Shown: in pieces, positions 1-64,000 of the stretch | Layout of the letters: each line of letters starts with the position of its first letter | Position numbering within the stretch: position 1 is the first letter of the stretch | Origin: Sebaldella sp. S0638 | GTDB lineage: Bacteria > Fusobacteriota > Fusobacteriia > Fusobacteriales > Leptotrichiaceae | Reading direction: 5' to 3' | Assembly (NCBI RefSeq): GCF_024158605.1 | Contig: NZ_JAMZGM010000004.1 | Location: forward strand, 1-64,000 | Length of the DNA: 64,000 nucleotides | Notes under the pieces: generated by a model | The model's database searches: none | Told to the model about the DNA's origin: nothing | The model's input: the letters and a program-made list of their open reading frames with translations, nothing else | Position numbers and translations under genes: made by a program

Positions 1-84
1 GCAATGGAAGAAGGATTAAGATTCGCCATCAGAGAAGGTGGAAGAACGGTTGCTTCTGGTGTAGTTGCTACTATTACTAAGTAG
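1..84 (+). CDS. tuf: Elongation factor Tu, C-terminal end (partial)
   Basis: The window opens inside this gene. The 27 visible codons before TAG include RFAIREGGRTV and end in VVATITK, the highly conserved last strand of EF-Tu domain 3. EF-Tu is the GTPase that delivers aminoacyl-tRNA to the ribosome. Only the tail is visible, so the GTPase motifs cannot be checked. No terminator lies between this stop and the next gene, which has its own promoter. Identification rests on this short tail but the match is distinctive. Confidence 0.9.
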   Translation, partial: AMEEGLRFAIREGGRTVASGVVATITK

Positions 85-112
85 TCTTACTGTATAAATT
101 TACATAAAAGTA

Positions 113-141
113 TTTACATATGTGGAATAATGTGGTATAAA
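113..141 (+). promoter_or_regulatory. Sigma-70-type promoter of the outer-membrane protein gene
   Basis: TTTACA at 113-118 and TATAAA at 136-141 are separated by 17 bases. The start codon at 182 follows a GGAGGT ribosome-binding site at about 170-175. The site lies directly after tuf. Confidence 0.7.
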
Positions 142-181
142 TAAGTGATATAAAATTTAAAATATTGTGGAGGTAAATTAA

Positions 182-1189
182 ATGAAAAAATTATTCGGGT
201 TATTAGCTTTAATGACAGTTATATCGGGTGTATCTGTCGCTGACGATTTTACTAATTTAAACTTAGATTCTCACTGGAGAGCTTTACATGGAGGATTAAG
301 AAATAGAACTCACATGACTGGTCAAGAAATGAGAAACGAGTTTTCTGGTAAATTAACTTTAGATGATGAGTGGCAAGGGTTAAGCTTTAACTTTGATTTC
401 TTAAAGAAAGATTTTTATACTAGAAATGGAAGCCATAATGGTAATGGTTGGAATAATGATGTATATTTATCAAAAGATTTTTCAAAAGGTTCATTTGTTG
501 GAGATATGAAATTAGGATGGAAATATGAAGGATATACAGATCAAGGACATGGAAATGAATTCTATTTTGGACCAACTGTAGGATTTAAATTATTAGGACA
601 AGAGGGGACTTTCTCAGCTCAGTTCGTATATTATAATGACGTAAACAGCCAGAAAAACTTAGGATTAACTGGTATAGAAGAAAAAGTATACGCTAGACAT
701 TATAAAGATGCTGGTACAGAAGGTATTGGAGGAAACTTTGATTTTAACTTCAATGGAACAATCATGGAAGGAAGATTCGGAACAGTTTCTTATAACTTAG
801 ATCTTAAAAACCACTTAAGAGACGCTACTAATACAAAAGATACAGCTTCAGATGGTAGAAATACAGTATACTTAGATTATGATGGTGTAATTTCTTATGA
901 TTCACCTAGATTCTATGGATTTGGTGTAGGATTAGACATCGAAAATGAGTATGAAATGCAAACAGGTAACGGATGGTATAACAATGGATTCTATTTAAGT
1001 CCAAAAGCTTCATTCAAGCACACATTCGATACTTCAGTAGGAAAAATTGCTGTAATGCCTTATGTTAAATGGGATGCAATTGACCAACAAAGAGGAGAAG
1101 CTGCTGGAAGCGATGATACTTATTCAGGATACGGAGATACTAAGTTAAGAGCAGGATTAAATATCTCTCTAGACAGAACAGGATTATAA
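182..1189 (+). CDS. Outer-membrane beta-barrel protein of fusobacterial type
   Basis: This 335-residue protein begins with a signal peptide (MKKLFGLLALMTVISGVSVA, cleavage near residue 20). The rest is rich in Gly, Asn, Asp and aromatic residues in alternating polar/hydrophobic strands (for example NEFYFGPTVGFKLL, GKIAVMPYVKWD), as expected for a transmembrane barrel. It probably forms a pore or structural barrel in the outer membrane. It does not resemble the two KdgM-like porins at 60673 and 61949 closely enough to be called one. A strong promoter, a good GGAGGT site and a dedicated terminator point to high monocistronic expression. The substrate is unknown. Confidence 0.75.
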   Translation: MKKLFGLLALMTVISGVSVADDFTNLNLDSHWRALHGGLRNRTHMTGQEMRNEFSGKLTLDDEWQGLSFNFDFLKKDFYTRNGSHNGNGWNNDVYLSKDFSKGSFVGDMKLGWKYEGYTDQGHGNEFYFGPTVGFKLLGQEGTFSAQFVYYNDVNSQKNLGLTGIEEKVYARHYKDAGTEGIGGNFDFNFNGTIMEGRFGTVSYNLDLKNHLRDATNTKDTASDGRNTVYLDYDGVISYDSPRFYGFGVGLDIENEYEMQTGNGWYNNGFYLSPKASFKHTFDTSVGKIAVMPYVKWDAIDQQRGEAAGSDDTYSGYGDTKLRAGLNISLDRTGL

Positions 1190-1203
1190 TAATAATTTAT
1201 ATA

Positions 1204-1235
1204 AAAAACAGGTTTGAAAAAACCTGTTTTTTTAT
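1204..1235 (+). terminator. Rho-independent terminator of the OMP gene
   Basis: The inverted repeat AAACAGGTTT / AAACCTGTTT with a short GAAA-type loop runs directly into a T tract, 15 bases after the stop codon. Confidence 0.9.
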
Positions 1236-2116
1236 TTTATAAAATTTTAATAGATATAATTAATTAGAAAAATGAAATAATGGGAGAAGATAAAAGTGAG
1301 AATGGGCTATTCATATAATATTATTAATTCGTAGTTTTTTATACTTAGCGAGTTTTAACGATCAAAAGCCAAAAAAATCCTTATAATGCGTCTCTTTAAC
1401 TTATTATGAAGTGTTGTTATCTAATTTTACTTATACAGGTAATATTTATGATAATAAGAATTAATTTATACAAAAAAAGAAAAGAATATAATAAATTGCT
1501 AGATACTTAAATATATGTAAATAATAAAAAAATAAATATTGCAATAAAATAAAAAATTATTAATCTTGAAATTGATACCCGAGCTTCGGCAAATGGCAAA
1601 AAAAGGTAAAGTTTTGTTAATTTTACTTTGAGAAATAAAAAAGATAATGTATTTTTGGAGAGCAGAACTTAATTTAATTAAATGCTTAAAAATAATTCTG
1701 TTTGAAAAATATAATTTATTAAAGTAGCAATATTTATATTAATAAAATAAGAAACACAGGCTTAGTTAGGAAAAGACAAGAAAATATATAAATAGTTCTC
1801 AATACATTTGTACATAAAAAAGTCAGGCCTACCAAACCTGATTTTGAATAAAAAATTATTATTATCTTTTCTAGCATAGTTATCATACAATTTTTGCCTT
1901 TGAATAAACTCATAAATATCTTAGTTAAATCTTTGTGATTCAATTTTTGGAAAAAATAAAAGATATCCCTTGAAAATCAATGGTTAATAAACTCTCTTTA
2001 ATTGAATGACGACAAAATTATCGGTGTATATAAAGTAGGAACAAATAATTTTAGTGATAGAAAATCATACAAATTGTATTTAATCAGAAAAATATTTCGG
2101 TAAAATTAGGTTTGAT
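1236..2116. other. Long AT-rich region without a credible gene
   Basis: About 880 bases are free of convincing coding sequence on either strand. The longest open frame (1734-1943, minus) encodes a low-complexity hydrophobic peptide without a good ribosome-binding site. A small hairpin at 1823-1841 (TCAGG / CCTGA) is followed on the minus strand by six T and could end a minus-strand transcript. A GC-richer patch at about 1576-1605 (cccgagcttcggc) stands out but I cannot assign it. The region may be a decayed gene. Confidence 0.4.
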
Positions 2117-2144
2117 TTGACATAAAATAGAAAAATGATAAAAT
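2117..2144 (+). promoter_or_regulatory. Promoter of the BFD-type gene
   Basis: TTGACA at 2117-2122 and TAAAAT at 2139-2144 are 16 bases apart, about 40 bases ahead of the start codon of the next gene. Confidence 0.65.
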
Positions 2145-2184
2145 ATATTGTAGTAAAAAATTGGAATGAAAAAGGAGAAGAATT

Positions 2185-2505
2185 TTGGCTGGAAACAGAA
2201 TAATTTGCGAAAAGAATAATGTAGATTACATAACCATACGTAAGGCAATGTGTCAAGACGCCAGAACAAAGGAAGAAGTGAGGGAAATAGCAGGGGTTTG
2301 TCTTGAATGTGACAGCTGTAAAACTGAACTGGATCAGATATTGAGTTCTGTGTGCGGGTGTAAAGATGTCTCTCTAGAAGCAGTAGTGAATGCCGTAAAA
2401 CACGGGGCCGCGACAGTTGATGAAGTTGGTCAGGCAACAGGTGCTGGAATAGACTGTGGAAGATGTAAGATATTAGTGGAAAATGTAATTAAACTGGGAA
2501 AATAG
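2185..2505 (+). CDS. Tandem BFD-like [2Fe-2S] ferredoxin-type protein
   Basis: This 106-residue protein starts at TTG 2185 after an AAAGGAGAAG ribosome-binding site. It contains two units of the BFD (bacterioferritin-associated ferredoxin / NifU-middle) fold. The second (about residues 55-104) has the full cysteine set C57-x-C59 and C91-x2-C94 with the usual spacing of 32. The first (about residues 5-53) keeps C42-x2-C45 and C8 but has Ile at position 7, where a C-x-C pair would be expected; C23 and C39 are extra. The BFD fold carries a labile 2Fe-2S cluster for electron transfer or iron mobilisation. The gene is monocistronic, with its own promoter and terminator. Its redox partner is unknown. 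Confidence 0.75.
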   Translation: MAGNRIICEKNNVDYITIRKAMCQDARTKEEVREIAGVCLECDSCKTELDQILSSVCGCKDVSLEAVVNAVKHGAATVDEVGQATGAGIDCGRCKILVENVIKLGK

Positions 2506-2581
2506 ACCAGAACAGAAATATGATTTTTAATTGTATTTTCTGATGATAGTTTGGCTTTTACAATTAAAAAGATATTTGATG

Positions 2582-2623
2582 CAGGCAGAAAAAATTTGAT
2601 CTAAGGTTTTCTGCCTGTTTTTT
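2582..2623 (+). terminator. Terminator of the BFD-type gene
   Basis: CAGGCAGAAAA and TTTTCTGCCTG form an 11-bp stem followed by six T. Confidence 0.9.
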
Positions 2624-2658
2624 CTTATTTAGAAATTTAGGTTTTGAAAGATATATGT

Positions 2659-2687
2659 TTTACTAATACTGTTAAAGATGATAAAAT
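2659..2687 (+). promoter_or_regulatory. Promoter of azlCD
   Basis: TTTACT at 2659-2664 and TAAAAT at 2682-2687 are spaced by 17 bases, 39 bases upstream of the chosen azlC start. Confidence 0.6.
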
Positions 2688-2726
2688 ATAGATATTGTTT
2701 TTGAAATTATTTTGAAAGGTAATGAT

Positions 2727-3443
2727 ATGGGGAAAAATATTACATACTGGAAACAGGGGGTCAAAGATGGTATTCCAATATGTCTCGGATATCTCGCGGT
2801 ATCTTTTACATTTGGAATTGCAGCCAGAAATACAGGGCTGACTTCATTTCAGTCTTCACTTATGTCAGCGACTAATTATACATCGGCAGGTCAGTTTTCG
2901 GCAATAGGGTTAATAGGAGCATCAGCTTTATATTTTGAAATGGCTGTAACACAGCTTATTATCAATTTACGTTACTGTTTGATGTCATGTGCCTTATCTC
3001 AAAAATTGAAAGAGAAAACTCCATTGATACATAAGTTTATTATGGCTTTTGGAATTACAGACGAGATTTTTGGTGTATCGGTATGTACTGACGGAAAATT
3101 AAATCCTTTTTATATATACGGTGCTATGAGTGTAGCAATGCCGGGATGGGTTTTAGGGACATTTTTAGGAGTTATTTCAGGAGATATTCTGCCTTTGGGG
3201 ATTATAAGGATTCTGAGTATAGCACTTTATGCTATGTTTATAGCAGTTATAGTGCCGCCCGCCAGAGGAAATAAAGTATTGGCAGGTCTTATTATATTAT
3301 CAATGCTGTTAAGTTTTACTTTTTCAAAAATACAGATATTATCATTAATTTCACCTGGATTCAGAATCATTATTCTCACAGTATTAATAGCAGGAGCAGC
3401 AACCGTTATTTTTCCGCTGAAGGAGGAAGAGTATGAGGGGTAA
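2727..3443 (+). CDS. azlC: AzlC family branched-chain amino acid exporter, large subunit
   Basis: This 238-residue integral membrane protein has the AzlC hallmarks: the N-terminal GIPICLGYLAVSFTFG segment, the SSLMSATNYTSAGQFSA stretch, and NLRYCLMSCALS. AzlC pairs with AzlD to export branched-chain amino acids and analogues such as azaleucine. The frame is open from TTG 2712, but ATG 2727 sits correctly behind the GAAAGG site and is preferred. The stop overlaps the azlD start by 11 bases, so the pair is translationally coupled. Confidence 0.88.
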   Translation: MGKNITYWKQGVKDGIPICLGYLAVSFTFGIAARNTGLTSFQSSLMSATNYTSAGQFSAIGLIGASALYFEMAVTQLIINLRYCLMSCALSQKLKEKTPLIHKFIMAFGITDEIFGVSVCTDGKLNPFYIYGAMSVAMPGWVLGTFLGVISGDILPLGIIRILSIALYAMFIAVIVPPARGNKVLAGLIILSMLLSFTFSKIQILSLISPGFRIIILTVLIAGAATVIFPLKEEEYEG

Positions 3444-3750
3444 TGTTTATGTATATATACTGGTAATGGCTGGTGTGACTTATTTGATACGTTTGATGCC
3501 GTTACTACTTTTTAACAGGGAAATAAAAAATATTTATATAAAGTCATTTTTGTACTATGTACCTTATGTGACTTTGGCAGTAATGATTTTTCCGGGAATA
3601 TTATATGCAACCGGGAATATATGGTCTGCCTCTACAGGCTTTTTGACGGCACTTATTCTGGCATATAGAGGTAATGATCTATTCAGGGTTTCCTTGTGTG
3701 CATGCTTATCTGTTTTTCTAGTTGAATTACTTCAAAAATTTGCTTTTTAA
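3433..3750 (+). CDS. azlD: AzlD family branched-chain amino acid exporter, small subunit
   Basis: This 105-residue protein has about four hydrophobic segments, with VTYLIRLMPLLLF near the start and the YVPYVTLAVMIFPGIL segment typical of AzlD. It is the small partner of AzlC in the inner-membrane efflux complex. The gene starts inside the end of azlC, behind an AGGAGGAAGAGT ribosome-binding site. It is followed by a hairpin shared with the convergent dhaL. Confidence 0.87.
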   Translation: MRGNVYVYILVMAGVTYLIRLMPLLLFNREIKNIYIKSFLYYVPYVTLAVMIFPGILYATGNIWSASTGFLTALILAYRGNDLFRVSLCACLSVFLVELLQKFAF

Positions 3751-3822
3751 TAGTAAAAAGAAATACAGGTATAGTTTTTTAATGGATGGATCTTATAATA
3801 AATGACAATCATCATAATGATA

Positions 3823-3851
3823 AACCGGCTGATATATCTTGTCAGCCGGTT
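3823..3851. terminator. Hairpin between convergent azlD and dhaL
   Basis: AACCGGCTGA and TCAGCCGGTT form a 10-bp perfect stem between the converging genes. The flanking T runs are weak, so it is probably a bidirectional terminator. Confidence 0.65.
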
Positions 3852-3886
3852 ACATTTTATATATAAATTTAGAAAATGGGACTTAT

Positions 3887-4537
3887 TTAGGTGTCTGATT
3901 CTTCTGAAAGTATCTTTCTAATCGAATCAGACATAGAATCAATGATTAGATAACAACTGGTAGCTCCGGCATCCAAAACACCTCTTGACCGTTCTCCGAG
4001 CCTTGAAGCTCTGCCTATTTTAGCCACCATATCTTTGGTAGACTGCCAGCCTTCATAGGCACCTTTTTTCATTTCATCTAATGAGTCATAAAAATTATTT
4101 CCGTTTATATGTGCATTTTCAAATGCTTCGTAAGCAGGGACTAAAGTATCAAGCAGAGTCTTATCTCCGGGTTTTGCATTTCCAATGTCTTTTATTGCTT
4201 TAATGGAATTATTGAGAATCTCTGCAAAGGATTCGGCAGAAATGTCTTCTTTGTTTATTGAAAGTGATATTTCTTCAAAGAAAACTCCGTATAAAGGTCC
4301 CATGGAACCGCCAATGTCATCCATAAGGGTTTCACTTAATATTTTCAGACCTTCTGAAAGAGAGTAGCTTTTACCGGCAAGTTTATCACGGCACATGGTA
4401 AATCCTTTGTTCATATTAATTCCATGATCACCGTCACCTATTTTTCCGTCAATTTCACTTAAATAGTCTCTGTTACTTTGTATTGTCGTGATTAGATTAT
4501 CAACTATAATTCCGGCAGTACTGTTTTTAAATATCAT
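3887..4537 (-). CDS. dhaL: DhaL-type ATP-binding kinase subunit (tetrulose/dihydroxyacetone kinase)
   Basis: This 216-residue protein contains the DhaL nucleotide/Mg motifs GDGDHGINMNKG (residues 34-45), GGSMGPLYGVFF, and the C-terminal GRASRLGERSRGVLDAGA. DhaL supplies the ATP site for the kinase whose substrate subunit is DhaK, encoded just upstream and 8 bases away. There is no PTS-type DhaM nearby, so the pair is more likely ATP-dependent. With the two isomerase genes of this operon, the substrate is probably erythrulose rather than dihydroxyacetone, by analogy with LerK/DerK of tetritol pathways. Confidence 0.88.
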   Translation of the reverse strand: MIFKNSTAGIIVDNLITTIQSNRDYLSEIDGKIGDGDHGINMNKGFTMCRDKLAGKSYSLSEGLKILSETLMDDIGGSMGPLYGVFFEEISLSINKEDISAESFAEILNNSIKAIKDIGNAKPGDKTLLDTLVPAYEAFENAHINGNNFYDSLDEMKKGAYEGWQSTKDMVAKIGRASRLGERSRGVLDAGATSCYLIIDSMSDSIRKILSEESDT

Positions 4538-4545
4538 AAATTACC

Positions 4546-5550
4546 TCATTTCTCAAACTGTGTTAATCCCACTGATTCTGCTGGCGTATCAATTAGTTCT
4601 TTTAATTCATTATCCAGTTTCATAACTGTAAGTGTAATACCCATCATTTCAAGCGAGGTAAAGTAGTTACCCACATATGCTTTATATATACTGATACCTT
4701 TTTCTTTCAGTATATTGTCTACTTCATTATAAACTATATACTGTTCCATAACAGGTGTAGCCCCAAGACCTGAGAGAAGAATTACTACTTCATCTCCAGA
4801 GTTAAAAGGCAGATCGGGCAAAATAATATCTGTTATTTTTTTTGCTATTTCGTCTGCGGTTTTCAATGATTCTACGGCTATTCCCGGTTCGCCGTGGTGG
4901 CCTATTCCTACTTCCATTGTTCCTTCTTCTATGATAAAATTCGGATGTCCAACAGCGGGAATAGTGCATGGTGCAGTGCCAATACCTACAGATCTGGTAT
5001 TATTAATTGCTTTCTGCGCAGCTGCGATTACTTCATCAAGGCTGGCTCCCTGCGAAGCTTTTGCTCCGCCTACTTTCCACATAAGAACTTCACCAGCTAC
5101 ACCTCTTCTTTTTTCCATTTCATCTTTTCCGGCAGAGGCACAGTCGTCATTTGCAACTACTGTTTTTACTTCTATTCCAAGTGCCTTGGCTTTTCTTATT
5201 GCCATATTTACATTCATATTGTCGCCTGCATAATTTCCGTAAAGACAAGCCACGCCTTTACCGGCAGAGGCAGCAGATATTGCATCAAGAAAAGCATTTG
5301 CAGTGGGAGAAGAAAAAATTTCGCCGACAGCAACAGCATCACACATGTTTTTTCCAATATATCCGATAAATGCCGGTTTATGTCCTGATCCGCCGCCTGT
5401 GATAATTCCTACCTTTCCTTCTATAGGTGTATTTATATATTTTACTACTCTGGGATTATCAGTGGCAGCTATAAGGTTTTTATTTGCCTTAATAAATCCC
5501 TTTAACATATCTTCCACCACGAAATCCGGATTATTAATTATTCTTGTCAT
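4546..5550 (-). CDS. dhaK: DhaK-type kinase subunit, probable erythrulose/dihydroxyacetone kinase
   Basis: This 334-residue protein covers the whole DhaK fold. The substrate-loop motif GGGSGHKPAF lies near residue 52. GIGHHGEPG near residue 217 carries the histidine that binds the ketose carbonyl covalently as a hemiaminal. The start at 5550 is supported by an AAAGGGG site. It overlaps neither neighbour but lies 24 bases from the RpiB-type gene and 8 from dhaL. DhaK-family kinases phosphorylate dihydroxyacetone, L-erythrulose or D-erythrulose. The company of LerI/DerI-like isomerases favours a tetrulose substrate. That choice is inference. Confidence 0.88.
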   Translation of the reverse strand: MTRIINNPDFVVEDMLKGFIKANKNLIAATDNPRVVKYINTPIEGKVGIITGGGSGHKPAFIGYIGKNMCDAVAVGEIFSSPTANAFLDAISAASAGKGVACLYGNYAGDNMNVNMAIRKAKALGIEVKTVVANDDCASAGKDEMEKRRGVAGEVLMWKVGGAKASQGASLDEVIAAAQKAINNTRSVGIGTAPCTIPAVGHPNFIIEEGTMEVGIGHHGEPGIAVESLKTADEIAKKITDIILPDLPFNSGDEVVILLSGLGATPVMEQYIVYNEVDNILKEKGISIYKAYVGNYFTSLEMMGITLTVMKLDNELKELIDTPAESVGLTQFEK

Positions 5551-5574
5551 AATACCCCTTTCTATAAATGAAGA

Positions 5575-6024
5575 TTAACGCCGGTAAATTTTTTCTATTT
5601 CATTAATCATTTCTATCTTATCCGTACTTCCTCCGCCTGAAAAATCATTAGAAAGCCAGATTTCCAAAAGCTGCTTTGCCAGTTCGTTTCCTATAACTCT
5701 TGCTCCGATACACATAATTTGGGCATTGTTGGAACATCTTGAACGGACTGCCGAGAAACTGTCATGACAGACAGCTGCACTGACACCGGGAATTTTGTTG
5801 GCAGTAATACACATACCTATACCTGTACCGCAAATCAGAATACCCCTTTCATGCCTTCCGGCAGATATCGCTTCTGCTACTTTTCTGCCAATATCAGGAT
5901 ATAAAACCGGATTTTTATCATAACAGCCGTAATCTTCCGTGCTGTGTCCCAGTTCTTTCAGTTTGGCGGATATAATCTGTTTCAGATCGAAGCCGGCTTC
6001 GTCACAGCCTAATGCAATATTCAT
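5575..6024 (-). CDS. RpiB/LacAB family sugar-phosphate isomerase, probable D-erythrulose-4-phosphate isomerase
   Basis: This 149-residue protein has the RpiB core: MNIALGCDEAGF at the N terminus, the catalytic-cysteine segment ILICGTGIGMCITANKI (residues about 62-78) and RSRCSNNAQIMCIGARVIG. RpiB proteins isomerise ribose 5-phosphate. Close paralogues isomerise allose 6-P, galactose 6-P (LacAB) or D-erythrulose 4-P to D-erythrose 4-P (DerI/EryI). Sitting between a DhaK-type kinase and a TIM-barrel isomerase, the tetrulose role fits best. Ribose-5-P isomerase activity is the main alternative. Confidence 0.8.
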   Translation of the reverse strand: MNIALGCDEAGFDLKQIISAKLKELGHSTEDYGCYDKNPVLYPDIGRKVAEAISAGRHERGILICGTGIGMCITANKIPGVSAAVCHDSFSAVRSRCSNNAQIMCIGARVIGNELAKQLLEIWLSNDFSGGGSTDKIEMINEIEKIYRR

Positions 6025-6043
6025 AATAATCTCCTTCTTCTGA

Positions 6044-6901
6044 TTAGATAGTTTCGGCTATTTTTTTCAGATTTTCAAGCCCTTTAACGGCCAGTTCCTC
6101 GCCTGTATCGGCAAATTTTCTCCATATAGCACAGTTACCGCTTAGTTCTTCAAAACTTGGGTCAAAAGATTCTATAACAAGGGGACCGTCATACCCAATA
6201 TTTTTTACAGCAAGGAAAAACTCTTTAAATGGAACAAGTCCTGTTCCGGGAATGCCTCTGTCGTTTTCATTTACGTGAATATATCCCAGATATTCTTTTC
6301 CGCATGTTTTTACAGCTTCTGTAAAGTTTTTTTCTTCTCTTATCATATGAAAACAGTCTAAATGAACTTTTATATTGTCATAGCCGACATCTTTACAGAA
6401 TTTTACTGCGTCTTCTGCTATATTAAGGAAGTGAGTTTCAAATCTGTTTACACATTCTACACAGATAATGACACTGCCTTTTTCTTTTGCATATTTGCAG
6501 ACTTCTTTCATATTAGTTACAGCCCAGTTCCATTCTTCCTCTGTCCGGGGCTTTTTTGTAAGATAGCCCCATGCTGCATAGTTAACTCCCCCTAGAATTG
6601 GTGATCCCAATTCTTCACATATATCAACACATTTTTTCATAGCATCAGCAGCTTTTTTTCGTATTTCAGGATCAGGAGAGATAGGATTTGTTTCAGCAGT
6701 AAGTGTAGTAGTGCATACACAGTCAATTCCAACTTCTTCCAGTTTTTCTTTTACAGCTTTAACTGGAAAAGAAAACGGATCTGCTATGGCAAAATCAATG
6801 ACTTCAAATCCAAGTTCCTTTGCTTTGGGAATAATCCATAAATCTTTTTCACTAAATTTTTCTGCCCATATAAAACTGTCTACACCAAATTTAAAATACA
6901 T
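6044..6901 (-). CDS. Xylose-isomerase-like TIM-barrel sugar isomerase/epimerase, probable L-erythrulose-1-phosphate isomerase
   Basis: This 285-residue protein belongs to the AP-endonuclease-2 / IolE-like barrel family. Metal-ligand segments are visible: VICVECVNRFETHFL, VHLDCFHM, and the C-terminal GPLVIESFDP. Members include D-tagatose/D-psicose 3-epimerases and LerI/EryH, which convert L-erythrulose 1-P to D-erythrulose 4-P. The neighbouring DhaK-type kinase and RpiB-type isomerase reproduce the LerK-LerI-DerI gene set of tetritol catabolism. Epimerase activity on a free ketose cannot be excluded from sequence. Confidence 0.78.
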   Translation of the reverse strand: MYFKFGVDSFIWAEKFSEKDLWIIPKAKELGFEVIDFAIADPFSFPVKAVKEKLEEVGIDCVCTTTLTAETNPISPDPEIRKKAADAMKKCVDICEELGSPILGGVNYAAWGYLTKKPRTEEEWNWAVTNMKEVCKYAKEKGSVIICVECVNRFETHFLNIAEDAVKFCKDVGYDNIKVHLDCFHMIREEKNFTEAVKTCGKEYLGYIHVNENDRGIPGTGLVPFKEFFLAVKNIGYDGPLVIESFDPSFEELSGNCAIWRKFADTGEELAVKGLENLKKIAETI

Positions 6902-6933
6902 AAAAACACCTCACATTTAAATAAATTCAAAAA

Positions 6934-7851
6934 CTATAAGTCAGTTATGGCGAAAACTATTTTTACTGGGTGATTCTGAAAGTTTACAAGCTGATATTTT
7001 ACTCCGGCAGGAATAAAGAAGCTGTCTTCAGGTTCAAGCTGGAAAGATTCTTCCATATCTACGAGGTTAACTGTTACAGGGCCGTCAACGCAATATAATG
7101 CGGCGTCCCCTTTATGTGTGTCGGGATCTGAACAACGAGGGCCGTATCCTCCCGCTGGAAGAATAAATTCACCCATATGCCCGTAATCATTGCTTGATAT
7201 AAATCTCATAAGCATAGGATGAGCGGTACCGTGAACATTATTAAGTTTATCCCCGTCTCTTACAGCATATACTGCCTGTGGAGCTTTTCTTGCTTCAGGG
7301 CCGCTCACGGGCCATGCTCCTATATCATCAGTACAGCCTTGTCTTGCGTAATCTTTTATAACTCCTCTCATATCGGGAAGATTAGCGTTATTCGGTCCTT
7401 TATAAAATTTAGTCTCTGCATCAGTAGGAATAACAGCAGGCGGAATATTTTCTCCCCATGCTTTAGGAGTAATAAAATAAAGGACTCTCGCAGTTTTATC
7501 AGAAAAATTATGGGCTTTATGCCATGCTTCTTCAGGCATGTAGAGACCGTCTCCTGTTTCAAGATATGCAAACTGACCGTTTCCGCTTCTTTGTACAATA
7601 GGACCCTGAAGAATGTAATATGTTTCGTCACCCGGATGAATATCCAGAGGATCAAATGAACCTCCCGGCCCTAATTCATATATTCCAAGCATAAAAGTAT
7701 CAGTGGTAACAATAGTATACGTATTATCGCTGGTAAATGCATTATTTGGCGGGTAAAGAGCCATAGAATAGTCCTGCTTTCTTATTAACATAGGTTTTTT
7801 CTTGTCAGGTTCAAAAGGGAATTTACCCATAATTTCCATTAGTTTTGCCAT
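6934..7851 (-). CDS. Bicupin protein of unknown function
   Basis: This 305-residue protein contains two cupin barrels. The first (about residues 55-130) has HPGDETYYILQG and the late motif MPEEAWHKAHNF. The second (about 215-303) has DPDTHKGDAALYCVDG and IPAGVKYQLVNF. The His/Glu ligands suggest a metal site in the first barrel; the second looks less complete. It is the first gene of the tetrulose cassette, behind a good AAAGGAGAT site, 32 bases before the isomerase. It could be a sugar or sugar-acid isomerase or a binding protein. I do not recognise a defined family function. Confidence 0.65.
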   Translation of the reverse strand: MAKLMEIMGKFPFEPDKKKPMLIRKQDYSMALYPPNNAFTSDNTYTIVTTDTFMLGIYELGPGGSFDPLDIHPGDETYYILQGPIVQRSGNGQFAYLETGDGLYMPEEAWHKAHNFSDKTARVLYFITPKAWGENIPPAVIPTDAETKFYKGPNNANLPDMRGVIKDYARQGCTDDIGAWPVSGPEARKAPQAVYAVRDGDKLNNVHGTAHPMLMRFISSNDYGHMGEFILPAGGYGPRCSDPDTHKGDAALYCVDGPVTVNLVDMEESFQLEPEDSFFIPAGVKYQLVNFQNHPVKIVFAITDL

Positions 7852-7995
7852 ATTTCTTATCTCCTTTATATATTATTTTTTTGATACTGTCTTTTTGAAA
7901 AAATTGTATAAATTAATAATGTTTAAAAACTATATATTTTTACTAAAACCATTTAACAGCAGAGAAATTATATATATCTGTATCGTGCCGAAATA

Positions 7996-9933
7996 TTAGT
8001 TTTGTTTCAGTAAAACCTGAAACATCTCTTCGGAATTCTCTACATCCAGTAAATGTACTTGTTTTTCGGGGTTATCAATAAAAGTATAAAGTTTTTGAAG
8101 TAATTTTTTCATTTTATTTTTTGAGTTTATGTCCAATGCCATAAGCAGTATGATTTTTACTTTATCTTCCCCGCACCATAATACGGGATATTTTAGTCTA
8201 ACTGCGGCAATTGCTGTTTTCTTCACACAGTCTTTGAAAACATGGGGGATGGCTATTTGTGAACCAATAGAAGTAGGTGTTTTGTTTTCACGTTCCAGCA
8301 CTTTTTCTACAAAGCCGTCACTGACATAGCCTTTTTCCATCATTAGATTACATATTTTGGAAATGGCGTCTTTTTTATCTTTAGCGTATAAATCGCATAA
8401 GACCAGTTCTCTGTGAAATACTTCCTCAAATATGTTGCTGGAAATAATTTCATCATAGAATTTTTCCCCGATTTTCTTTTGGACAAGTTCGATATCGTGT
8501 TCATTCACCTCTTTGCTTATAAATGCAGAATTATTAATATCAAGTGCTACTGTAGTGATGACAAGAGGAGCCTTTAGTGATTTTTTCATTTTAAAATTCT
8601 TATAATGACTAATTTCTTTTACATCCAGTCCCATAATTTTCTCCATTAATTTATTCGCCATATATCTGGAAGTCTGCTTGTCGGAAGCGGTAATAAGAAC
8701 TGCTTCTTTTGATTTTACAGTTTCTACAATAGTGTTATGTATAAGAAGAACTATCCATGCTACGTCATCCTGTGTAAAGTCTACATTAAGTTCTGTTTCG
8801 ATATCATGAAGCTGTGCAAGACACATACCGTAAAGGCTTGCAAATCTTTCTTTTATATCGTGGTGTATGTCATTCCAGATTATTATCTGATAGTCATTGC
8901 GGAATTTTATGATCTCATAAAAAGCTGCGATATCCCTGATCAGATGATTTTTCTGAGGAAGAGTGGTTTCGCCTATTACACTTCCTATTCCTGAAATGAA
9001 TTTTTTTGCTATGCTTTTGTAGTATTTATTTGAGGTGAAGATGTAGTTTGTACATGTACGGTACACCATGAGTCTTGCAGCGAGGTAAGCACTTTCCAGC
9101 TCCAGCTCGTTTATATCCGTTTTGAAAATATGGCGGAAAAGATTCTGAGCCGCAATAAAGCATGCCTCATTTATACCAAGAGAACTTTTTGGTATCGGGT
9201 TAGTAATGAATTTTTCATTTTTTATTCTAATAAGACTGACAGTGATATATTCCAAAAGCTGATAAAAAGAATCGTCAGCAAATGTAATATTCAGTTCTTC
9301 TTCAAGTTTTTGCACAGCAGTGAGAATTTTTGACATGTCAATATTTTCATAAGTATTTTTGAAATAAGAGTATTTTTTGCTGTCAAGGCGTCTGTCCAAA
9401 TTTTCAGGCGGTTCAAAAGAATCTGAAACTGAGTATTTTTTTATATTATGTTCAATCATAGCCTGTCTTATGTTAAATTCATTACCATCAATTATAATTC
9501 CAAAATTTCTTTTCTTTATTAGTGCGAGATCATGTCTTTCCAGAATATTCGTAATATATTGCAGATCTTTTCTTATAATACTGCGGCTGACGTATAACTC
9601 ATCTGCGAAAAGCTGTATGGTGTAAATAGAATTATACTGGAACAGAGTATCCAAAATATAATTTTTTCTGAATGAAAATGAGTCAGGAGAGTTAGCGTTA
9701 TCTATTTCCTGAAGGGTAAGGGCCCTCTGACTATTGTCAATATCCAGACAAAAACCTTTTCTGGGGATACTGAGCAGTTCGATGTCGTGCTTTTTCAGTT
9801 CTTCACGGACATCTTTAATATTGTGTTTAATACTGCTGATGGAGACATTCACTATTCTGGCAAGTTCATCGGCTGTAATATAATCATGAACATCAAGTAA
9901 AGTACGGATAATCTTTTTTACTAAATTTTTCAT
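7996..9933 (-). CDS. MtlR/LicR-type PRD transcriptional activator with C-terminal PTS EIIA domain
   Basis: This protein has about 645 residues. N-terminal helix-turn-helix regions (about 1-160; DYITADELARIVNVSISSIKHNIKD is the first) are followed by two PTS regulation domains (about 165-400). Then come an EIIB-like segment (about 405-490, VLITASDKQTSRYMANKL) and an EIIA-mannitol/fructose domain with the phosphorylatable histidine in SQIAIPHVF near residue 585. Such proteins activate sugar operons in response to PTS phosphorylation. It precedes the tetrulose cassette by 144 bases and lies downstream of the mannitol-type PTS operon, so it may regulate either. ATG 9933 is preferred over the in-frame TTG at 9948, which lies in the GGGAGA site. 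Confidence 0.87.
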   Translation of the reverse strand: MKNLVKKIIRTLLDVHDYITADELARIVNVSISSIKHNIKDVREELKKHDIELLSIPRKGFCLDIDNSQRALTLQEIDNANSPDSFSFRKNYILDTLFQYNSIYTIQLFADELYVSRSIIRKDLQYITNILERHDLALIKKRNFGIIIDGNEFNIRQAMIEHNIKKYSVSDSFEPPENLDRRLDSKKYSYFKNTYENIDMSKILTAVQKLEEELNITFADDSFYQLLEYITVSLIRIKNEKFITNPIPKSSLGINEACFIAAQNLFRHIFKTDINELELESAYLAARLMVYRTCTNYIFTSNKYYKSIAKKFISGIGSVIGETTLPQKNHLIRDIAAFYEIIKFRNDYQIIIWNDIHHDIKERFASLYGMCLAQLHDIETELNVDFTQDDVAWIVLLIHNTIVETVKSKEAVLITASDKQTSRYMANKLMEKIMGLDVKEISHYKNFKMKKSLKAPLVITTVALDINNSAFISKEVNEHDIELVQKKIGEKFYDEIISSNIFEEVFHRELVLCDLYAKDKKDAISKICNLMMEKGYVSDGFVEKVLERENKTPTSIGSQIAIPHVFKDCVKKTAIAAVRLKYPVLWCGEDKVKIILLMALDINSKNKMKKLLQKLYTFIDNPEKQVHLLDVENSEEMFQVLLKQN

Positions 9934-10286
9934 AATAATTTCTCCCAATGATTTTAATAAAAATTTATTTTGGCTGAGTGTGATATTTTCTACAATAGTA
10001 TATTACCCCAAAATTCCGGAAAACAAAGAAAACATAAAATCTAATTTTGCACTATAATAACTCAAATGATGCAAAAAAACTTTAACACAAATATTTTAGA
10101 TATAAAAAGTAACATTAATAAATATTCAATATAATGTTCGGGAAACAGAGGAGAATATACAACAAAATATATTTATGAAGACTGTCTCAAAGTAAAATAT
10201 TTAAGACAGCTTCACAAAATATGTCTGTTTTAATAAACTGCTTAAAATATATCTGTAATTATTCAGAATAATATGGAATTCATAAT
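9934..10286. other. Intergenic region between the PTS operon and the PRD regulator
   Basis: On the minus strand a possible promoter for the regulator can be drawn: TTGTTT (10021-10026) and TATACT (9997-10002), 18 bases apart. A stem GAAG-A-CTGTCT / AGACAG-CTTC at about 10177-10213 lies after the end of the dehydrogenase gene (minus direction). It lacks a strong T run, so it is a weak terminator candidate for the PTS operon. Confidence 0.4.
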
Positions 10287-11336
10287 TTACAGTTCTACTG
10301 TAACTCTGTATTTTCCGGGAACAGCTGCATATTCCAGCGCATCTTTAAAGTCATCCAGCTTGAAAGTCTTAGACTCAAGGAGATTAGTAACCTTAACTGC
10401 ACCTGAATTCATTAATTCGGCAGCATCCATAAAATCGATATAATCTGCTGAAAAAGTTCCGATAATCTCCATACGTTTATAATGAATCAGGTTAGAGCTG
10501 ATATCAAAGTTCGGCTCAGGATATCCGGCAGCAAAAACAAGAATTCTCCCGTAGGCTTCTTTTAACATCCCTACAGACTGGTTATTTGCTTTGGAATTAC
10601 CCACAGCTACGACCACTGCATCTACGCCTTTGCCATTTGTGAGTCTCATCACACCTTCTACAGGATCTTCTTTTTTTATGTCAATTACATCAAAGCCAAG
10701 GGATTTTGCATTTTCCAGTTTATTATCAAAACTTTCCGTAAGAATGACTTTACATCCATAAGCCTTCAATGTAAGGGCATTTAATAATCCCATAGTTCCA
10801 GCGCCTATTACTGCAATAGTTTCATTTGGTTTTGCCTTAACCAGCTTTACTCCTTTTACCACTGTAGCAAGCGGCTCAAGAAATCCGGCTTCTGCTGAAG
10901 GAAGGTCTTTGTTAATTTTAGCTATTCTTCTGCTTGGAACAACCATATAGTCAGCAAATCCAAAGAATCCTTTATAGCCGTCTTCTGAAAATTTATCCAG
11001 TATATCTGCATCAGCACAACGTCCCTCCTGTCCAGACTTACACATATCACAACGTCCGCAGGCATCATATAAAAGAGCTACTCTGTCGCCGATTTCATAT
11101 CCTTTTACTTTACTGCCTTTTTCTATTATTATTCCGGAACCCTCGTGTCCTCCGGCCATTGGATATCCCTGATGTTCTCTTAATCCCATAAACTGTCCGT
11201 AATCAGTAGTACAGATATTGCATGTTTCCTGCTTTATAAGCACATCAAATTCACCCATTTCAGGCAGGTTTCTCTCTCTTATTTCAGTAATTCCCTTAGC
11301 TTTCAGCAAACCAAAGCGCATTTTTTTAATATCCAT
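10287..11336 (-). CDS. Zinc-dependent medium-chain dehydrogenase, probable polyol(-phosphate) dehydrogenase
   Basis: This 349-residue protein is a zinc MDR enzyme of the sorbitol / galactitol-1-phosphate dehydrogenase type. It has the catalytic Zn ligands in ETCNICTTDYGQ and GGHEGSG, and the structural Zn loop CGRCDMCKSGQEGRC. The Rossmann fingerprint is IGAGTMGLLNAL near residue 178. It would oxidise the phosphorylated polyol delivered by the PTS to a ketose phosphate using NAD(P). It is last in the operon, 17 bases after the aldolase. The exact polyol cannot be read from the sequence. Confidence 0.83.
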   Translation of the reverse strand: MDIKKMRFGLLKAKGITEIRERNLPEMGEFDVLIKQETCNICTTDYGQFMGLREHQGYPMAGGHEGSGIIIEKGSKVKGYEIGDRVALLYDACGRCDMCKSGQEGRCADADILDKFSEDGYKGFFGFADYMVVPSRRIAKINKDLPSAEAGFLEPLATVVKGVKLVKAKPNETIAVIGAGTMGLLNALTLKAYGCKVILTESFDNKLENAKSLGFDVIDIKKEDPVEGVMRLTNGKGVDAVVVAVGNSKANNQSVGMLKEAYGRILVFAAGYPEPNFDISSNLIHYKRMEIIGTFSADYIDFMDAAELMNSGAVKVTNLLESKTFKLDDFKDALEYAAVPGKYRVTVEL

Positions 11337-11353
11337 ATTGTTATTACCTCCAT

Positions 11354-12232
11354 CTATTTTCCGTTTCTAAATGCTGTTAAGACTTCTTTTGCATGTTCTT
11401 TCATTAAACCGTAAACTGCTTCCTGTAACTCGTGATAACCAATTTTGCCGTCTGTTTCCTTGATTTTCTCTCCGGCAAATTTCACAGCAGCTTTTGACAT
11501 GTATGAATAATAATTTATTTTTGAACAGCCTGCATCAATAGCCTGCTGAACCTGATCGAATTCTACTCCTGATGCACCATGCATAACTATTCGGCAGTCA
11601 TCCGGCATTGCAGCACGTATTTCTTTTACTCTTTGAATATCAAGAACAGGCGGCTCGGCATATATACCGTGCATTGTACCAAAGCATACAGCCAGTGCAT
11701 CACAGCCTGTTTCCCTTGCGAATCTCCCAGCTTCTTCAGGCTTTGTAAAATATTCTTTTATATCTTCGTTTGTAAGCACTCTTGATTCGGCATCACCATG
11801 TGTATCTTCATCAGAAGAAGCCATTACACCGAGTTCAGCTTCTACGGTAATATCCAGTTCTTTTGCTATTCTGACGAAATCTTTTACATTTTTTACATTT
11901 TCCTCAAAAGGCAGCGCGCTGCAATCGTACATAATAGAAGAAAAACCAAGCCTGATAGCCTTCATAACAAAGTTAAAATCTACACCGTGATCAAGATGGA
12001 CACATACCGGGACTTTCGCATGTTTTGCATATTTGACCATTTCTGGACCGATTTTTTCAATGGGAATAACTGTATCGTGAACCTGTGCGTGATCTATAAT
12101 TACAGGTGTATTCAGCTCTTCGGCGGCATCTACCACAGCACGTAAAGTCTCCATATTAGGGGTATTGATACATGGAACAGCATACCCTTCTTTTTCTGCA
12201 ATATCCAAAATTTCTCTCATGTTTACCAACAT
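11354..12232 (-). CDS. Class II (zinc) ketose-phosphate/bisphosphate aldolase
   Basis: This 292-residue protein is of the FbaA/GatY/KbaY class II aldolase family. It carries the metal-binding VCVHLDHGVDF near residue 80, the AELGVMASSDEDTH loop, and the phosphate-binding VMHGASGVEFDQVQQAIDAGCSKINYYSYMS. Family members split fructose- or tagatose-bisphosphate or ketose 1-phosphates into DHAP and an aldehyde. The start overlaps the end of the EIIA gene by 10 bases, behind an AGGAGGAAT site. In this operon its substrate is likely the ketose phosphate made by the neighbouring dehydrogenase. Confidence 0.85.
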   Translation of the reverse strand: MLVNMREILDIAEKEGYAVPCINTPNMETLRAVVDAAEELNTPVIIDHAQVHDTVIPIEKIGPEMVKYAKHAKVPVCVHLDHGVDFNFVMKAIRLGFSSIMYDCSALPFEENVKNVKDFVRIAKELDITVEAELGVMASSDEDTHGDAESRVLTNEDIKEYFTKPEEAGRFARETGCDALAVCFGTMHGIYAEPPVLDIQRVKEIRAAMPDDCRIVMHGASGVEFDQVQQAIDAGCSKINYYSYMSKAAVKFAGEKIKETDGKIGYHELQEAVYGLMKEHAKEVLTAFRNGK

Positions 12233-12714
12233 TTTATATTCCTCCTGTTTTTTATAAACTCTATATCAGTCTGATATTTTAAACATTCATATTTGAAAAT
12301 GTTAATAATAAGATTTTTATCATCTGTATAACGTAATACTTCAATAGTTTCCAGCTCAGAGCATGCAAGGGCAATGTTGCTTAATATATCAATGTGTGTT
12401 CCGTCTTTTCCGGCGATACCTATCATAAGATAGGCAGTGTCCTCGCCGAAAGATACACCGCCGGGAATCTGTACAAATGAAATTCCCGAATGATAGATAT
12501 GACATTCAGAGTTGGCAATTCCGTGGGGAATCGCCAGATGATTGCCGATATGTACAGTGGCTACTCTTTCTCTTTCAAGCATGTCATCAATATATTCTTC
12601 GGCTACATAACCCTGTTTTACCAATATTTCCCCGCAGGCTCTGATTGCATCCCATTTATTGTCAAATTCAGCCCGTAAAACTATATTTTCTTCACATATT
12701 ATACTTTTACACAT
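12223..12714 (-). CDS. PTS EIIA component, mannitol/fructose family
   Basis: This protein has about 163 residues, starting at ATG 12714 behind AGGGAGGTAGT; the open frame extends to 12753. It has the EIIA core with the phosphorylated histidine in HIGNHLAIPHGIA (about residue 62) and the segment YLMIGIAGKDGTHIDILSNIA. It passes phosphate from HPr to the IICB permease encoded 107 bases upstream. IIA and IICB are separate here, unlike the fused E. coli MtlA. Confidence 0.87.
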   Translation of the reverse strand: MCKSIICEENIVLRAEFDNKWDAIRACGEILVKQGYVAEEYIDDMLERERVATVHIGNHLAIPHGIANSECHIYHSGISFVQIPGGVSFGEDTAYLMIGIAGKDGTHIDILSNIALACSELETIEVLRYTDDKNLIINIFKYECLKYQTDIEFIKNRRNIKCW

Positions 12715-12821
12715 ACTACCTCCCTTTACAGATAACTTTTCATAATACAACAATTTTAAAATTGTCGCTTATACCGGTATGTTTTCTAAAATTACAGATT
12801 TCTGCAATTATTATTTGCGTA

Positions 12822-14222
12822 TTAAGACAGTGTTTTCAGATATTCTATTATTTTTTCATATTCTGCATTGTTCATAAGATTATCCACAGCAAAAACAGGA
12901 ATATCTTTATTGTATTTTTTTATTACATCTTTTACTCTTCCTTCAAGGGATTTAGTAGTAACTATCAAATCAGATTTTTCAGGAATTTCGGCTACAGATA
13001 CATGCTCGACATTTTTATTAATCATGGCTTTTTTCAGCATGCTTTTCATAACGGAAACACCCATAACACTTGATCCCATACCTGCATCACATGCAAATAT
13101 AATATTTTCAATATTTCCTGATGGAGTTGTTATTTTAAGATCGGCTGCGGGTTCTCCGATACCTTCTGCATTCAGGACAGTTTCTGTTTCATATTCCTCT
13201 GTTTTGTCTCTCATAAGGAAGAAAGAAGCTACAAGCATGGCAACAGCCGCTCCGACAAAATATGAGGCAATGTTAACTATGAAGCTGCCTTTCGGTGTCA
13301 TGGCAACAAGTGCAAGAAAACTTCCCGGTGAAACAGCAGCAACAGTTCCTCCGTTAAATGTAGTGAGGATAAACAGAGATGCCATATTTCCGAGTATAGC
13401 GCCAAGCAAAGTTTTTGGTTTACTTAATACATAAGGGAATACAACTTCTCCTATACCTCCGAAAAACATAATAAGTGCAGCCGCAGGAGCAGATTTTTTT
13501 GCCATACCTTTTCCAAAGAACATAAAGGCCAGAGTGATACCAAACCAGCATCCGCAGTTTGCTTCCACAAGAAATATAACTGATTTTCCGAATTTAGCTG
13601 CTTGTTCTATTGCAATAGGTGTCATAATACCGTGATTAATAGCATTATTCAGGAATAATACCTGACCTGGCTGGACAAATAATGCTGTTAATGGCAATAG
13701 CTTAGCGTTAATAAGGAAATTCACACCGGCAGTCATTATACTTAATATGACAGAAATAACAGGTTCAATAGCGACAAAGCCGAATATCATCATAATAAGA
13801 CCGACTATACCCATGGAAAAGTTATCAACAAGCATTTCCATTCCCGGTTTGACCTTGCCTTCATATAGTTTATCGACCTGTTTCATTATCCATGCACCGA
13901 GAGGTCCCATTATCATTCCGCCGATTAACATAGTAATATCAGCACCAATAACAACACCCATTGTGGAAATAGCACCGATAACGCCTCCTCTTCGGCCGTA
14001 TACTGCCCAACCACCGGTATAACCAATCAAAACCGGCATTAAATAATTCAGTGTAGGTCCTACCATACTTCCCAGTCTTTCATTAGGAAACCATCCTGTA
14101 GGAATAAAAAGTGCCGTTAACAGCCCCCAGGCAATAAATGCCCCGATGTTAGGCATGACCATACCGCTTAAAAAAGCTCCGAATTTTTGGATTTTGATTT
14201 TAATTTGATTTTCTTGATTCAT
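12822..14222 (-). CDS. PTS mannitol-type permease, EIICB
   Basis: This protein has about 466 residues. An N-terminal membrane IIC domain (about 15-340) carries typical MtlA segments: GAFLSGMVMPNIGAFIAWG, VLIGYTGGWAVYGRRGG and the NNAINHGIMTPI loop. A cytoplasmic IIB domain (about 375-466) has its active cysteine in FACDAGMGSSVMG. It imports and phosphorylates a hexitol or other polyol. The start is set at ATG 14222 behind AAGGAGA; an in-frame upstream ATG at 14243 lacks such a site. The dehydrogenase and aldolase of the operon differ from the classical mtlD route, so the substrate may not be mannitol. Confidence 0.87.
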   Translation of the reverse strand: MNQENQIKIKIQKFGAFLSGMVMPNIGAFIAWGLLTALFIPTGWFPNERLGSMVGPTLNYLMPVLIGYTGGWAVYGRRGGVIGAISTMGVVIGADITMLIGGMIMGPLGAWIMKQVDKLYEGKVKPGMEMLVDNFSMGIVGLIMMIFGFVAIEPVISVILSIMTAGVNFLINAKLLPLTALFVQPGQVLFLNNAINHGIMTPIAIEQAAKFGKSVIFLVEANCGCWFGITLAFMFFGKGMAKKSAPAAALIMFFGGIGEVVFPYVLSKPKTLLGAILGNMASLFILTTFNGGTVAAVSPGSFLALVAMTPKGSFIVNIASYFVGAAVAMLVASFFLMRDKTEEYETETVLNAEGIGEPAADLKITTPSGNIENIIFACDAGMGSSVMGVSVMKSMLKKAMINKNVEHVSVAEIPEKSDLIVTTKSLEGRVKDVIKKYNKDIPVFAVDNLMNNAEYEKIIEYLKTLS

Positions 14223-14437
14223 AAACGTCTCCTTCTTTCTCAAGTTCTTATGCTATAAGCAGCTTGTGAAACACTACGATGTCGTTTTGTAAATCCAGAG
14301 TTGTGTTAATTTTCCGTTTTATAATATGATAAACAGAAAAAAAGGTATAATTTTGTCCGGTATTAAGTATGAATTGGTAATAAATAACAGTTATCCGTTC
14401 CGGCCGGTTTATAAAATCACAGATATTATATATATTC

Positions 14438-14453
14438 TGCAGTATATACTGCA
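14438..14453. repeat. Perfect 16-bp palindrome in the PTS leader
   Basis: TGCAGTATATACTGCA is identical to its reverse complement. It lies about 215 bases upstream of the permease start, inside the transcribed leader. It could be an operator or part of a leader hairpin. Confidence 0.55.
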
Positions 14454-14640
14454 TGGACTATTAACAGGCGCTGTATCCGGAAAGCTGTACAAAGATTGTT
14501 TAACTGTAAAGATGATGATCATATGTTTTTGAATGAAGATATGTAGAGATATCTCAGCAGAAATTTATTTCTGACTGATTCTGATAATTGACAATAGAGG
14601 GTTTCTAATATCTACCTCCTTTCATTATCGATTGATATTA

Positions 14641-14683
14641 TTTATTATCATTTATTATCAATATATACCATGATTTATTATCA
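14641..14683 (-). promoter_or_regulatory. Tandem DeoR-type operators for the PTS operon
   Basis: Three exact copies of TGATAATAAA (minus strand) occur at 14641-14650, 14651-14660 and 14674-14683. They lie in the spacer and just downstream of the PTS promoter. DeoR/GlpR-family repressors bind such direct repeats of about 10 bp, and the divergent gene encodes that family. Confidence 0.72.
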
Positions 14684-14690
14684 TTGTCAA
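14662..14690 (-). promoter_or_regulatory. Promoter of the PTS operon
   Basis: On the minus strand TTGACA (14685-14690) and TATATA (14662-14667) are separated by exactly 17 bases. Operator repeats sit inside the spacer and at the predicted start of transcription. Confidence 0.75.
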
Positions 14691-14709
14691 GTAAGTTTAT
14701 GAAAAAATG

Positions 14710-14756
14710 TTGAATTTGTTCTCGATTTATGCTAATATAAATAAAATGATAACAAA
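14710..14756 (+). promoter_or_regulatory. Promoter and operator of the DeoR-family gene
   Basis: TTGAAT (14710-14715) and TAATAT (14733-14738) are 17 bases apart. TGATAACAAA at 14747-14756 is a one-mismatch copy of the operator repeat at the predicted transcription start, which suggests autorepression. Confidence 0.55.
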
Positions 14757-14771
14757 TGGGAGTGCATATGT

Positions 14772-15539
14772 ATGTTTATAGAAGAACGCCATGAAGTAAT
14801 TCTTGATATGCTTAATAAAGAAGGAAAAGTAAATGTTAAGGATCTGAGCAAAACTTTTAATATAAGTGAGAGTATGATCAGAAAAGACCTTCAGTCTCTG
14901 GAAAAAAACGGAAAGCTCAAACGTACGTACGGAGGAGCTATTCAGGTCGAACGCACACTGGTGGATGAGGAAGATTTTATAATAACAAGGGTTCACCGGA
15001 ATAGAGAGGCTAAGACAGAGATAGCTTATAAGGCACTTGACCTGATACAGGATGATGATATTATTTTTCTTGATATTTCCAGCACTTCGTATCTGCTTGC
15101 CAAAATGCTGGTTAACAGCAACAAAAATATTACTGTTATTACAAATATGCCTTTGCTTGCTTCAATGATAAAGTCCACGAACGAACAGAAATTTATCTTT
15201 ATCGGAGGGGACTATAATACTCTTGCCGGAGGAAATATAGGCTCTCAGGCAATAGAGCAGATCAGTAAGTACCGCTGCGGAAAGTGTTTTATAGGGTGCA
15301 TAGGAATAAATCTGGATGACGGAAGTCTTACAGCACTGAATTCTGAGGATTCACACACTAAAAAAGCAATTATGGACATATCGAAAGAATCTTATCTTTT
15401 TGCTCCGAGTATGTATTTTAAACAGGACGGATTATTTAATTTTGCTAACCTTATAGACTTCAAAGGGGTAATTACAGAAGTGAAGCCTGACGATAAGACT
15501 ATATCGGCACTTAATCAGTATGGAGTAGAATTAATCTAG
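14772..15539 (+). CDS. DeoR/GlpR family transcriptional repressor
   Basis: This 255-residue protein has an N-terminal DeoR helix-turn-helix (MFIEERHEVILDMLNKEG, then VNVKDLSKTFNISESMIRKDLQ; residues 1-55). The C-terminal sugar-phosphate-binding domain resembles ribose-5-P isomerase (DIIFLDISSTSYLLAKML, VITNMPLLA, KCFIGCIGINLDDG). It probably represses the divergent PTS operon and itself through the TGATAATAAA repeats, and is released by a sugar phosphate from the pathway. A twin copy of the operator downstream, near the DUF1349 gene, suggests a wider regulon. Confidence 0.87.
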   Translation: MFIEERHEVILDMLNKEGKVNVKDLSKTFNISESMIRKDLQSLEKNGKLKRTYGGAIQVERTLVDEEDFIITRVHRNREAKTEIAYKALDLIQDDDIIFLDISSTSYLLAKMLVNSNKNITVITNMPLLASMIKSTNEQKFIFIGGDYNTLAGGNIGSQAIEQISKYRCGKCFIGCIGINLDDGSLTALNSEDSHTKKAIMDISKESYLFAPSMYFKQDGLFNFANLIDFKGVITEVKPDDKTISALNQYGVELI

Positions 15540-15578
15540 CTGAAATTTTCAGAATACTGAAATATAAAAAAAATGAAA

Positions 15579-15598
15579 TGATAATAAATGGTAATAAA
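15579..15598 (+). promoter_or_regulatory. Second DeoR-type operator pair
   Basis: TGATAATAAATGGTAATAAA matches the 14641-14660 operator pair at 19 of 20 positions. It lies 40 bases after the repressor gene and about 300 bases before the DUF1349 gene. Confidence 0.6.
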
Positions 15599-15736
15599 TG
15601 CTAAGAAAAGAAATTTCATTTTTATATATTAATCAGACACAGACTAATATATTGTTTAACATCAATATAAATAATGATATTATTTAGATACAGAAATTTT
15701 TCTCGTTCTTTCTTAGTATTCTTACTTGGGTAAAAG

Positions 15737-15757
15737 AGGCGGCATTGCCGCCTTTTT
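15737..15757 (+). terminator. Terminator downstream of the DeoR gene
   Basis: AGGCGGC / GCCGCCT with a three-base loop runs into five T. Confidence 0.88.
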
Positions 15758-15884
15758 GCATTTTACACAAAATAAAAATTTATTAATGCGGCAGTTGACA
15801 GAATGAAGTAATGTTATTACCATATAAGAGTGGATGTTTTAAGTTCTTTTATAAAAAATATATATATTTACAAGGAGAGATAAA

Positions 15885-16466
15885 ATGGAAAATATAAATG
15901 CGGAAAGCGGTTTTTGGATCAATGAACCAAAAAAATTCACGGTGTCAAATGAAAAGATAATTATAATAACAGAAGAAAAAACAGATTTTTGGCAGAGAAC
16001 TCATTACGGTTTCAGAAATGATAATGCACCGGCATTTCTTTTCAGTACTGATAAAGAGACTTTTTCATTTGTCGTAAAAAGTGCTTTTGATTCAAAAGAG
16101 CTTTATGACCAATGCGGGCTTATCATTTATCAAAACAGTGATAACTGGTTCAAGGCATCTATAGAGTATGAAAACGGGATTTATCAAAGACTGGGAAGTG
16201 TCGTGACTAATAATGGCTATTCAGACTGGGCAACAACTGATATTGATGCAGATATAAATGAAATGTACTATCGTCTGAGCCGTAAAGGAAAGGATTTTTG
16301 TCTGGAAAATTCCATAGATGGTGTGAGCTTTAAGCAAATGAGAATATTTCATCTGTTTGAAGCGGAAAATGAAGTAAATATTGGTATATATGCGTGTAGT
16401 CCGTCAAATTCATCATTTGAAGCAGTATTCACGGAAATAGGTCTCTATGAATCAATTTGGAAATAA
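15885..16466 (+). CDS. DUF1349 family protein (concanavalin-like fold)
   Basis: This 193-residue protein has no signal peptide or membrane segment. It matches the DUF1349 pattern: WQRTHYGF near residue 45, DQCGLIIYQNSDNWFKASIEYENG in the middle, SVVTNNGYSDWAT, then YYRLSRKGKDFCLENSIDG. This family has a jelly-roll fold and probably binds a carbohydrate, but no reaction is established. An AAGGAGAG site precedes ATG 15885. The DeoR-type operator copy upstream hints at a link with the polyol operon. Confidence 0.75.
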   Translation: MENINAESGFWINEPKKFTVSNEKIIIITEEKTDFWQRTHYGFRNDNAPAFLFSTDKETFSFVVKSAFDSKELYDQCGLIIYQNSDNWFKASIEYENGIYQRLGSVVTNNGYSDWATTDIDADINEMYYRLSRKGKDFCLENSIDGVSFKQMRIFHLFEAENEVNIGIYACSPSNSSFEAVFTEIGLYESIWK

Positions 16467-16480
16467 AAATTAATAAATGT

Positions 16481-16509
16481 TTGATAATTTGTGACTAAAA
16501 TGTTATAAT
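16481..16509 (+). promoter_or_regulatory. Promoter of the yccF-like gene
   Basis: TTGATA (16481-16486) and TATAAT (16504-16509) are 17 bases apart, 30 bases ahead of the start codon. Confidence 0.7.
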
Positions 16510-16538
16510 TTAACGAAATTATAAAAAAGGAGAGAGTT

Positions 16539-16946
16539 ATGAACGCATTATTAAATATTATATGGATATTTTTCGGTGGTCTTAGTTTAGCACTGGGATG
16601 GGTTTTTTCCGGAATTTTATGCATAGTTTTTATTGTTACTATTCCATTTTCAGGAGCATGTTTTGAACTGGCAGGACTTACACTGGCACCTTTCGGAAAA
16701 GAAGTCGTAGAACGACAGCACCTGAATAATGCCGTAGATCCAAAGCCGATCGCAAGTACACTTTGGATAATTTTTTCAGGAATATGGCTTTATATAGGAT
16801 ATTTGATATCAGGAGGAATCATGATGTGTACAGTAATAGGAATACCCCTTGGGCTGCAGTGTTTTAAGATCGCAAAAGTGAGTCTGAATCCTTATAAATA
16901 TACTTTGATAGACAGTAAAGTTCTGAATATGATGAATAACAGATAA
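16539..16946 (+). CDS. yccF: YccF domain inner-membrane protein
   Basis: This 135-residue protein contains two copies of the YccF unit (about residues 2-50 and 68-115). Each has a W-x-(I/F)-F-x-G-(I/L)-x-L-x-(L/I)-G hydrophobic segment followed by a short helix ending near FELAGLTLAPFG or CFKIAKVSLNPY. It is predicted to span the inner membrane several times. The function of the family is not established. The gene has its own promoter and terminator. Confidence 0.85.
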   Translation: MNALLNIIWIFFGGLSLALGWVFSGILCIVFIVTIPFSGACFELAGLTLAPFGKEVVERQHLNNAVDPKPIASTLWIIFSGIWLYIGYLISGGIMMCTVIGIPLGLQCFKIAKVSLNPYKYTLIDSKVLNMMNNR

Positions 16947-16970
16947 AAGACCGTTTTATGGTCTTTTTAT
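16945..16970 (+). terminator. Terminator of yccF
   Basis: AAAAGACC / GGTCTTTT with a seven-base loop, overlapping the end of the stop codon region and followed by T. Confidence 0.87.
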
Positions 16971-17147
16971 TATAAACAAAAGTTGAAAATATCAGAAAAA
17001 TAAAGTAAAATAATATATGTCATTTTAAAACTCTGATCAGCTTTTATCAAGAGCCGGGAATGAGTACGGTGTTTTGTCTGAAAGTCAGAAAAAGCACTGG
17101 AATTAACAGAAAAATATGAAATTATACTGAAGAACAGGAGATAAAAA

Positions 17148-17729
17148 ATGCAGGAATATGACGATAATAACACTGGTACACCTGAAGTAATTACGGTGTA
17201 CAGAAGTTTTGACTTTGAGGCTTATGATATAAAAGAAGCTGATAAAAGTTATCTGTATGAAATAGAGAGAACAATAACTGACAATCAGGAAGCGGTTACA
17301 AAAGAACTTTGCGAAATAGCCAGAAAATTGAGCGAGGCAAGAAAGATACTGGGCGGATATGCTGACGGATGCTTTAACAAATGGTTCGAAAATCTTGGCT
17401 TTGAAAAAAATTATGTGACTAAAATGATTGATAAATATGATCTGGTAGAGGAAACACACGTGGAAAAAGCTATAGATCTTCCGGTAAAACTGGTTTCAGA
17501 TATGAAAAAAGAGGATCTTGATATTGAGCAGAAAACGGAGATTGTAAACAGTCTGGAACCTAAGCAGAAGTTCAAGGAGATAAAAGAAGAAATATACGGT
17601 CCTGAGCCGGAGAAGAATGAAGTGGAAATGATTCTGGAAAAAATACATAAAGCAGAACTGGCTATAACAAAGCAGGAAGATAAAATAGAAAGACTAAAAG
17701 AAAAACTGGAAAGACTTCGTGATATGTAA
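17148..17729 (+). CDS. DUF3102-like protein, probable DNA-associated
   Basis: This 193-residue protein starts after a CAGGAGATAAA site. The middle (about residues 48-105) resembles DUF3102: ELCEIARKLSEARKILGG, then KWFENLGFEKNYVTKMIDKYDLVEE, a helical segment like a ParB/KorB-type helix-turn-helix. The C terminus (about 145-193) is a charged helix rich in E and K that is likely to form a coiled coil. DUF3102 proteins are common on phages and plasmids, but I see no other mobile-element genes here. Function unknown. Confidence 0.6.
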   Translation: MQEYDDNNTGTPEVITVYRSFDFEAYDIKEADKSYLYEIERTITDNQEAVTKELCEIARKLSEARKILGGYADGCFNKWFENLGFEKNYVTKMIDKYDLVEETHVEKAIDLPVKLVSDMKKEDLDIEQKTEIVNSLEPKQKFKEIKEEIYGPEPEKNEVEMILEKIHKAELAITKQEDKIERLKEKLERLRDM

Positions 17730-17734
17730 TGTAC

Positions 17735-17770
17735 AAAGAAACGGTCTGTGTAGAAACCGTTTCTTTTTTA
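17735..17770 (+). terminator. Terminator of the DUF3102-like gene
   Basis: AAAGAAACGGT / ACCGTTTCTTT, an 11-bp stem followed by T. Confidence 0.9.
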
Positions 17771-17793
17771 TTACATTTTTTCAGGTGAAAATA

Positions 17794-17858
17794 ATAAAAA
17801 AACCGCAGTAAATATGATCTTTGCTGTTTATTACAAAAATTCACTTTTCTGCGGTTTA
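17794..17858 (-). terminator. Terminator of the SNF2 gene
   Basis: On the minus strand AAACCGCAG / CTGCGGTTT encloses a 40-base loop and is followed by seven T. The long loop lowers confidence. Confidence 0.6.
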
Positions 17859-17876
17859 TTATTTATGAGTATATTT

Positions 17877-20800
17877 TTAAATATCAAAGAGATTTCTGAT
17901 ATCTTCCTCTGAAAGAGTATTTATAAGGCTCCCCTCACTTGTAAGAACATTATCAATTAATTTTTTCTTTTTATTCTGAAGTTTCATGATTTTTTCCTCA
18001 ATAGTTCCTTTAGTAATTAATTTAATAACCTGTACGCTGTTTTTCTGTCCGATTCTGTGTGATCTGTCCGAGGCTTGGTTTTCCACACTTGGGTTCCACC
18101 ATGGATCGACATGTATTACAGTATCGGAACTCGTAAGATTCAGCCCTGTTCCTCCGGCTTTCAGCGATATAAGGAATATCGGGGTATCTCCAGCGTTAAA
18201 TGAATTAACAAGTTCAAGTCTGTCACGGGCTTTCATGCTTCCGTCAAGATAATAATGTTCAATTCCTTTTTTCTTCAATTCACCGGATATCAGCTTTAAC
18301 ATAGTGGTAAACTGTGAGAAGACCAGAGTTTTATGATTACCTGAGATCAGGTCATCAAAAAGCTCAAAAAGAGTCTCGAATTTTCCGCTGCTGTGTGAAT
18401 AATTATCAATAAAAAGCTTTGGGTGACAGCATATTTGTCTGAGTCTTGTAAGCAAAGAGAATATTTTTATCTGGCTTTTGCTTAATTTTTCGTTTTTTAT
18501 TTCATTTTCAATTTCTTTTTTGGCAACTTCCAGCTGTGACTGATAAAGTTTTTTCTGATCTGTATCTAGTTCACAAAGCTGTGTTGTTTCTATTTTCGGC
18601 GGAAGTTCCAAAAGCACATCTTTTTTTATACGTCTTAAGATAAAAGGTTTTATGTGAAAACTTAATGCTTCCAGAGCAGATTTATCATTCTGCTTCATAA
18701 TAGGTGTCATAAAGTTTTTCGAGAAATATCCGTGGCTTCCGAGATATCCCGGCATAATAAAGTCAAATATAGACCAAAGCTCGCTGAGGTTATTTTCTAT
18801 AGGGGTTCCTGTAAGGGCAAACCGGTGTCTGGCATTAACGGATTTTATGGCTTTGGTAAGATTAATGCCCGGATTCTTAATATGTTGTGCTTCATCAAGA
18901 AAGCAGAAACTAAACGTATATTTTTCGTATATATCAATATCACTTCTGAAAAGCGAGTAAGAAGTGATTATAATATCATAGTCCTCAGCTTTTTTCAGAA
19001 GTTTTTTTCTCATTGAGATAGAACCTTCCACAATTAACAGTTTCAGGTTAGGGGAGAATTTTTTGAACTCTTCTTCCCAGTTATATAAAAGCGTTTTCGG
19101 AACTATAATAAGCGCAGGTGAAGAAAGCTTTGTTTTCGTAAGCAATGCAATGACCTGCAATGTTTTTCCCAGTCCCATGTCATCAGCAAGTATTCCGCCA
19201 AGATTTATCTGGGAGAGAGATTCCAGCCATTGGATGCCGAATCTTTGATAATCACGCAGTTTTACATTTTCCAGCAGTGAATCATCATATTTTTCAACAT
19301 TTATTTTTTTGATTTTTTTGATATATTTTTCAAGGCTCTCGCTTTTTGTGTATTTATCATTAAAATATTCAGTTCCTAACAGATCTATATAAAAAGATTT
19401 ATACTGGGGAATTGATATTTTTGAAGAAAATTTGGAATTTTCCGGGAAAATTTTTTCTATGGAATCAAGCTGTTTTTTTAGTTTTTCATCTTCAAAGTTT
19501 ACGAAACTTCCGTTTTTCAGTCGGTAAAACTGTTTTTTGATTCTGTAGCTGTGATAAAGTTCTTCCATTTCTTCCGGTGTCATATCTTCTATTTCAAAGT
19601 TTATATTCAGATAATCATCTTCCAGTGATACATTCATAGAAAAATTTTTCTTATTTCTGGAAGATTCAATTTTTTTATCAGCGTAAACAGTAGCTATATT
19701 TTTCAATTCATCTATTCCCTGAAATAAAAAGTCATATATATCCTGTTCAATATTCATAATAAAGTGAGCTTCGGTATTTTCTGTCCTGTCTTCATAATTT
19801 AACCTGTATCTGCGGAAAAATTCTATTATTTCACTTTCTTTTGAATGATCGATTTTCTGAATCTTATCTTCGTTTGTCAGCGGGGTACCGTCAAGAGAAA
19901 AAGCAGAATCGCCGTAACAGAAGTGAATTCGTATCATTAAATGCTGTGCATGTGTTTCTATATAGACCTTTGTTTCCAGTTTGGAATAGTTCTCCTCATA
20001 TACAAGTGATTTTGGAAGATAAAAATTACTTTTATTTACAATATTAGGGATGACATTATTAATAAATATGTCTTCGTTATTTTTGGGTATTTTAAAATCG
20101 CTGATATCCAGCTGGTTTATTTTGAAAAGCGGTCTTAAAAATTTATTATCATTTTCATCTGTAAGATATGCAGTATTTCCCTGAATGTATATACCTGAAT
20201 TAGCAAGAGTATCAAAATCCCAGATCTTTTCACCGTCAGTGTTCAGAATCAGCTGGTCGTTTTCTCTGGAAAGATAAAAGTCAATTTTCGGAAGACCCGT
20301 TTTTACAGTGACAGCTTTACTTTTAGCATGAGAAGCAGTGTCTGTCTTGATATTAATTTCCTCATTTTCATAAAGATCAAAAAGCTTTCTCAGGTCTTCT
20401 GGAAGTAAAAACTGCTTTTTTCCGCTGTAGAGATAAGAATTGAAAAAATTTCCTTTTATGATATTTTTTAAATTCCTTTCTTTGTCAGCGCAGTAAAATA
20501 GAAAATTAATAATCTTTTTTGAATTTTCATCAAACTGGTCTTTTTTGAAATCGCATGTAAGATTTTTCCCCAGTTCGAAAATACTGTTTCTTCTCAGGGC
20601 AGTGGTAAAGAAATTAACATCTTTTACTACATACTTATGTTTGTTCAAATATCCTACTTTATATTCCAGATAGGGGTCAAACTTAGTAAGGGTAAGCTCA
20701 AATGATATTTCAAGAAGCTCTTTGTTATAATTGCTTTTTTCAAGAGTTTTGTAGTCATCCATCAGGAGTTCCACGGCTCTTATATTGGTACTGTCAGACT

Positions 20801-21275
20801 TATTTTTATCTGCTTTTTTGTTAGTATTTTTTGCTTTATCTGTAAAAAGTCTGTCGAGCATATTTTCTATGTCAACATCTTCGTATTTTTCAGTTTCAGC
20901 CTCAGGTACAGACTCTTCGGAGCGAAAAATAAAATTATTTTCCTGTTCGGGAAGTATCAGGCTGTTTTCCTGAAGATCTCTTAACTTAATAAGAACAGCC
21001 ACAATATGCTTGCAGGCACCGCTGAACTGCTTAAAGGCAGCACAGGAACAGTGGCAGCGATAGTCTATAATATTGGAATTTTTATCTAGTCCCACAGCTA
21101 CATCATAGACAGAATTTTCGCCGATTACTCTGCTTTCCCAGTTTAAGCCGAAATTATCCGTACTTTTCAGACAGCTTATCCGTCCCGAAGAAAAATAACT
21201 TTCGCCACGGGAAAAAACAGCTTTATTAGAAGCAAACTTTTTTATATCTGAATAATTTAACATACTATACTCCAA
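17877..21275 (-). CDS. SWIM zinc-finger SNF2/Rad54 family ATPase
   Basis: This protein has 1132 residues. The N-terminal SWIM zinc finger (about 72-95) reads CHCSCAAFKQFSGACKH, giving the C-x-C-x(n)-C-x-H pattern. A long divergent middle region follows. The SNF2 motor (about 675-1130) has Walker A DDMGLGKT, Walker B DEAQHIKN, motif III ALTGTPIENNLSELWSIFDF, and in the helicase C-terminal half FSQFTTMLKLI, LISLKAGGTGLNLT and SDRSHRIGQ. It is an ATP-driven double-stranded DNA translocase, presumably remodelling protein-DNA complexes. The gene stands alone between its own promoter region and a terminator. Solitary SWIM-SNF2 proteins of this length are common in bacteria, with the role largely unassigned. 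Confidence 0.9.
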   Translation of the reverse strand: MEYSMLNYSDIKKFASNKAVFSRGESYFSSGRISCLKSTDNFGLNWESRVIGENSVYDVAVGLDKNSNIIDYRCHCSCAAFKQFSGACKHIVAVLIKLRDLQENSLILPEQENNFIFRSEESVPEAETEKYEDVDIENMLDRLFTDKAKNTNKKADKNKSDSTNIRAVELLMDDYKTLEKSNYNKELLEISFELTLTKFDPYLEYKVGYLNKHKYVVKDVNFFTTALRRNSIFELGKNLTCDFKKDQFDENSKKIINFLFYCADKERNLKNIIKGNFFNSYLYSGKKQFLLPEDLRKLFDLYENEEINIKTDTASHAKSKAVTVKTGLPKIDFYLSRENDQLILNTDGEKIWDFDTLANSGIYIQGNTAYLTDENDNKFLRPLFKINQLDISDFKIPKNNEDIFINNVIPNIVNKSNFYLPKSLVYEENYSKLETKVYIETHAQHLMIRIHFCYGDSAFSLDGTPLTNEDKIQKIDHSKESEIIEFFRRYRLNYEDRTENTEAHFIMNIEQDIYDFLFQGIDELKNIATVYADKKIESSRNKKNFSMNVSLEDDYLNINFEIEDMTPEEMEELYHSYRIKKQFYRLKNGSFVNFEDEKLKKQLDSIEKIFPENSKFSSKISIPQYKSFYIDLLGTEYFNDKYTKSESLEKYIKKIKKINVEKYDDSLLENVKLRDYQRFGIQWLESLSQINLGGILADDMGLGKTLQVIALLTKTKLSSPALIIVPKTLLYNWEEEFKKFSPNLKLLIVEGSISMRKKLLKKAEDYDIIITSYSLFRSDIDIYEKYTFSFCFLDEAQHIKNPGINLTKAIKSVNARHRFALTGTPIENNLSELWSIFDFIMPGYLGSHGYFSKNFMTPIMKQNDKSALEALSFHIKPFILRRIKKDVLLELPPKIETTQLCELDTDQKKLYQSQLEVAKKEIENEIKNEKLSKSQIKIFSLLTRLRQICCHPKLFIDNYSHSSGKFETLFELFDDLISGNHKTLVFSQFTTMLKLISGELKKKGIEHYYLDGSMKARDRLELVNSFNAGDTPIFLISLKAGGTGLNLTSSDTVIHVDPWWNPSVENQASDRSHRIGQKNSVQVIKLITKGTIEEKIMKLQNKKKKLIDNVLTSEGSLINTLSEEDIRNLFDI

Positions 21276-21634
21276 TACTTTATTTCGTTATATTTCTCTA
21301 TATTATAACATATTTTTTATTGTAATAAAATCAAATGACTTATAAAATGAAAAATTTATCAATATTTAAAATCCCTGAGTAAAAAGATTTCCGTCATTTA
21401 TTTTTAATTGACCGTCAAATCAAAAATAAAGTTTAAATAAAGCAAGGACTAAGTCTCTAATCATATAATGAATTTAAGAAAAAAAGTAGATACCCGAAAA
21501 TTTACCTTTTTATATATAGAAACTATCAGTTACCCGACTGATAGTATTTTTTTTATATAAAATATAAATTGTCTGTACAAATAATCCAGGCAGTGGTAAA
21601 ATTAATAAAAACATTTGATACAGGAGGCAATAAA
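21276..21634. other. Intergenic region with an orphan terminator (candidate small RNA)
   Basis: The region holds the start side of the SNF2 gene and, on the plus strand, a terminator at 21522-21555 with no gene in front of it. A weak promoter-like pair near 21407-21437 (TTGACC, TTTAAA) would give a transcript of roughly 110 bases. No open frame is convincing. Confidence 0.3.
21522..21555 (+). terminator. Terminator without an upstream gene
   Basis: ACTATCAG / CTGATAGT with an eight-base loop, then a T-rich run. The nearest upstream plus-strand gene ends about 3.8 kb away. Confidence 0.75.
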
Positions 21635-22321
21635 ATGAAAATAAAATTTTTAGGACAATCGTGTTTCCTTATAGAAACTAATGGTAAAAATATAATAACA
21701 GATCCTTTTCTAAAGGATAATCCCAAAAATCCCACTTTACTTAAAGATATTCCAAAACTTGACTTGATATTAATAACACATGCACATTCAGACCATGTAG
21801 GAGATGCAGTTGAACTGGCATTAAGAGATGATGCTGTTATAGTAACAGGAAATGAGCTTGCCAAATGGCTTGCGAATAAAGGAGTAAAGGTGATTCCCAC
21901 AGGTATAGGGGGAAGAAAGGATTTTGACTTTGTGAGTGTAAAGTTCACACAGGCAATACATAGTTCCAGCATAAATGATAACGGTCAGATGCTTTACGGC
22001 GGACTGGCAGCAGGAATTTTGATCTATGCAGAAGGAAAAACAATATATCATGCAGGAGATACAGCATTATTTCTTGATATGAAGCTTATAGGGGAGACAA
22101 ATAAAATTGATTATGCAATACTTCCCATAGGGGATAATTTTACAATGGGGATAGATGACTCGGTAACAGCTGCTGAATGGCTTGGGGCAAAGCATTATAT
22201 ACCAATGCATTATAATACTTTTCCTCTTATAGAACAAAACCCTGAAGAATGGCTTGAAAAGATAGAGACAGCGGGACTTTCGGGGAAAATAATGAATTAC
22301 GGGGATATTCTTGAGATATAA
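21635..22321 (+). CDS. UPF0173 metal-dependent hydrolase (metallo-beta-lactamase fold)
   Basis: This 228-residue protein is set to start at ATG 21635 behind a CAGGAGG site. A longer frame from 21569 lacks a ribosome-binding site and would exceed the usual family length. The MBL metal motif THAHSDHVGDA lies near residue 48. Further ligands are suggested by AIHSSS, IYHAGDTALFLDM and YIPMHYNTFP. The family resembles YtkL and UlaG-like hydrolases. The natural substrate is unknown. Confidence 0.88.
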   Translation: MKIKFLGQSCFLIETNGKNIITDPFLKDNPKNPTLLKDIPKLDLILITHAHSDHVGDAVELALRDDAVIVTGNELAKWLANKGVKVIPTGIGGRKDFDFVSVKFTQAIHSSSINDNGQMLYGGLAAGILIYAEGKTIYHAGDTALFLDMKLIGETNKIDYAILPIGDNFTMGIDDSVTAAEWLGAKHYIPMHYNTFPLIEQNPEEWLEKIETAGLSGKIMNYGDILEI

Positions 22322-22412
22322 AAAATCATATGCACTTGCAGTTATAATTGGCAGCTAAAACTGTTATATTTCATAAGGCGGGATACAATATACAGAAAAT
22401 ATAATAATATAT

Positions 22413-22462
22413 AAAAAGAGGTCACGGCAAAATTATGTATTTTGTCAAACCTCTTTATTTTA
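22413..22462. terminator. Bidirectional terminator
   Basis: AAAGAGGT / ACCTCTTT with an inner GCAAAAT / ATTTTGT extension lies between the convergent UPF0173 and IclR-family genes and has T-rich flanks on both strands. Confidence 0.82.
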
Positions 22463-23233
22463 TTTTGGGGAATAACCCAGATTTTTGGAAATTTCCTCAG
22501 TAGTTTCCAAAAGATGTTTTAGTATATTTTTTTCTTTTTCTTCACTAAATCTGTTTTTGGGAACAGACACACTTACGGCGTAGTTAACAGTTCCCAGATT
22601 ATTGAATACAGGAGCTGCGATACATATAATGTCTAATTCCTGTTCTTCATTGTCATATGCATATCCGTTTTTCAAAATAGTTTTTAGTTCGTCTCTCATT
22701 TTATCTATAGATGTAATGGTATTCGGAGTATAAGACTTCAGATCAAATCCTGCCCATATCTCATCAAGATTATCCATGTAATTATATGCAAGCATGATTT
22801 TTCCCACAGCTGTGGAATAAAGGGGATTCCTCTTACCTATATAGGTATTCATTCTATACGGCATATCCTTTGGTTCCAGCTTGTCTATATATGCAACTCC
22901 GAGACCGTCGAGAAATACCAGATGGATTGTTTCGCTTATTGCACATAGGAGATTTTTTAAAAATGGGGCGGCTATTTCATTAAACTTAGTTTCGTTAAGA
23001 AGCCTGCTGCCAAGACTTAGTATTTTGAAAGACATTTTATATTTCAGAGTCTCTTCATTTTGCGTGATATATCCTCTTGCGAGAAGAGTATTTGCTATTC
23101 TGTGTGTAGTGGCTTTATTCCATTTCAAATTATTTGAAAGATCTGTAAGAGACAGACCGTTTTCATATTTGCTTAAAAGTTCGAGCAGGTCGAATGCTTT
23201 TAAAATGGATAAAACATTGTTGGCATTATTCAT
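22460..23233 (-). CDS. kdgR: IclR family regulator, KdgR-like
   Basis: This 257-residue protein has an N-terminal winged helix (ILKAFDLLELLSKYENGLSLTDLS, then WNKATTHRIANTLLARGYI; about residues 8-65). The C-terminal IclR effector domain includes SLGSRLL, GVAYIDKLEPKD, YSTAVGKIMLAYN and DIICIAAPVFNNLG. IclR-family KdgR senses 2-keto-3-deoxygluconate and represses pectin genes. The gene is divergent from kduD-kduI, with a GAAAC-N3-GTTTC box between them, so control of that operon is likely. Start ATG 23233 follows AAAAGGAGGAAG. Confidence 0.85.
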   Translation of the reverse strand: MNNANNVLSILKAFDLLELLSKYENGLSLTDLSNNLKWNKATTHRIANTLLARGYITQNEETLKYKMSFKILSLGSRLLNETKFNEIAAPFLKNLLCAISETIHLVFLDGLGVAYIDKLEPKDMPYRMNTYIGKRNPLYSTAVGKIMLAYNYMDNLDEIWAGFDLKSYTPNTITSIDKMRDELKTILKNGYAYDNEEQELDIICIAAPVFNNLGTVNYAVSVSVPKNRFSEEKEKNILKHLLETTEEISKNLGYSPK

Positions 23234-23616
23234 GCTTCCTCCTTTTGGTAGCGTATCGGCAGATCTGCCGCAGGGATTTCGGTAATAAGAATTCCGAATA
23301 AGATTATTATAAGGTATAAATGATATTTTATCAAGGTGTGCATATTTTGGTAAGTCATATGTATAAAAATATTTATATTGGCTGAATTAACTTGATCATA
23401 TATATTGTGAATCAAAAATAATTTATTAATATATTATATATTATTTTGAAAAAACATAAAATGATGTATACTAGTATTGTAAAAGATGAATTTTTTTTAC
23501 AAAATAAAAAACGAAACTTAGTTTCATAATACGAAACGATTGAAAGAGATTAAGTAATATCAGTTATTTCAGGAATAAACAACATTTTAGAATAAAATAA
23601 ATAAGGAGATGATGAA
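23234..23616. other. Divergent control region kdgR / kduDI
   Basis: It contains the KdgR-type box at 23511-23537 and an AT-rich stretch with no coding potential. I could not fix a single promoter with consensus spacing, although TTTACA (23496-23501) lies just ahead of the box. Confidence 0.5.
23511..23537. promoter_or_regulatory. KdgR-type operator
   Basis: GAAACTTAGTTTC at 23513-23525 has the GAAAC-N3-GTTTC form of the enterobacterial KdgR box. A further GAAAC half-site follows at 23533-23537. It lies between a KdgR-like regulator and the kdu operon. Confidence 0.7.
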
Positions 23617-24396
23617 ATGTCAGGGTTAACAGGATTTTCAATGGACTTTTTCTCATTGAAAGGGAAAACCGTTTTTATAACAGGTGCCAATACAGGGCTA
23701 GGTCAAGGTTATGCAATAGCACTTGCCACAGCAGGAGCTGATTTATTTATAGTAACTTATGACAGAGAGTGGGAGGAAACAGAAAAGCTGATCACTGCCG
23801 AAGGAGCAAAAGTAAAATTCTTTCAGGCAGACCTTACTAAAAGAGATCAGATAACAGCAGCTGTAAATGCATGTGTTGAAGAATACGGGAAAATAGATGT
23901 TCTTGTTAATAATGCAGGAACTATAAGAAGAGCTCCGCTGCTTGAGTACAAAGATGAAGACTGGCAGGCAGTTATGGATATAAATCTGAATGCTGTGTAC
24001 TATCTGAGTCAGGACGCGGCAAAGCAAATGGTAAAACAGGGCGGAGGAAAAATTATTAATGTTGCTTCTATGCTTTCATTTCAGGGAGGGAAATTTGTAC
24101 CGCCTTACACAGCGAGTAAACACGGTGTGGCAGGATTAACAAAAGCTTTTGCCAATGAACTTGCCGAAAAGAATATACAGGTCAATGCAATTGCACCGGG
24201 ATATATAGAAACTGCGAATACTGCACCTATCAGAGCAGATGAAGGTAGAAACAAAGAGATCCTGGGAAGAATACCGGCAGGTAAATGGGGAAAACCGTTT
24301 GATTTAATGGGAAGTATTGTATTTCTCGCAAGCAAGGCATCTGATTATGTAACAGGGCATATTCTGGCTGTTGACGGCGGATGGCTCGTAAGATAA
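23617..24396 (+). CDS. kduD: 2-keto-3-deoxy-D-gluconate / 3-deoxy-D-glycero-2,5-hexodiulosonate dehydrogenase
   Basis: This 259-residue short-chain dehydrogenase has the NAD fingerprint TGANTGLGQGYAIAL near residue 23, the NNAG motif in DVLVNNAGTIRRAPL, and the catalytic YTASK. The KduD-typical opening FSLKGKTVFITGANTGLG is present. KduD reduces 2,5-diketo-3-deoxygluconate to 2-keto-3-deoxygluconate in unsaturated-uronate catabolism. Start ATG 23617 is behind AAGGAGATGATGAA. The next gene, kduI, follows after 40 bases and is the preceding enzyme of the pathway. Confidence 0.92.
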   Translation: MSGLTGFSMDFFSLKGKTVFITGANTGLGQGYAIALATAGADLFIVTYDREWEETEKLITAEGAKVKFFQADLTKRDQITAAVNACVEEYGKIDVLVNNAGTIRRAPLLEYKDEDWQAVMDINLNAVYYLSQDAAKQMVKQGGGKIINVASMLSFQGGKFVPPYTASKHGVAGLTKAFANELAEKNIQVNAIAPGYIETANTAPIRADEGRNKEILGRIPAGKWGKPFDLMGSIVFLASKASDYVTGHILAVDGGWLVR

Positions 24397-24436
24397 AATA
24401 TAATTATAAAAAAATAATGATATAAGGAGAGTAAAA

Positions 24437-25267
24437 ATGGACGTAAGATATGCAAGTCATCCTGATGATGTAAAAAATTATGATACAGAAACTTTGAGAG
24501 AAAAGTTTTTAATAGAAAAAGTATTTGGAAAAGATGAGATAAATTTAACATATTCACATGTAGACAGAATAATAGCAGGAGGAATCCTTCCTGTGGAAAA
24601 AGAGCTGAAACTGGAAGTGGGAGATGCTCTTGGTACTGATTATTTCCTTCAAAGAAGAGAAATGGGAATAATAAATATAGGAGGAAAAGGAGAAGTAGTT
24701 CTTGACGGTGAGGCTTTTACGCTGAATCCTAAAGATGGAATGTATATAGGACTTGGAATTAAGGATGTAGTTTTCAGATCTCTTGATAAGAATGATCCTG
24801 CGAAGTTCTATATGAACTCAGCACCTGCACATAAAAAATATCCTACTGTAAAAATAGATATAAATAAAGCAAATCCGGCTCATATGGGTGACGAAAAACT
24901 TTCAAACAAAAGAACAATATATAAGTATATAGATCCAAGTGTATGCGAAAGCTGTCAGCTTCTTATGGGGATGACAATTCTGGAACCTAACAATATGTGG
25001 AATACAATGCCGTGTCATACACACGACAGAAGAATGGAAGTATATTTTTACTTTAATCTTCCAGAAGATCAAAGAGTATTTCATTTTATGGGGAAACCTG
25101 ATGAAACAAAACACCTGGTACTGGCAAATGAGCAGGGGGCAATATCTCCAAGCTGGTCTATTCATTCAGGAGTAGGAACTCACAACTATACATTTATATG
25201 GGGAATGGTTGGGGAGAACGTTAATTATGGTGATATGCAGGCAGTAAAAATGGAAGATTTAAAATAG
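24437..25267 (+). CDS. kduI: 5-keto-4-deoxyuronate isomerase
   Basis: This 276-residue protein of the KduI cupin family shows MDVRYASHPDDVKNYDTETLREKFL at its start (first 11 residues MDVRYASHPDD are diagnostic). The metal-site region MPCHTHDRRMEVYFYF is present, as is a late SPSWSIHSGVGT. KduI converts 5-keto-4-deoxyuronate (from unsaturated galacturonate or glucuronate) to 2,5-diketo-3-deoxygluconate, which KduD then reduces. The full family length is present and a terminator follows. Confidence 0.94.
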   Translation: MDVRYASHPDDVKNYDTETLREKFLIEKVFGKDEINLTYSHVDRIIAGGILPVEKELKLEVGDALGTDYFLQRREMGIINIGGKGEVVLDGEAFTLNPKDGMYIGLGIKDVVFRSLDKNDPAKFYMNSAPAHKKYPTVKIDINKANPAHMGDEKLSNKRTIYKYIDPSVCESCQLLMGMTILEPNNMWNTMPCHTHDRRMEVYFYFNLPEDQRVFHFMGKPDETKHLVLANEQGAISPSWSIHSGVGTHNYTFIWGMVGENVNYGDMQAVKMEDLK

Positions 25268-25292
25268 TTTGTTACCTCTAAAATATTAATAG

Positions 25293-25342
25293 CAGGACTG
25301 TATAAAAACGGAGAATATTTCTGTTTTTAGCAGTCCTGTTTT
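25293..25342 (+). terminator. Terminator of kduDI
   Basis: CAGGACTG / CAGTCCTG with an inner TAAAAAC / GTTTTTA stem, followed by TTTT. The rest of the gap up to 25579 is AT-rich and shows nothing I can name. Confidence 0.87.
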
Positions 25343-25579
25343 AATTACAAAAATTTGGAAATTCCATTTTTTTATGGAAATTCATTTTTGAATATTGTAA
25401 AGTTTACTATTTTTCACAATTTTTTGACAGAGTATTTTTAATAGGAAATCCTGTCATTTTTTTATGTAAAAAAGAATATATTAATTTTTTTAAAGTATTT
25501 AGAGGAAGATTTATTGGAAATTATTTTATAAATATTCAATTGTAAAAATATCATTAGATTATGACGTTTTTTATACTTT

Positions 25580-26647
25580 CTAAGTTTTTTTATATATTTT
25601 TATATCATAAAATTTATCTGAAAGCTCGAGTATTTCTATTCTGATGGATTTAGTTTCAAAGAAGATTTTTTTATCAATATTAATCATATAGAATTTTTTG
25701 TTAAATCTGCTGTTTACTATCTGGTCATCAAAAATCTCGCTTTCTTTTATTTTTTCCATTTCCGTGAACAGTATTTTTTGAAGCAGGATAATATTATCTG
25801 CTTTTTCTTTTATATGTACTAAAAGAGAACGGCTTTCGAAAAAACGTTCTTTTATTATATTTTCAAGATGATTCTCAATAGTATGGTTTTTCCCTAGATT
25901 TTTTATTCCGTTCAGAATAATATCCTTAGGGTAGACACCAAGCAATTCGGTAATTTTGGTAATAGCGGTATTAAAGTTTATGTACTGTGAAGTTTTTTCC
26001 AGAAGTTCTATGGCAAATTTGGAATTGGCATAAAAATTTTTATTCGTAATAATGAAGCTTAAACTGACTATTTTATTATTAACACTGCTTCCTGACTTTA
26101 TTTTGTCATAAAAGACGATGTAAGGAGTATTCTCTTCTATATCAGAGGCTATAGTTTTTAGTATAAATTTTTCAAAGTCATAAAATCTGGAATAGGAATC
26201 CACTTCAATAGATTCTTTCAGGTCTTCCACTGATATTTCCATTTTTTTGCTGTCATTAATATCCTGACAGTATTTCAGGAAGAAACGCAGGGTAAACTTT
26301 TCCTGTAATGTTATCACAGACTGAAAATCCGGGATAGTATTCATTTGCGAAATATTTTTAAGCATGTCGCTGAACTGGAGAATTACTATATTGCTGGTAG
26401 TTTCATAGCCTGAAAGAAACATGTATGAATAAATATCTTCCTTAAAATAGATTTTTACGTTTTTCTTTTGAAATTTGTCTAAAATAGTGTGAAGTTCACT
26501 CTTGTTTACATCGAGTTGTGACAGGAACTCTGAAACAGAGTATTTTTCGATTTTTTTATGTATAAAGTTTTTTATTAGAACTTTTTCATGTTTAGAAAGA
26601 AATTTATCGAAACTTATTTTATAGTTATTGTAATAAAAAAATTCCAT
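25580..26647 (-). CDS. Unknown cytoplasmic protein, possible winged-helix regulator
   Basis: This 355-residue protein is set to start at ATG 26647 behind an ACGAGGTGATTTA site; the open frame extends to 26710. It is rich in Lys, Ile, Phe and Asn with no signal peptide or membrane helix. The N-terminal third has repeated helix patterns (HEKVLIKNFIHKKIEKYSVSE, VNKSELHTILDKFQKK) that could be winged-helix DNA-binding units. I do not recognise a family. It is divergent from the PTS IIC gene at 26926, so a regulatory role for that cluster is possible but unproven. Confidence 0.5.
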   Translation of the reverse strand: MEFFYYNNYKISFDKFLSKHEKVLIKNFIHKKIEKYSVSEFLSQLDVNKSELHTILDKFQKKNVKIYFKEDIYSYMFLSGYETTSNIVILQFSDMLKNISQMNTIPDFQSVITLQEKFTLRFFLKYCQDINDSKKMEISVEDLKESIEVDSYSRFYDFEKFILKTIASDIEENTPYIVFYDKIKSGSSVNNKIVSLSFIITNKNFYANSKFAIELLEKTSQYINFNTAITKITELLGVYPKDIILNGIKNLGKNHTIENHLENIIKERFFESRSLLVHIKEKADNIILLQKILFTEMEKIKESEIFDDQIVNSRFNKKFYMINIDKKIFFETKSIRIEILELSDKFYDIKIYKKT

Positions 26648-26817
26648 TAAATCACCTCGTTTTTTGATTGGGAAAAACACATTTTTTTGAAAAGTACACG
26701 AAAACAGCATAATGTGATTTTCAATTATTATATATTATACCATTATTATTGCCTAGTTACAAACGATGAAAGCAAAAAAAATATTTTAAACGAAAACGGC
26801 AGAAAAAATAACGGGAA

Positions 26818-26925
26818 TTTGACTTAAAAATATAATGAGGTAAAACATGAGTAGAATAAAAATTCAATGTGTTTTAGATGTGTTACAAACCAATAAAAAA
26901 ACAATTTTAGGGAGGAAAGAAAATT
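26818..26925 (+). promoter_or_regulatory. Probable promoter region of the amino-sugar-acid cluster
   Basis: TTGACT (26819-26824) and TAAAAC (26841-26846) are spaced by 16 bases about 80 bases ahead of the PTS IIC start. The match is moderate. An AGGGAGGAAAG ribosome-binding site follows. Confidence 0.45.
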
Positions 26926-28230
26926 ATGAGTAAAATTATGACAATATTAGAAGAAAGGGTGGCACCTGCTGTTAATAAAATAGGCGGGCAGAGACACCTT
27001 AGAGCAGTCAGAAACGGGATAATATCAATGCTTCCTTTGACTATCGTGGGATCATTCTTTGTAATTTTCCTGAATGTACCAATACCGGGATATGATGAGC
27101 TGATAGCTCCTATTAAAGCTTCGCTGGATATACCGTTTAGATATACAGTAGGTATAATGTCGATATATGTATCTTTTGGTATAGCGCATCAGCTGGCAAA
27201 AAGTTATAATTTGGATGAATTGACATCAGGATTCCTTGCTGTGGCAGGATTTCTTATCTCATCAGTAGTGCCGACACAGGTTTCAAAAGGTGTAGACGGT
27301 GTAATAGCAGCCGGAAGATGGATGCCTATAGCAAAATTAAGTGCATCAAGTCTTTTTGGAGCTATACTGGCAGCAATAATATCAGTGGAAATATATAGAT
27401 TTTTTAAAGAAAAAGATATAGTAATAAAAATGCCTGACGGTGTTCCGCCCGCAGTATCAAACTCTTTTGCGGCATTATTTCCTGCAATAGCAATAATATT
27501 ACTTTTCTGGGTAATAAGACACTTATTAGGATTTGATATAAGTGAAGCTTTATCAACACTGCTTGCTCCGTTAAAAGGTATTCTCGCAGGTAATTCACTG
27601 CTCGGAGGATTATTAACAGTTTTCCTTATACTGTTTTTCTGGGTATTGGGAATTCACGGGCCGGCAATACTCGGTCCGATTATCAGACCAATATGGGATG
27701 CTACAATAGCTGAGAACATGGACGCATTTACAGCAGGTGCAAGTGCACACGCCCTGCCTAATATTTTTACTGAGCAGTTTCTGCAATGGTTTTTGTGGAT
27801 AGGCGGATCAGGTATGACTCTTCCTCTGGTATTCCTGTTTTTGATATCAAAATCAAGATTCTTAAAAGATCTGGGTAAATTATCCCTGCTTCCGGGAATC
27901 TTTAATATAAACGAACCTGTAATCTTTGGTGCGCCGATAGTTATGAACCCTATTCTGGCAATACCGTTTATAATAGTACCGATAATATGTACAATAATCT
28001 CATATATTTTAACAAGGGTGGGGATGATACCTATGATGATGGCAAAACTGCCGTTTACAGTTCCCGCACCTATAGGAGCTTTGATAAGTACAAACTGGAG
28101 TGTAATGGCTTGTATTCTGGTATTTGTGAACTTCTTTATAGGGCTGGTTATCTATTATCCTTTCTTCAAAATGTATGAAAAACAGCTTCTTGAACAGGAA
28201 GCTGCTGCCAAGACAACAGAAGAAGCATAG
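26926..28230 (+). CDS. PTS EIIC permease, lactose/cellobiose family (orphan)
   Basis: This 434-residue membrane protein is of the CelB type: it opens MSKIMTILEERVAPAVNKIGGQRHL (the first residues MSKIMTILEERVAPAV are visible), with RNGIISMLPLTIVGSFF, the substrate-site NEPVIFGAPIVMNPI and a C-terminal MPMMMAK-like loop. CelB-type IIC proteins import beta-glycosides or disaccharides. No IIA or IIB gene lies in this cluster, so it would have to share them with another PTS or act as a facilitator. It leads an apparent operon with a MupG-like hydrolase, 70 bases downstream. Confidence 0.88.
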   Translation: MSKIMTILEERVAPAVNKIGGQRHLRAVRNGIISMLPLTIVGSFFVIFLNVPIPGYDELIAPIKASLDIPFRYTVGIMSIYVSFGIAHQLAKSYNLDELTSGFLAVAGFLISSVVPTQVSKGVDGVIAAGRWMPIAKLSASSLFGAILAAIISVEIYRFFKEKDIVIKMPDGVPPAVSNSFAALFPAIAIILLFWVIRHLLGFDISEALSTLLAPLKGILAGNSLLGGLLTVFLILFFWVLGIHGPAILGPIIRPIWDATIAENMDAFTAGASAHALPNIFTEQFLQWFLWIGGSGMTLPLVFLFLISKSRFLKDLGKLSLLPGIFNINEPVIFGAPIVMNPILAIPFIIVPIICTIISYILTRVGMIPMMMAKLPFTVPAPIGALISTNWSVMACILVFVNFFIGLVIYYPFFKMYEKQLLEQEAAAKTTEEA

Positions 28231-28237
28231 AAAGACT

Positions 28238-28273
28238 ATCATTGCGCGGGTGTAAATCTGCCTTCGCAATGAT
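28238..28273 (+). repeat. Intercistronic hairpin between PTS IIC and DUF871 genes
   Basis: ATCATTGCG / CGCAATGAT forms a 9-bp perfect stem with an 18-base loop. It is not followed by a strong T tract, so it may stabilise mRNA or partly terminate transcription. Confidence 0.55.
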
Positions 28274-28300
28274 ATATTTTGTAATTTACAGGAGGAAAAA

Positions 28301-29392
28301 ATGAAAAGAAAACTTGGAATATCTATATACCCTGAAAAATCAACGCCTGAAAGGGATAAGGAATATATAGAAAAAGCACATAAATACGGCTTTAGAAAAA
28401 TTTTTACATGTCTCTTATCTGTGGACAAACCTGTGGAAGAGATAAAGAAGGAATTTATCGAAATAATTGATTTTGCAGACAAGCTTGGAATGGAAGTAAT
28501 ACTTGATATTTCACCGGCAGTATTTGATAAATTAAATATAAGCTATAATGATCTTACTTTTTTCAAAGAACTCGGTGCAGCGGGAATACGTCTTGATCTG
28601 GGATTTGACGGATTGAAAGAAGCACAGCTTACTTATGATAAAACAGATTTGAAAATAGAACTCAATATGAGTAATGATATAGATTATCTGAATAATATAC
28701 TGAGTTATTCGCCTAATAAGGATAACTTAATAGGAAGTCACAATTTTTATCCTCAGAAATATACAGGGCTTGAATATGAATATTTTTTGAGTTGCAGCAG
28801 AAGATTTAAGGAAAAAGGGATAAGAACGTCGGCTTTTATTTCTTCACAGACTGCGGACTTTGGACCGTGGAGTATAAATGACGGCTTGTGCACCCTTGAA
28901 ATGCACAGAGGGCTTCCTGTAACCATTCAGGCAAAGCATTTGTGGGCAACAGGACTGATAGACGATGTGGTAATAGGGAATGCTTATGCAAGTGACGAGG
29001 AACTGAAAGCCTTGGGCGAACTGAATCCTTATCTTCTTGAACTGGATGTGGAACTTGAGGATGGTATAACAGATATCGAGAGAAAAATACTTTTTCAGGA
29101 AAATCATCTTAGAAGAGGTGATATAAGCGAGTATATGATAAGATCAACAGAGGTAAGAAAGAGATATACAGGCGCTGATATTCCTGCTAGAAATTACGAT
29201 ATGCAGAAAAACGGTGATATCGTAATAGGAAATAATGAATTCGGCAAGTATAAAGGTGAAACACAGATAGTAATAAAAGATATGCCGGCAGATAACAGAA
29301 AAAACAGAGCCGGCAAGGTTATAGAAGAAGAATTGTTTTTACTTTCATTTATTGGTCCGTGGATAAACTTTAAGTTTAAAGAAAAAAAATAA
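28301..29392 (+). CDS. DUF871 / MupG-like phospho-glycosidase
   Basis: This 363-residue protein matches DUF871. It opens KRKLGISIYPE, carries GAAGIRLDLGFDG, IELNMSND, NFYPQKYTGL and the PVTIQAKHLWATG segment, and has a C-terminal cyclophilin-like domain with IVIGNNEFG and PWINF. The characterised member, MupG of Staphylococcus aureus, is a 6-phospho-N-acetylmuramidase acting on a PTS-imported disaccharide. Here it follows a cellobiose-type permease, so it probably splits an imported phospho-disaccharide. The aglycone may feed the DgaE/DgaF enzymes downstream. Start ATG 28301 follows CAGGAGG. Confidence 0.82.
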   Translation: MKRKLGISIYPEKSTPERDKEYIEKAHKYGFRKIFTCLLSVDKPVEEIKKEFIEIIDFADKLGMEVILDISPAVFDKLNISYNDLTFFKELGAAGIRLDLGFDGLKEAQLTYDKTDLKIELNMSNDIDYLNNILSYSPNKDNLIGSHNFYPQKYTGLEYEYFLSCSRRFKEKGIRTSAFISSQTADFGPWSINDGLCTLEMHRGLPVTIQAKHLWATGLIDDVVIGNAYASDEELKALGELNPYLLELDVELEDGITDIERKILFQENHLRRGDISEYMIRSTEVRKRYTGADIPARNYDMQKNGDIVIGNNEFGKYKGETQIVIKDMPADNRKNRAGKVIEEELFLLSFIGPWINFKFKEKK

Positions 29393-29416
29393 TATAATAT
29401 AGAAAAGGTGATGTCA

Positions 29417-30430
29417 GTGAAAGTAGCAGCATTTGGAGAAGTAATGATGAGATGCAGCGTTCCCGGCAAAAAGAAACTGTTTCAGTCAAATATGCTGGAA
29501 TATATGTTTTCCGGAACAGGATTAAATGTAATGGGACAGCTTGGCAGATTCGGGCTGGAAACAGAACTGATTACAAAACTGCCGGCAAATCCGCTTGGGG
29601 ATGCAGCAGTCTCGCAGATACAAAGTCTTGGTATAAATACAGAAAAGATATCAAGGGGCGGAGAATTTATCGGAATATATTTTCTTGAGGAAGGTTTTGG
29701 GAAGAGACCCTCAGTAGTTACATACACTGACAGAAGAGGGAGTTCTTTCTGTAAATCAAAGCTGAAAGATTATAATATGGATGATATTCTGGAGAATGTG
29801 GATATGCTTCATTTATGCGGGATAAGCCTTGCCATGAATGATGATGTAAGAAATACCATGTTTTCCCTTGCCAAAAGAGCAAAAGAAAAAGGAATTCTGG
29901 TTGTTTTTGACTGTAATTACAGGGAAAAACTGTGGAAGAAAAAATATGAAGATGCTATACCAAATTATAAAAAAATAATAGAATATTCTGATATTGTTTT
30001 TGCCAGTGAAAAAGATATCAGCAATATATTCGGTATAAAAAGTGAAAAAGAAAATGTGGAAATAGAAGAAATATTAAGAGATCTTATTCCGGAATTTGCA
30101 GCGAAGTATGATCTAAAACTTGTGTCAGGAACAATAAGAGATAATAAAAGTCTGAACTCCCAAAAATTAAAGGGATTCGCATATAAAAATAAAAAAATTT
30201 ACTTTTCTGAATATCAAGAACTTGAAATTTATGATAGAATTGGAGGAGGAGATGCTTACACTTCAGGTATACTTTATAAGTATCTGAAGAAAGCAAAACT
30301 TGAAGAAATGGTTGATTTTGCAGTAGCAAGTGCTGTTTTGGGACATACTACATACGGAGATACTCCGGTGTCGGCATTGGAAGAAGTGGAAGAACTGCTT
30401 CACGGTAATTTTAGTGAGGTGAAAAGGTAA
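29417..30430 (+). CDS. kdgK: PfkB family sugar kinase, probable 2-keto-3-deoxygluconate kinase
   Basis: This 337-residue protein opens KVAAFGEVMMRCSVPG as KdgK proteins do. It has the ribokinase-family FSGTGLNVMGQLGRFG loop near residue 32, a variant of the usual GGAEANVA pattern. The C-terminal catalytic motif is DRIGGGDAYTSGIL. It would phosphorylate KDG to KDPG. GTG 29417 is preferred, since the upstream GTG 29408 and ATG 29411 lie in or next to the AAAAGG site. The DgaF-type aldolase four genes on could cleave the product. Confidence 0.82.
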   Translation: MKVAAFGEVMMRCSVPGKKKLFQSNMLEYMFSGTGLNVMGQLGRFGLETELITKLPANPLGDAAVSQIQSLGINTEKISRGGEFIGIYFLEEGFGKRPSVVTYTDRRGSSFCKSKLKDYNMDDILENVDMLHLCGISLAMNDDVRNTMFSLAKRAKEKGILVVFDCNYREKLWKKKYEDAIPNYKKIIEYSDIVFASEKDISNIFGIKSEKENVEIEEILRDLIPEFAAKYDLKLVSGTIRDNKSLNSQKLKGFAYKNKKIYFSEYQELEIYDRIGGGDAYTSGILYKYLKKAKLEEMVDFAVASAVLGHTTYGDTPVSALEEVEELLHGNFSEVKR

Positions 30431-30550
30431 AAGGCTTCTTTGGCAGCAAAAATTTTTTTTAGTCTCTGTTTGTTTTAACTCAGCAGACAGGGGAGAGTAT
30501 TTTGAAAATTATTAATCAAAATACTGTAAAAACATAAAGGAGGGAAACTT

Positions 30551-31669
30551 ATGATTATTAAGAATGGGGTGTTGATTGACAAAAACAATGGTTTTCATAT
30601 GAGCAGAAAGGATATCAGAATTGAAAACGGACTCATAAAGGAAATAGCAGACGAACTGGTTCCGCTTGAGAATGAAGAAATACTGGATATTGCAGGATTG
30701 GCAGTGGCTCCTGGTTTTACAGATATACATACACATGTGTATCACGGGAAAACAGCCATAGGAATAGATCCTGACAAAGTCGGTATAGAACAGGGTGTTA
30801 CTGCTGTAGTAGATGCAGGAACAGCAGGTGCTGATACTTTTGAGGATTTTTATGAGCGTATTATAAAAAAGGCAAAGACAAGAGTATACGCCTTTTTGAA
30901 TATAGCATCGCCCGGGTTGATGAACCTTAGCGAGTTAGCTGATTTATCCAATATTGAGTTTGACAAGGTAAAGGAAACCGTGGAAAAATACAAGGGTGTT
31001 ATAGTAGGAATAAAAGCAAGGGCTTCCAGCTCTGTAGTAGGTGAAAATGGTATAGAGCCTATAAGGATAGCAAAAGAAACAGCTAAAAAGCTGGGACTTC
31101 CTATTATGGTACATATAGGAAATGCACCTCCAAAAGTAGAAGAGGTTTTGAATCTCATGGAAAAAGGAGATATAATAACGCATTGTTTTCACAATAAAGT
31201 AAATAATCTGATTAGAGAAATCGGAATTCTTCCTGAGGCAAAGGCTGCAAGGGAAAGAGGGGTACTTTTTGATGTAGGGCATGGAAATTCAAGCTTTTCA
31301 TTTGATACTGGCGCCAAAGGTATAAAAGAAGGATTTATTCCTGACTTTTTAAGTACGGATCTTTATGATAAAAATATAGATAAGCCTGTAAAAAGCCAGA
31401 TAACCACGCTGAATAAAATGTTATATCTTGGTCTCACGCTGGAGGATTGTATAGATAAGCTGACAAGAGAACCCGCAAAAGCACTTTCGCTGGGGGAAAC
31501 AGGAGAAATAAAAACAGGATTCAGGGCTGATTTTACTATATTTGAATTGGTGGATAATTATATGGAATTAAGTGATTCTGTGGATAAAACTGTGAAACAG
31601 AAACCGTATGTAAAGGGAAAATACAGTATAGTAGGCGGGAAAGTATATGAATGTATACAGCAGAATTAA
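30551..31669 (+). CDS. Metallo-dependent amidohydrolase (EF_0837/AHA_3915 type)
   Basis: This 372-residue amidohydrolase-superfamily protein has the metal site HTHVYHGK near residue 58, a putative carbamylated lysine in VVGIKARASSS, metal histidines in PIMVHIGNAP and ITHCFHNK, and the catalytic Asp in FLSTDLYD. It belongs to the family often encoded beside SelA-like lyases and KDPG-type aldolases. One characterised relative hydrolyses chiral acetyl esters, and the true substrate is unsettled. In this cluster, deacetylation of an N-acetylated sugar acid is a reasonable inference. Confidence 0.82.
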   Translation: MIIKNGVLIDKNNGFHMSRKDIRIENGLIKEIADELVPLENEEILDIAGLAVAPGFTDIHTHVYHGKTAIGIDPDKVGIEQGVTAVVDAGTAGADTFEDFYERIIKKAKTRVYAFLNIASPGLMNLSELADLSNIEFDKVKETVEKYKGVIVGIKARASSSVVGENGIEPIRIAKETAKKLGLPIMVHIGNAPPKVEEVLNLMEKGDIITHCFHNKVNNLIREIGILPEAKAARERGVLFDVGHGNSSFSFDTGAKGIKEGFIPDFLSTDLYDKNIDKPVKSQITTLNKMLYLGLTLEDCIDKLTREPAKALSLGETGEIKTGFRADFTIFELVDNYMELSDSVDKTVKQKPYVKGKYSIVGGKVYECIQQN

Positions 31670-31711
31670 TTTGCCAATAACAGGATTATTATCCGTTTCT
31701 AAGGAGGAAAA

Positions 31712-32809
31712 GTGAATATATACGAAAAAATAGGTTTGCAGAAAGTAATAAATGCAAGCGGAAGAATGACAATATTAGGAGTGTCTGTATTATCAGATAA
31801 GAGTACAGAAGGATTCAAAGAAGGAAGCCAGAATTTCGTAGTAATGGAAGACCTTATGAATAAGGCGGGAGAAATAGTTTCCACTTATACAAAGGCTGAG
31901 GCAAGCTGCGTTACATCTTCTGCTTCTGCGGGAATAGCAATAGCTACTGCTTCTCTTATTACAAAAGACAGTCAGACAATGGCAGAAAACCTTCATATAC
32001 TAAATACTGATAAAAGAGAGATAATTATACAAAAAGGTCATGTGGTAAACTACGGTGCACCTATAAAGACAATGATAGAGCTTGGAGGCGGTAAGCTGGT
32101 GGAAGTGGGACAGTCGAACCTTACAAGCGAAGAAAATATAACAGGAAATATAAATGAAAATACAGTGGGAATATTTTATGTAAAGTCGCATCATAGTGTA
32201 CAGAAAGGCATGCTTAGTCTGGAAAAAACAATAGAGATAGGAAAGAAATATAATCTGCCGGTAGTAGTAGATGCAGCAGCAGAGGAAGATCTGGAAAAAT
32301 ATGCGGCAATGGGAACTGATATGGTTATATACAGCGGTTCCAAGGCAATAGAAGGACCGGCTTCAGGGTTTATAACAGGGAAAAAGGAACTGATTAAGAA
32401 TTGTAAGCTTCAGTATAAAGGAATAGGAAGAGCAATGAAAGTGGACAAAGGGGTAATCATGAGTCTCCTCAGTGCGCTTGAACAGTACAGTCAAAAGGAT
32501 GAAGCTAAAATAGAACAGGAAAATAAGAAAAAGGCAGAGCTTCTGGCGGAGGAACTGAAAGGAATAAAGGGGACAGAAATATCGGTGGTAAAAGATGAAG
32601 CAGGAAGAGAGATATACAGAACAGAGATGAAGCTGAAAGAGACAAAACTAAATGCAGAAGAGCTGATCAATGAACTGGAAAGCGGAAATCCTGCGATATA
32701 TACAAGAAATTATTATAAGAATCAGGGAAAAATACACTTTGATATGAGATCAGTGGATGAAAAGGAAATAGGCAATATATTTAAGAGAATAGAGGAAATA
32801 TTGGGCTGA
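31712..32809 (+). CDS. dgaE: DgaE-type PLP-dependent ammonia-lyase (D-glucosaminate-6-phosphate dehydratase/deaminase family)
   Basis: This 365-residue SelA-like fold-type-I enzyme starts at GTG 31712 behind AAGGAGGAAAA. Segments include GLQKVINASGRMTILG at the start, SAGIAIATASLI, and the PLP lysine in YSGSKAIEGPASGF near residue 209. DgaE of Salmonella converts D-glucosaminate 6-P to 2-keto-3-deoxygluconate 6-P and ammonia. The next gene encodes the matching aldolase, DgaF. The exact aminosugar acid here is inferred. Confidence 0.85.
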   Translation: MNIYEKIGLQKVINASGRMTILGVSVLSDKSTEGFKEGSQNFVVMEDLMNKAGEIVSTYTKAEASCVTSSASAGIAIATASLITKDSQTMAENLHILNTDKREIIIQKGHVVNYGAPIKTMIELGGGKLVEVGQSNLTSEENITGNINENTVGIFYVKSHHSVQKGMLSLEKTIEIGKKYNLPVVVDAAAEEDLEKYAAMGTDMVIYSGSKAIEGPASGFITGKKELIKNCKLQYKGIGRAMKVDKGVIMSLLSALEQYSQKDEAKIEQENKKKAELLAEELKGIKGTEISVVKDEAGREIYRTEMKLKETKLNAEELINELESGNPAIYTRNYYKNQGKIHFDMRSVDEKEIGNIFKRIEEILG

Positions 32810-32835
32810 TATAAATAAAAATATAGTAAAATCTG

Positions 32836-32876
32836 TGCTTTCCTGATTTGGTTTTTTAGATGAACCGGGAAAGTAC
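32836..32876 (+). repeat. Intercistronic hairpin between dgaE and dgaF
   Basis: GTGCTTTCC and GGGAAAGTAC pair, with an inner GGTT / AACC, in the 96-base gap. No T tract follows. Confidence 0.45.
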
Positions 32877-32905
32877 TTATTCAAATAAACACAGGAGGAA
32901 AAGAA

Positions 32906-33655
32906 ATGCTTGATACTAAAATAAAGTTTTATAAAGGAAGAGTGGCATTAAACGTACTCGCAAAAGATCTGGCAAATGCAAAAGAAATATATGAAGCAGC
33001 GGAAGGTCATGTAGTAGTAGGCCTTTTATCAAAGAATTATGACAAAATAGAAGACGGAGTGGCAGAGGTAAAAGAATATCTGAAAGAACTGGGAGTAGTA
33101 TCTGTAGGACTTGGAGCGGGAGATCCGAGCCAGTTTCAAAAAGCGGCATTAATATCGTGTGAGACAGATCCAGGACATGTAAATCAGGTATTTACTGGGG
33201 CAGGATATGCAGCGGGAGCTTTGAAGGCGAAAGGGTATGGCAGAACGTATATAAACGTGTTAATGAGTCCTACTGGAGAGCCGGGGAAAGTAAAGATAAA
33301 CACAGGAGAGCTTAGTGAGAAAGAAAAGCCTGCAATAGTGGATGTAGATACAGCAGTGGCAATGCTGAAAGATATGAAGGCACATTCAGTAAAGTTTTTT
33401 CCAATGGGAGGACTGAAATCAATAGAGGAACTAAAAGAAGTAGTAAAGGCAAGTGAAAGAGGCGGTCTGGAACTAATAGAGCCGACAGGAGGAATAGACC
33501 TTGAAAACTTTGAGGAAATCCTGAAAGTATGTGTGGAAAGCAAAATACCAAGAATAATGCCTCATATATACGGATCGATAATAGATAAGGAAACAGGGCT
33601 TACAAGAGTAGAAGATGTTAAGAAACTTTATGAGATTATAAAAAAAATGGTTTAA
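32906..33655 (+). CDS. dgaF: DgaF-type 2-keto-3-deoxygluconate-6-phosphate aldolase
   Basis: This 249-residue TIM-barrel protein of the DgaF/KDGP aldolase group has FYKGRVALNVLAKDLANAKE at the start, GLGAGDPSQF, MSPTGEPGKVKINTG, and the region SVKFFPMGGLKSIEEL, which carries a probable Schiff-base lysine. It splits KDPG into pyruvate and glyceraldehyde 3-phosphate. It closes the cluster, after dgaE, and could also serve KDG from the uxa and kdu pathways through KdgK. A strong terminator follows. Confidence 0.86.
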   Translation: MLDTKIKFYKGRVALNVLAKDLANAKEIYEAAEGHVVVGLLSKNYDKIEDGVAEVKEYLKELGVVSVGLGAGDPSQFQKAALISCETDPGHVNQVFTGAGYAAGALKAKGYGRTYINVLMSPTGEPGKVKINTGELSEKEKPAIVDVDTAVAMLKDMKAHSVKFFPMGGLKSIEELKEVVKASERGGLELIEPTGGIDLENFEEILKVCVESKIPRIMPHIYGSIIDKETGLTRVEDVKKLYEIIKKMV

Positions 33656-33661
33656 ATACTT

Positions 33662-33699
33662 AAAGCCCGGAATGGAAAATTTGATTCGGGCTTTTTATT
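33662..33699 (+). terminator. Terminator of the dga-like cluster
   Basis: AAAGCCCG / CGGGCTTT followed by a T run directly after dgaF. Confidence 0.9.
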
Positions 33700-33789
33700 T
33701 TGATTTGTTTAGTAAAAAAAATTTTGAAATAACCAGAAGTAATGATATAAATATATTAAAAAAACTAAAGTACGAGGAAGTGAAAGCTG

Positions 33790-34323
33790 ATGTGTCTGGA
33801 AGATATTCTGTTCGGGGAAAAACTTTGTAATATCTGGAAAGAGGTTCAGATATTACTGCCAAGAGAAGATTATTACGGGAATCTGGCTGATGATATAGAA
33901 AGAAAAAACTGGGTGATTGATGAACTTACTGATTTTGTAAATACGACAGCAGAAATTTTCAAGAGATCATATCAGGAAATTCTTAATGATTTATACGGAT
34001 TTTTAATATCAGATATGGTTTTTTTATCAGATTTTACTGCAAAGTGGATAGATGAAATATCAGGAGAAGAATTCGACGAAGATGAATTATCGATTTTTTT
34101 GAATGATGCTGGTATGTCAGAAGAGGAGTATTTAGAATACAGTGTTGATGGAAGTTATGATATCAGTATTGTATTTGAAGCTCTGATTTACGCTTTTATT
34201 ATAAAAAAATCCCCTGAATTATTATCTTCTTATTTAGCTGAGGAAATATATCTGAATCAGAAAAATTTGGAAAAAAGAGAGCAGATTCTTATAAGGATTT
34301 TTAATGAAAATAAATTGGAGTAA
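33790..34323 (+). CDS. Hypothetical acidic cytoplasmic protein
   Basis: This 177-residue protein is rich in Asp, Glu, Leu and Tyr with no signal peptide or membrane span. The middle reads EISGEEFDEDELSIFLND, and the pattern is mostly helical. A GAGGAAG site precedes ATG 33790 at a slightly long distance. I do not recognise a family. The gene stands alone between the dga-like terminator and a shared convergent terminator. Confidence 0.55.
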   Translation: MCLEDILFGEKLCNIWKEVQILLPREDYYGNLADDIERKNWVIDELTDFVNTTAEIFKRSYQEILNDLYGFLISDMVFLSDFTAKWIDEISGEEFDEDELSIFLNDAGMSEEEYLEYSVDGSYDISIVFEALIYAFIIKKSPELLSSYLAEEIYLNQKNLEKREQILIRIFNENKLE

Positions 34324-34329
34324 AAAATA

Positions 34330-34366
34330 ACAGAGCTGAACTTAAACTATTTCAGCTCTGTTTTTA
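34330..34366. terminator. Bidirectional terminator
   Basis: ACAGAGCTGAA / TTCAGCTCTGT, an 11-bp stem between convergent genes, with T on both flanks. Confidence 0.87.
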
Positions 34367-34777
34367 TTATTTTTTATTGAAAACTTTATCAAAAAGTTCA
34401 TTTACGGCCTCAGCGACTTCACTGTCACCAGAACTGGATTCATAAACACGCTTTCCGTCCTTTATGATATAAGTGCTGGTATATTTTGTCCGGACATCTT
34501 TAAAATCATTATCATTAAATTTAATATCGTAGACATTTTTGTCAGAATTAATGTTACCGAGAGATTCTATTACAGGTTTCAAAAGTTCGCTTATGTTTTC
34601 CATGTTTATATTATTATTGTCGTCTTCAGCGATATCTTCCTTGGAAAAAATATTTTGGGAATTTGAATTATTATTTTTAGAATTTGTATTTTTTTCTTTT
34701 TTTAATTCAGATGTAACAAAATCCTCTTCCGAATCCAAATTTTTCATTTTAGAAAAAAGTTTTTCAAATATACTCAT
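34367..34777 (-). CDS. Hypothetical charged protein
   Basis: This 136-residue protein is strongly charged. A low-complexity Asn/Ser/Asp stretch (about residues 30-60, KNTNSKNNNSNSQ) probably forms a disordered linker. The C-terminal part (about 85-136) is more ordered and ends EAVNELFDKVFNKK. There is no signal peptide. Start ATG 34777 follows AAGGAGTTTTT. Function unknown. Confidence 0.5.
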   Translation of the reverse strand: MSIFEKLFSKMKNLDSEEDFVTSELKKEKNTNSKNNNSNSQNIFSKEDIAEDDNNNINMENISELLKPVIESLGNINSDKNVYDIKFNDNDFKDVRTKYTSTYIIKDGKRVYESSSGDSEVAEAVNELFDKVFNKK

Positions 34778-34850
34778 AAAAACTCCTTATTTCTATCTTT
34801 AAAAGATTTTTTAATATCTGTCGGCTGAACAGGCTGCAATAACAAGAGAT

Positions 34851-36566
34851 TTATTTTCCCAGATATTTTTTTACATAATCAAGCAACAAACCTATTTCAA
34901 CATTTTCTGCATTTCCGGTTTTTCTGTCTTTTACTTCTACTTTTCCTTCTGCAATAGACTTTCCAGTAATTATTTTCAGCGGGAATCCAATAAGATCAGC
35001 ATCTTTAAATTTAAACCCGGCTCTTTCATCTCTGTCATCAAGGATAACATCAATATTATGATCTTTTAGAAGCTGGTAAACATCTTCAGCTACCCTTACC
35101 TGATCTTCGTCTTTAATATTAGGAATTATAACATCTACTTCATATGGTGCAATATTCACAGGCCATATAATTCCGTTCTCGTCATAATTCTGCTCAATTG
35201 CAGCTGACATTATTCTTGAAACTCCAATTCCGTAACATCCCATTTTAAGTGTAACCTGTTTTCCGTTTTCATCAAGAACGTTTGCTTTCATAGCTTCTGA
35301 ATACTTTGTTCCAAGCTTAAATATGTGACCTACTTCAATACCTCTGGCAATTTTAAGAGTTCCGTCACATCTTGGGCATGTCTCCCCTTCTTTGGCTTCT
35401 CTTATGTCACCTGTTATATCATATTTGAAATCACTGATATTTGAGTTTATGTAGTGATAGTCTCTTTTATTAGGTCCCAGTGTAAAGTTTTTCATGAATT
35501 TTACACTTTCATCCATTACTATTTTTATATTTTCGTTATTTATACCCACAGGGCCTATAAAACCTTTTATAAGTCCAAGTTTTTCCATGTCGGAATCATT
35601 TACCATTTCCAATTCCACTGCTGCATTTACCAGATTTTTTACTTTTACGGTATTTACTTCAAAATCTCCTCTTATCAAAGTCATATAGTATTTGTCATTT
35701 TCACCAAAAGCTTCTTTCAAAACAATGGCTTTTACAGTTTTGCTTGTAGGGATATTAAAGAAAGCAGCTACATCTTCTATAGACCATACAGCGGGAGTTT
35801 CCACAAGCTCTATGTTTTTTGCCTCTTCATCAGACTCTGTAAAATTCACTTTACTTGTGGCTTTTTCTTTATTAGCGGCATAATTGCATGAATCACAGTA
35901 AAGAACATCATCTTCACCGCTTTCAGCCAAAACCATAAATTCATGGGTAACATCTCCGCCGATAGATCCTGAATCAGCTTCTACTGCTCTAAAATCTAAT
36001 CCGCATCTTGTAAATATATTTTCATAAGTAGTTTTCATATTCAGGTATTCAACATCAAGGGATTCATCAGTAGTATGAAAGCTGTATGCATCCTTCATGA
36101 TAAATTCCCTTCCTCTCATAAGTCCGAATCTCGGTCTTATTTCGTCTCTGAATTTTGTCTGAATTTGATACAGATTCATAGGAAGATCTTTATATGAACT
36201 TATTTCATTTCTCACAATATCAGTAACAACTTCTTCATGTGTAGGGCCAAGGGCAAACTCTCTCTCGTGTCTGTCTTTCATTCTCATAAGTTCCGGTCCG
36301 TAAGCAACCCATCTTCCGCTTTCTTTCCAAAGGTCAGCAGGCTGAATAACAGGCATAAAAACTTCCTGTGCGCCGGATTTGTCCATTTCTTCCCTTACTA
36401 TGTTTTCTACTTTTTTTAATATTCTGTTACCGAGCGGGAGATAAGAATACACACCGCTTGCAAGTCTTTTTATCATAGAAGCTCTCAGCATAAGCTTATG
36501 GCTGATTACTTCTGCTTCTTTCGGAGCTTCTTTGTATGTTTTTACAAATGCTTTTGATAATCTCAT
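34851..36566 (-). CDS. proS: Prolyl-tRNA synthetase (bacterial type)
   Basis: This 571-residue class II synthetase has motif 1 around GNRILKKVENIVREEMDKSGAQEV, motif 2 FRDEIRPRFGLMRGREFIMKDAYSF near residue 140 and motif 3 GCYGIGVSRIMSA near residue 438. The bacterial editing (INS) domain lies between motifs 2 and 3 (about 225-380). It charges tRNA-Pro and can edit mischarged alanine. The start at 36566 and the length fit the family. A methyltransferase gene lies 17 bases upstream in the same direction. Confidence 0.96.
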   Translation of the reverse strand: MRLSKAFVKTYKEAPKEAEVISHKLMLRASMIKRLASGVYSYLPLGNRILKKVENIVREEMDKSGAQEVFMPVIQPADLWKESGRWVAYGPELMRMKDRHEREFALGPTHEEVVTDIVRNEISSYKDLPMNLYQIQTKFRDEIRPRFGLMRGREFIMKDAYSFHTTDESLDVEYLNMKTTYENIFTRCGLDFRAVEADSGSIGGDVTHEFMVLAESGEDDVLYCDSCNYAANKEKATSKVNFTESDEEAKNIELVETPAVWSIEDVAAFFNIPTSKTVKAIVLKEAFGENDKYYMTLIRGDFEVNTVKVKNLVNAAVELEMVNDSDMEKLGLIKGFIGPVGINNENIKIVMDESVKFMKNFTLGPNKRDYHYINSNISDFKYDITGDIREAKEGETCPRCDGTLKIARGIEVGHIFKLGTKYSEAMKANVLDENGKQVTLKMGCYGIGVSRIMSAAIEQNYDENGIIWPVNIAPYEVDVIIPNIKDEDQVRVAEDVYQLLKDHNIDVILDDRDERAGFKFKDADLIGFPLKIITGKSIAEGKVEVKDRKTGNAENVEIGLLLDYVKKYLGK

Positions 36567-36583
36567 ATATTTTTCCTCTCTTT

Positions 36584-37315
36584 TTATAATTTTCTTGCTT
36601 TTATAAATAAAAAATGTGCTAAATTTTTTCCGTTTAAAAATTTTGGATTTTTGGAAATAAGTTCGTCGTCTGCACGGCTTTCAGCAATTTCCAGAATTTC
36701 AAAACCATTTTTAATTATGGTATTTATTATTGTAGACAGGGTTCTGTGATATTTTTTTACATTATTTATAAACCAGTCTTCGTATCTTACGCCTTCTTCA
36801 TTATAATTGCTCACAGGCCAGCAGCGGCTCTTTGTTTCCGGATCATTGATCCAGTCTTTTAATTCTTTATTCGCTGTAACCATGGGGTGTTCCTGAGAAA
36901 AGATAAGACTCCCTCTTTTTCTTAACAGCTTTGAAATATCCAAAATCAGTTTTTCAAAATTTTCAACATAATGAAATGCCAGTGAACTAACAGCTAAGTC
37001 GAATTCTCTGTTAAGTGTTCCTATATTTTCCATGGATAATTCTTTGTATTCAATGTTGGAACCGCTGTTTTTTTCTTTTGCAGCATTCAGCATTTTATGC
37101 GAAATATCTATACCTAGTACAGAATCAGCTGTCTGGGCCAGCTTTGAGGATAATTCTCCCGTGCCGCATCCGATATCAATAATATCTCTGCCGGAAACAT
37201 CCCCTGCGAGCTTTAGCATAAGTGGTTCTTCAATACAATTATTATAGTTCATTTCCTGACTGCGTATTTCCATGTAGCCGCTGAAAAAATCTTCGTTGTC
37301 ATAATAATTAGCCAT
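36584..37315 (-). CDS. SAM-dependent class I methyltransferase
   Basis: This protein has about 243 residues. SAM motif I is DIIDIGCGTGELSSKLA near residue 47, motif II VLGIDISHKML, and the post-motif DLAVSSLAFHYVE. The start at ATG 37315 is supported by an AAAGGAGATGCC site; the longer frame to 37402 is not. It resembles UbiE/BioC-like methyltransferases acting on small molecules. The substrate is unknown. It may be cotranscribed with proS, 17 bases on. Confidence 0.82.
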   Translation of the reverse strand: MANYYDNEDFFSGYMEIRSQEMNYNNCIEEPLMLKLAGDVSGRDIIDIGCGTGELSSKLAQTADSVLGIDISHKMLNAAKEKNSGSNIEYKELSMENIGTLNREFDLAVSSLAFHYVENFEKLILDISKLLRKRGSLIFSQEHPMVTANKELKDWINDPETKSRCWPVSNYNEEGVRYEDWFINNVKKYHRTLSTIINTIIKNGFEILEIAESRADDELISKNPKFLNGKNLAHFLFIKARKL

Positions 37316-37414
37316 AAGGCATCTCCTTTCTGTGAAAATACAAAACTTTGTACCTGATATTATACCAAATTCTTCAATTATAGTAAAACGTTTATTTAAC
37401 AAAGAAAAATAAAA

Positions 37415-37456
37415 ATCCCTGCACAGAATCCGGAGAAAACCGGATGTGTACAGGGA
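37415..37456 (-). terminator. Terminator of the cystine transporter gene
   Basis: TCCCTG-CACA with inner ATCCGG / CCGGAT and GTGT-ACAGGGA; on the minus strand a T run follows. Confidence 0.85.
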
Positions 37457-37477
37457 AATTATATATAATCTCAGATT

Positions 37478-38875
37478 TTATGCGTGTGCTTCGTCACTTT
37501 CTACAGAAACAAGGGCAGGATCATTATACATGTCCGTATCCAGTTCGTGCAGCATTTTTCCTGTGACAACTCCTGAAAGTATAGAGTCATTAACATTTAA
37601 TGCAGTTCTTCCCATATCTATAAGCGGTTCCACGGAAATCAGCAGACCAGCCAGCCCTACAGGGAATCCTAAAGACGAAAGGACTATAAGCGCTGCAAAT
37701 GTCGCTCCTCCGCCAACTCCTGCTACTCCGAAAGAACTTATGGTAATAATGACAATCAATTTAGCTATAAAGCCGATACTGTAAGGATTTACCCCTACAG
37801 TAGGTGCAATCATAACTGCCAGCATAGCGGGATATATAGCAGCACATCCGTTTTGTCCTATAGAAGCTCCGAATGTAGCAGAAAGATTCGCAATTCCCTG
37901 TGATACTCCCAGTTTTTTAGTCTGTGTTTCTATATTCAGAGGTATTGCTCCCATACTTGTTCTTGAAGTAAATGCAAATGTAAGAACAGGGAATACCTTT
38001 TTTATATAAATGATAGGATTTAGCTTAAATAACATGAGAATAATCATATGTATTATAAACATAATTATCAATGCAGTGTAAGATGCCAGTATAAACTTAA
38101 GCAGTTTTGCAATCTGCAGGAAATCACTGCTTGCCAGTACATTCGTAATGAGGGCAAGAATACCGTAAGGAGTAAGTCTCAATACAAGCGTAACCATTCT
38201 CATAACTATATCATGTGCAGAATTAACGATATTTCTGAAAGTCTCAAGAGACTCTGGTTTTTTCTTTTGTATACCAAGAGCTGCGATACCTACAAATGCT
38301 GAGAAAATGACCACGGCTATTGTAGATGTGTTTCTGGCTCCTGTCATATCCAAAAACGGATTTGTCGGGATAAAATCCAGAACTTTCTGCGGGAATGAAG
38401 AATTCGCCTCGCCGAGTTTGTTTTGAAGATATTCGGCTCTGCTCATTTCTGCGCTTCCCTGAAGCATTCCCGTAGCATCGAGTTTATAAAATAATGAAAC
38501 CATAATTCCTATTAAACCTGCAATAGCAGCTGTAATCAGCAGAGTCGCTATAATAGTTCCGCCCATTTTACCGAGCTGTTTGCTATCTTTAAGATTAATG
38601 ATTGCCGAAGTGATGGAAACCATTATAAGAGGCATAACTATCATTTGAAGAAGTCTTACATAACCGGAACCTATTATGTTAAACCAGTCTTTTGTAACGC
38701 TGATTGTGTCAGAGTTAGGTCCGTACACATAGTGCAGTATAAGCCCGTAAACAATCCCCAGACCAAGTGCTGCAAACACCCTTTTAGTAAATGAGAGGTG
38801 CTTTTTTTGCATTTTATATAATACAAAGATTAAAACTATTAATCCGATAATATTTATTATCAGTTTGAAATCCAT
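37478..38875 (-). CDS. tcyP: L-cystine sodium/proton symporter, TcyP type
   Basis: This 465-residue membrane protein of the dicarboxylate/amino acid:cation symporter (SDF) family opens with a hydrophobic helix and KMQKKHLSFTKRVFAALGLG, as in TcyP/YdjN. It has RLLQMIVMPLIMVSI, AFTSRTSMGAIPLNI (substrate hairpin) and VGVNPYSIGFIAKL near the C terminus. It imports cystine across the inner membrane. The gene is divergent from an Rrf2-family regulator with a cysteine-rich segment, which may be a CymR-like control link. Confidence 0.86.
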   Translation of the reverse strand: MDFKLIINIIGLIVLIFVLYKMQKKHLSFTKRVFAALGLGIVYGLILHYVYGPNSDTISVTKDWFNIIGSGYVRLLQMIVMPLIMVSITSAIINLKDSKQLGKMGGTIIATLLITAAIAGLIGIMVSLFYKLDATGMLQGSAEMSRAEYLQNKLGEANSSFPQKVLDFIPTNPFLDMTGARNTSTIAVVIFSAFVGIAALGIQKKKPESLETFRNIVNSAHDIVMRMVTLVLRLTPYGILALITNVLASSDFLQIAKLLKFILASYTALIIMFIIHMIILMLFKLNPIIYIKKVFPVLTFAFTSRTSMGAIPLNIETQTKKLGVSQGIANLSATFGASIGQNGCAAIYPAMLAVMIAPTVGVNPYSIGFIAKLIVIITISSFGVAGVGGGATFAALIVLSSLGFPVGLAGLLISVEPLIDMGRTALNVNDSILSGVVTGKMLHELDTDMYNDPALVSVESDEAHA

Positions 38876-39025
38876 AAAGAATCCTCCTCCATAAAAATAT
38901 ATTTATTGGTAATGTTAAAGTCTATAAGTAGTATAGAATATTTTTTTTAATTTTTCAAGTTTTTTTGAATATACAAATGTAAAAACTGATATTTAACTGC
39001 CAAAAATATTAAAAATAAAAAACTC

Positions 39026-39054
39026 TTGACATATGCGGTACAATTGTGTTAAAT
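39026..39054 (+). promoter_or_regulatory. Promoter of the Rrf2 gene
   Basis: TTGACA (39026-39031) and TTAAAT (39049-39054) are spaced by 17 bases, just ahead of the ATTACAGA palindrome. Confidence 0.75.
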
Positions 39055-39056
39055 TA

Positions 39057-39081
39057 ATTACAGATAATAGTTGTCTGTAAT
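39057..39081. promoter_or_regulatory. Palindromic operator at the Rrf2 promoter
   Basis: ATTACAGA and TCTGTAAT are perfect inverted arms with a 9-base centre at the predicted transcription start. The size and position suit an Rrf2-family dimer and autorepression. Confidence 0.7.
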
Positions 39082-39095
39082 TAGGAGTTGGTAAT

Positions 39096-39590
39096 ATGCA
39101 ATACAGTGTAGGAGTGGAATATGCTCTGCATTGTCTGATTTATCTGGCGATACCGTCGATCAAGCCGGTTTTGACAGTGAAAGAATTAGCTAAATTTCAG
39201 GGTATATCTGAAACATATCTGTCCAAAATTTTTACTAAGCTTTCTAAAAGCGGTATAGTAAAGGCATCACCGGGAGTTACCGGAGGCTATCAGCTGGCAC
39301 AGGATTCTTTGGATATATCATTCTGGGATGTGGTTCAGGCGGTAGAAGGTGAAAAGCAGATATTTCGCTGCAAGAATATTATAGGAACATGTGCCTTGCA
39401 TGATAAAAAAGGTGCAAAAGAAGAATGTCCCGGAAAAGTGGACTGTCTTATAAATGATGTAATGCTTGATGCTGAAAAGCAGATGGAATTATATCTAAAA
39501 GATAAAAATCTGAAATGGCTCACAGAAAAGCTTGAAAAAAAGCTTACAAAAGAATATCAGGATTTAACTGCAGATTGGTTTAACGGATAG
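39096..39590 (+). CDS. Rrf2 family transcriptional regulator
   Basis: This 164-residue protein opens with the Rrf2 helix pattern (MQYSVGVEYALHCLIYLA). The winged helix has VKELAKFQGISETYLSKIFTKLSKSGIV and PGVTGGYQLA. The cysteine segment (about residues 90-115) holds four Cys: RCKNIIGTC and EECPGKVDC. This set is compatible with an iron-sulfur cluster or thiol switch, but the spacing differs from IscR (C-x5-C-x5-C). The divergent neighbour is a cystine transporter, suggesting sulfur control like CymR. NsrR/IscR-like redox sensing is the alternative. Confidence 0.85.
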   Translation: MQYSVGVEYALHCLIYLAIPSIKPVLTVKELAKFQGISETYLSKIFTKLSKSGIVKASPGVTGGYQLAQDSLDISFWDVVQAVEGEKQIFRCKNIIGTCALHDKKGAKEECPGKVDCLINDVMLDAEKQMELYLKDKNLKWLTEKLEKKLTKEYQDLTADWFNG

Positions 39591-39754
39591 TATTTTACCA
39601 TGTTCATATCCGGAACTATGGATAAATAAAAATAGAAACAGCTGTGAAAATATTTTATTTTCAATAATACCTAATCTTCAAATTTAAATCTGATTTTTTT
39701 TCGAAATAATTACGGATAAAACTTGTCGATAATTCAAAATGAGGAGGAATAAAT

Positions 39755-40129
39755 ATGTTTAATGAAAAATTCAATGAGGTACTTACTAAAGAAGGAGTAG
39801 TTTCTATTACATCATGGTCAGAGGGAAATGTTCATGTGGTAAATACATGGAACAGTTATCTGGTAAAGAGCGGTGACAATAAACTGCTTATTCCTGCTGC
39901 GGGTATGAGAAAAACGCAGAAAAATATAGAGGCTAACAATAAGGTGATATTAACTCTGGGAAGTAAAGAGGTTCTGGGCTATAAAGATTATCAGGGAACA
40001 GGATTCGTTATAGAAGGAACAGCAAAGTACCTTACTTCAGGAGAAGAATTCGATATGATGAAAGAAAAATTTCCTTTTTTGAGCAGAGTGCTTGAAATAA
40101 GTGTAGAAAATTTGAAACAGACAATTTAA
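39755..40129 (+). CDS. Pyridoxamine 5-phosphate oxidase-like FMN-binding protein
   Basis: This 124-residue split-barrel protein has VVSITSWSEGNVHVVNTWNSY at the start, DNKLLIPAAGMRKTQKNIEANNKV in the middle and GFVIEGTAKYL later, the pattern of small FMN-binding PNPOx-like proteins. The substrate is unknown and reduction of a small compound is plausible. Start ATG 39755 follows GAGGAGG. A terminator lies 75 bases after the stop. Confidence 0.75.
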   Translation: MFNEKFNEVLTKEGVVSITSWSEGNVHVVNTWNSYLVKSGDNKLLIPAAGMRKTQKNIEANNKVILTLGSKEVLGYKDYQGTGFVIEGTAKYLTSGEEFDMMKEKFPFLSRVLEISVENLKQTI

Positions 40130-40205
40130 TTTATTTTTTATATATTTCATCTGAAATATAGGGTATTTTTTGTATAAAAAAGTATAAAAATAAAAAGGTG
40201 TTTAA

Positions 40206-40238
40206 ATCCTGATATTATTTACATATATCAGGTTTTTT
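40206..40238 (+). terminator. Terminator of the PNPOx-like gene
   Basis: CCTGATAT / ATATCAGG with a seven-base loop and seven T. Confidence 0.88.
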
Positions 40239-40256
40239 TATATTGAAATTTTTGTA

Positions 40257-40285
40257 TTGACAAGTGGTTTTTTGTATGTTATATT
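40257..40285 (+). promoter_or_regulatory. Promoter of the HEPN pair
   Basis: TTGACA (40257-40262) and TATATT (40280-40285) with a 17-base spacer. Confidence 0.75.
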
Positions 40286-40323
40286 TAAAAATAATTTAAT
40301 GAAATTATGGGGGAGAGGGGCGG

Positions 40324-40785
40324 ATGATATTATATAAAAGTACGAGAATGTGTCTGGAAAGTAAATCAGCAGAATTTGAAAAAGTGGGGATATATTCTCA
40401 CCGGGAAGAGTACAATAACTCAGCGGTCAGCAGATATTATTATTCTATGTTTATACGGGTTTCTTATATTTATAAGGGGGTAGCGGGAAATATCGGCATT
40501 AAAAAAGATTCGCATCAGTCAGTGATAAAACAGGTGAAAAATCAGATTCTTATTTTTATTTTTGAAAAATATCATCCAAATTCAGAAATAGAAAAAGAGA
40601 TGAAAGAGGTATTTACAAGATTGGAACTATGCTGCAGATACAGAAATATTGCAGACTATAAAGAGGGAAAGCTAACAATAAATAATGTTAATTATTTAAA
40701 GAAAACTCTTTTGATGTTCAATAATATTTATGAGACTATTCTAGAAATTTGCGGAATTATAAAAGAAGAAAGGGAAGATGTGTGA
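40324..40785 (+). CDS. HEPN-domain-like protein
   Basis: This 153-residue all-helical protein shows the HEPN layout. An N-terminal helix has the YNNSAVSRYYYSMFIRVSYI pattern (about residues 36-55), and a late RNIADYKEG (about 111-119) resembles the R-x-x-A-D-Y form of the motif. HEPN proteins are often RNases in toxin or defence modules. The canonical R-x4-6-H catalytic pair is not evident, so activity is uncertain. The stop codon overlaps the next start by one base (TGATG), so the two proteins are made together. Start ATG 40324 follows GGGGGAGAGGGG. Confidence 0.65.
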   Translation: MILYKSTRMCLESKSAEFEKVGIYSHREEYNNSAVSRYYYSMFIRVSYIYKGVAGNIGIKKDSHQSVIKQVKNQILIFIFEKYHPNSEIEKEMKEVFTRLELCCRYRNIADYKEGKLTINNVNYLKKTLLMFNNIYETILEICGIIKEEREDV

Positions 40786-41153
40786 TGGGGAGAAAATTAA
40801 TAAAAGCAACTGAAAATGCTATAGCAGAGTTACAAAATAAATATGAAGATTTAAAAATACTTCTATATTATAATATGAGGAGAAATGATTACGAATTAAT
40901 TATAGATGTCGAGAAATATGGACTTGATGATGAATTCGGGGCTGGACTCCAGGAAATTCTTGGAGAAAAGCTTTATTCCAATGGTCTCGATATTTATACT
41001 TACTTTATTGATGATTTTGACGAAAAGAAAAGAAAACAGGAGAATATGAGAATACGTTTGAAAATATGGTCATTTTTCAGGCCTGTTATTACTTTATTCT
41101 GGCCGCTTAGAGATAAGGTTTTCTTTTGGGTAAATAGTTGGGAAGAGTGCTAA
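40785..41153 (+). CDS. Unknown partner of the HEPN-like protein
   Basis: This 122-residue protein is set to start at ATG 40785, which shares its A with the TGA of the HEPN gene. The N-terminal 75 residues look like a small alpha/beta domain (KYEDLKILLYYNMRRNDYELIIDV, then LDIYTYFIDDFDE). The C terminus is basic and then hydrophobic (SFFRPVITLFWPLRDKVFFW), perhaps a membrane-associated helix. No nucleotidyltransferase GS motif is visible, so it is not a clear MNT antitoxin. Function unknown; coupling suggests a two-component module. Confidence 0.55.
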   Translation: MGRKLIKATENAIAELQNKYEDLKILLYYNMRRNDYELIIDVEKYGLDDEFGAGLQEILGEKLYSNGLDIYTYFIDDFDEKKRKQENMRIRLKIWSFFRPVITLFWPLRDKVFFWVNSWEEC

Positions 41154-41308
41154 AACAGCAGCTGATTTTAAGCGGAAACTATAATGTCGACTTAAAAGAT
41201 AGATCAAAATATGTGAAATATTAATTTCTCTTTATGTGGCGGATATGATAAAATATATCTAAATATAATGTAAAAAATAATACAGATAAAGGAAAAAGGT
41301 GCTCTAAT

Positions 41309-42286
41309 ATGAAAAGACAAGTTTTGTTTTTATTAGTTTTATTTACTTCAATTATTTTAGGAGACGGTATGGTAAAGCCACAGGCATTAAAATACGGAGA
41401 TACTATTGGTGTAATTGCTCCTGCGAATTATTCCGGGGCTTCAGCTGATACAATGGTAAAAGACCTTGAAGCAAGAGGATTTAAAGTTATTCTTGGTGAT
41501 TCATTTTACTCAAAATGGTATAACTTCGGCGGTTCTGATGAAGTAAGGGCAAAAGATATAAATAACATGTTTAAGAATAAAGAAGTGAAGGCTATATTTT
41601 GTGTACGGGGAGGATATGGAAGCATACGTCTTCTGGATATGATTGACTTTGACGCAGTAAGGAAAAATCCGAAAATATTCGTTGGTTACAGCGATATTAC
41701 CACTCTGCTTATGGCAATTACTCAGAAAACAGGTCTTGTGACATTTCACGGGCCGATGAGTTCCAATTATACTAATTTTGATGATATAACAAGAATTTCG
41801 TTTTTTGACACAATAATGTCAGATAAGGAATCATATGTTCTTTCTGACTATCTGGGAGCTGATCTCAGAATAATAAGCAGCGGAAAAGCAGAAGGAGAAA
41901 TAGTAGGCGGAAATCTTTCGCTGATAGTAGCTTCTCTTGGGACAAAATATGAGATAGATACAAAAGGGAAAATTTTATTCATTGAAGAAGTGGGAGAATA
42001 CACTTACAGAGTGGACAGAATGTTTCAGCAGTTAAAGCTCGCAGGGAAATTTGATGATGCAAGCGGAATAATACTGGGAAGTTTTACTAAGGCAAATCAG
42101 GAAGCACCTGAGGATATGCCGCTTCAGGAAGTATTTTATGACAGTTTCGGAAGTTTGAAAAAACCTGTGGTAAGTAATTTTAGTTCAGGTCATATGAGAC
42201 CGTTTGTTACTGTTCCCATAGGTGCAAAAGCTAAGATAAATACTGATACCGGAAAAATAGAAATAGTAGGCGGGACTGTAAAATAA
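41309..42286 (+). CDS. ldcA: Exported LD-carboxypeptidase (peptidase S66)
   Basis: This 325-residue protein has a short N-terminal hydrophobic segment (KRQVLFLLVLFTSIILG), probably a signal or anchor, followed by the S66 fold. The nucleophile serine lies in FVGYSDITTLL. Catalytic-region motifs are VRGGYGSIRLLDMID, GGNLSLIVASLGT and EEVGEYTYRVDRMF, and a late SSGHMRPFVTVPIGA carries the likely histidine. It removes the terminal D-Ala from L,D-linked murein peptides during recycling. An export signal is less common than the cytoplasmic form and suggests periplasmic action. Confidence 0.88.
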   Translation: MKRQVLFLLVLFTSIILGDGMVKPQALKYGDTIGVIAPANYSGASADTMVKDLEARGFKVILGDSFYSKWYNFGGSDEVRAKDINNMFKNKEVKAIFCVRGGYGSIRLLDMIDFDAVRKNPKIFVGYSDITTLLMAITQKTGLVTFHGPMSSNYTNFDDITRISFFDTIMSDKESYVLSDYLGADLRIISSGKAEGEIVGGNLSLIVASLGTKYEIDTKGKILFIEEVGEYTYRVDRMFQQLKLAGKFDDASGIILGSFTKANQEAPEDMPLQEVFYDSFGSLKKPVVSNFSSGHMRPFVTVPIGAKAKINTDTGKIEIVGGTVK

Positions 42287-42291
42287 ACAAT

Positions 42292-42332
42292 AAAAAACAG
42301 AAAAAGGACTTTTGGACTTTTTCTGTTTTTAA
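42292..42332 (+). terminator. Terminator of ldcA
   Basis: AAAACAGAAAAAG / CTTTTTCTGTTTT with a ten-base loop and T run. Confidence 0.87.
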
Positions 42333-42382
42333 CTAATTTAAGAAAGTAAATTTAAATTTAATATTTTATGTCAAAGGCTTTT

Positions 42383-43285
42383 TTAGTTTGTCAGGCTTAA
42401 TGTAACATATATTTTTTCTTCGATTTCATTTAGCATGGTGTATCTTTTTTTATAAAGGCTTCTTTTTTTACTTGGAATTTCATCTAATTCTTTTCTTGTG
42501 ATCTGCTGTGGAAGCTTCCATAATCCTGAATTCAGTTTTTCAGCTTCAAGACTCTCCCAGAAACTGTCATAATCTGCGGAAATTTTTATATTTGTTTTAT
42601 ATCTCAAAGTATTAAAAGGATGCTGTTTATTTCCGACACAGATTTTTTCCATTTTAATTTCCAAAGCATCAAGAAACATATATAATGATTCGACTAGAAT
42701 TTTCTTGGGGAAAACACCATACAAATTTTTTGTTGCGTCTTTTATAAGAGTATGATCCATTTCTTTCTTTAATCCCTGAATGCCGCCTATAAATACCTCA
42801 TATGTGTTACCGCGGATAAAACTGAATGTTAATGTGGCAAGAAGTATATTATCTTCATTTTTGATTTTTAAGCTTAACTCACCTTCTTTAGCGTATTCGC
42901 TGTACATAATCAGGTCAATAGTATATTTTTTTCCGTTTTGAACATCAAATGCTGCAATTTCAGCAATTCTATCTTTATAAAGTTTTGTTTTCAGGGAGTC
43001 GGGAAAAACCTTGTCAATAAATGTATAATTATCTACGAATGCTTCTACTTTTTTTTCTGCACTAAGATTTTTATACAGGTATGGTCTGTGAAGTTTTGTA
43101 ATAAATGCTTTATGTTTGAACTCTGTATTTACAAGATATTCATGTGAGAGTATAAAATTTATTAATTTGTAATGCTGCGGGAAAGAAGTGAGACTTCTAA
43201 GAATAAATTTTGCTTTTTCTTTTTTGGTATGTAATATTTGGCTTTTCTTATTCAGAATTTTAAAATAATATTTAATGACTTTCAT
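42383..43285 (-). CDS. DUF535 (VirK/YbjX-like) family protein
   Basis: This 300-residue protein has no signal peptide. The middle and end resemble DUF535: LLATLTFSFIRGNTYEVFIGGIQG, DATKNLYGVFPKKILVESLYMF and the late DSFWESLEAEKLNSGLW plus a basic RKELDEIPSKKRSLYKKRY. Members have been linked to envelope stress and virulence, without a known reaction. Start ATG 43285 follows AAAGGAGTAAC. It is divergent from an exported SH3b-like protein across a palindrome-rich gap. Confidence 0.75.
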   Translation of the reverse strand: MKVIKYYFKILNKKSQILHTKKEKAKFILRSLTSFPQHYKLINFILSHEYLVNTEFKHKAFITKLHRPYLYKNLSAEKKVEAFVDNYTFIDKVFPDSLKTKLYKDRIAEIAAFDVQNGKKYTIDLIMYSEYAKEGELSLKIKNEDNILLATLTFSFIRGNTYEVFIGGIQGLKKEMDHTLIKDATKNLYGVFPKKILVESLYMFLDALEIKMEKICVGNKQHPFNTLRYKTNIKISADYDSFWESLEAEKLNSGLWKLPQQITRKELDEIPSKKRSLYKKRYTMLNEIEEKIYVTLSLTN

Positions 43286-43660
43286 ATGTTACTCCTTTGA
43301 TAAATAATTAAGTTTGAAAAAACTGCGTACCTATGAAACAAAAATTTCTTACTCTTTTGTATATGGAAATTTATGTTTTTATATTAAACGTACTCTTTTT
43401 ACAGATTTTTCTATATGAAATTATATAATATAGTACAGTTGCAGACAATATTGACAGAACAAAAAGACAATTTTGCGACGCAAAAAATAAAAAAAATACA
43501 CAAAAGAATCAATTTTTTACCGGAAGCATTGTAATTGTTTTATGAAACAATAGTCTTTATTTTGCAGTATTTTAAAAAAATATCGCAGAATAAATAAAAT
43601 TGACTTAAACTGGTAAATAGTATAAAATTAATTGAAAATTTTATTTTAAAGGAGCATATT
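43286..43660. other. Divergent intergenic region with two palindromes
   Basis: It holds a 15-bp palindrome TTTTGCGACGCAAAA (43471-43485), the inverted repeat ATTGTTT-N4-AAACAAT (43536-43553) and a promoter TTGACT 43600-43605 / TAAAAT 43623-43628 (17-base spacer) for the plus-strand gene. The segment 43362-43382 is an exact 21-base match to 61840-61860. Confidence 0.6.
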
Positions 43661-44497
43661 ATGAGAAAAATAGTTGTTTTTCTGGTATTTTTAGTATCTT
43701 TTTCGCTTTTTGCGGAGAATTATAAATATGGCATTATAAAAGATACAAGAGGATACACAGAAGTAAAGGAAAGCGGAAACAACAGTGCGAAAATAAGAGC
43801 AAAATTAAAGAATAATACTTTTGTTTATATTGAGAAAACAGAGGGTGAGTGGGTAAAAATTTCTTCAAGAGCTGAATATTATGATAATGGGAAGTATTTA
43901 GAAAGTGTAGACGGATATATAATGAAAGATAAACTTTCATATGAATTCGGTCCGGTAATTTATATGGGGGTAACAACAGAGTGTGATACAACAACAGCAG
44001 AAAAACTGATAATGAAAAATAAAATGAACTATGAAGATTTTGGCTTTATTGCTTACTATCTGGAAAATGGAATGACCGGGTATGACGGACATGGATACAG
44101 TTATTCTGTAAAGCCTGATCCTGCGGCGGAATTTACAAGTATACTAAAGATAGGCAATGGCTTGGAATTGAAGATTTCCGAAGATTATGAGTCTTTTATA
44201 AGTGAACTTAAGTATAAAAAAATAAATATTGATAGTGAGAAAGATACAGTATTGGGAGAATTTGTGCCGGATACAAGTGTTTCAGGGATTAATAATATAA
44301 AGATTCTGGAGAATAAAGCCCGTACATATATAAAAATTCCTTCGGAAACTAAAGGGGAAGGATGCAGCATAGAAGCTAAGGACAGAGTATTTATATTTAA
44401 AGATAATAAATTAAATCTTTCATTTGATATGATTTTTGAAAATATAAGCAGTACAAGAGAATTTAATAAGTGGATAAAGGTAAAAACCGAAGAATAA
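43661..44497 (+). CDS. Exported protein with SH3b-like domain
   Basis: This 278-residue protein has a clear signal peptide (MRKIVVFLVFLVSFSLFA, cleavage before ENYKYG). Residues about 25-92 look like a bacterial SH3 domain: GYTEVKESGNNSAKIRAKLKN, then FVYIEKTEGEWVKISS and VDGYIMKDKL. Such domains often bind murein. The rest (about 95-278) is beta-rich and unknown to me. It lies 33 bases after its promoter, and the next gene follows after 39 bases, so the two may form an operon. Confidence 0.62.
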   Translation: MRKIVVFLVFLVSFSLFAENYKYGIIKDTRGYTEVKESGNNSAKIRAKLKNNTFVYIEKTEGEWVKISSRAEYYDNGKYLESVDGYIMKDKLSYEFGPVIYMGVTTECDTTTAEKLIMKNKMNYEDFGFIAYYLENGMTGYDGHGYSYSVKPDPAAEFTSILKIGNGLELKISEDYESFISELKYKKINIDSEKDTVLGEFVPDTSVSGINNIKILENKARTYIKIPSETKGEGCSIEAKDRVFIFKDNKLNLSFDMIFENISSTREFNKWIKVKTEE

Positions 44498-44536
44498 ACT
44501 GAATGATAACAGAAGATAAATAGAAGAGGTGTGAAA

Positions 44537-45070
44537 ATGAAGATTCCTGTATATTTGAAAAATAATGTGAAAAACTATGAAGAAAAGGACTTCTCAATTA
44601 TGACTATCTCCTCAGCTGCTGGTAATGAATTGCTTAAAATATGGTATTACGGGGATATGTATACGGTAACCGGTGAAGAGCGTGATTATATTGTAGATAC
44701 TGATTTTGCTCCCGGAAAAATTACTGCCAGAGATCCTGAAACAAATGAAGAAATATTGATTTTTGACGGTACAAAGCACGGATATGATAATATGTTCTGC
44801 GACGTATATACAGAGGAACAGATCCAAAACAGAGATTTGAAAAAGCTGGATATTCCAGCCTCGGTAATTATTTTAGAATTAGGTTACAGTATTGATTATG
44901 AAGATGAGAAAGAAGACTATGAATTTGATGAAAACGGAGATGTGGTTTTGGCAGACGGCAGCAAAATGTCATGGGAAGATGTTGTTTGCAACGGTTTTGA
45001 CTATCTGGCATTATCATATATTGATGAAAATGGTGAAAAGATTCAGTTTGTCGACTGTGAACTGGCGTAA
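44537..45070 (+). CDS. Hypothetical acidic protein
   Basis: This 177-residue protein is set to start at ATG 44537 behind GAGGTGTG. It is strongly acidic (for example DYEDEKEDYEFDENGD near residue 122) with no export signal. A repeated pattern of DGTKHGYDNMFCDVYTEEQ and DGSKMSWEDVVCNGFDYLAL suggests a mixed alpha/beta immunity- or adaptor-like fold, but I do not recognise the family. Function unknown. Confidence 0.55.
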   Translation: MKIPVYLKNNVKNYEEKDFSIMTISSAAGNELLKIWYYGDMYTVTGEERDYIVDTDFAPGKITARDPETNEEILIFDGTKHGYDNMFCDVYTEEQIQNRDLKKLDIPASVIILELGYSIDYEDEKEDYEFDENGDVVLADGSKMSWEDVVCNGFDYLALSYIDENGEKIQFVDCELA

Positions 45071-45130
45071 ATAGAGTAAAATAAGTATAATAATGATACT
45101 TTTAAGTTAACGGGATTAGTGATATAATAA

Positions 45131-45166
45131 AAAAGGGACTGCATTTTTGATACGGTCCCTTTATTT
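45131..45166. terminator. Bidirectional terminator before the nitroreductase
   Basis: AAAGGGAC / GTCCCTTT with A/T runs on both sides serves the converging genes. Confidence 0.85.
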
Positions 45167-45196
45167 GTAAATCCTCCATATTTAAGGCTGATCTGT

Positions 45197-45937
45197 TTAT
45201 TTATTAAATTTGAATCCCTGTTTTAAAGCTGTAGGATACACATCAGGGAAATAAACCGTTTTATACGCATTAGCAACAAAGTTACTCCATGATTTCTCCT
45301 GCTCTCTTCCAATTTCATCCAGATATTTGGCAATTTGTTTATCATAATTATTTATTAATTCAGGAAGTCTGTCTTTATCATATTTTTCATCAAAACGAAA
45401 CGCTTTGATATCCATTCTCGGTTTTTGTTTTGAATGATCTTTTGGGTTTCCTATAGCAAGACCAACCATAGGAAAAGTGTATTCCGGAAGATCGAGAAGA
45501 TCTATTACGGTCTGGGGATTTTTCCTTACTGCGCCAATAGGGACTATTCCAAGGCCAAGTGATTCAGCAGCAGTTATTGCAGTGCCGAGAGCTATGCCGG
45601 CGTCTACAGATGCCACCATCATACCTTCGACGCTTTCATGGATAATTTGTTCATATCCTGCATTTTTTACACCGATACTTGTTTTATATAAATCAGCAAT
45701 AAAAATTAAGAATACCGGAGCCTGTGCCACCCAAGCCTGACCGCCTGTAAGTTCAGCCATTTTTTTCCTTGTATTTTTATCCTTTATGACAATAATACTT
45801 ATTCCTTGTCCGTTTATAGAAGTAGGGGCATGCTGCGCAGCGTTTATTACTGCATCTATCATATCTTCGGATACTGGTTCATCTGTAAAATTTCTTATGG
45901 ATCTATGATTTTCCATAATCTTTATTGTTTCAGTCAT
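45197..45937 (-). CDS. NfsA-type FMN-dependent nitroreductase / flavin reductase
   Basis: This 246-residue protein opens with the nitroreductase FMN-phosphate motif NHRSIRNFTDEPV, followed by AAQHAPTSINGQGISIIVIKD, GIALGTAITAAESLGLGIVPIG and GLAIGNPKDHSKQKPRMD, as in NfsA/FRP. It uses NAD(P)H to reduce nitro or quinone compounds or flavin. Start ATG 45937 follows AAAGGATGTGA. It is monocistronic and divergent from the uxa operon. Confidence 0.87.
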   Translation of the reverse strand: MTETIKIMENHRSIRNFTDEPVSEDMIDAVINAAQHAPTSINGQGISIIVIKDKNTRKKMAELTGGQAWVAQAPVFLIFIADLYKTSIGVKNAGYEQIIHESVEGMMVASVDAGIALGTAITAAESLGLGIVPIGAVRKNPQTVIDLLDLPEYTFPMVGLAIGNPKDHSKQKPRMDIKAFRFDEKYDKDRLPELINNYDKQIAKYLDEIGREQEKSWSNFVANAYKTVYFPDVYPTALKQGFKFNK

Positions 45938-46033
45938 TTTATCACATCCTTTTCGTGTATGTACAAAATGATACTATTTTTTACCCTGAATGTCAATTAC
46001 AGTAAAAATTTATTTTATATGTAAAGTATATTA

Positions 46034-46062
46034 TTGACAATTAATAAAAAATGGGGTATATA
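46034..46062 (+). promoter_or_regulatory. Promoter of the uxaA-msmK-uxaC operon
   Basis: TTGACA (46034-46039) and TATATA (46057-46062) have a 17-base spacer ending in GGGG. The spacer end and -10 resemble those at 51102, 60297 and 61738. Confidence 0.82.
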
Positions 46063-46067
46063 TTTAG

Positions 46068-46089
46068 TGATATATTACAAAATATATTT
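46068..46089. promoter_or_regulatory. GntR-type operator copy 1 (uxaA)
   Basis: TGATATATTA-CA-AAATATATTT has the same 10-2-10 geometry as the perfect palindrome at 51136. It lies at the predicted transcription start of uxaA. Confidence 0.65.
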
Positions 46090-46123
46090 TTGCGAAAAAA
46101 TAGTCAAAACGGAAGGTGAAGAC

Positions 46124-47614
46124 ATGAAAAAATACATTAAGATCAATAAGAGCGATAATGTAGCAATAATAGTGGAACCTATGAAAAAAGGAGAAGTAAT
46201 AACTGACGGAGATAAAAATACAGTACTTGCAGAAGATATAGATAAAGGGCATAAAACAGCTCTTGCAGACATAAAAGAAGGAGAAAATGTAATAAAATAC
46301 GGGATGCCTATAGGAAAGGCGGCAAAAGATATTGCTGCGGGAGAGTGGGTTCATACTCATAATGTAAAAACTAATCTTTCAGACCTTAATAATTATGAAT
46401 ATAGTCCGAAATTTCAGGAACATGCTATTAAGATTCCCGAAAAAAAGATAAATGTATACAGAAGGAAAAACGGTGAAATAGGTGTAAGAAATGAATTGTG
46501 GATTGTACCTACTGTGGGATGTGTAAACGGAATAGCTAAATTAGCAGTAAATGAATTTCTCAAAGAAAATGATATATCCATGATTGACGGAGTAAATATA
46601 CTGTCACATAATTACGGCTGTTCACAGCTTGGTGATGATCACGAAAATACAAAGATAATATTACAAGATGCTGTAAAACACCCTAATGCGGGCGGTATAC
46701 TGGTAATGGGGCTGGGATGTGAAAATAACCAGATTGATGTTTTCAAAGATACACTTGGTGACTATGATGAAGAAAGAGTGAGATTTCTTGCTGTTCAGCA
46801 GGTAAGTGACGAAATTGAGGAAGCTAAAAATCTCTTGAAAGAGCTTTTTGAAATAATGAAGAATGACAAAAGGGAAGAAACAAGTATTTCAGAATTAAAG
46901 GTTGGTCTGGAATGCGGCGGATCAGACGGTTTTTCAGGAATAACGGCAAATCCCATGCTTGGTGAATTTTCTGATTATATGGCTAATTACGGCGGGACTA
47001 CACTTTTAACAGAAGTTCCCGAAATGTTCGGGGCAGAAACACTTCTGATGGAGAGATGCGAAAACAGTGAAATATTTGAGAAAACAGTAAGTCTTATCAA
47101 TGATTTTAAGGATTATTTTATAAAACATGATCAGGTAATATACGAAAACCCTTCGCCGGGAAATAAAAAGGGCGGAATAACTACTCTTGAAGATAAATCT
47201 CTTGGCTGTACACAAAAATCAGGTACTGCAAAAATAAGAGATGTACTGAAATACGGAGAAAAAATAAAGAAGAACGGACTAAATCTGCTTTCTGCACCGG
47301 GAAATGATCTGGTAGCAACATCAGCACTGGCTGCGGCAGGATGCCATATGGTATTTTTTACCACAGGAAGAGGGACACCTTACGGCGGTTTTGTGCCTAC
47401 TGTAAAAATTTCTACAAACACAGAGCTTGCAGAAAATAAACCTAAGTGGATAGACTTCGACGCGGGAAAATTAATAAGCCATGATATGGATATGGAAGTG
47501 CTTCTTGAAGAATTTATTGATTACATAGTAAGAGTAGCAAACGGTGAAAAAACGAGAAATGAAATAAATGAATTTAAAGAACTGGCTATATTTAAGTCAG
47601 GTGTAACATTATAG
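46124..47614 (+). CDS. uxaA: Altronate dehydratase
   Basis: This 496-residue protein is set to start at ATG 46124 behind GGAAGGTGAAGAC; an upstream in-frame start lies inside the promoter. The N-terminal SAF-like domain (about 1-95) ends AAGEWVHTHNVKT. The catalytic domain has GVRNELWIVPTVGCVNG, LSHNYGCSQLGDDHENT, ECGGSDGFSGITANP and SPGNKKGGITTLEDKSLGCTQKSG. UxaA is an iron-dependent hydratase that makes 2-keto-3-deoxygluconate from D-altronate, the last dedicated step of galacturonate breakdown. msmK and uxaC follow closely. Confidence 0.93.
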   Translation: MKKYIKINKSDNVAIIVEPMKKGEVITDGDKNTVLAEDIDKGHKTALADIKEGENVIKYGMPIGKAAKDIAAGEWVHTHNVKTNLSDLNNYEYSPKFQEHAIKIPEKKINVYRRKNGEIGVRNELWIVPTVGCVNGIAKLAVNEFLKENDISMIDGVNILSHNYGCSQLGDDHENTKIILQDAVKHPNAGGILVMGLGCENNQIDVFKDTLGDYDEERVRFLAVQQVSDEIEEAKNLLKELFEIMKNDKREETSISELKVGLECGGSDGFSGITANPMLGEFSDYMANYGGTTLLTEVPEMFGAETLLMERCENSEIFEKTVSLINDFKDYFIKHDQVIYENPSPGNKKGGITTLEDKSLGCTQKSGTAKIRDVLKYGEKIKKNGLNLLSAPGNDLVATSALAAAGCHMVFFTTGRGTPYGGFVPTVKISTNTELAENKPKWIDFDAGKLISHDMDMEVLLEEFIDYIVRVANGEKTRNEINEFKELAIFKSGVTL

Positions 47615-47647
47615 TTTTATAAAAATAAAAATTATGGAGGAGAAAAC

Positions 47648-48742
47648 ATGGCGAAAGTAACGTTAAAAGGAGTGGAAAAACAATACCCTAACGGGTTTAA
47701 AGCAGTACACGGGATAAATCTTGAGATTAAAGACGGAGAATTCATGGTTTTTGTAGGTCCTTCGGGATGTGCCAAGTCAACGACACTTAGAATGGTAGCC
47801 GGTCTTGAGGAAATCACAGGCGGGGAAATATATATCGGAGATAAACTGGTAAATGATGTAGCACCAAAGGATAGAGGAATAGCAATGGTTTTCCAGAACT
47901 ATGCACTTTATCCTCATATGAGTGTTTATGAAAATATGGCTTTCGGACTGAAATTAAAGAAAACACCAAAGGCTGAGATAGACAGAAGAGTAAAAGATGC
48001 TGCTGAAAAGCTCGAGATTACCAATCTTCTGGACAGAAAACCAAAAGATATGTCAGGAGGTCAGAGACAGAGGGTGGCATTGGGAAGAGCAATAGTAAGA
48101 GAGCCTGAAGTATTTCTTTTTGACGAACCTTTAAGTAACCTTGATGCGAAACTGAGAGTATCTATGAGGGTAAGAATAAGTCAGCTGCATAAGGAATTAG
48201 GTTCTACGATGATTTATGTAACCCATGATCAGGTGGAAGCAATGACAATGGGAGACAGAATATGTGTGCTGAGGGAAGGTAAAATAATGCAGGTAGATAC
48301 ACCGCTGAATCTTTATAACCATCCTGCGAATAAGTTCGTGGCAGGATTCATAGGGTCGCCTACAATGAATTTTTTGAACGGAATATTAGAAGAAAAAGAC
48401 GGAAAAATAATAATGAAAATAAAGGGTGCTGAATTGGAATTCCCTGAAAATGTGAGAGAAAAAGCAAAAGGATATATAGGAAAAGAAGTGACATTCGGAA
48501 TAAGACCTGAACACATTACACTTGGAAATGCAGGAGAGAAGAATGCACTGAAAGGAAACATACTGGTAAAAGAACAGATGGGGAATGAAGAGATAGTTTA
48601 CTTTGACTGCGAAGGAAATCAGATAACAGCAAGACTGACGCTGAATCAGGAAGAAAGTCTGGGACTGAAAGACAGCGGAATATTCAAATTTGATATGGAA
48701 AAATGTCAATTATTTGACATAAATACTGAAGAAGCTATTTAA
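47648..48742 (+). CDS. msmK: MsmK/UgpC-type ABC transporter ATP-binding protein
   Basis: This 364-residue protein has Walker A GPSGCAKST (residues 39-47; Ala where Gly is usual), the Q-loop in MVFQNYALYPHM, the signature MSGGQRQRVALGRAIV, Walker B VFLFDEPLSNLDAKL and the switch histidine in VTHDQVEAMTMGD. The C-terminal OB-type regulatory domain (about 240-364) marks the carbohydrate CUT1 ATPases. It probably energises the permease pair at 55479-57267 and may serve several sugar transporters. It sits between uxaA and uxaC, not with its permeases. Confidence 0.9.
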   Translation: MAKVTLKGVEKQYPNGFKAVHGINLEIKDGEFMVFVGPSGCAKSTTLRMVAGLEEITGGEIYIGDKLVNDVAPKDRGIAMVFQNYALYPHMSVYENMAFGLKLKKTPKAEIDRRVKDAAEKLEITNLLDRKPKDMSGGQRQRVALGRAIVREPEVFLFDEPLSNLDAKLRVSMRVRISQLHKELGSTMIYVTHDQVEAMTMGDRICVLREGKIMQVDTPLNLYNHPANKFVAGFIGSPTMNFLNGILEEKDGKIIMKIKGAELEFPENVREKAKGYIGKEVTFGIRPEHITLGNAGEKNALKGNILVKEQMGNEEIVYFDCEGNQITARLTLNQEESLGLKDSGIFKFDMEKCQLFDINTEEAI

Positions 48743-48762
48743 TGATTTTAGGAGGAAAATAA

Positions 48763-50166
48763 ATGAAACAGTTTATGGATGAGGACTTTTTACTAAAAAA
48801 CGATGTGGCAGTGGAACTGTATAATAAATATGCCAAAGATATGCCGATTATTGATTATCATTGTCATTTAAGCCCGCAGGAGATAGCAGAGAATAAAAGA
48901 TACAAAAATATCACTGAATTATGGCTTGGAGGAGATCACTACAAATGGAGGGCAATGAGAATCAATGGTGTAGGTGAGGAATATATTACCGGGGCAAAAG
49001 ATGATAAGGAAAAATTCATAAAATGGGCTGAAACAATTGAAAATTGTATTGGAAATCCTTTGTATCACTGGACGCACCTTGAGCTTAAGAGATATTTCGG
49101 TATAGATGATATACTGGGAAGCAAAACAGCAGAGGATATATGGGAAAGAGCCAATAAAATAATACAGAGCGATAGTTTTACAGCTAAAGAAATAATAAAA
49201 AAATCAAATGTAGAAGTGATTTGTACCACTGATGATCCTGCGGATGATCTGAGATATCATAAAGCTATAAAAGAAGATAAGGATTTTCCCGTAAAGGTAT
49301 TTCCCACTTTCAGACCGGACAGAGCTATAAATATTGAAAAAGACGGTTTTGTGACATGGCTTGGAATGCTGGAAAAAGCTGTGGATAAGAAAATAAATGA
49401 TATAAACGGACTTTTGAGTGCATTAGTGGAAAGAATAGAGTATTTTCATGAAGCTGGATGCAGACTTTCTGATCATGCTCTGGAACCTGTTCTGTTCAGA
49501 CACGGGAATATCAGTGAAATGGATGCTGTGTTCAAAAAAGCACTGTTAAAAGAAAGTTTTACCGAGTCTGACCTGACACTTTACAAAGGGCAGCTTATGC
49601 TGTTTCTTGGGAAAGAGTACGCTAAAAGAGGATGGACTATGCAGATACATACAGGTACAATGAGAAATAACAATACAAGAATGTTCCGTCAGCTGGGGCC
49701 TGATACAGGATTTGACGCTATAGGAGATTACGACTGTGCAAGAGCTCTTTCAGATTTGCTGAATAACCTTGATCACAGTGATAAACTTCCCAAAACTATA
49801 CTTTATTGCCTGAATCCAAGAGATAACTTCGTGTTGGGAACTTTGCTCGGATGTTTTCAGGATGGAAAAACTCCGGGAAAAATTCAGTTTGGTTCAGCAT
49901 GGTGGTTTAATGACCAAAAAGAGGGAATGATTACGCAGATGACAGATCTTGCTAATCTGGGGCTTCTTCCAAGATTCGTAGGAATGCTCACAGATTCAAG
50001 AAGCTTTTTATCATATACAAGACATGAATATTTCAGAAGAATTCTATGCAATCTTATTGGAGAATGGGTAACAGACGGTGAATTCCCCAATGATACAGAA
50101 CTTTTAGGTAATATTGTAAAAAATATAAGCTATACAAATGCAAAAAATTATTTCGGACTTGTATAA
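48763..50166 (+). CDS. uxaC: Glucuronate/galacturonate isomerase
   Basis: This 467-residue UxaC-family protein has the metal-binding PIIDYHCHLSPQEIAENK near residue 27, the central VICTTDDPADDLRYH, QIHTGTMRNNNTRMFRQLGPDTG and QFGSAWWFNDQKEGM. It isomerises D-galacturonate to D-tagaturonate (and glucuronate to fructuronate). Start ATG 48763 follows GGAGGAAAATAA. It is third in the uxaA operon. UxaB, which takes the next step, is encoded at 58863. Confidence 0.95.
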   Translation: MKQFMDEDFLLKNDVAVELYNKYAKDMPIIDYHCHLSPQEIAENKRYKNITELWLGGDHYKWRAMRINGVGEEYITGAKDDKEKFIKWAETIENCIGNPLYHWTHLELKRYFGIDDILGSKTAEDIWERANKIIQSDSFTAKEIIKKSNVEVICTTDDPADDLRYHKAIKEDKDFPVKVFPTFRPDRAINIEKDGFVTWLGMLEKAVDKKINDINGLLSALVERIEYFHEAGCRLSDHALEPVLFRHGNISEMDAVFKKALLKESFTESDLTLYKGQLMLFLGKEYAKRGWTMQIHTGTMRNNNTRMFRQLGPDTGFDAIGDYDCARALSDLLNNLDHSDKLPKTILYCLNPRDNFVLGTLLGCFQDGKTPGKIQFGSAWWFNDQKEGMITQMTDLANLGLLPRFVGMLTDSRSFLSYTRHEYFRRILCNLIGEWVTDGEFPNDTELLGNIVKNISYTNAKNYFGLV

Positions 50167-50234
50167 AAATAATTGGGGAAAGCACGGAAAATCTGAGGAA
50201 ATATATATAAAGAAGACAATTGAAATAAGAGAAA

Positions 50235-50256
50235 AAATATAATATAATATATTTAA
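50235..50256. promoter_or_regulatory. GntR-type operator copy 2 (gntR)
   Basis: TAATATATTT-AA-AAATATATTT matches the 51136 palindrome at 19 of 22 positions and lies 24 bases ahead of the regulator start, implying autoregulation. Confidence 0.68.
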
Positions 50257-50279
50257 AAATATATTTAAAGGTGGAAGAT

Positions 50280-50927
50280 ATGGATTCAAATAATTTAAAA
50301 ATAAAAGCATACAATTATATAAAGAATAAGATAATTTCCGGCGAATACCCTCCTAATCAGAAGATAGAAGAGAGCGAAATATCAAGTGAGCTGAATTTCA
50401 GCAGAACTCCTATAAGAGAAGCGATAAATACACTGAAAGATGAAGGCTGGATAACTATAATACCAAGAAAAGGGATATTTGTGAGTGAAATATCACTAAA
50501 GGATATCAATGACATTTTTCAGGTGAGGGAAACTATAGAGCCTATAATATTGAGACTGGCTTTTGAAAATCTGAATACACAAGAGCTTGATGACTTTGAG
50601 AAAGCATTTAAAAAATATGATAAATCAAAAGAAATAAATTCCGTTGTCCTTGATGAAAAGGATAATGATTTTCATAATTTTATACTTCATGCTTCGAGAA
50701 ATAAGTTTTTGATAAATATGATGAGCAATGTGTATGAACATAACCAGAGACTCAGAAATATCTCAAAACAGAAACTGGAAAAAAGAAAAGAAGCTATACT
50801 GGAACATCTGGAAATAATCAGATCAATAAAAGAAAAAGATATAGAAAAAGCTGTGGAAAATCTGAGTCTGCATATTGTAGAATCCAGAAATAATTTTCTT
50901 TCATGCATAGGAAATCTAAAAATTTAA
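50280..50927 (+). CDS. GntR family (FadR subfamily) regulator, probable uronate repressor
   Basis: This 215-residue protein has an N-terminal winged helix (AYNYIKNKIISGEYPPNQKIEE, then LNFSRTPIREAINTLKDEGWI, GIFVSEIS). The FadR-type all-helical effector domain shows VRETIEPIILRLAFE, NDFHNFILHASRN and HLEIIRSIKEKD, with His and Asp residues of the metal site. UxuR/ExuR are enterobacterial relatives. ATG 50280 follows AAAGGTGG; the frame opens at GTG 50271. Palindromes at uxaA, at its own gene and at GH4 mark its likely regulon. Confidence 0.85.
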   Translation: MDSNNLKIKAYNYIKNKIISGEYPPNQKIEESEISSELNFSRTPIREAINTLKDEGWITIIPRKGIFVSEISLKDINDIFQVRETIEPIILRLAFENLNTQELDDFEKAFKKYDKSKEINSVVLDEKDNDFHNFILHASRNKFLINMMSNVYEHNQRLRNISKQKLEKRKEAILEHLEIIRSIKEKDIEKAVENLSLHIVESRNNFLSCIGNLKI

Positions 50928-50928
50928 A

Positions 50929-50948
50929 CTGTAATATATTACAGTTAT
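50929..50948 (+). terminator. Possible terminator of gntR
   Basis: AACTGTAATATATTACAGTT is a perfect 20-bp palindrome two bases after the stop codon, followed by ATTTTAG. It could also be an operator. Confidence 0.5.
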
Positions 50949-51061
50949 TTTAGCAGACTAAAATTTCATATTTTTATATATTTTGTTAACAGTAAAATAC
51001 TTAAAATTTATTTGAAATAATTTTCTCTGCAATTAATGTGCTAAATAAATATATTGATATA

Positions 51062-51090
51062 AAATACCTGATCATCAGGTATTTTTTTTA
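51062..51090 (+). terminator. Terminator upstream of the GH4 promoter
   Basis: AAATACCTGA / TCAGGTATTT with a three-base loop and eight T insulates the GH4 promoter. Confidence 0.9.
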
Positions 51091-51101
51091 TATATTATAT
51101 A

Positions 51102-51130
51102 TTGACTTTTTCACAAAAACGAGGTATATA
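51102..51130 (+). promoter_or_regulatory. Promoter of the GH4 gene
   Basis: TTGACT (51102-51107) and TATATA (51125-51130) are spaced by 17 bases. The spacer ends AAAAACGAGG, as in two porin promoters. Confidence 0.82.
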
Positions 51131-51135
51131 TTTAG

Positions 51136-51157
51136 TAATATATTTTGAAATATATTA
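51136..51157. promoter_or_regulatory. GntR-type operator copy 3 (GH4)
   Basis: TAATATATTT-TG-AAATATATTA is a perfect 22-bp inverted repeat at the predicted transcription start. Confidence 0.72.
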
Positions 51158-51191
51158 TAACTTCAATTTGAAATTATATCAGGAGGGAAAA

Positions 51192-52550
51192 ATGGAATAT
51201 AATGAAGAACTCACAAAAGTAAGTAAGATTAACATAGCATATATTGGAGGAGGTTCTCATAACTGGGCCAGAATTTTTATGAATGATATTTCCCAGGATA
51301 ATGATATAAGTGGTGAGGTCAGGCTGTATGACATAGATTTCCAGGCGGCAAAGGCTAATGAAACAATAGGAAATAAGACTTCCGACAGATGGGAATATAA
51401 AGCAGTGGCAAAAATAGAGGAAGCACTTACAGATGCAGACTTCGTATTTATATCAATATTACCAGGAAGTTTTGAAGAGATGAAAATAGATGTTCATATG
51501 CCGGAAAAGTATGGTATATATCAGTCGGTGGGAGATACAGTAGGTATAGGAGGAATATTCAGATCATGGAGAACTGTTCCGATGATAGCTGAAATAGCCG
51601 AAAATGTAAAAAAATACTGTCCGAAAGCATGGGTAGTAAACTTTACCAATCCTATGAGCAATTGTATAAAGACATTATATGAAGTATTTCCTGAAATAAA
51701 AGCTTACGGATGCTGTCATGAAGTATTCGGTACGCAAAAACTTCTGAAAGCCGCACTTGAAGAAAAAACAGGATTAAAAAACGTAGATTTTAGAGAGATA
51801 ATGGTAAATGTAAAAGGAATAAACCATTTTACATGGATAGATAAAGCTTCTTACAAAGGAATTGACCTTCTTCCCATATATACAGACTTCGCGGAAAAAT
51901 ACAAAGAGAGCGGTTTTCAAAAGGGAGAAAAAAACTGGTTTAATGATCACTTTGTTTCAGCGGAAAGAGTAAAATTTGACTTATTTAGAAAATATAACTG
52001 TATAGCAGCCGCAGGAGACCGACATCTTGCAGAATTCGTGCCAAATGACTGGTATCTTCAAGATAATGAAAAGTGGATGTTTAAGATGACACTTGTAGAC
52101 TGGAGAATATCAAACAGAAAAGAATTAATAAAAGAAACAGAAGATCTTTTGAGCGGCAAGAAAGAGTTTGAGAAAAAAGAAGATTCAGGAGAAGATTTTG
52201 TGAGACAGATAAAAGGGATACTGGGACTAAAGGATGCAGTGACAAATATAAATATGCCGAATCACGGACAGGTGGAAAATATAGAAAAAGGAGCAGTAGT
52301 AGAAACAAATGCCTTTTTCACTACAAATTATGTGAGTCCTATAATGGCAGGCAAGGTAGATGATAAAATACTGGAACTGATGAAACCGCATGTTGAAAAT
52401 CAGGGTCTAATAGTAAAAGCCTGTCTGAACAGAGATAAAGAGATGCTTTATAAAGCATTTAGAAATGATCCTCAGGGAGCTTCGCTCAAAGAGGAAGATG
52501 CAAAGACACTGTTTGCTGAAATGCTTGAAGCTTTGGAAAAATTTAACTAG
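51192..52550 (+). CDS. Glycoside hydrolase family 4, probable alpha-galacturonidase
   Basis: This 452-residue protein is set to start at ATG 51192 behind CAGGAGGG. The GH4 NAD-binding opening is INIAYIGGGSHNW. Metal and catalytic segments include VNFTNPMSNC, GCCHEVFGTQ and NVKGINHFTWIDK. GH4 enzymes use NAD+ and Mn2+ in an oxidation-elimination mechanism, and the closest functional groups here are LplD-like alpha-galacturonidases and alpha-glucuronidases. It lacks a signal peptide, so it acts in the cytoplasm on imported oligogalacturonides. Alpha-galactosidase is a less likely alternative. Confidence 0.85.
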   Translation: MEYNEELTKVSKINIAYIGGGSHNWARIFMNDISQDNDISGEVRLYDIDFQAAKANETIGNKTSDRWEYKAVAKIEEALTDADFVFISILPGSFEEMKIDVHMPEKYGIYQSVGDTVGIGGIFRSWRTVPMIAEIAENVKKYCPKAWVVNFTNPMSNCIKTLYEVFPEIKAYGCCHEVFGTQKLLKAALEEKTGLKNVDFREIMVNVKGINHFTWIDKASYKGIDLLPIYTDFAEKYKESGFQKGEKNWFNDHFVSAERVKFDLFRKYNCIAAAGDRHLAEFVPNDWYLQDNEKWMFKMTLVDWRISNRKELIKETEDLLSGKKEFEKKEDSGEDFVRQIKGILGLKDAVTNINMPNHGQVENIEKGAVVETNAFFTTNYVSPIMAGKVDDKILELMKPHVENQGLIVKACLNRDKEMLYKAFRNDPQGASLKEEDAKTLFAEMLEALEKFN

Positions 52551-52951
52551 ATTTTCGGTTTTTGAAAGCAGAATAAGATAAGGTGTCAGGAAAATTTTTC
52601 GGAATTATCACATTTTCTATAAGGGATATCACCCGTTTATATAGAAAAAACTCATATTTCTCAAGTTATAAAGTTTGTAAATACCCAAATTTAAAAATTA
52701 TATTTATTTGAGTATTAATTGCCATATTTCAAAATTTGGGTATTGCAACTTTTTACGGCAGTATGGTTTTTTTAATAAAATTATGTGAAAAATAATATGT
52801 TTATTACTTATAAATTCTGTACATAATTTTATCAATTTAATCCTAAAGCCTCATGTGACAATTATTGGTATATATAAAGGCAAAATGAAATGTCTGAGGT
52901 TATACGGAAATTTTTAGGGAATATATATGAAAAATATAGAAGGAGCTGAAA
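52551..52951. other. Intergenic region GH4 to GH105 with inverted repeats
   Basis: It contains a hairpin at about 52614-52648 (TTCTATA / TATAGAA with inner AGGG / CCCG), a plausible GH4 terminator, and a perfect 13-bp inverted repeat at 52680-52744 (separate entry). A TATATA at about 52870 may belong to the GH105 operon promoter, but I cannot fix a -35 box. Confidence 0.45.
52680..52744. repeat. Perfect 13-bp inverted repeat with 39-base spacer
   Basis: AATACCCAAATTT (52680-52692) and AAATTTGGGTATT (52732-52744) are exact reverse complements. The position upstream of the GH105/ABC operon suggests a looping operator or a large RNA stem. Confidence 0.65.
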
Positions 52952-54040
52952 ATGTTAGAAAATTTTGTTAGGCAGATAATGGAAGATTTCAGTTTTTATA
53001 AAGAAAGCTGGAATTATGAAGACGGCTGCATATATACAGGAATTATGGATATGTATAATGCAACCGGTGATGAAAAGTATTATGATTTTGTTTTCGGAAA
53101 TATAGAAAAATGGATTGGTGCAGACGGGAAAATAAAAAATTACGAAATTTCCGAATATAATATTGATAATTTGAATTCAGGAAAGGTACTGTTTCCTATA
53201 TATGAAAAGACAAAAGAGGGGAGATATGAAACTGCAATAAAAGAGCTTTATGAACAGGTAAAAACACATCCGAGAACGCTTGAGCAGAATTTCTGGCATA
53301 AAAATATATATCCTAATCAGGTGTGGCTGGACGGGCTGTATATGGCACTGCCGTTTTATCTGGAATATGAGAATATTTTTGATAACAGAAAGAATTACGA
53401 CGATATATACAATCAGATATTAAATGTGGAGAAACACATGAAAGATGATAAAACAGGTCTTTACTATCATGGATATGACGAATCAAAAAAAGAAAGATGG
53501 TCAGACGAAAAAACAGGTCTTTCACAAAATTTCTGGTCAAGAGCAATGGGCTGGTATGTAATGGCGCTGGTAGATGTACTTGAAATAACTGATGATAAAT
53601 ATGAAAAAAAAGAAAAGGTAAAGGAGGTATTCAAAAAAGCTGTAGATGCACTTTTGAACTTTCAGGATAAAGAAAACGGAATGTGGTATCAGGTAATAAA
53701 CAAGGGCGATAATCCTAAAAATTATGCAGAAACTTCAGGGACGCTGATGATAGCTTATTCTATACTCAAAGGGTGTCGTCTGGGTATCTTGGACAAGGCA
53801 TATGAAGAATCTGGAAGCAGAGCGTTTAACGGAACTGTAAAAAAATATCTTTCGGAAAAAGACGGGAAAATAACTCTGGGAGGCATATGCGGAGTAGCAG
53901 GACTGGGAAATACGCCTTACAGAGACGGAAGTGAGGAATATTATTATTCTGAGAGACTTATATCAAATGATGCCAAAGGAACAGGACCGTTTCTTATGGC
54001 TTACAGCGAAATAATTCAGAATCAGGGAAAAACAAAATAA
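52952..54040 (+). CDS. Unsaturated rhamnogalacturonyl/uronyl hydrolase (GH88/GH105)
   Basis: This 362-residue alpha/alpha-barrel protein is of the YteR/YesR type. Catalytic-region segments are NQVWLDGLYMALPFYLEY (with the key Asp) and NFWSRAMGWYVMALVDVLE. Later AETSGTLMIAYSILKGCR and GICGVAGLG match. It removes the unsaturated uronic acid end left by lyases by hydrating the double bond. There is no signal peptide, so it acts in the cytoplasm. It leads the ABC-transporter operon. The unsaturated product would go to KduI and KduD. No pectate lyase is present in the window. Confidence 0.88.
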   Translation: MLENFVRQIMEDFSFYKESWNYEDGCIYTGIMDMYNATGDEKYYDFVFGNIEKWIGADGKIKNYEISEYNIDNLNSGKVLFPIYEKTKEGRYETAIKELYEQVKTHPRTLEQNFWHKNIYPNQVWLDGLYMALPFYLEYENIFDNRKNYDDIYNQILNVEKHMKDDKTGLYYHGYDESKKERWSDEKTGLSQNFWSRAMGWYVMALVDVLEITDDKYEKKEKVKEVFKKAVDALLNFQDKENGMWYQVINKGDNPKNYAETSGTLMIAYSILKGCRLGILDKAYEESGSRAFNGTVKKYLSEKDGKITLGGICGVAGLGNTPYRDGSEEYYYSERLISNDAKGTGPFLMAYSEIIQNQGKTK

Positions 54041-54089
54041 ATTGTAACCTAAAAAATAAATCTAAGAAAATAAAATTCAGGAGGAAAAT

Positions 54090-55391
54090 ATGAAAAAAAT
54101 ATTTATGTTGTTAATGACATTTTTATTAGTGATAAGCTGCGGCGGAGATAAAAAATCAGGGGGAGACGCAGGAGGAGACGGAAAAGAAATTACACTCCGA
54201 TTTTCATGGTGGGGCGGAGATGAAAGACATGAAAAGACGCTTCAGGTAATAAAACTTTTTGAGGAAAAGAATCCGGGAGTAAAAATTAAGGCTGAATATT
54301 CAGGATGGGCAGGACATTATGAGAAAATAACTACTCAGATGGCCGGAGGAACAGCAGCGGATATTATGCAGGTAAATCATAACTGGCTGGATGCTTTTTC
54401 TAAAGACGGAAACGGATATTACGACTTAAATCAGGCAGCTGATCTGTTACACTTAGATAACTACACAAAAGAAGAACTGGCAAAAACTACAATAGACGGA
54501 AAATTAAATGCTGTTCCCGTGGGAATTACTGCAAAAGAATTTTATTATAATTCTAACACATTTCAAAAAGCCGGACTTGAAATTCCAAAAACTTGGGACG
54601 AGCTTTTTAACGCAGGAAAAGTATTTAAAGAAAAATTAGGGGATGACTATTATCCAATGCAGGCAAATGCAGAGTATGCATTTCAGATGATGCTTTATTA
54701 TCTGGAACAGAAAACAGGAAAACCTTTTATTAACGATCAGAAACAGATCAACTATACAGAAGAAGAACTTGCAGACGGTATGAAGTTTTTTGAGAGACTT
54801 GTAAGCGAGCATGTATTAGTTCCGTTACCTGTGAAATTATCAGCGGGAAATGTACCTTTGAATGAAGATGTAAACTGGATAAAAGGTAAATATGCAGGAG
54901 TTTATGAGTGGGACAGTTCTGTGGAAAAATATCAGGGAACTCTTGAAGAGGGTCAGCAGTTAGTAGTAGGGGAATTTCCTACCCTTAACGGAGCAGCTAA
55001 AGAAAATGCAGCTTTAGTAAAAGTTTCACTGGCTTTTGCAATAAATAAGAAAACAAAAAATCCTGAAATGGCGGCAAAATTCATCGACTTTATGCTTAAT
55101 GACCCGGAAGCAGTGGAAATATTAGGGCTTTCAAGAGGGATACCTTCGAGCAAGGCAGCACAGGATGTGTTAAAAAGCAAAGATATGTTGAAAGGACTTT
55201 CATATGAAGGATACTTAAAAATGCAGGCAAGTCAGGGATTCGGACTTTCTACACTTGTAGAGCACAGCAAATTTAAGGAACTTTATAATTCTACATTTGA
55301 AGAATTAGGATATGGAAAAATAACTGCAGAACAGGCAGCAAAAAGATTATTAACTGACGGAAATGATATATTGGCCAGCATAACAAGATAG
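54090..55391 (+). CDS. ABC sugar-binding lipoprotein (CUT1 family)
   Basis: This 433-residue protein has a lipoprotein signal: MKKIFMLLMTFLLVISCGG, with the lipobox cysteine at residue 17. The mature protein is a solute-binding fold (ITLRFSWWGGDERHEKTLQVIKLFEEKNP, then MAGGTAADIMQVNHNWLDAF; late AAKFIDFMLNDPEAVEILG). It captures oligosaccharides, here probably oligogalacturonides, for the permeases encoded next. A 14-bp hairpin in the following gap may let it be made in excess over the permeases. Confidence 0.9.
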   Translation: MKKIFMLLMTFLLVISCGGDKKSGGDAGGDGKEITLRFSWWGGDERHEKTLQVIKLFEEKNPGVKIKAEYSGWAGHYEKITTQMAGGTAADIMQVNHNWLDAFSKDGNGYYDLNQAADLLHLDNYTKEELAKTTIDGKLNAVPVGITAKEFYYNSNTFQKAGLEIPKTWDELFNAGKVFKEKLGDDYYPMQANAEYAFQMMLYYLEQKTGKPFINDQKQINYTEEELADGMKFFERLVSEHVLVPLPVKLSAGNVPLNEDVNWIKGKYAGVYEWDSSVEKYQGTLEEGQQLVVGEFPTLNGAAKENAALVKVSLAFAINKKTKNPEMAAKFIDFMLNDPEAVEILGLSRGIPSSKAAQDVLKSKDMLKGLSYEGYLKMQASQGFGLSTLVEHSKFKELYNSTFEELGYGKITAEQAAKRLLTDGNDILASITR

Positions 55392-55402
55392 AATGGCAGA
55401 AG

Positions 55403-55440
55403 TATACAGGAAAGTCTGTAACTCAAGACTTTCCTGTATA
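55403..55440 (+). repeat. Intercistronic hairpin after the binding-protein gene
   Basis: TATACAGGAAAGTC / GACTTTCCTGTATA is a perfect 14-bp stem with a ten-base loop. A run of A, not T, follows. It is a likely 3-prime mRNA stabiliser or partial terminator. Confidence 0.75.
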
Positions 55441-55478
55441 AAAAATTAATAAAGCTATATAAAGAGAGGTGAAATAAG

Positions 55479-56360
55479 ATGAAACTAACCAAAAAACAGA
55501 TGGGAATGATCTACCTGACACCTTGGATTATCGGTATTTTGGTATTTAAGCTGGTTCCGTTTGTATCGACGCTGGTCTTGAGTTTTGCAGATTACGACCT
55601 TATAACTGCGCCAAGATTTATTGGGTTTCAAAATTATATAAAGATTTTTACACAGGATAAAAAGTTTCTTGCATCATTAATTGTTACATTTAAGTATGTG
55701 TTTTTAACAGTTCCTATAAAACTTGCTTTTGCGCTATTTATAGCATATATACTGAATTTTAAGCTAAAAGGGGTAAACTTTTTCAGAACAGCTTATTATA
55801 TTCCTTCTATACTGGGAGGAAATGTAGCTATTGCGGTTTTATGGAGATTTTTATTTGCAGATACGGGGTTAATGAATGTTTTGACAACAAAAATAGGACT
55901 TGGGACTATAAGCTGGCTTGGTGATCCGTCAACGGCACTGTTTACACTTACATTACTGAGAGTGTGGCAGTTTGGTTCTGCAATGGTTATATTTCTTGCG
56001 GCACTGAAAAATATACCGGAAACGCTTTATGAAGCTGCACAGATAGACGGGGCATCAAAAATGAAAATGTTCTTTAGTATAACAATACCGCTTTTGACAC
56101 CAGTAATATTCTTTAACTTTATTATGCAGCTGGTACAGGCATTCCAGGAATTTAACGGGCCTTACATTATTACAAACGGCGGACCGCTGAATTCGACATA
56201 CCTGTATTCACTGCTTATATATGACAATTCATTCAAATACTTCAGTATGGGTTATGGAAGTGCGCTTTCATGGATATTATTCGTAATTATTCTTATATTT
56301 ACTGCACTTACATTTAAGACTTCAAAACACTGGGTGTATTATTCAGACGGGGAGGCATAA
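55479..56360 (+). CDS. ABC sugar permease, MalF/LplB type
   Basis: This 293-residue protein has six predicted transmembrane segments and the EAA loop (LYEAAQIDGASKMKMFFSITIPLLTP, about residues 185-210) that contacts the ATPase. With the next gene it forms the inner-membrane channel for the binding protein upstream. The only CUT1 ATPase in the window is MsmK at 47648. Start ATG 55479 follows AGAGAGGTGAAAT, and the stop is one base before the next start. Confidence 0.9.
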   Translation: MKLTKKQMGMIYLTPWIIGILVFKLVPFVSTLVLSFADYDLITAPRFIGFQNYIKIFTQDKKFLASLIVTFKYVFLTVPIKLAFALFIAYILNFKLKGVNFFRTAYYIPSILGGNVAIAVLWRFLFADTGLMNVLTTKIGLGTISWLGDPSTALFTLTLLRVWQFGSAMVIFLAALKNIPETLYEAAQIDGASKMKMFFSITIPLLTPVIFFNFIMQLVQAFQEFNGPYIITNGGPLNSTYLYSLLIYDNSFKYFSMGYGSALSWILFVIILIFTALTFKTSKHWVYYSDGEA

Positions 56361-56361
56361 C

Positions 56362-57267
56362 ATGAATGAAAATATCGTTATAGATAAAGATGTAATGGAA
56401 ATGAACGAAAAAAGACTGAAAAAAATGAAAATGAAAAACAGCATAAATTCGGCTCTAAGATATTTTGTCCTTATAATAGTAGGATTTATAATGCTTTATC
56501 CTCTTTTATGGATGATTGGTTCATCTTTTAAGACCAATGCGGAAATTTTCAGTTCTGTAGGTTTTATTCCAAAATCTTTTAACTTTGATAACTATGCAAA
56601 AGGATGGGCGACTTCGACAGAATATAGTTTTACCACATATTTTATAAATACTTTTAAGATACTTGTTCCAAAAGTTTTCTTTACTATAATTTCCACTGTT
56701 ATTACAGCATATGCATTCGCAAGGTTCAAAATTCCCGGAAAAAAAATACTTTTCGGAATATTAATAGGAACATTGCTTCTGCCTGAAATAGTAGTAAGAA
56801 TACCTCAGTATCTGATATATAAACAGTTTGGCTGGCTGGATACTTATCTGCCTCTGATAGTACCTTCGGCATTTGGGGTGGATGCATTCTTCGTATTTAT
56901 GCTTGTGCAGTTTTTCAGAGGAATACCTAAAGATCTGGAAGAAGCAGCGGAGATAGACGGATGTAATACTTTTCAGACTTTGATTTATGTGTTGGTTCCT
57001 GTTTTGAAACCGGCAATAATATCAGTGGCATTATTTCAGTTTATGTGGACAATGAATGATTTTATGAGTCCTTTGATATATCTGTCCAGTGTAGAAAAAT
57101 ATCCTGTTTCCATAGCACTGAAAATATCAATGGATGCAAGTGCCGCAGTGGAATGGAATAAAATTCTTGCAATGTCTGTAATTGTATTGCTGCCTTCGCT
57201 AATAATCTTCTTCTTTGCGCAAAAATACTTTGTTGACGGTGTATCTTCAAGCGGACTGAAAGAATAA
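56362..57267 (+). CDS. ABC sugar permease, MalG/LplC type
   Basis: This 301-residue protein has six predicted transmembrane segments and the EAA motif LEEAAEIDGCNTFQTLIYVLVPVLKP near residue 192. The C terminus YFVDGVSSSGLKE is typical of MalG-like subunits (the final GLK(E/G) motif). It is the partner of the preceding permease and nearly contiguous with it. The GH28 gene follows after 14 bases, so uptake and depolymerisation are cotranscribed. Confidence 0.91.
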   Translation: MNENIVIDKDVMEMNEKRLKKMKMKNSINSALRYFVLIIVGFIMLYPLLWMIGSSFKTNAEIFSSVGFIPKSFNFDNYAKGWATSTEYSFTTYFINTFKILVPKVFFTIISTVITAYAFARFKIPGKKILFGILIGTLLLPEIVVRIPQYLIYKQFGWLDTYLPLIVPSAFGVDAFFVFMLVQFFRGIPKDLEEAAEIDGCNTFQTLIYVLVPVLKPAIISVALFQFMWTMNDFMSPLIYLSSVEKYPVSIALKISMDASAAVEWNKILAMSVIVLLPSLIIFFFAQKYFVDGVSSSGLKE

Positions 57268-57281
57268 GAAAGGAAGATAAA

Positions 57282-58820
57282 ATGGAAATAAAGCTGCTTT
57301 GTAAAACAGCAAAAACAATTACATTTCAGATAGTAAATGAAAAATGCTTTTATTCTGAAGAAAACACAGAAGTGTATGTAAACGGAAAGAAAGAATTTAT
57401 AACTTTGAAGAATATAAATACAGTTTATAATCTTACACCTGATAAAGATTATACTGTTTATGTGAAAAATTCTGACGGTGAAAGTAACAAACTGGAAGTA
57501 AAAACAGAATTTGCGGCTTTTATTCTGGATATCAGAGAGTTTGGAGCTGTAGGAGACGGAAAAACATTAAATACTTTTGCCATTCAGACAGCAATACATT
57601 CTGCGCCTGATAATTCCGTAATAGAGATTCCCGAAGGGGATTATCTCACAGGGCCTGTTCTGCTGAAAAGCAATATAACTATTAATCTTGCCAAAAATGC
57701 AAGACTTACAGCGCTGAGAGACAGGGAAATGTATCCTATACTTCCCGCAAGTATTAACAGACCGGATAAAACTTTTTATCTGGGATCTTGGGAAGGAGAG
57801 CCGGCAGGTTGTTTTGCCAGTCTTTTTACAGGGGTAAGCGTAAGTAATATAAATATAACAGGTGAAGGAACTATTAACGGAAATGCAGATTATGAAACAT
57901 GGTGGAAAAATGCAAAAATAAAGAGAATATCGTGGCGTCCGAGAACCATATTTCTTACAGACTGCAATAATATAAATGTGGTGGGGGTAAATATAGAAAA
58001 TTCTCCTTCATGGACAGTACATCCGGTATTCTCATCCGATCTGGGATTTTTTGATCTGAGAATAAAAAATCCCAAAGATTCTCCGAATACAGACGGGATT
58101 GATCCTGAATCATGCAGAAATGTCACTATAGCAGGAGTGAAATTTTCTGTGGGGGATGACTGTATAGCAATAAAGTCAGGGAAAGGGAAGATAGGGAGGG
58201 ATATAGGAATTCCTTCGGAAAATATAAATATTGATAATTGTCACATGGAGTTTGGACATGGCGGTGTAGTCATAGGAAGCGAGATGTCCGGCGGAATAAA
58301 AAACGTAAATATAAGAAACTGTCTCTTTGAAAATACGGACAGGGGTCTGAGGATAAAGACCCGAAGGGGAAGAGGCGGTGTAATAGACGGGATTCATGCC
58401 CAAAATATAGTAATGGATAAAGTTCTGACTCCTTTTGTAATAAATGAGTTTTATTACTGCGACAGTGACGGAAAAGCAGAGTATGTATGGAGTAAGGAAA
58501 AAAAAGAAGTAACAGAAGAAACACCAGTTATAAAAAATATTACTTTTAAAAATATGGTATGTAAGAATTCGGAAGTGTGTGCAGGATTTATGTACGGACT
58601 TCCCGAAAGTAAAATAGAGAGGGTTATGTTAGAGAATCTAACTATAGATTTTGCCGGTGATCCTAAAAAAGATATTCCGGCAATGATGGATTTTATTGAT
58701 CCGCAAAGTAGAGGGGGATTTTATTTCAATAATATAAAAGGACTTGAAATAAAAAACCTGATTGTGGAAAATGCAGAGGGTGAAGAAATAATCAGGAATA
58801 ATGTGGAAGAGTGCTTTTAG
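57282..58820 (+). CDS. Cytoplasmic polygalacturonase (GH28)
   Basis: This 512-residue protein has an N-terminal beta domain (about 1-80, ending in DYTVYVKNSDGESNKLEVKT), probably fibronectin-III-like. The right-handed beta-helix begins at IREFGAVGDGKTLNT. The four GH28 motifs are present: NTDGIDPES, GDDCIAIKSG, GHGGVVIGSE and RIKTRRGRGG. No signal peptide is visible (MEIKLLCKTAKTITF), so it should act in the cytoplasm, most likely as an exo-polygalacturonase on imported short oligomers. It follows the permeases by 14 bases. Confidence 0.9.
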   Translation: MEIKLLCKTAKTITFQIVNEKCFYSEENTEVYVNGKKEFITLKNINTVYNLTPDKDYTVYVKNSDGESNKLEVKTEFAAFILDIREFGAVGDGKTLNTFAIQTAIHSAPDNSVIEIPEGDYLTGPVLLKSNITINLAKNARLTALRDREMYPILPASINRPDKTFYLGSWEGEPAGCFASLFTGVSVSNINITGEGTINGNADYETWWKNAKIKRISWRPRTIFLTDCNNINVVGVNIENSPSWTVHPVFSSDLGFFDLRIKNPKDSPNTDGIDPESCRNVTIAGVKFSVGDDCIAIKSGKGKIGRDIGIPSENINIDNCHMEFGHGGVVIGSEMSGGIKNVNIRNCLFENTDRGLRIKTRRGRGGVIDGIHAQNIVMDKVLTPFVINEFYYCDSDGKAEYVWSKEKKEVTEETPVIKNITFKNMVCKNSEVCAGFMYGLPESKIERVMLENLTIDFAGDPKKDIPAMMDFIDPQSRGGFYFNNIKGLEIKNLIVENAEGEEIIRNNVEECF

Positions 58821-58862
58821 AAGGTAAAATTTTGTTATGAAATTGGAGAGGAGAGAGTTTTT

Positions 58863-60272
58863 TTGGAAAGAACCAGAAGATATCCCGAAAAAATAATTCA
58901 GTTTGGAGAAGGAAATTTTTTAAGATGTTTTGTTGATTGGCAGATAGACATATTAAATGAAAAAACTGATTTTAATTCAGGTGTTACAATTATAAGACCT
59001 ATTGATTATGACAGTGTTCCGCTGCTTGATACACAGGACGGTCTGTATACTGCTGTTATACGCGGAATAAATGAAAACGGAGAGGCAGTGAAGGATTACA
59101 GGCTTGTTCAGTCAGTAAACAGAGAAATTCCTGTTTATAAGGAGTTTGATAAATATCTGAAACTTGCTGAAAATCCTGAAATAAGATGGATTATATCAAA
59201 TACTACCGAAGCCGGGATTGTATTTGACGAAAATGATAAATATGATGACAGACCGCAGAGTACGTTTCCGGGAAAACTTACAAGACTTCTGCATGAAAGA
59301 TATAAGTTTTTCAGCGGAAGTAAAGACAGCGGATTTATAATATTACCGTGTGAACTGATAGACTATAATGGTGAAATTCTTAAAGAAACTGTGATGAAGT
59401 ATGCAGATATCTGGGGATTGGACAGCGGATTTAAGGAATGGCTCACAGAAGCAAATACATGGTGTTCTACACTGGTTGACAGAATAGTAACAGGTTATCC
59501 TTTTTCCGAAAAGGACGAACTGGAAAAAGAACTGGGATATAAAGATAATTTTATTACAACAGGGGAATATTTTTATCTGTTTGTAATACAGGGGCCAAAA
59601 TGGCTTGAAAAAGAATTGAAGCTGGATAAAGTCCCTATGAATATAAAAATAGTGGATGATATAAAACCATATAAATTAAGAAAAGTAGGGATACTGAACG
59701 GTGCTCATACTTTGATGGTGCCTGTAGCTTATTTATACGGCCTTGATACAGTAAAAGACAGTATAGAGGACCCTGTTATAGGCAAATATGTAAAAGAGGC
59801 CATATTCGACGAAATAATCCCTGTACTCGATATGGAAGAAAAAGACCTTGTGGAATTTGCCGATTCTGTGATAGACAGATTTAGAAATCCCTATATAAAA
59901 CATATGCTGATGTCAATAGCATTGAATTCCATGAGTAAATACAAGTCGAGAATTCTTCCTCAGCTGCGGGAATATTATGAAAAGTATAATAAATTACCTG
60001 AAAAACTGGTATTTTCACTGGCGGCACTGATAAGATTCTATAAAGGTGTCAGAGGCGGAGAGAAAATTGAACTTAAAGATGATGCATATATCTTAGAATT
60101 TTACAGTGAGTTATGGAAGGGTGACAATCACAATTATACTAGTATGGTAGAAAAGGTACTTAAGCTTGAAAAACTATGGGATGAAGACCTTACAAAAATA
60201 AATGGTTTATTAAAATTGACATCTGAATATCTTAATAAAATAGATAATGAAGGCATAAAAAAATCATTGTAA
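58863..60272 (+). CDS. uxaB: Tagaturonate reductase (altronate oxidoreductase)
   Basis: This 469-residue protein of the mannitol dehydrogenase / UxaB family starts at TTG 58863 behind GGAGAGGAGAG. Segments include IIQFGEGNFLRCFVDWQID (NAD binding), WIISNTTEAGIVF and the catalytic-region KLRKVGILNGAHTLMVPVAYL. It reduces D-tagaturonate to D-altronate with NADH, between UxaC and UxaA. It is the last gene of the GH105-ABC operon. Confidence 0.94.
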   Translation: MERTRRYPEKIIQFGEGNFLRCFVDWQIDILNEKTDFNSGVTIIRPIDYDSVPLLDTQDGLYTAVIRGINENGEAVKDYRLVQSVNREIPVYKEFDKYLKLAENPEIRWIISNTTEAGIVFDENDKYDDRPQSTFPGKLTRLLHERYKFFSGSKDSGFIILPCELIDYNGEILKETVMKYADIWGLDSGFKEWLTEANTWCSTLVDRIVTGYPFSEKDELEKELGYKDNFITTGEYFYLFVIQGPKWLEKELKLDKVPMNIKIVDDIKPYKLRKVGILNGAHTLMVPVAYLYGLDTVKDSIEDPVIGKYVKEAIFDEIIPVLDMEEKDLVEFADSVIDRFRNPYIKHMLMSIALNSMSKYKSRILPQLREYYEKYNKLPEKLVFSLAALIRFYKGVRGGEKIELKDDAYILEFYSELWKGDNHNYTSMVEKVLKLEKLWDEDLTKINGLLKLTSEYLNKIDNEGIKKSL

Positions 60273-60296
60273 ATAGTAAAAAAACAATAACAACTA

Positions 60297-60324
60297 TTTA
60301 CAAATGGAAAAAACGAGGTATAAA
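60297..60324 (+). promoter_or_regulatory. Promoter of porin gene 1
   Basis: TTTACA (60297-60302) and TATAAA (60319-60324) with a 16-base spacer ending AAAAAACGAGG. The core matches the second porin and GH4 promoters. Confidence 0.72.
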
Positions 60325-60460
60325 GTATTAATCTTATAATTTCAATATTTTTATACCTTGTAGGTTTTCATAAAAATAGATTGAATAATTAATCAAATGA
60401 ACTGGAGTTTAATATTTTATTGGTTGGAACAAATTTTTGTTAAATATTGTGAGAAAATGT

Positions 60461-60499
60461 AAAAAATCGGTTTTTTACATATGGAAGTATCGATTTTTT
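60461..60499 (+). terminator. Terminator or attenuator ahead of porin 1
   Basis: AAAAAATCG / CGATTTTTT encloses a 21-base loop. It could end the uxaB operon or attenuate the porin leader that starts near 60331. Confidence 0.65.
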
Positions 60500-60672
60500 G
60501 TAATTAATTTTTATAATATTAATGATTGTTTTTAAATTATTTTTATATTTTATTATTTATAAAAATAAAATTTGAAAATTATAATATTTTAGTTTTTAAT
60601 ATTTAAAATTTATTGTTTTTGGAATGTTGGATTTTAAATATTTATATAAAAAAATATTTTTTGGAGGTTGTG

Positions 60673-61572
60673 ATGAAAAAATTACTAGTATTAAGTCTGT
60701 TTTTAGGACTTATGGGTAGTGCGTACGCTTTGGAAAAGGTAAATATAACAACAGGGGTTTACATGGAATCTGAAAACCATAATGCAGAATACAATTCAAG
60801 TGATGTAACTGTGCATGGTGTGAGAGCAAAGCTGGACTTTAAAGATTTTCCTTTATGGACTGAATTTGCATATGAATACAGAAATGCTGACAGTCTTTCA
60901 GGACATCAGGGTGACGAAGACAGATACAAGTTTATGCTTGGGACTAGATTTAATGCAGGAGACTTTAGTTTCAGACCTGAGTATGAATTAAGAATAGGGG
61001 ACAAAAGAGAATCAGCTGAAAAAAATGTCGGTCACAGATTTAAGCCGAATTGGGGATATAAGTTTAACGACCAATGGTCATTATTCAATGGATGGTTATT
61101 TGCTTATGAACCTAATAAAGCATACAGAGGATACTCAGAAACAAAAACATGGGATGACTATTACCATGAGATAGAAACAGGAGTAAAATTTAAGTTTACT
61201 GATGATCAGGCAGTAGCTTTCGGGTTCTATAACGAGTATAAGAAAGAAGAAAAATCGGATATGTATCCAAGAGCTAAAAAATTCGATGAATGGCAGATAA
61301 GACTTGCTTATGAGAAAAAATTCGATAACGGAATTTTAGTATCACCATTCGCAAGAATAACTGTAAGCCAGAAAGAAGAAGCTAAAGAAGGTTATGACAT
61401 CAAATCTAAAGGAAAAGGAAGATATGGTGTTAAAATGGGATATGCTGCCGACAACGGTCTGGGTGTATACGGAGAAACTTATTATCAGAATGAGCCAAGA
61501 GAAGTAGACGGTCATGATCAGTCTGATAAAAACAGATTCTTCTTGAAACTAGGTATTGATTACACTTTTTAA
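60673..61572 (+). CDS. KdgM-like oligogalacturonate porin, copy 1
   Basis: This 299-residue outer-membrane barrel is set to start at ATG 60673 behind TTGGAGGTTGTG. The signal peptide is MKKLLVLSLFLGLMGSAYA. The mature part is acidic/aromatic, with YKFMLGTRFNAGDFSFRPEYE, WDDYYHEIETGVKFKF and the C-terminal barrel signal LKLGIDYTF ending in Phe. KdgM-type porins pass negatively charged pectin oligomers. The adjacent GH28, ABC and UxaB genes support that substrate. The next gene is a close paralogue. Confidence 0.85.
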   Translation: MKKLLVLSLFLGLMGSAYALEKVNITTGVYMESENHNAEYNSSDVTVHGVRAKLDFKDFPLWTEFAYEYRNADSLSGHQGDEDRYKFMLGTRFNAGDFSFRPEYELRIGDKRESAEKNVGHRFKPNWGYKFNDQWSLFNGWLFAYEPNKAYRGYSETKTWDDYYHEIETGVKFKFTDDQAVAFGFYNEYKKEEKSDMYPRAKKFDEWQIRLAYEKKFDNGILVSPFARITVSQKEEAKEGYDIKSKGKGRYGVKMGYAADNGLGVYGETYYQNEPREVDGHDQSDKNRFFLKLGIDYTF

Positions 61573-61613
61573 TCCGAATAATAAAGAGTGATTTACTTCC
61601 AATATAAATATGG

Positions 61614-61646
61614 GAAACTGTCTGGATTCAGACAGTTTCTTTTTTT
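61614..61646 (+). terminator. Terminator of porin 1
   Basis: GAAACTGTCTG / CAGACAGTTTC with a four-base loop and eight T. Confidence 0.93.
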
Positions 61647-61737
61647 GTTAAGATCATTTTTATAATGAAATAATAGAAGTGATATTTTTTTAGAATAAAA
61701 AAATAATTAATTCAAAATAAAATTAGATGTTTCAATC

Positions 61738-61765
61738 TTTACAATTTATAAAAACGAGGTATATA
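61738..61765 (+). promoter_or_regulatory. Promoter of porin gene 2
   Basis: TTTACA (61738-61743) and TATATA (61760-61765) have a 16-base spacer ending AAAAACGAGG, the same core as at 60297 and 51102. Confidence 0.75.
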
Positions 61766-61948
61766 TTAAACATACAAATAATAAATTGATTTTTTTTTTA
61801 TAGGAGATGATAAATTTAATATATAGCTTTTTATTAGTATGGAAATTTATGTTTTTATTGGTTGACTGCTCTAGGGAGGCAGCCTGAATTTATAGTTAGT
61901 TACAATATTTTAATGATATAAATAAATTCAAATTTTTGGAGGTTGTGG

Positions 61949-62851
61949 ATGAAAAAATTAGTAGTTCTAGGTCTGTTTTTAGGCCTGGTAGGAAGCGCGT
62001 ACGCTTTGGAAAAGGTAAATATTACTACGGGTGTCTATATCGAAAGTGAAGATCATAATGCGGAATATACTGGAAGTGATCTGGATGTAAAAGGGATAAA
62101 ACTAAAGGCTGCGATGAAGGATATTCCTTTATGGGCTGAGTTTAACTATGAATATAGAAATGTTAATCTTCCAGGACATACAGGTGATGAGGACAGATAT
62201 AAATTTATGATCGGATATAAATTTGAAGCTGGAAGCTTTGTGTTTAGACCTGAGTATGAATTGAGAGTAAGAGAATTAAGAGAATCACCTGATGAGCAAT
62301 GGGGTAACAGATTCAAACCAAACTGGGATTATAAATTTAATGACCAGTGGACTTTATTCAATAACTGGATGTTTACATATCAGCCTACGAAAGCATACAG
62401 AGGAAATGCCGAGACTAAGAACTGGAATGACTATTATCATGAAATAGAAACTGGAGTAAAGTATAAGTTTGAGGGAAATCAAGCTGTGGTATTCAGTATC
62501 TATAATGAGTATGAAAAAGATGAAAAGTCTCCGGCTCAGGTTCAGGCGTACAGCTATGATGAATGGCAAGTAAGATTAGCATATGAAAAGAAATTCGATA
62601 ATGGTGTATTTGTATCTCCATTTGTGAGAATAGGTGTAGATAAGACTGAAAAAACTACATATGGATATGACAATGACAATAGATTAAGAAACAGATACGG
62701 TGCAAAAATGGGATATGTTGCTAGTAACGGAATAGGCGTGTATGGAGAGGCATATTATCAGGATGAGCAAATGCAGAATCCAAAAAATGGTGAAGATATG
62801 AATGGAAGAGATAAGATATATCTTAAACTAGGGTTAGATTATACATTCTAA
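61949..62851 (+). CDS. KdgM-like oligogalacturonate porin, copy 2
   Basis: This 300-residue paralogue of the preceding porin is set to start at ATG 61949 behind TTGGAGGTTGTGG. The signal peptide is MKKLVVLGLFLGLVGSAYA. Shared blocks are ALEKVNITTGVY, GDEDRYKFM, FRPEYELR, YYHEIETGVK and LAYEKKFDNG, and the C terminus is LKLGLDYTF. It probably has a related but not identical oligomer preference. It has its own promoter and terminator, unlike a simple two-gene operon. Confidence 0.85.
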   Translation: MKKLVVLGLFLGLVGSAYALEKVNITTGVYIESEDHNAEYTGSDLDVKGIKLKAAMKDIPLWAEFNYEYRNVNLPGHTGDEDRYKFMIGYKFEAGSFVFRPEYELRVRELRESPDEQWGNRFKPNWDYKFNDQWTLFNNWMFTYQPTKAYRGNAETKNWNDYYHEIETGVKYKFEGNQAVVFSIYNEYEKDEKSPAQVQAYSYDEWQVRLAYEKKFDNGVFVSPFVRIGVDKTEKTTYGYDNDNRLRNRYGAKMGYVASNGIGVYGEAYYQDEQMQNPKNGEDMNGRDKIYLKLGLDYTF

Positions 62852-62889
62852 GCTAAAAAAGCCGAATGATTTATTTAAATATATTCAAT

Positions 62890-62928
62890 AAAAAGCTGTC
62901 TGGGATGTTGGTCTCAGATGGCTTTTTT
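62890..62928 (+). terminator. Terminator of porin 2
   Basis: AAAAAGC and GCTTTTTT flank an imperfect CTGTCTGGGA / TCTCAGATGG stem, followed by T. Confidence 0.85.
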
Positions 62929-63110
62929 AATGGATTAAACTTGCTGTATAGTAAAAAAAATGCTGTATGCATATAAAGAGGGACTTTTTAGTAATCAGTT
63001 TATGTTTCATTCATTTGTTATATTCAGAATTTTGTAATCAACAAAACAAACTATTCTATATACAAATCACCTCATTCATGATATAGTAAAGAAAAAACAG
63101 GGAGGAACGT

Positions 63111-63431
63111 ATGATTTCTAAAATATTGAGGTGTATCTCACAGGAAGATGTGTTAAGGATTCTTAATCTGATTAATTACAAAAGACCCATAAGTGAAGAT
63201 GAGCTGAATGAAACACTGAATATCCCGAGTTTTGAAATACATAAGCATATAAAAGAACTGGTTAATATGGAAGTCATCATTGACAGAGAAGTAGAAGGAA
63301 AAGAAGTTTATTTTTTTAACAGCGCTTTTGTGAAAAAGTTTAAGTTTTTTGAAATACTGATGAATGAACTGGAAAATGAGAATTTGTACGCTCTCGATCT
63401 TAGAGGTTTCGGAAAAACAGCAGCAGAATAA
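63111..63431 (+). CDS. Small winged-helix (ArsR-like) protein
   Basis: This 106-residue protein follows GGGAGGAACGT. Residues about 10-80 form a winged-helix pattern: DVLRILNLINYKRPISEDELNE, LNIPSFEIHKHIKELVNMEVI, then the wing DREVEGKEVYFFNSAF. It resembles ArsR/MarR-type one-domain regulators, but no metal-binding cysteine set is visible. It precedes the magnesium leader by about 110 bases and has no obvious terminator. A regulatory link to that leader is not shown. Confidence 0.7.
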   Translation: MISKILRCISQEDVLRILNLINYKRPISEDELNETLNIPSFEIHKHIKELVNMEVIIDREVEGKEVYFFNSAFVKKFKFFEILMNELENENLYALDLRGFGKTAAE

Positions 63432-63544
63432 ACTGCATATCACGTTTCATTTTTTAAATATGAGAGATAACCAATAGAATAGAGCATTTGTTCAAAAAAA
63501 ATTGACAATTATGTTTTTTTATGAGTATAATGTTATTGACAATT

Positions 63545-63735
63545 GAATTCGGTAGGTGAGGTTAACTCAAGGGATACGGATTGCTGCCGCGGAAAGATGG
63601 AGACATTTTTACGTTTTGGTTTGAGCAGTCTAGGTCGATTCAAGGCCTAGAATAATGCAATTTCATTGCCCTGAGAAGCTAAAACTCGTACGATACTGTA
63701 ATAGTAACTTCGCCGTCTTTATGTGGCGTTTTTTT
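63545..63735 (+). ncRNA. M-box (ykoK) magnesium riboswitch with terminator
   Basis: Conserved M-box blocks appear in order: TAGGTGAGG (63552-63560), GGGATACG, TTGCTGCC, a distal AATGCA (63654-63659), and GAAGCT-AAAACTCGTACGA. A terminator (CGCCGT / GTGGCG, 63711-63728, then seven T) closes the element. M-box RNAs bind Mg2+ and end transcription when it is plentiful, so genes downstream are on when Mg2+ is scarce. A short ORF and then a truncated gene follow; the latter is expected to be a Mg2+ transporter, but too little is visible to confirm. Confidence 0.85.
63711..63735 (+). terminator. Riboswitch-controlled terminator
   Basis: CGCCGT / GTGGCG with a six-base loop and seven T immediately downstream of the M-box core. 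Confidence 0.8.
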
Positions 63736-63765
63736 ATTTAAAAATAAATTCAGGAGGTGGAAGAA

Positions 63766-63873
63766 ATGCCGGAAGAACCCAGTATGAATATAGAGCACAG
63801 GAGAATTACATATAATATGAATATATACACGGAAAAATGGAAGGATTTCTTCCACCGTATTATAATGAAATAA
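63766..63873 (+). CDS. 35-residue leader peptide after the M-box
   Basis: ATG 63766 follows a strong AGGAGGTGG site (63752-63760). The 35 codons begin MPEEPSMNIEHRR and end WKDFFHRIIMK before TAA at 63871-63873. The peptide has no signal or membrane segment. Its N terminus combines Pro and acidic residues (P-E-E-P), reminiscent of the destabilising MEPDPTP start of the enterobacterial mgtL leader peptide. The position between the riboswitch terminator and the next gene suggests a regulatory ORF. An unknown small protein with its own job is the alternative. Confidence 0.6.
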   Translation: MPEEPSMNIEHRRITYNMNIYTEKWKDFFHRIIMK

Positions 63874-63900
63874 ATTTTGGGAATATTATTGTATGAAATT

Positions 63901-63953
63901 CTCCAAGGCTTTATATTTTAAAAATTTAGAATGAAAATAAATAGCTTTGGAGG
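63901..63953 (+). promoter_or_regulatory. Stem predicted to sequester the ribosome-binding site of the next gene
   Basis: CTCCAAGGCT (63901-63910) can pair with AGCTTTGGAG (63943-63952) with a single G-U pair. It would mask most of the GGAGG at 63949-63953 used by the start codon at 63961. Confidence 0.55.
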
Positions 63954-63960
63954 TAGGACA

Positions 63961-64000
63961 ATGAAAAAAAGAGAAAATGTTCAGTCTTTTTCTGCTGCAG
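63961..64000 (+). CDS. Truncated gene downstream of the M-box (probable Mg2+ transporter)
   Basis: Only 13 codons are visible (MKKRENVQSFSAA) behind GGAGGTAGGACA. The gene runs off the window. Genes in this position after M-box riboswitches usually encode MgtE, CorA or MgtA-type Mg2+ transporters. The short basic N terminus cannot decide among them, so the assignment rests on context alone. Confidence 0.4.
   Translation, partial: MKKRENVQSFSAA

Follow-up and report, generated by a model that had tools for sequence, protein, structure and literature searches.

The window, by which we mean the whole stretch of 64,000 nucleotides analysed here, ends with the leader and the first bases of a Mg2+ transporter gene. 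The elements of this leader are as follows:

63502..63531, + strand: sigma-70 type promoter, TTGACA-18-TATAAT, 12/12 consensus positions (consensus match only)
63541..63707, + strand: M-box (RF00380), a Mg2+ riboswitch aptamer; 83.9 bits, E 8.8e-17, full model 1-169
63711..63735, + strand: intrinsic terminator of the riboswitch; stem 63711-63728 with a 6-bp stem and a 6-nt loop, then T7
63752..63757, + strand: Shine-Dalgarno (SD) sequence AGGAGG of the small ORF, from the sequence
63766..63873, + strand: leader ORF of 35 codons, MPEEPS..., ATG at 63766 and stop at 63871-63873, from the sequence and the ORF translation
63769-63780, + strand: PEEP codons of the leader ORF (codons 2-5)
63961..64000, + strand: 5' end of mgtA, ATG at 63961; the gene continues past the window to contig position 66597

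Membership in RF00380 follows from the covariance-model score, which lies above the gathering score of the family (83.9 vs 44 bits). The setting matches the family as well, with the terminator as expression platform and a Mg2+ transporter gene (mgtA) downstream. This M-box is the only one found in the genome of the window. Shuffles of the terminator region contain 0.2 terminator sites on average. The window stops 40 bases into mgtA, and the continuation of the contig gives a product of 878 amino acids with P-type ATPase domains (Pfam), which matches TIGR01524, a Mg2+ ATPase model, with 1328 bits. Hence, the leader is that of an mgtA gene. Behind the M-box, no second known RNA family reached the Rfam cut-off in the leader; a microRNA model over 63889-63962 stayed below its threshold (28.9 of 90 bits) and was dropped as a second RNA family.

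Just upstream of the M-box promoter, 63111-63431 encodes a 106-aa protein which resembles a winged-helix regulator and is without a Pfam match; a relative of it also precedes the M-box in the leader L017. Further upstream, two similar tandem genes (60613-61572 and 61943-62851) encode signal-peptide proteins of about 300 amino acids, which we take to resemble outer-membrane porins.

A preliminary description of this leader had named an M-box, a terminator, and, directly behind the latter, a 35-codon ORF that looked well translated. The observation is real and confirmed: the Rfam M-box model is matched, the stem at 63711-63728 with its T7 lies ahead of the ORF, and AGGAGG at 63752-63757 in front of the ATG at 63766 makes the ORF a good candidate for translation. 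Its predicted product is MPEEPSMNIEHRRITYNMNIYTEKWKDFFHRIIMK.

Within the genus, the relatives L015, L017, and L007 carry the ORF at the same place, between terminator and mgtA, with the start MPEEPS..IE.R. PEEP is thus kept in 4/4 genomes of the genus examined, the one of the window included. It is retained although ATGGA is not, and in L007 codon 2 has changed synonymously from CCG to CCA, leaving the peptide as it was. Conservation of the peptide in the genus ends at about codon 20, and the stop position shifts; in the alignment, a one-base indel places L001 in a different frame from L015 and L017. A strong SD and a conserved start would also be expected of a small protein that acts by itself, for instance an MgtS-like partner of MgtA. 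This reading is very improbable and was dropped, given that within a single genus the 3' half diverges and switches frame, that ORF length ranges from 14 to 60 codons among the mgtA leaders of Fusobacteriota and of the contig scan described below, and that no family was matched (Pfam for the ORF of the window, NCBIfam for six ORFs tried).

M-boxes were found in 18/98 Fusobacteriota genomes. In all 18 fusobacterial M-box-mgtA leaders (18/18), the terminator is followed by an SD-bearing ORF that precedes mgtA; examples of the ORF starts are MEGDVQSS, MDVGVGDS, MDVENSGS, and MDTGNSNS. Asp or Glu is residue 2 in 14/18, and the remaining four begin with MPEEP. These 18 leaders form four groups of near relatives and are, therefore, not independent. 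Among 12 mgtA copies of Fusobacteriota without an M-box, no leader ORF was found; one of them, L040, has a match to the ORF pattern inside an upstream gene 201 nt away, which was not counted. One genome of the same genus as the window, G003, has two tandem M-boxes 230 nt apart (L008 and L016) before an mgtC-like gene. Behind each M-box comes a stretch resembling a hairpin, with a T run, and a second mgtA lies just behind; ahead of the mgtC-like gene, no leader ORF was seen.

Beyond Fusobacteriota, genome contigs were scanned with the N-terminal part of MgtA, which gave 80 loci, 60 of which were scanned for RNA families. An M-box was present in 17 of these 60, and 16/17 have an SD-bearing ORF before mgtA, the exception being L092. 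The starts of these 16 ORFs include MDAGSNSG, MDEGSSTG, MEPESSRI, and MDSGPSC, and residue 2 is Asp or Glu in 14/16. In the order to which one of these genomes belongs, 144/225 genomes have M-boxes, and a further 103 leaders, nearly all from that order, make up the clostridial set. This set is a non-random choice of the 30 best-scoring M-boxes, 10 lower-scoring ones that suggested mgtA, 60 from further down the list, and 3 added ones, two of which come from genomes outside the order's centre genome. Twelve of the 103 had no main start within 420 nt; among the 91 usable leaders, 61 carry an SD-bearing ORF and 42 have Asp or Glu at residue 2.

Sorted by main gene, the leaders of mgtA have the ORF in 41/41 cases, with an acidic residue 2 or PEEP in 39/41. 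For MgtE-type genes, the values are 45/67 and, for an acidic start, 28/67 (clostridial); for ABC-permease-like genes, 4/11 and 4/11; for Nramp-type genes, 3/4 and 3/4 (MEADPS); two single genes have an ORF that is not acidic. Gene names other than MgtA in this tally are our reading of the sequences and not the result of a family search. Leaders with MEADPS belong to the Nramp-type genes of L152, L153, and L158, and this start is close to the EPDP of MgtL. The 11 ABC-permease-like genes lie directly behind M-boxes (L165, L177, L179, L180, L209, L217, L222, L224, L228, L239, and L249) and are possibly an unrecognised Mg2+-related transporter.

A tblastn check added 12 MgtA-like leaders, namely L092, L189, L237, L238, and eight of a Bacilli sample. 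L092 is outside the shuffle test described below and the main-gene tallies; L189, L237, and L238 are among the 12 without a usable main start, yet MgtA-like, and the mgtA start of L189 was not placed. Six of the 12 have an acidic ORF (L189, L237, L262, L263, L264, and L267). The Bacilli sample consists of 30 loci with high-scoring M-boxes, two of them without a usable main gene; 9/28 leaders have an SD-bearing ORF and 4/28 an acidic residue 2, and for the 8 MgtA-like genes in it the acidic ORF is present in 4/8. Altogether, there are 53 M-box-mgtA leaders, counting L092, with some SD-bearing ORF in 52 and an acidic residue 2 or PEEP in 45. The 8/53 without such a start are L092, which has no ORF, L085, L089, L238, and the Bacilli leaders L265, L270, L271, and L276.

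The preliminary description had compared the acidic and proline-rich start with MgtL, had raised the idea of a layered sensor, and had called the combination unusual for a fusobacterial host. This interpretation was supported in part. The small ORF recurs after M-boxes in related genomes (start kept in 4/4 within the genus, ORF in 18/18 in Fusobacteriota), the MgtL-like start is conserved in the genus and has an acidic or PEEP counterpart in 45/53 M-box-mgtA leaders, and the idea of a putative layered sensor is supported as well. The word "unusual" has to be given up, as the ORF is in every one of the 18 fusobacterial M-box-mgtA leaders and common in the Bacillota sampled.

Where no M-box was found before mgtA in other phyla, 25/62 genes have an SD-bearing ORF within 320 nt and 11/62 an acidic one, M-box status resting on the 60 of 80 fetched loci that were scanned. 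Hence, the acidic ORF can occur without an M-box. Acidic-start SD-bearing ORFs before mgtA without an M-box match were seen in L103, L116, L118, L110, L115, L088, L101, L105, L109, and L126, with starts such as MDIPERF, MDEASSSPLRAS, MDDHPPS, MDSDGSP, and MDPDGR. More phyla may, therefore, have such leader ORFs, part of these loci having been scanned for M-boxes.

In three leaders, L072 (100-760), L089 (1781-2393), and L090 (1788-2396), the M-box and the leader ORF of mgtA are separated by an extra GTG ORF (MYNSHGHSRSK.., MEHRQRVCS.., and MDSCHSTRL.., respectively, read by eye) and by a second hairpin that resembles a terminator and has a run of T. These leaders perhaps stack three control stages. 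In L081, a direct repeat of about 75 nt is present in two copies between the leader ORF stop and mgtA (2205-2350).

The frequency of acidic starts was compared with chance by scoring dinucleotide shuffles of the same leaders for SD-bearing small ORFs. Shuffled fusobacterial leaders have any such ORF in 18% and Asp or Glu at residue 2 in 0.8% (observed: 18/18 and 14/18). Over the three leader sets, the shuffles give 16-30% for any SD-bearing ORF and 0.8-2.2% for an acidic residue 2, compared with 14/18, 14/16, and 42/91 observed. On these counts, a chance ORF was dropped. The same comparison bears on a plain M-box riboswitch in which the ORF and the pairings described below are chance or decay products. 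Short AT-rich leaders do often contain small ORFs (the 16-30% of shuffles), which speaks for it; an acidic or PEEP start in 18/18 fusobacterial and 45/53 leaders overall, against 1-2% in shuffles, makes it the least probable of the readings considered here. Codon 2 is GAA in 23 cases, GAC in 23, GAT in 20, and GAG in 4. As all four Asp and Glu codons are used, the acidic residue is conserved and not one particular codon. Furthermore, the number of acidic residues per seven codons is 1.69 in frame, compared with 0.55 and 0.24 when the other two frames are read (mgtA sets, 29 distinct starts), and 1.49 vs 0.22 and 0.18 in the clostridial set (55 distinct starts). In these sequences, the early acidity goes with the reading frame; in some starts, it is only mild (MDVGVGD, MDAGSNS).

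Pairing predictions for the RNA between the SD of the small ORF and that of mgtA point to three helices built from the following segments:

63756..63767, + strand: helix 1, 5' arm, covering the SD and the small-ORF start; 12 bp with 63845-63856, p 0.002
63845..63856, + strand: helix 1, 3' arm, towards the 3' end of the small ORF; duplex energy test and group alignments
63786..63817, + strand: segment 2 (mid ORF, core 63800-63817), antisequestor 5' arm; pairs with 63887-63918, -31.5 kcal/mol, p 0.002
63887..63918, + strand: segment 2', antisequestor 3' arm, just past the ORF stop; duplex test, alignments, and MFE fold
63901-63909, + strand: anti-SD of mgtA, inside segment 2'; pairs with 63944-63952
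63944..63952, + strand: segment 3, over the mgtA SD (GGAGG, 63949-63953); 9 bp including one G-U, p 0.002

Helix 2 (2:2') and helix 3 (2':3) both use segment 2' and are mutually exclusive. By duplex energy vs dinucleotide shuffles, 2:2' has p <= 0.026 in 18/18 fusobacterial leaders; helix 1 reaches p <= 0.05 in just 12/18, and 2':3 likewise in 12/18. In the group alignments, 83-100% of the 2:2' cells are paired vs 32-66% when the arms are slid by 1-3 columns, and the 2':3 helix in alignment A5 is 88% paired in register vs 30% one base out. The arm sequences of 2:2' vary between groups while complementarity is retained; a GGAGAA core is common to the genus of the window and the group g17 and absent from the other two groups. 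Within groups, few positions show compensatory changes on both sides. In the MFE fold of 63742-63990, 2:2' is formed; this fold is stable relative to its composition (z -2.42), and 3/200 shuffles fold as stably. In the Bacillota mgtA test set, p <= 0.05 was obtained for helix 1 in 10/16, for 2:2' in 8/16, and for 2':3 in 9/16 leaders. According to these predictions, alternative folds overlapping the ORF hide or free the mgtA SD in Fusobacteriota and partly in Bacillota, and the ORF sequence can double as an arm of a switch able to free or hide the mgtA ribosome site.

We then modelled the position of the ribosome by masking its footprint at given codons and computing the openness of the mgtA SD; the model is one of a halted ribosome and leaves out pseudoknots and kinetics. 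In the fusobacterial leaders, openness averages 0.30 for the free RNA; it is higher with the ribosome on codon 1 (0.46) or codon 4 (0.40), drops to 0.17 for codons 8-14, and is 0.37 with the ribosome on the stop. The difference between codon 2 and codon 12 averages +0.28, is >0.05 in 14/18 leaders and <-0.05 in 0/18, and is small in L011, L012, L013, and L014. Shuffling segment 2, 12 times for each leader, brings this difference to 0.01 (sd 0.05), with values >0.05 in 6%. In Bacillota, where a fallback was used for the SD position, the results are mixed (7/16 up, 3/16 down), and the output there may, therefore, be a different one.

For the leader of the window, the free RNA has an openness of 0.49; a ribosome at codon 2 gives 0.54, and one at codon 12 gives 0.02. 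In the model, full reading shuts a half-open site and the idle leader is not closed. The ribosome-free RNA is likewise already open in L015 (0.82) and L014 (0.64), whereas the free RNA of the g17 leaders is closed (0.20-0.23) and opens to 0.43-0.70 with the ribosome at codon 2. Ribosome-free behaviour thus seems to differ in the model, the leader of the window being about as open as after abort and those of g17 closed. The rule common to both would, therefore, be that full reading closes mgtA and early failure keeps or makes it open.

One reading of these results is that the ORF merely protects the mRNA after riboswitch read-through, by masking a Rho site or by translation coupling, with an incidental acidic start. 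Rho is involved in mycobacterial M-box leaders (PMC12810186) and in mgtL (PMC11282234), as the available parts of both papers describe. Such shielding is quite unlikely, as it leaves unexplained the in-frame acidity, the antisequestor pairing in 18/18 leaders, and the loss of the position effect when segment 2 is shuffled. Another reading keeps the same 2:2' / 2':3 switch and lets the ORF report general translation capacity (starvation or the state of the ribosome) through stalling or the initiation rate, in the manner of an attenuator. An early-halted ribosome would yield the modelled exposure directly, the footprint model being one of a halted ribosome. In MgtQ, moreover, any slowed translation of the uORF is expected to open the mgtB site (available part of PMC8092293), and no single amino acid is common to all ORF starts. 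The property they do share is early acidity, which fits destabilization better than tRNA sensing, and the ORFs accompany M-boxes and Mg2+ transporters; we consider attenuator-like control rather unlikely on this account. An amino-acid attenuator peptide in the strict sense was rejected on inspection, as the ORFs share no codon run; Ser is frequent, and the ORF of the window has no run of it.

Systems of the MgtL/MgtQ type act by ribosome destabilization in low Mg2+, which is counteracted by L31 and EttA. This type is characterised by a small ORF with an SD in a Mg2+ transporter leader, by conserved acidic (and Pro) first codons, and by alternative RNA folds overlapping the ORF. The first is present here, the second likewise (PEEP in 4/4 of the genus; 45/53 leaders), and the third is a prediction. 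The best reading is, in our judgment, a two-stage Mg2+ control of mgtA, in which a translation-abort switch like that of MgtL and MgtQ stands behind the riboswitch; we regard it as probable, with modest confidence. The parts, their conservation, the predicted pairing, and the modelled effect of the ribosome position are shown for these leaders. In the first stage, as established for the family, high Mg2+ would fold the M-box, and the terminator would form. Read-through transcripts would carry the leader ORF with its acidic/Pro start into the second stage. By analogy with MgtL and MgtQ, the ORF would be translated and ribosomes poorly supplied with Mg2+ would fall off in its first codons. Abort would leave segment 2 free to pair with 2', the anti-SD would be kept off the mgtA SD, and mgtA would be translated. 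A ribosome that reads on would cover segment 2, 2' would pair with the mgtA SD, and mgtA would be closed. The location of PEEP at codons 2-5, with segment 2 downstream of the presumed abort zone, fits the MgtL/MgtQ logic. Translation, drop-off, its Mg2+ dependence, and the direction of the response in the cell are inferences. Several findings run counter to two-stage control: mean openness with the ribosome at the stop is higher than in the free RNA (0.37 vs 0.30), the ribosome-free RNA is open in some leaders, and the ribosome-free MFE fold of the window already holds 2:2'. The small codon effect in L011, L012, L013, and L014, the weaker pairing tests and mixed model results in Bacillota, the 12/18 for helix 1 and for 2':3, the scarcity of compensatory changes, the mildly acidic starts, the insufficiency of acidic pairs alone (PMC11282234), and the 8/53 leaders lacking an acidic or PEEP start weigh in the same direction.

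In a wider and more tentative view, which we put forward as possible, ribosome-based Mg2+ sensing by an acidic abort ORF would not be an enterobacterial speciality. It would be a common second stage behind the M-boxes of mgtA, and of part of the mgtE and Nramp-type genes, in Fusobacteriota and Bacillota. The transporter mRNA would be proof-read twice: the aptamer would check for free Mg2+, and the ribosome would check whether Mg2+ is adequate. The fusobacterial ORF would serve as the switch arm, and some groups (g17) might form an AND gate that opens when the aptamer is empty and ribosomes start but fail. The M-box is a textbook riboswitch and is usually treated as the entire switch. If most M-box-mgtA transcripts hold a second sensor read by translation, reporters that stop at the terminator do not capture all of the control, and the MgtL/MgtQ logic would be a widespread mechanism, repeatedly kept or re-invented. 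For the question whether cells sense free Mg2+ itself or ribosome function, such a leader offers two separately breakable parts in one molecule.

In the literature covered, in which subscription journals are thinly represented, the combination of an M-box with a small ORF was found only in mycobacteria, and there without this mechanism. The available part of a paper on Nramp-type M-boxes does not contain the term "uORF" (PMC4072509), and in those of two ncRNA surveys there was no match to "mgtA" and no M-box leader ORF was shown (PMC11109978, PMC8632094). With the M-box or ykoK leader (RF00380), the leader described here shares the aptamer, the intrinsic terminator, and the Mg2+ transporter behind; it differs from it in the conserved acidic ORF and the predicted second RNA switch between terminator and mgtA.

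The mycobacterial M-box leaders are alike in that an M-box and ribosome-bound small ORFs precede Mg2+-related genes, according to the available parts of the two papers (PMC12810186, PMC4974804). In the leader of the pe20 operon, the M-box has a translational platform, in which an anti-SD hides the SD of the ORF, with termination by Rho; the uORF is conserved there and appears to yield a product (PMC12810186). In M. abscessus, mgtE has a ribosome-protected uORF with an M-box upstream (PMC4974804). These same parts name no acidic translation-abort role for the mycobacterial uORFs. In contrast to the pe20 leader, the ORF described here lies behind an intrinsic terminator and is conserved at its start only.

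In enterobacterial MgtL, the EPDP sequence makes ribosomes leave in low Mg2+, which switches mgtA on, and acidic pairs alone are insufficient, as stated in the available part of PMC11282234. The leader described here is alike in its small ORF before mgtA, in acidic and Pro residues at codons 2-5 (PEEP), and in the predicted overlapping alternative folds (PMC11282234). The likeness we claim is functional only. The output of MgtL is Rho-dependent termination, whereas here the modelled folds point to accessibility of the ribosome site of mgtA as the most likely output, and an M-box is not mentioned for mgtL in the part of that paper available (PMC11282234). MgtQ, the uORF between mgtC and mgtB of Salmonella, has acidic codons 2 and 5, and abort at Asp2/Glu5 frees the mgtB ribosome site through alternative stems, as the available part of PMC8092293 describes. 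It has 8 codons and lies inside an operon, and the present ORF is placed behind a riboswitch in a 5' leader; the two also differ in pairing order, the start here pairing with the ORF end and the mid-ORF with the segment past the stop (PMC8092293). The two are alike in their acidic first codons, in alternative stems made of four parts, and in the freeing of the transporter's ribosome site by abort, which is predicted here (PMC8092293).
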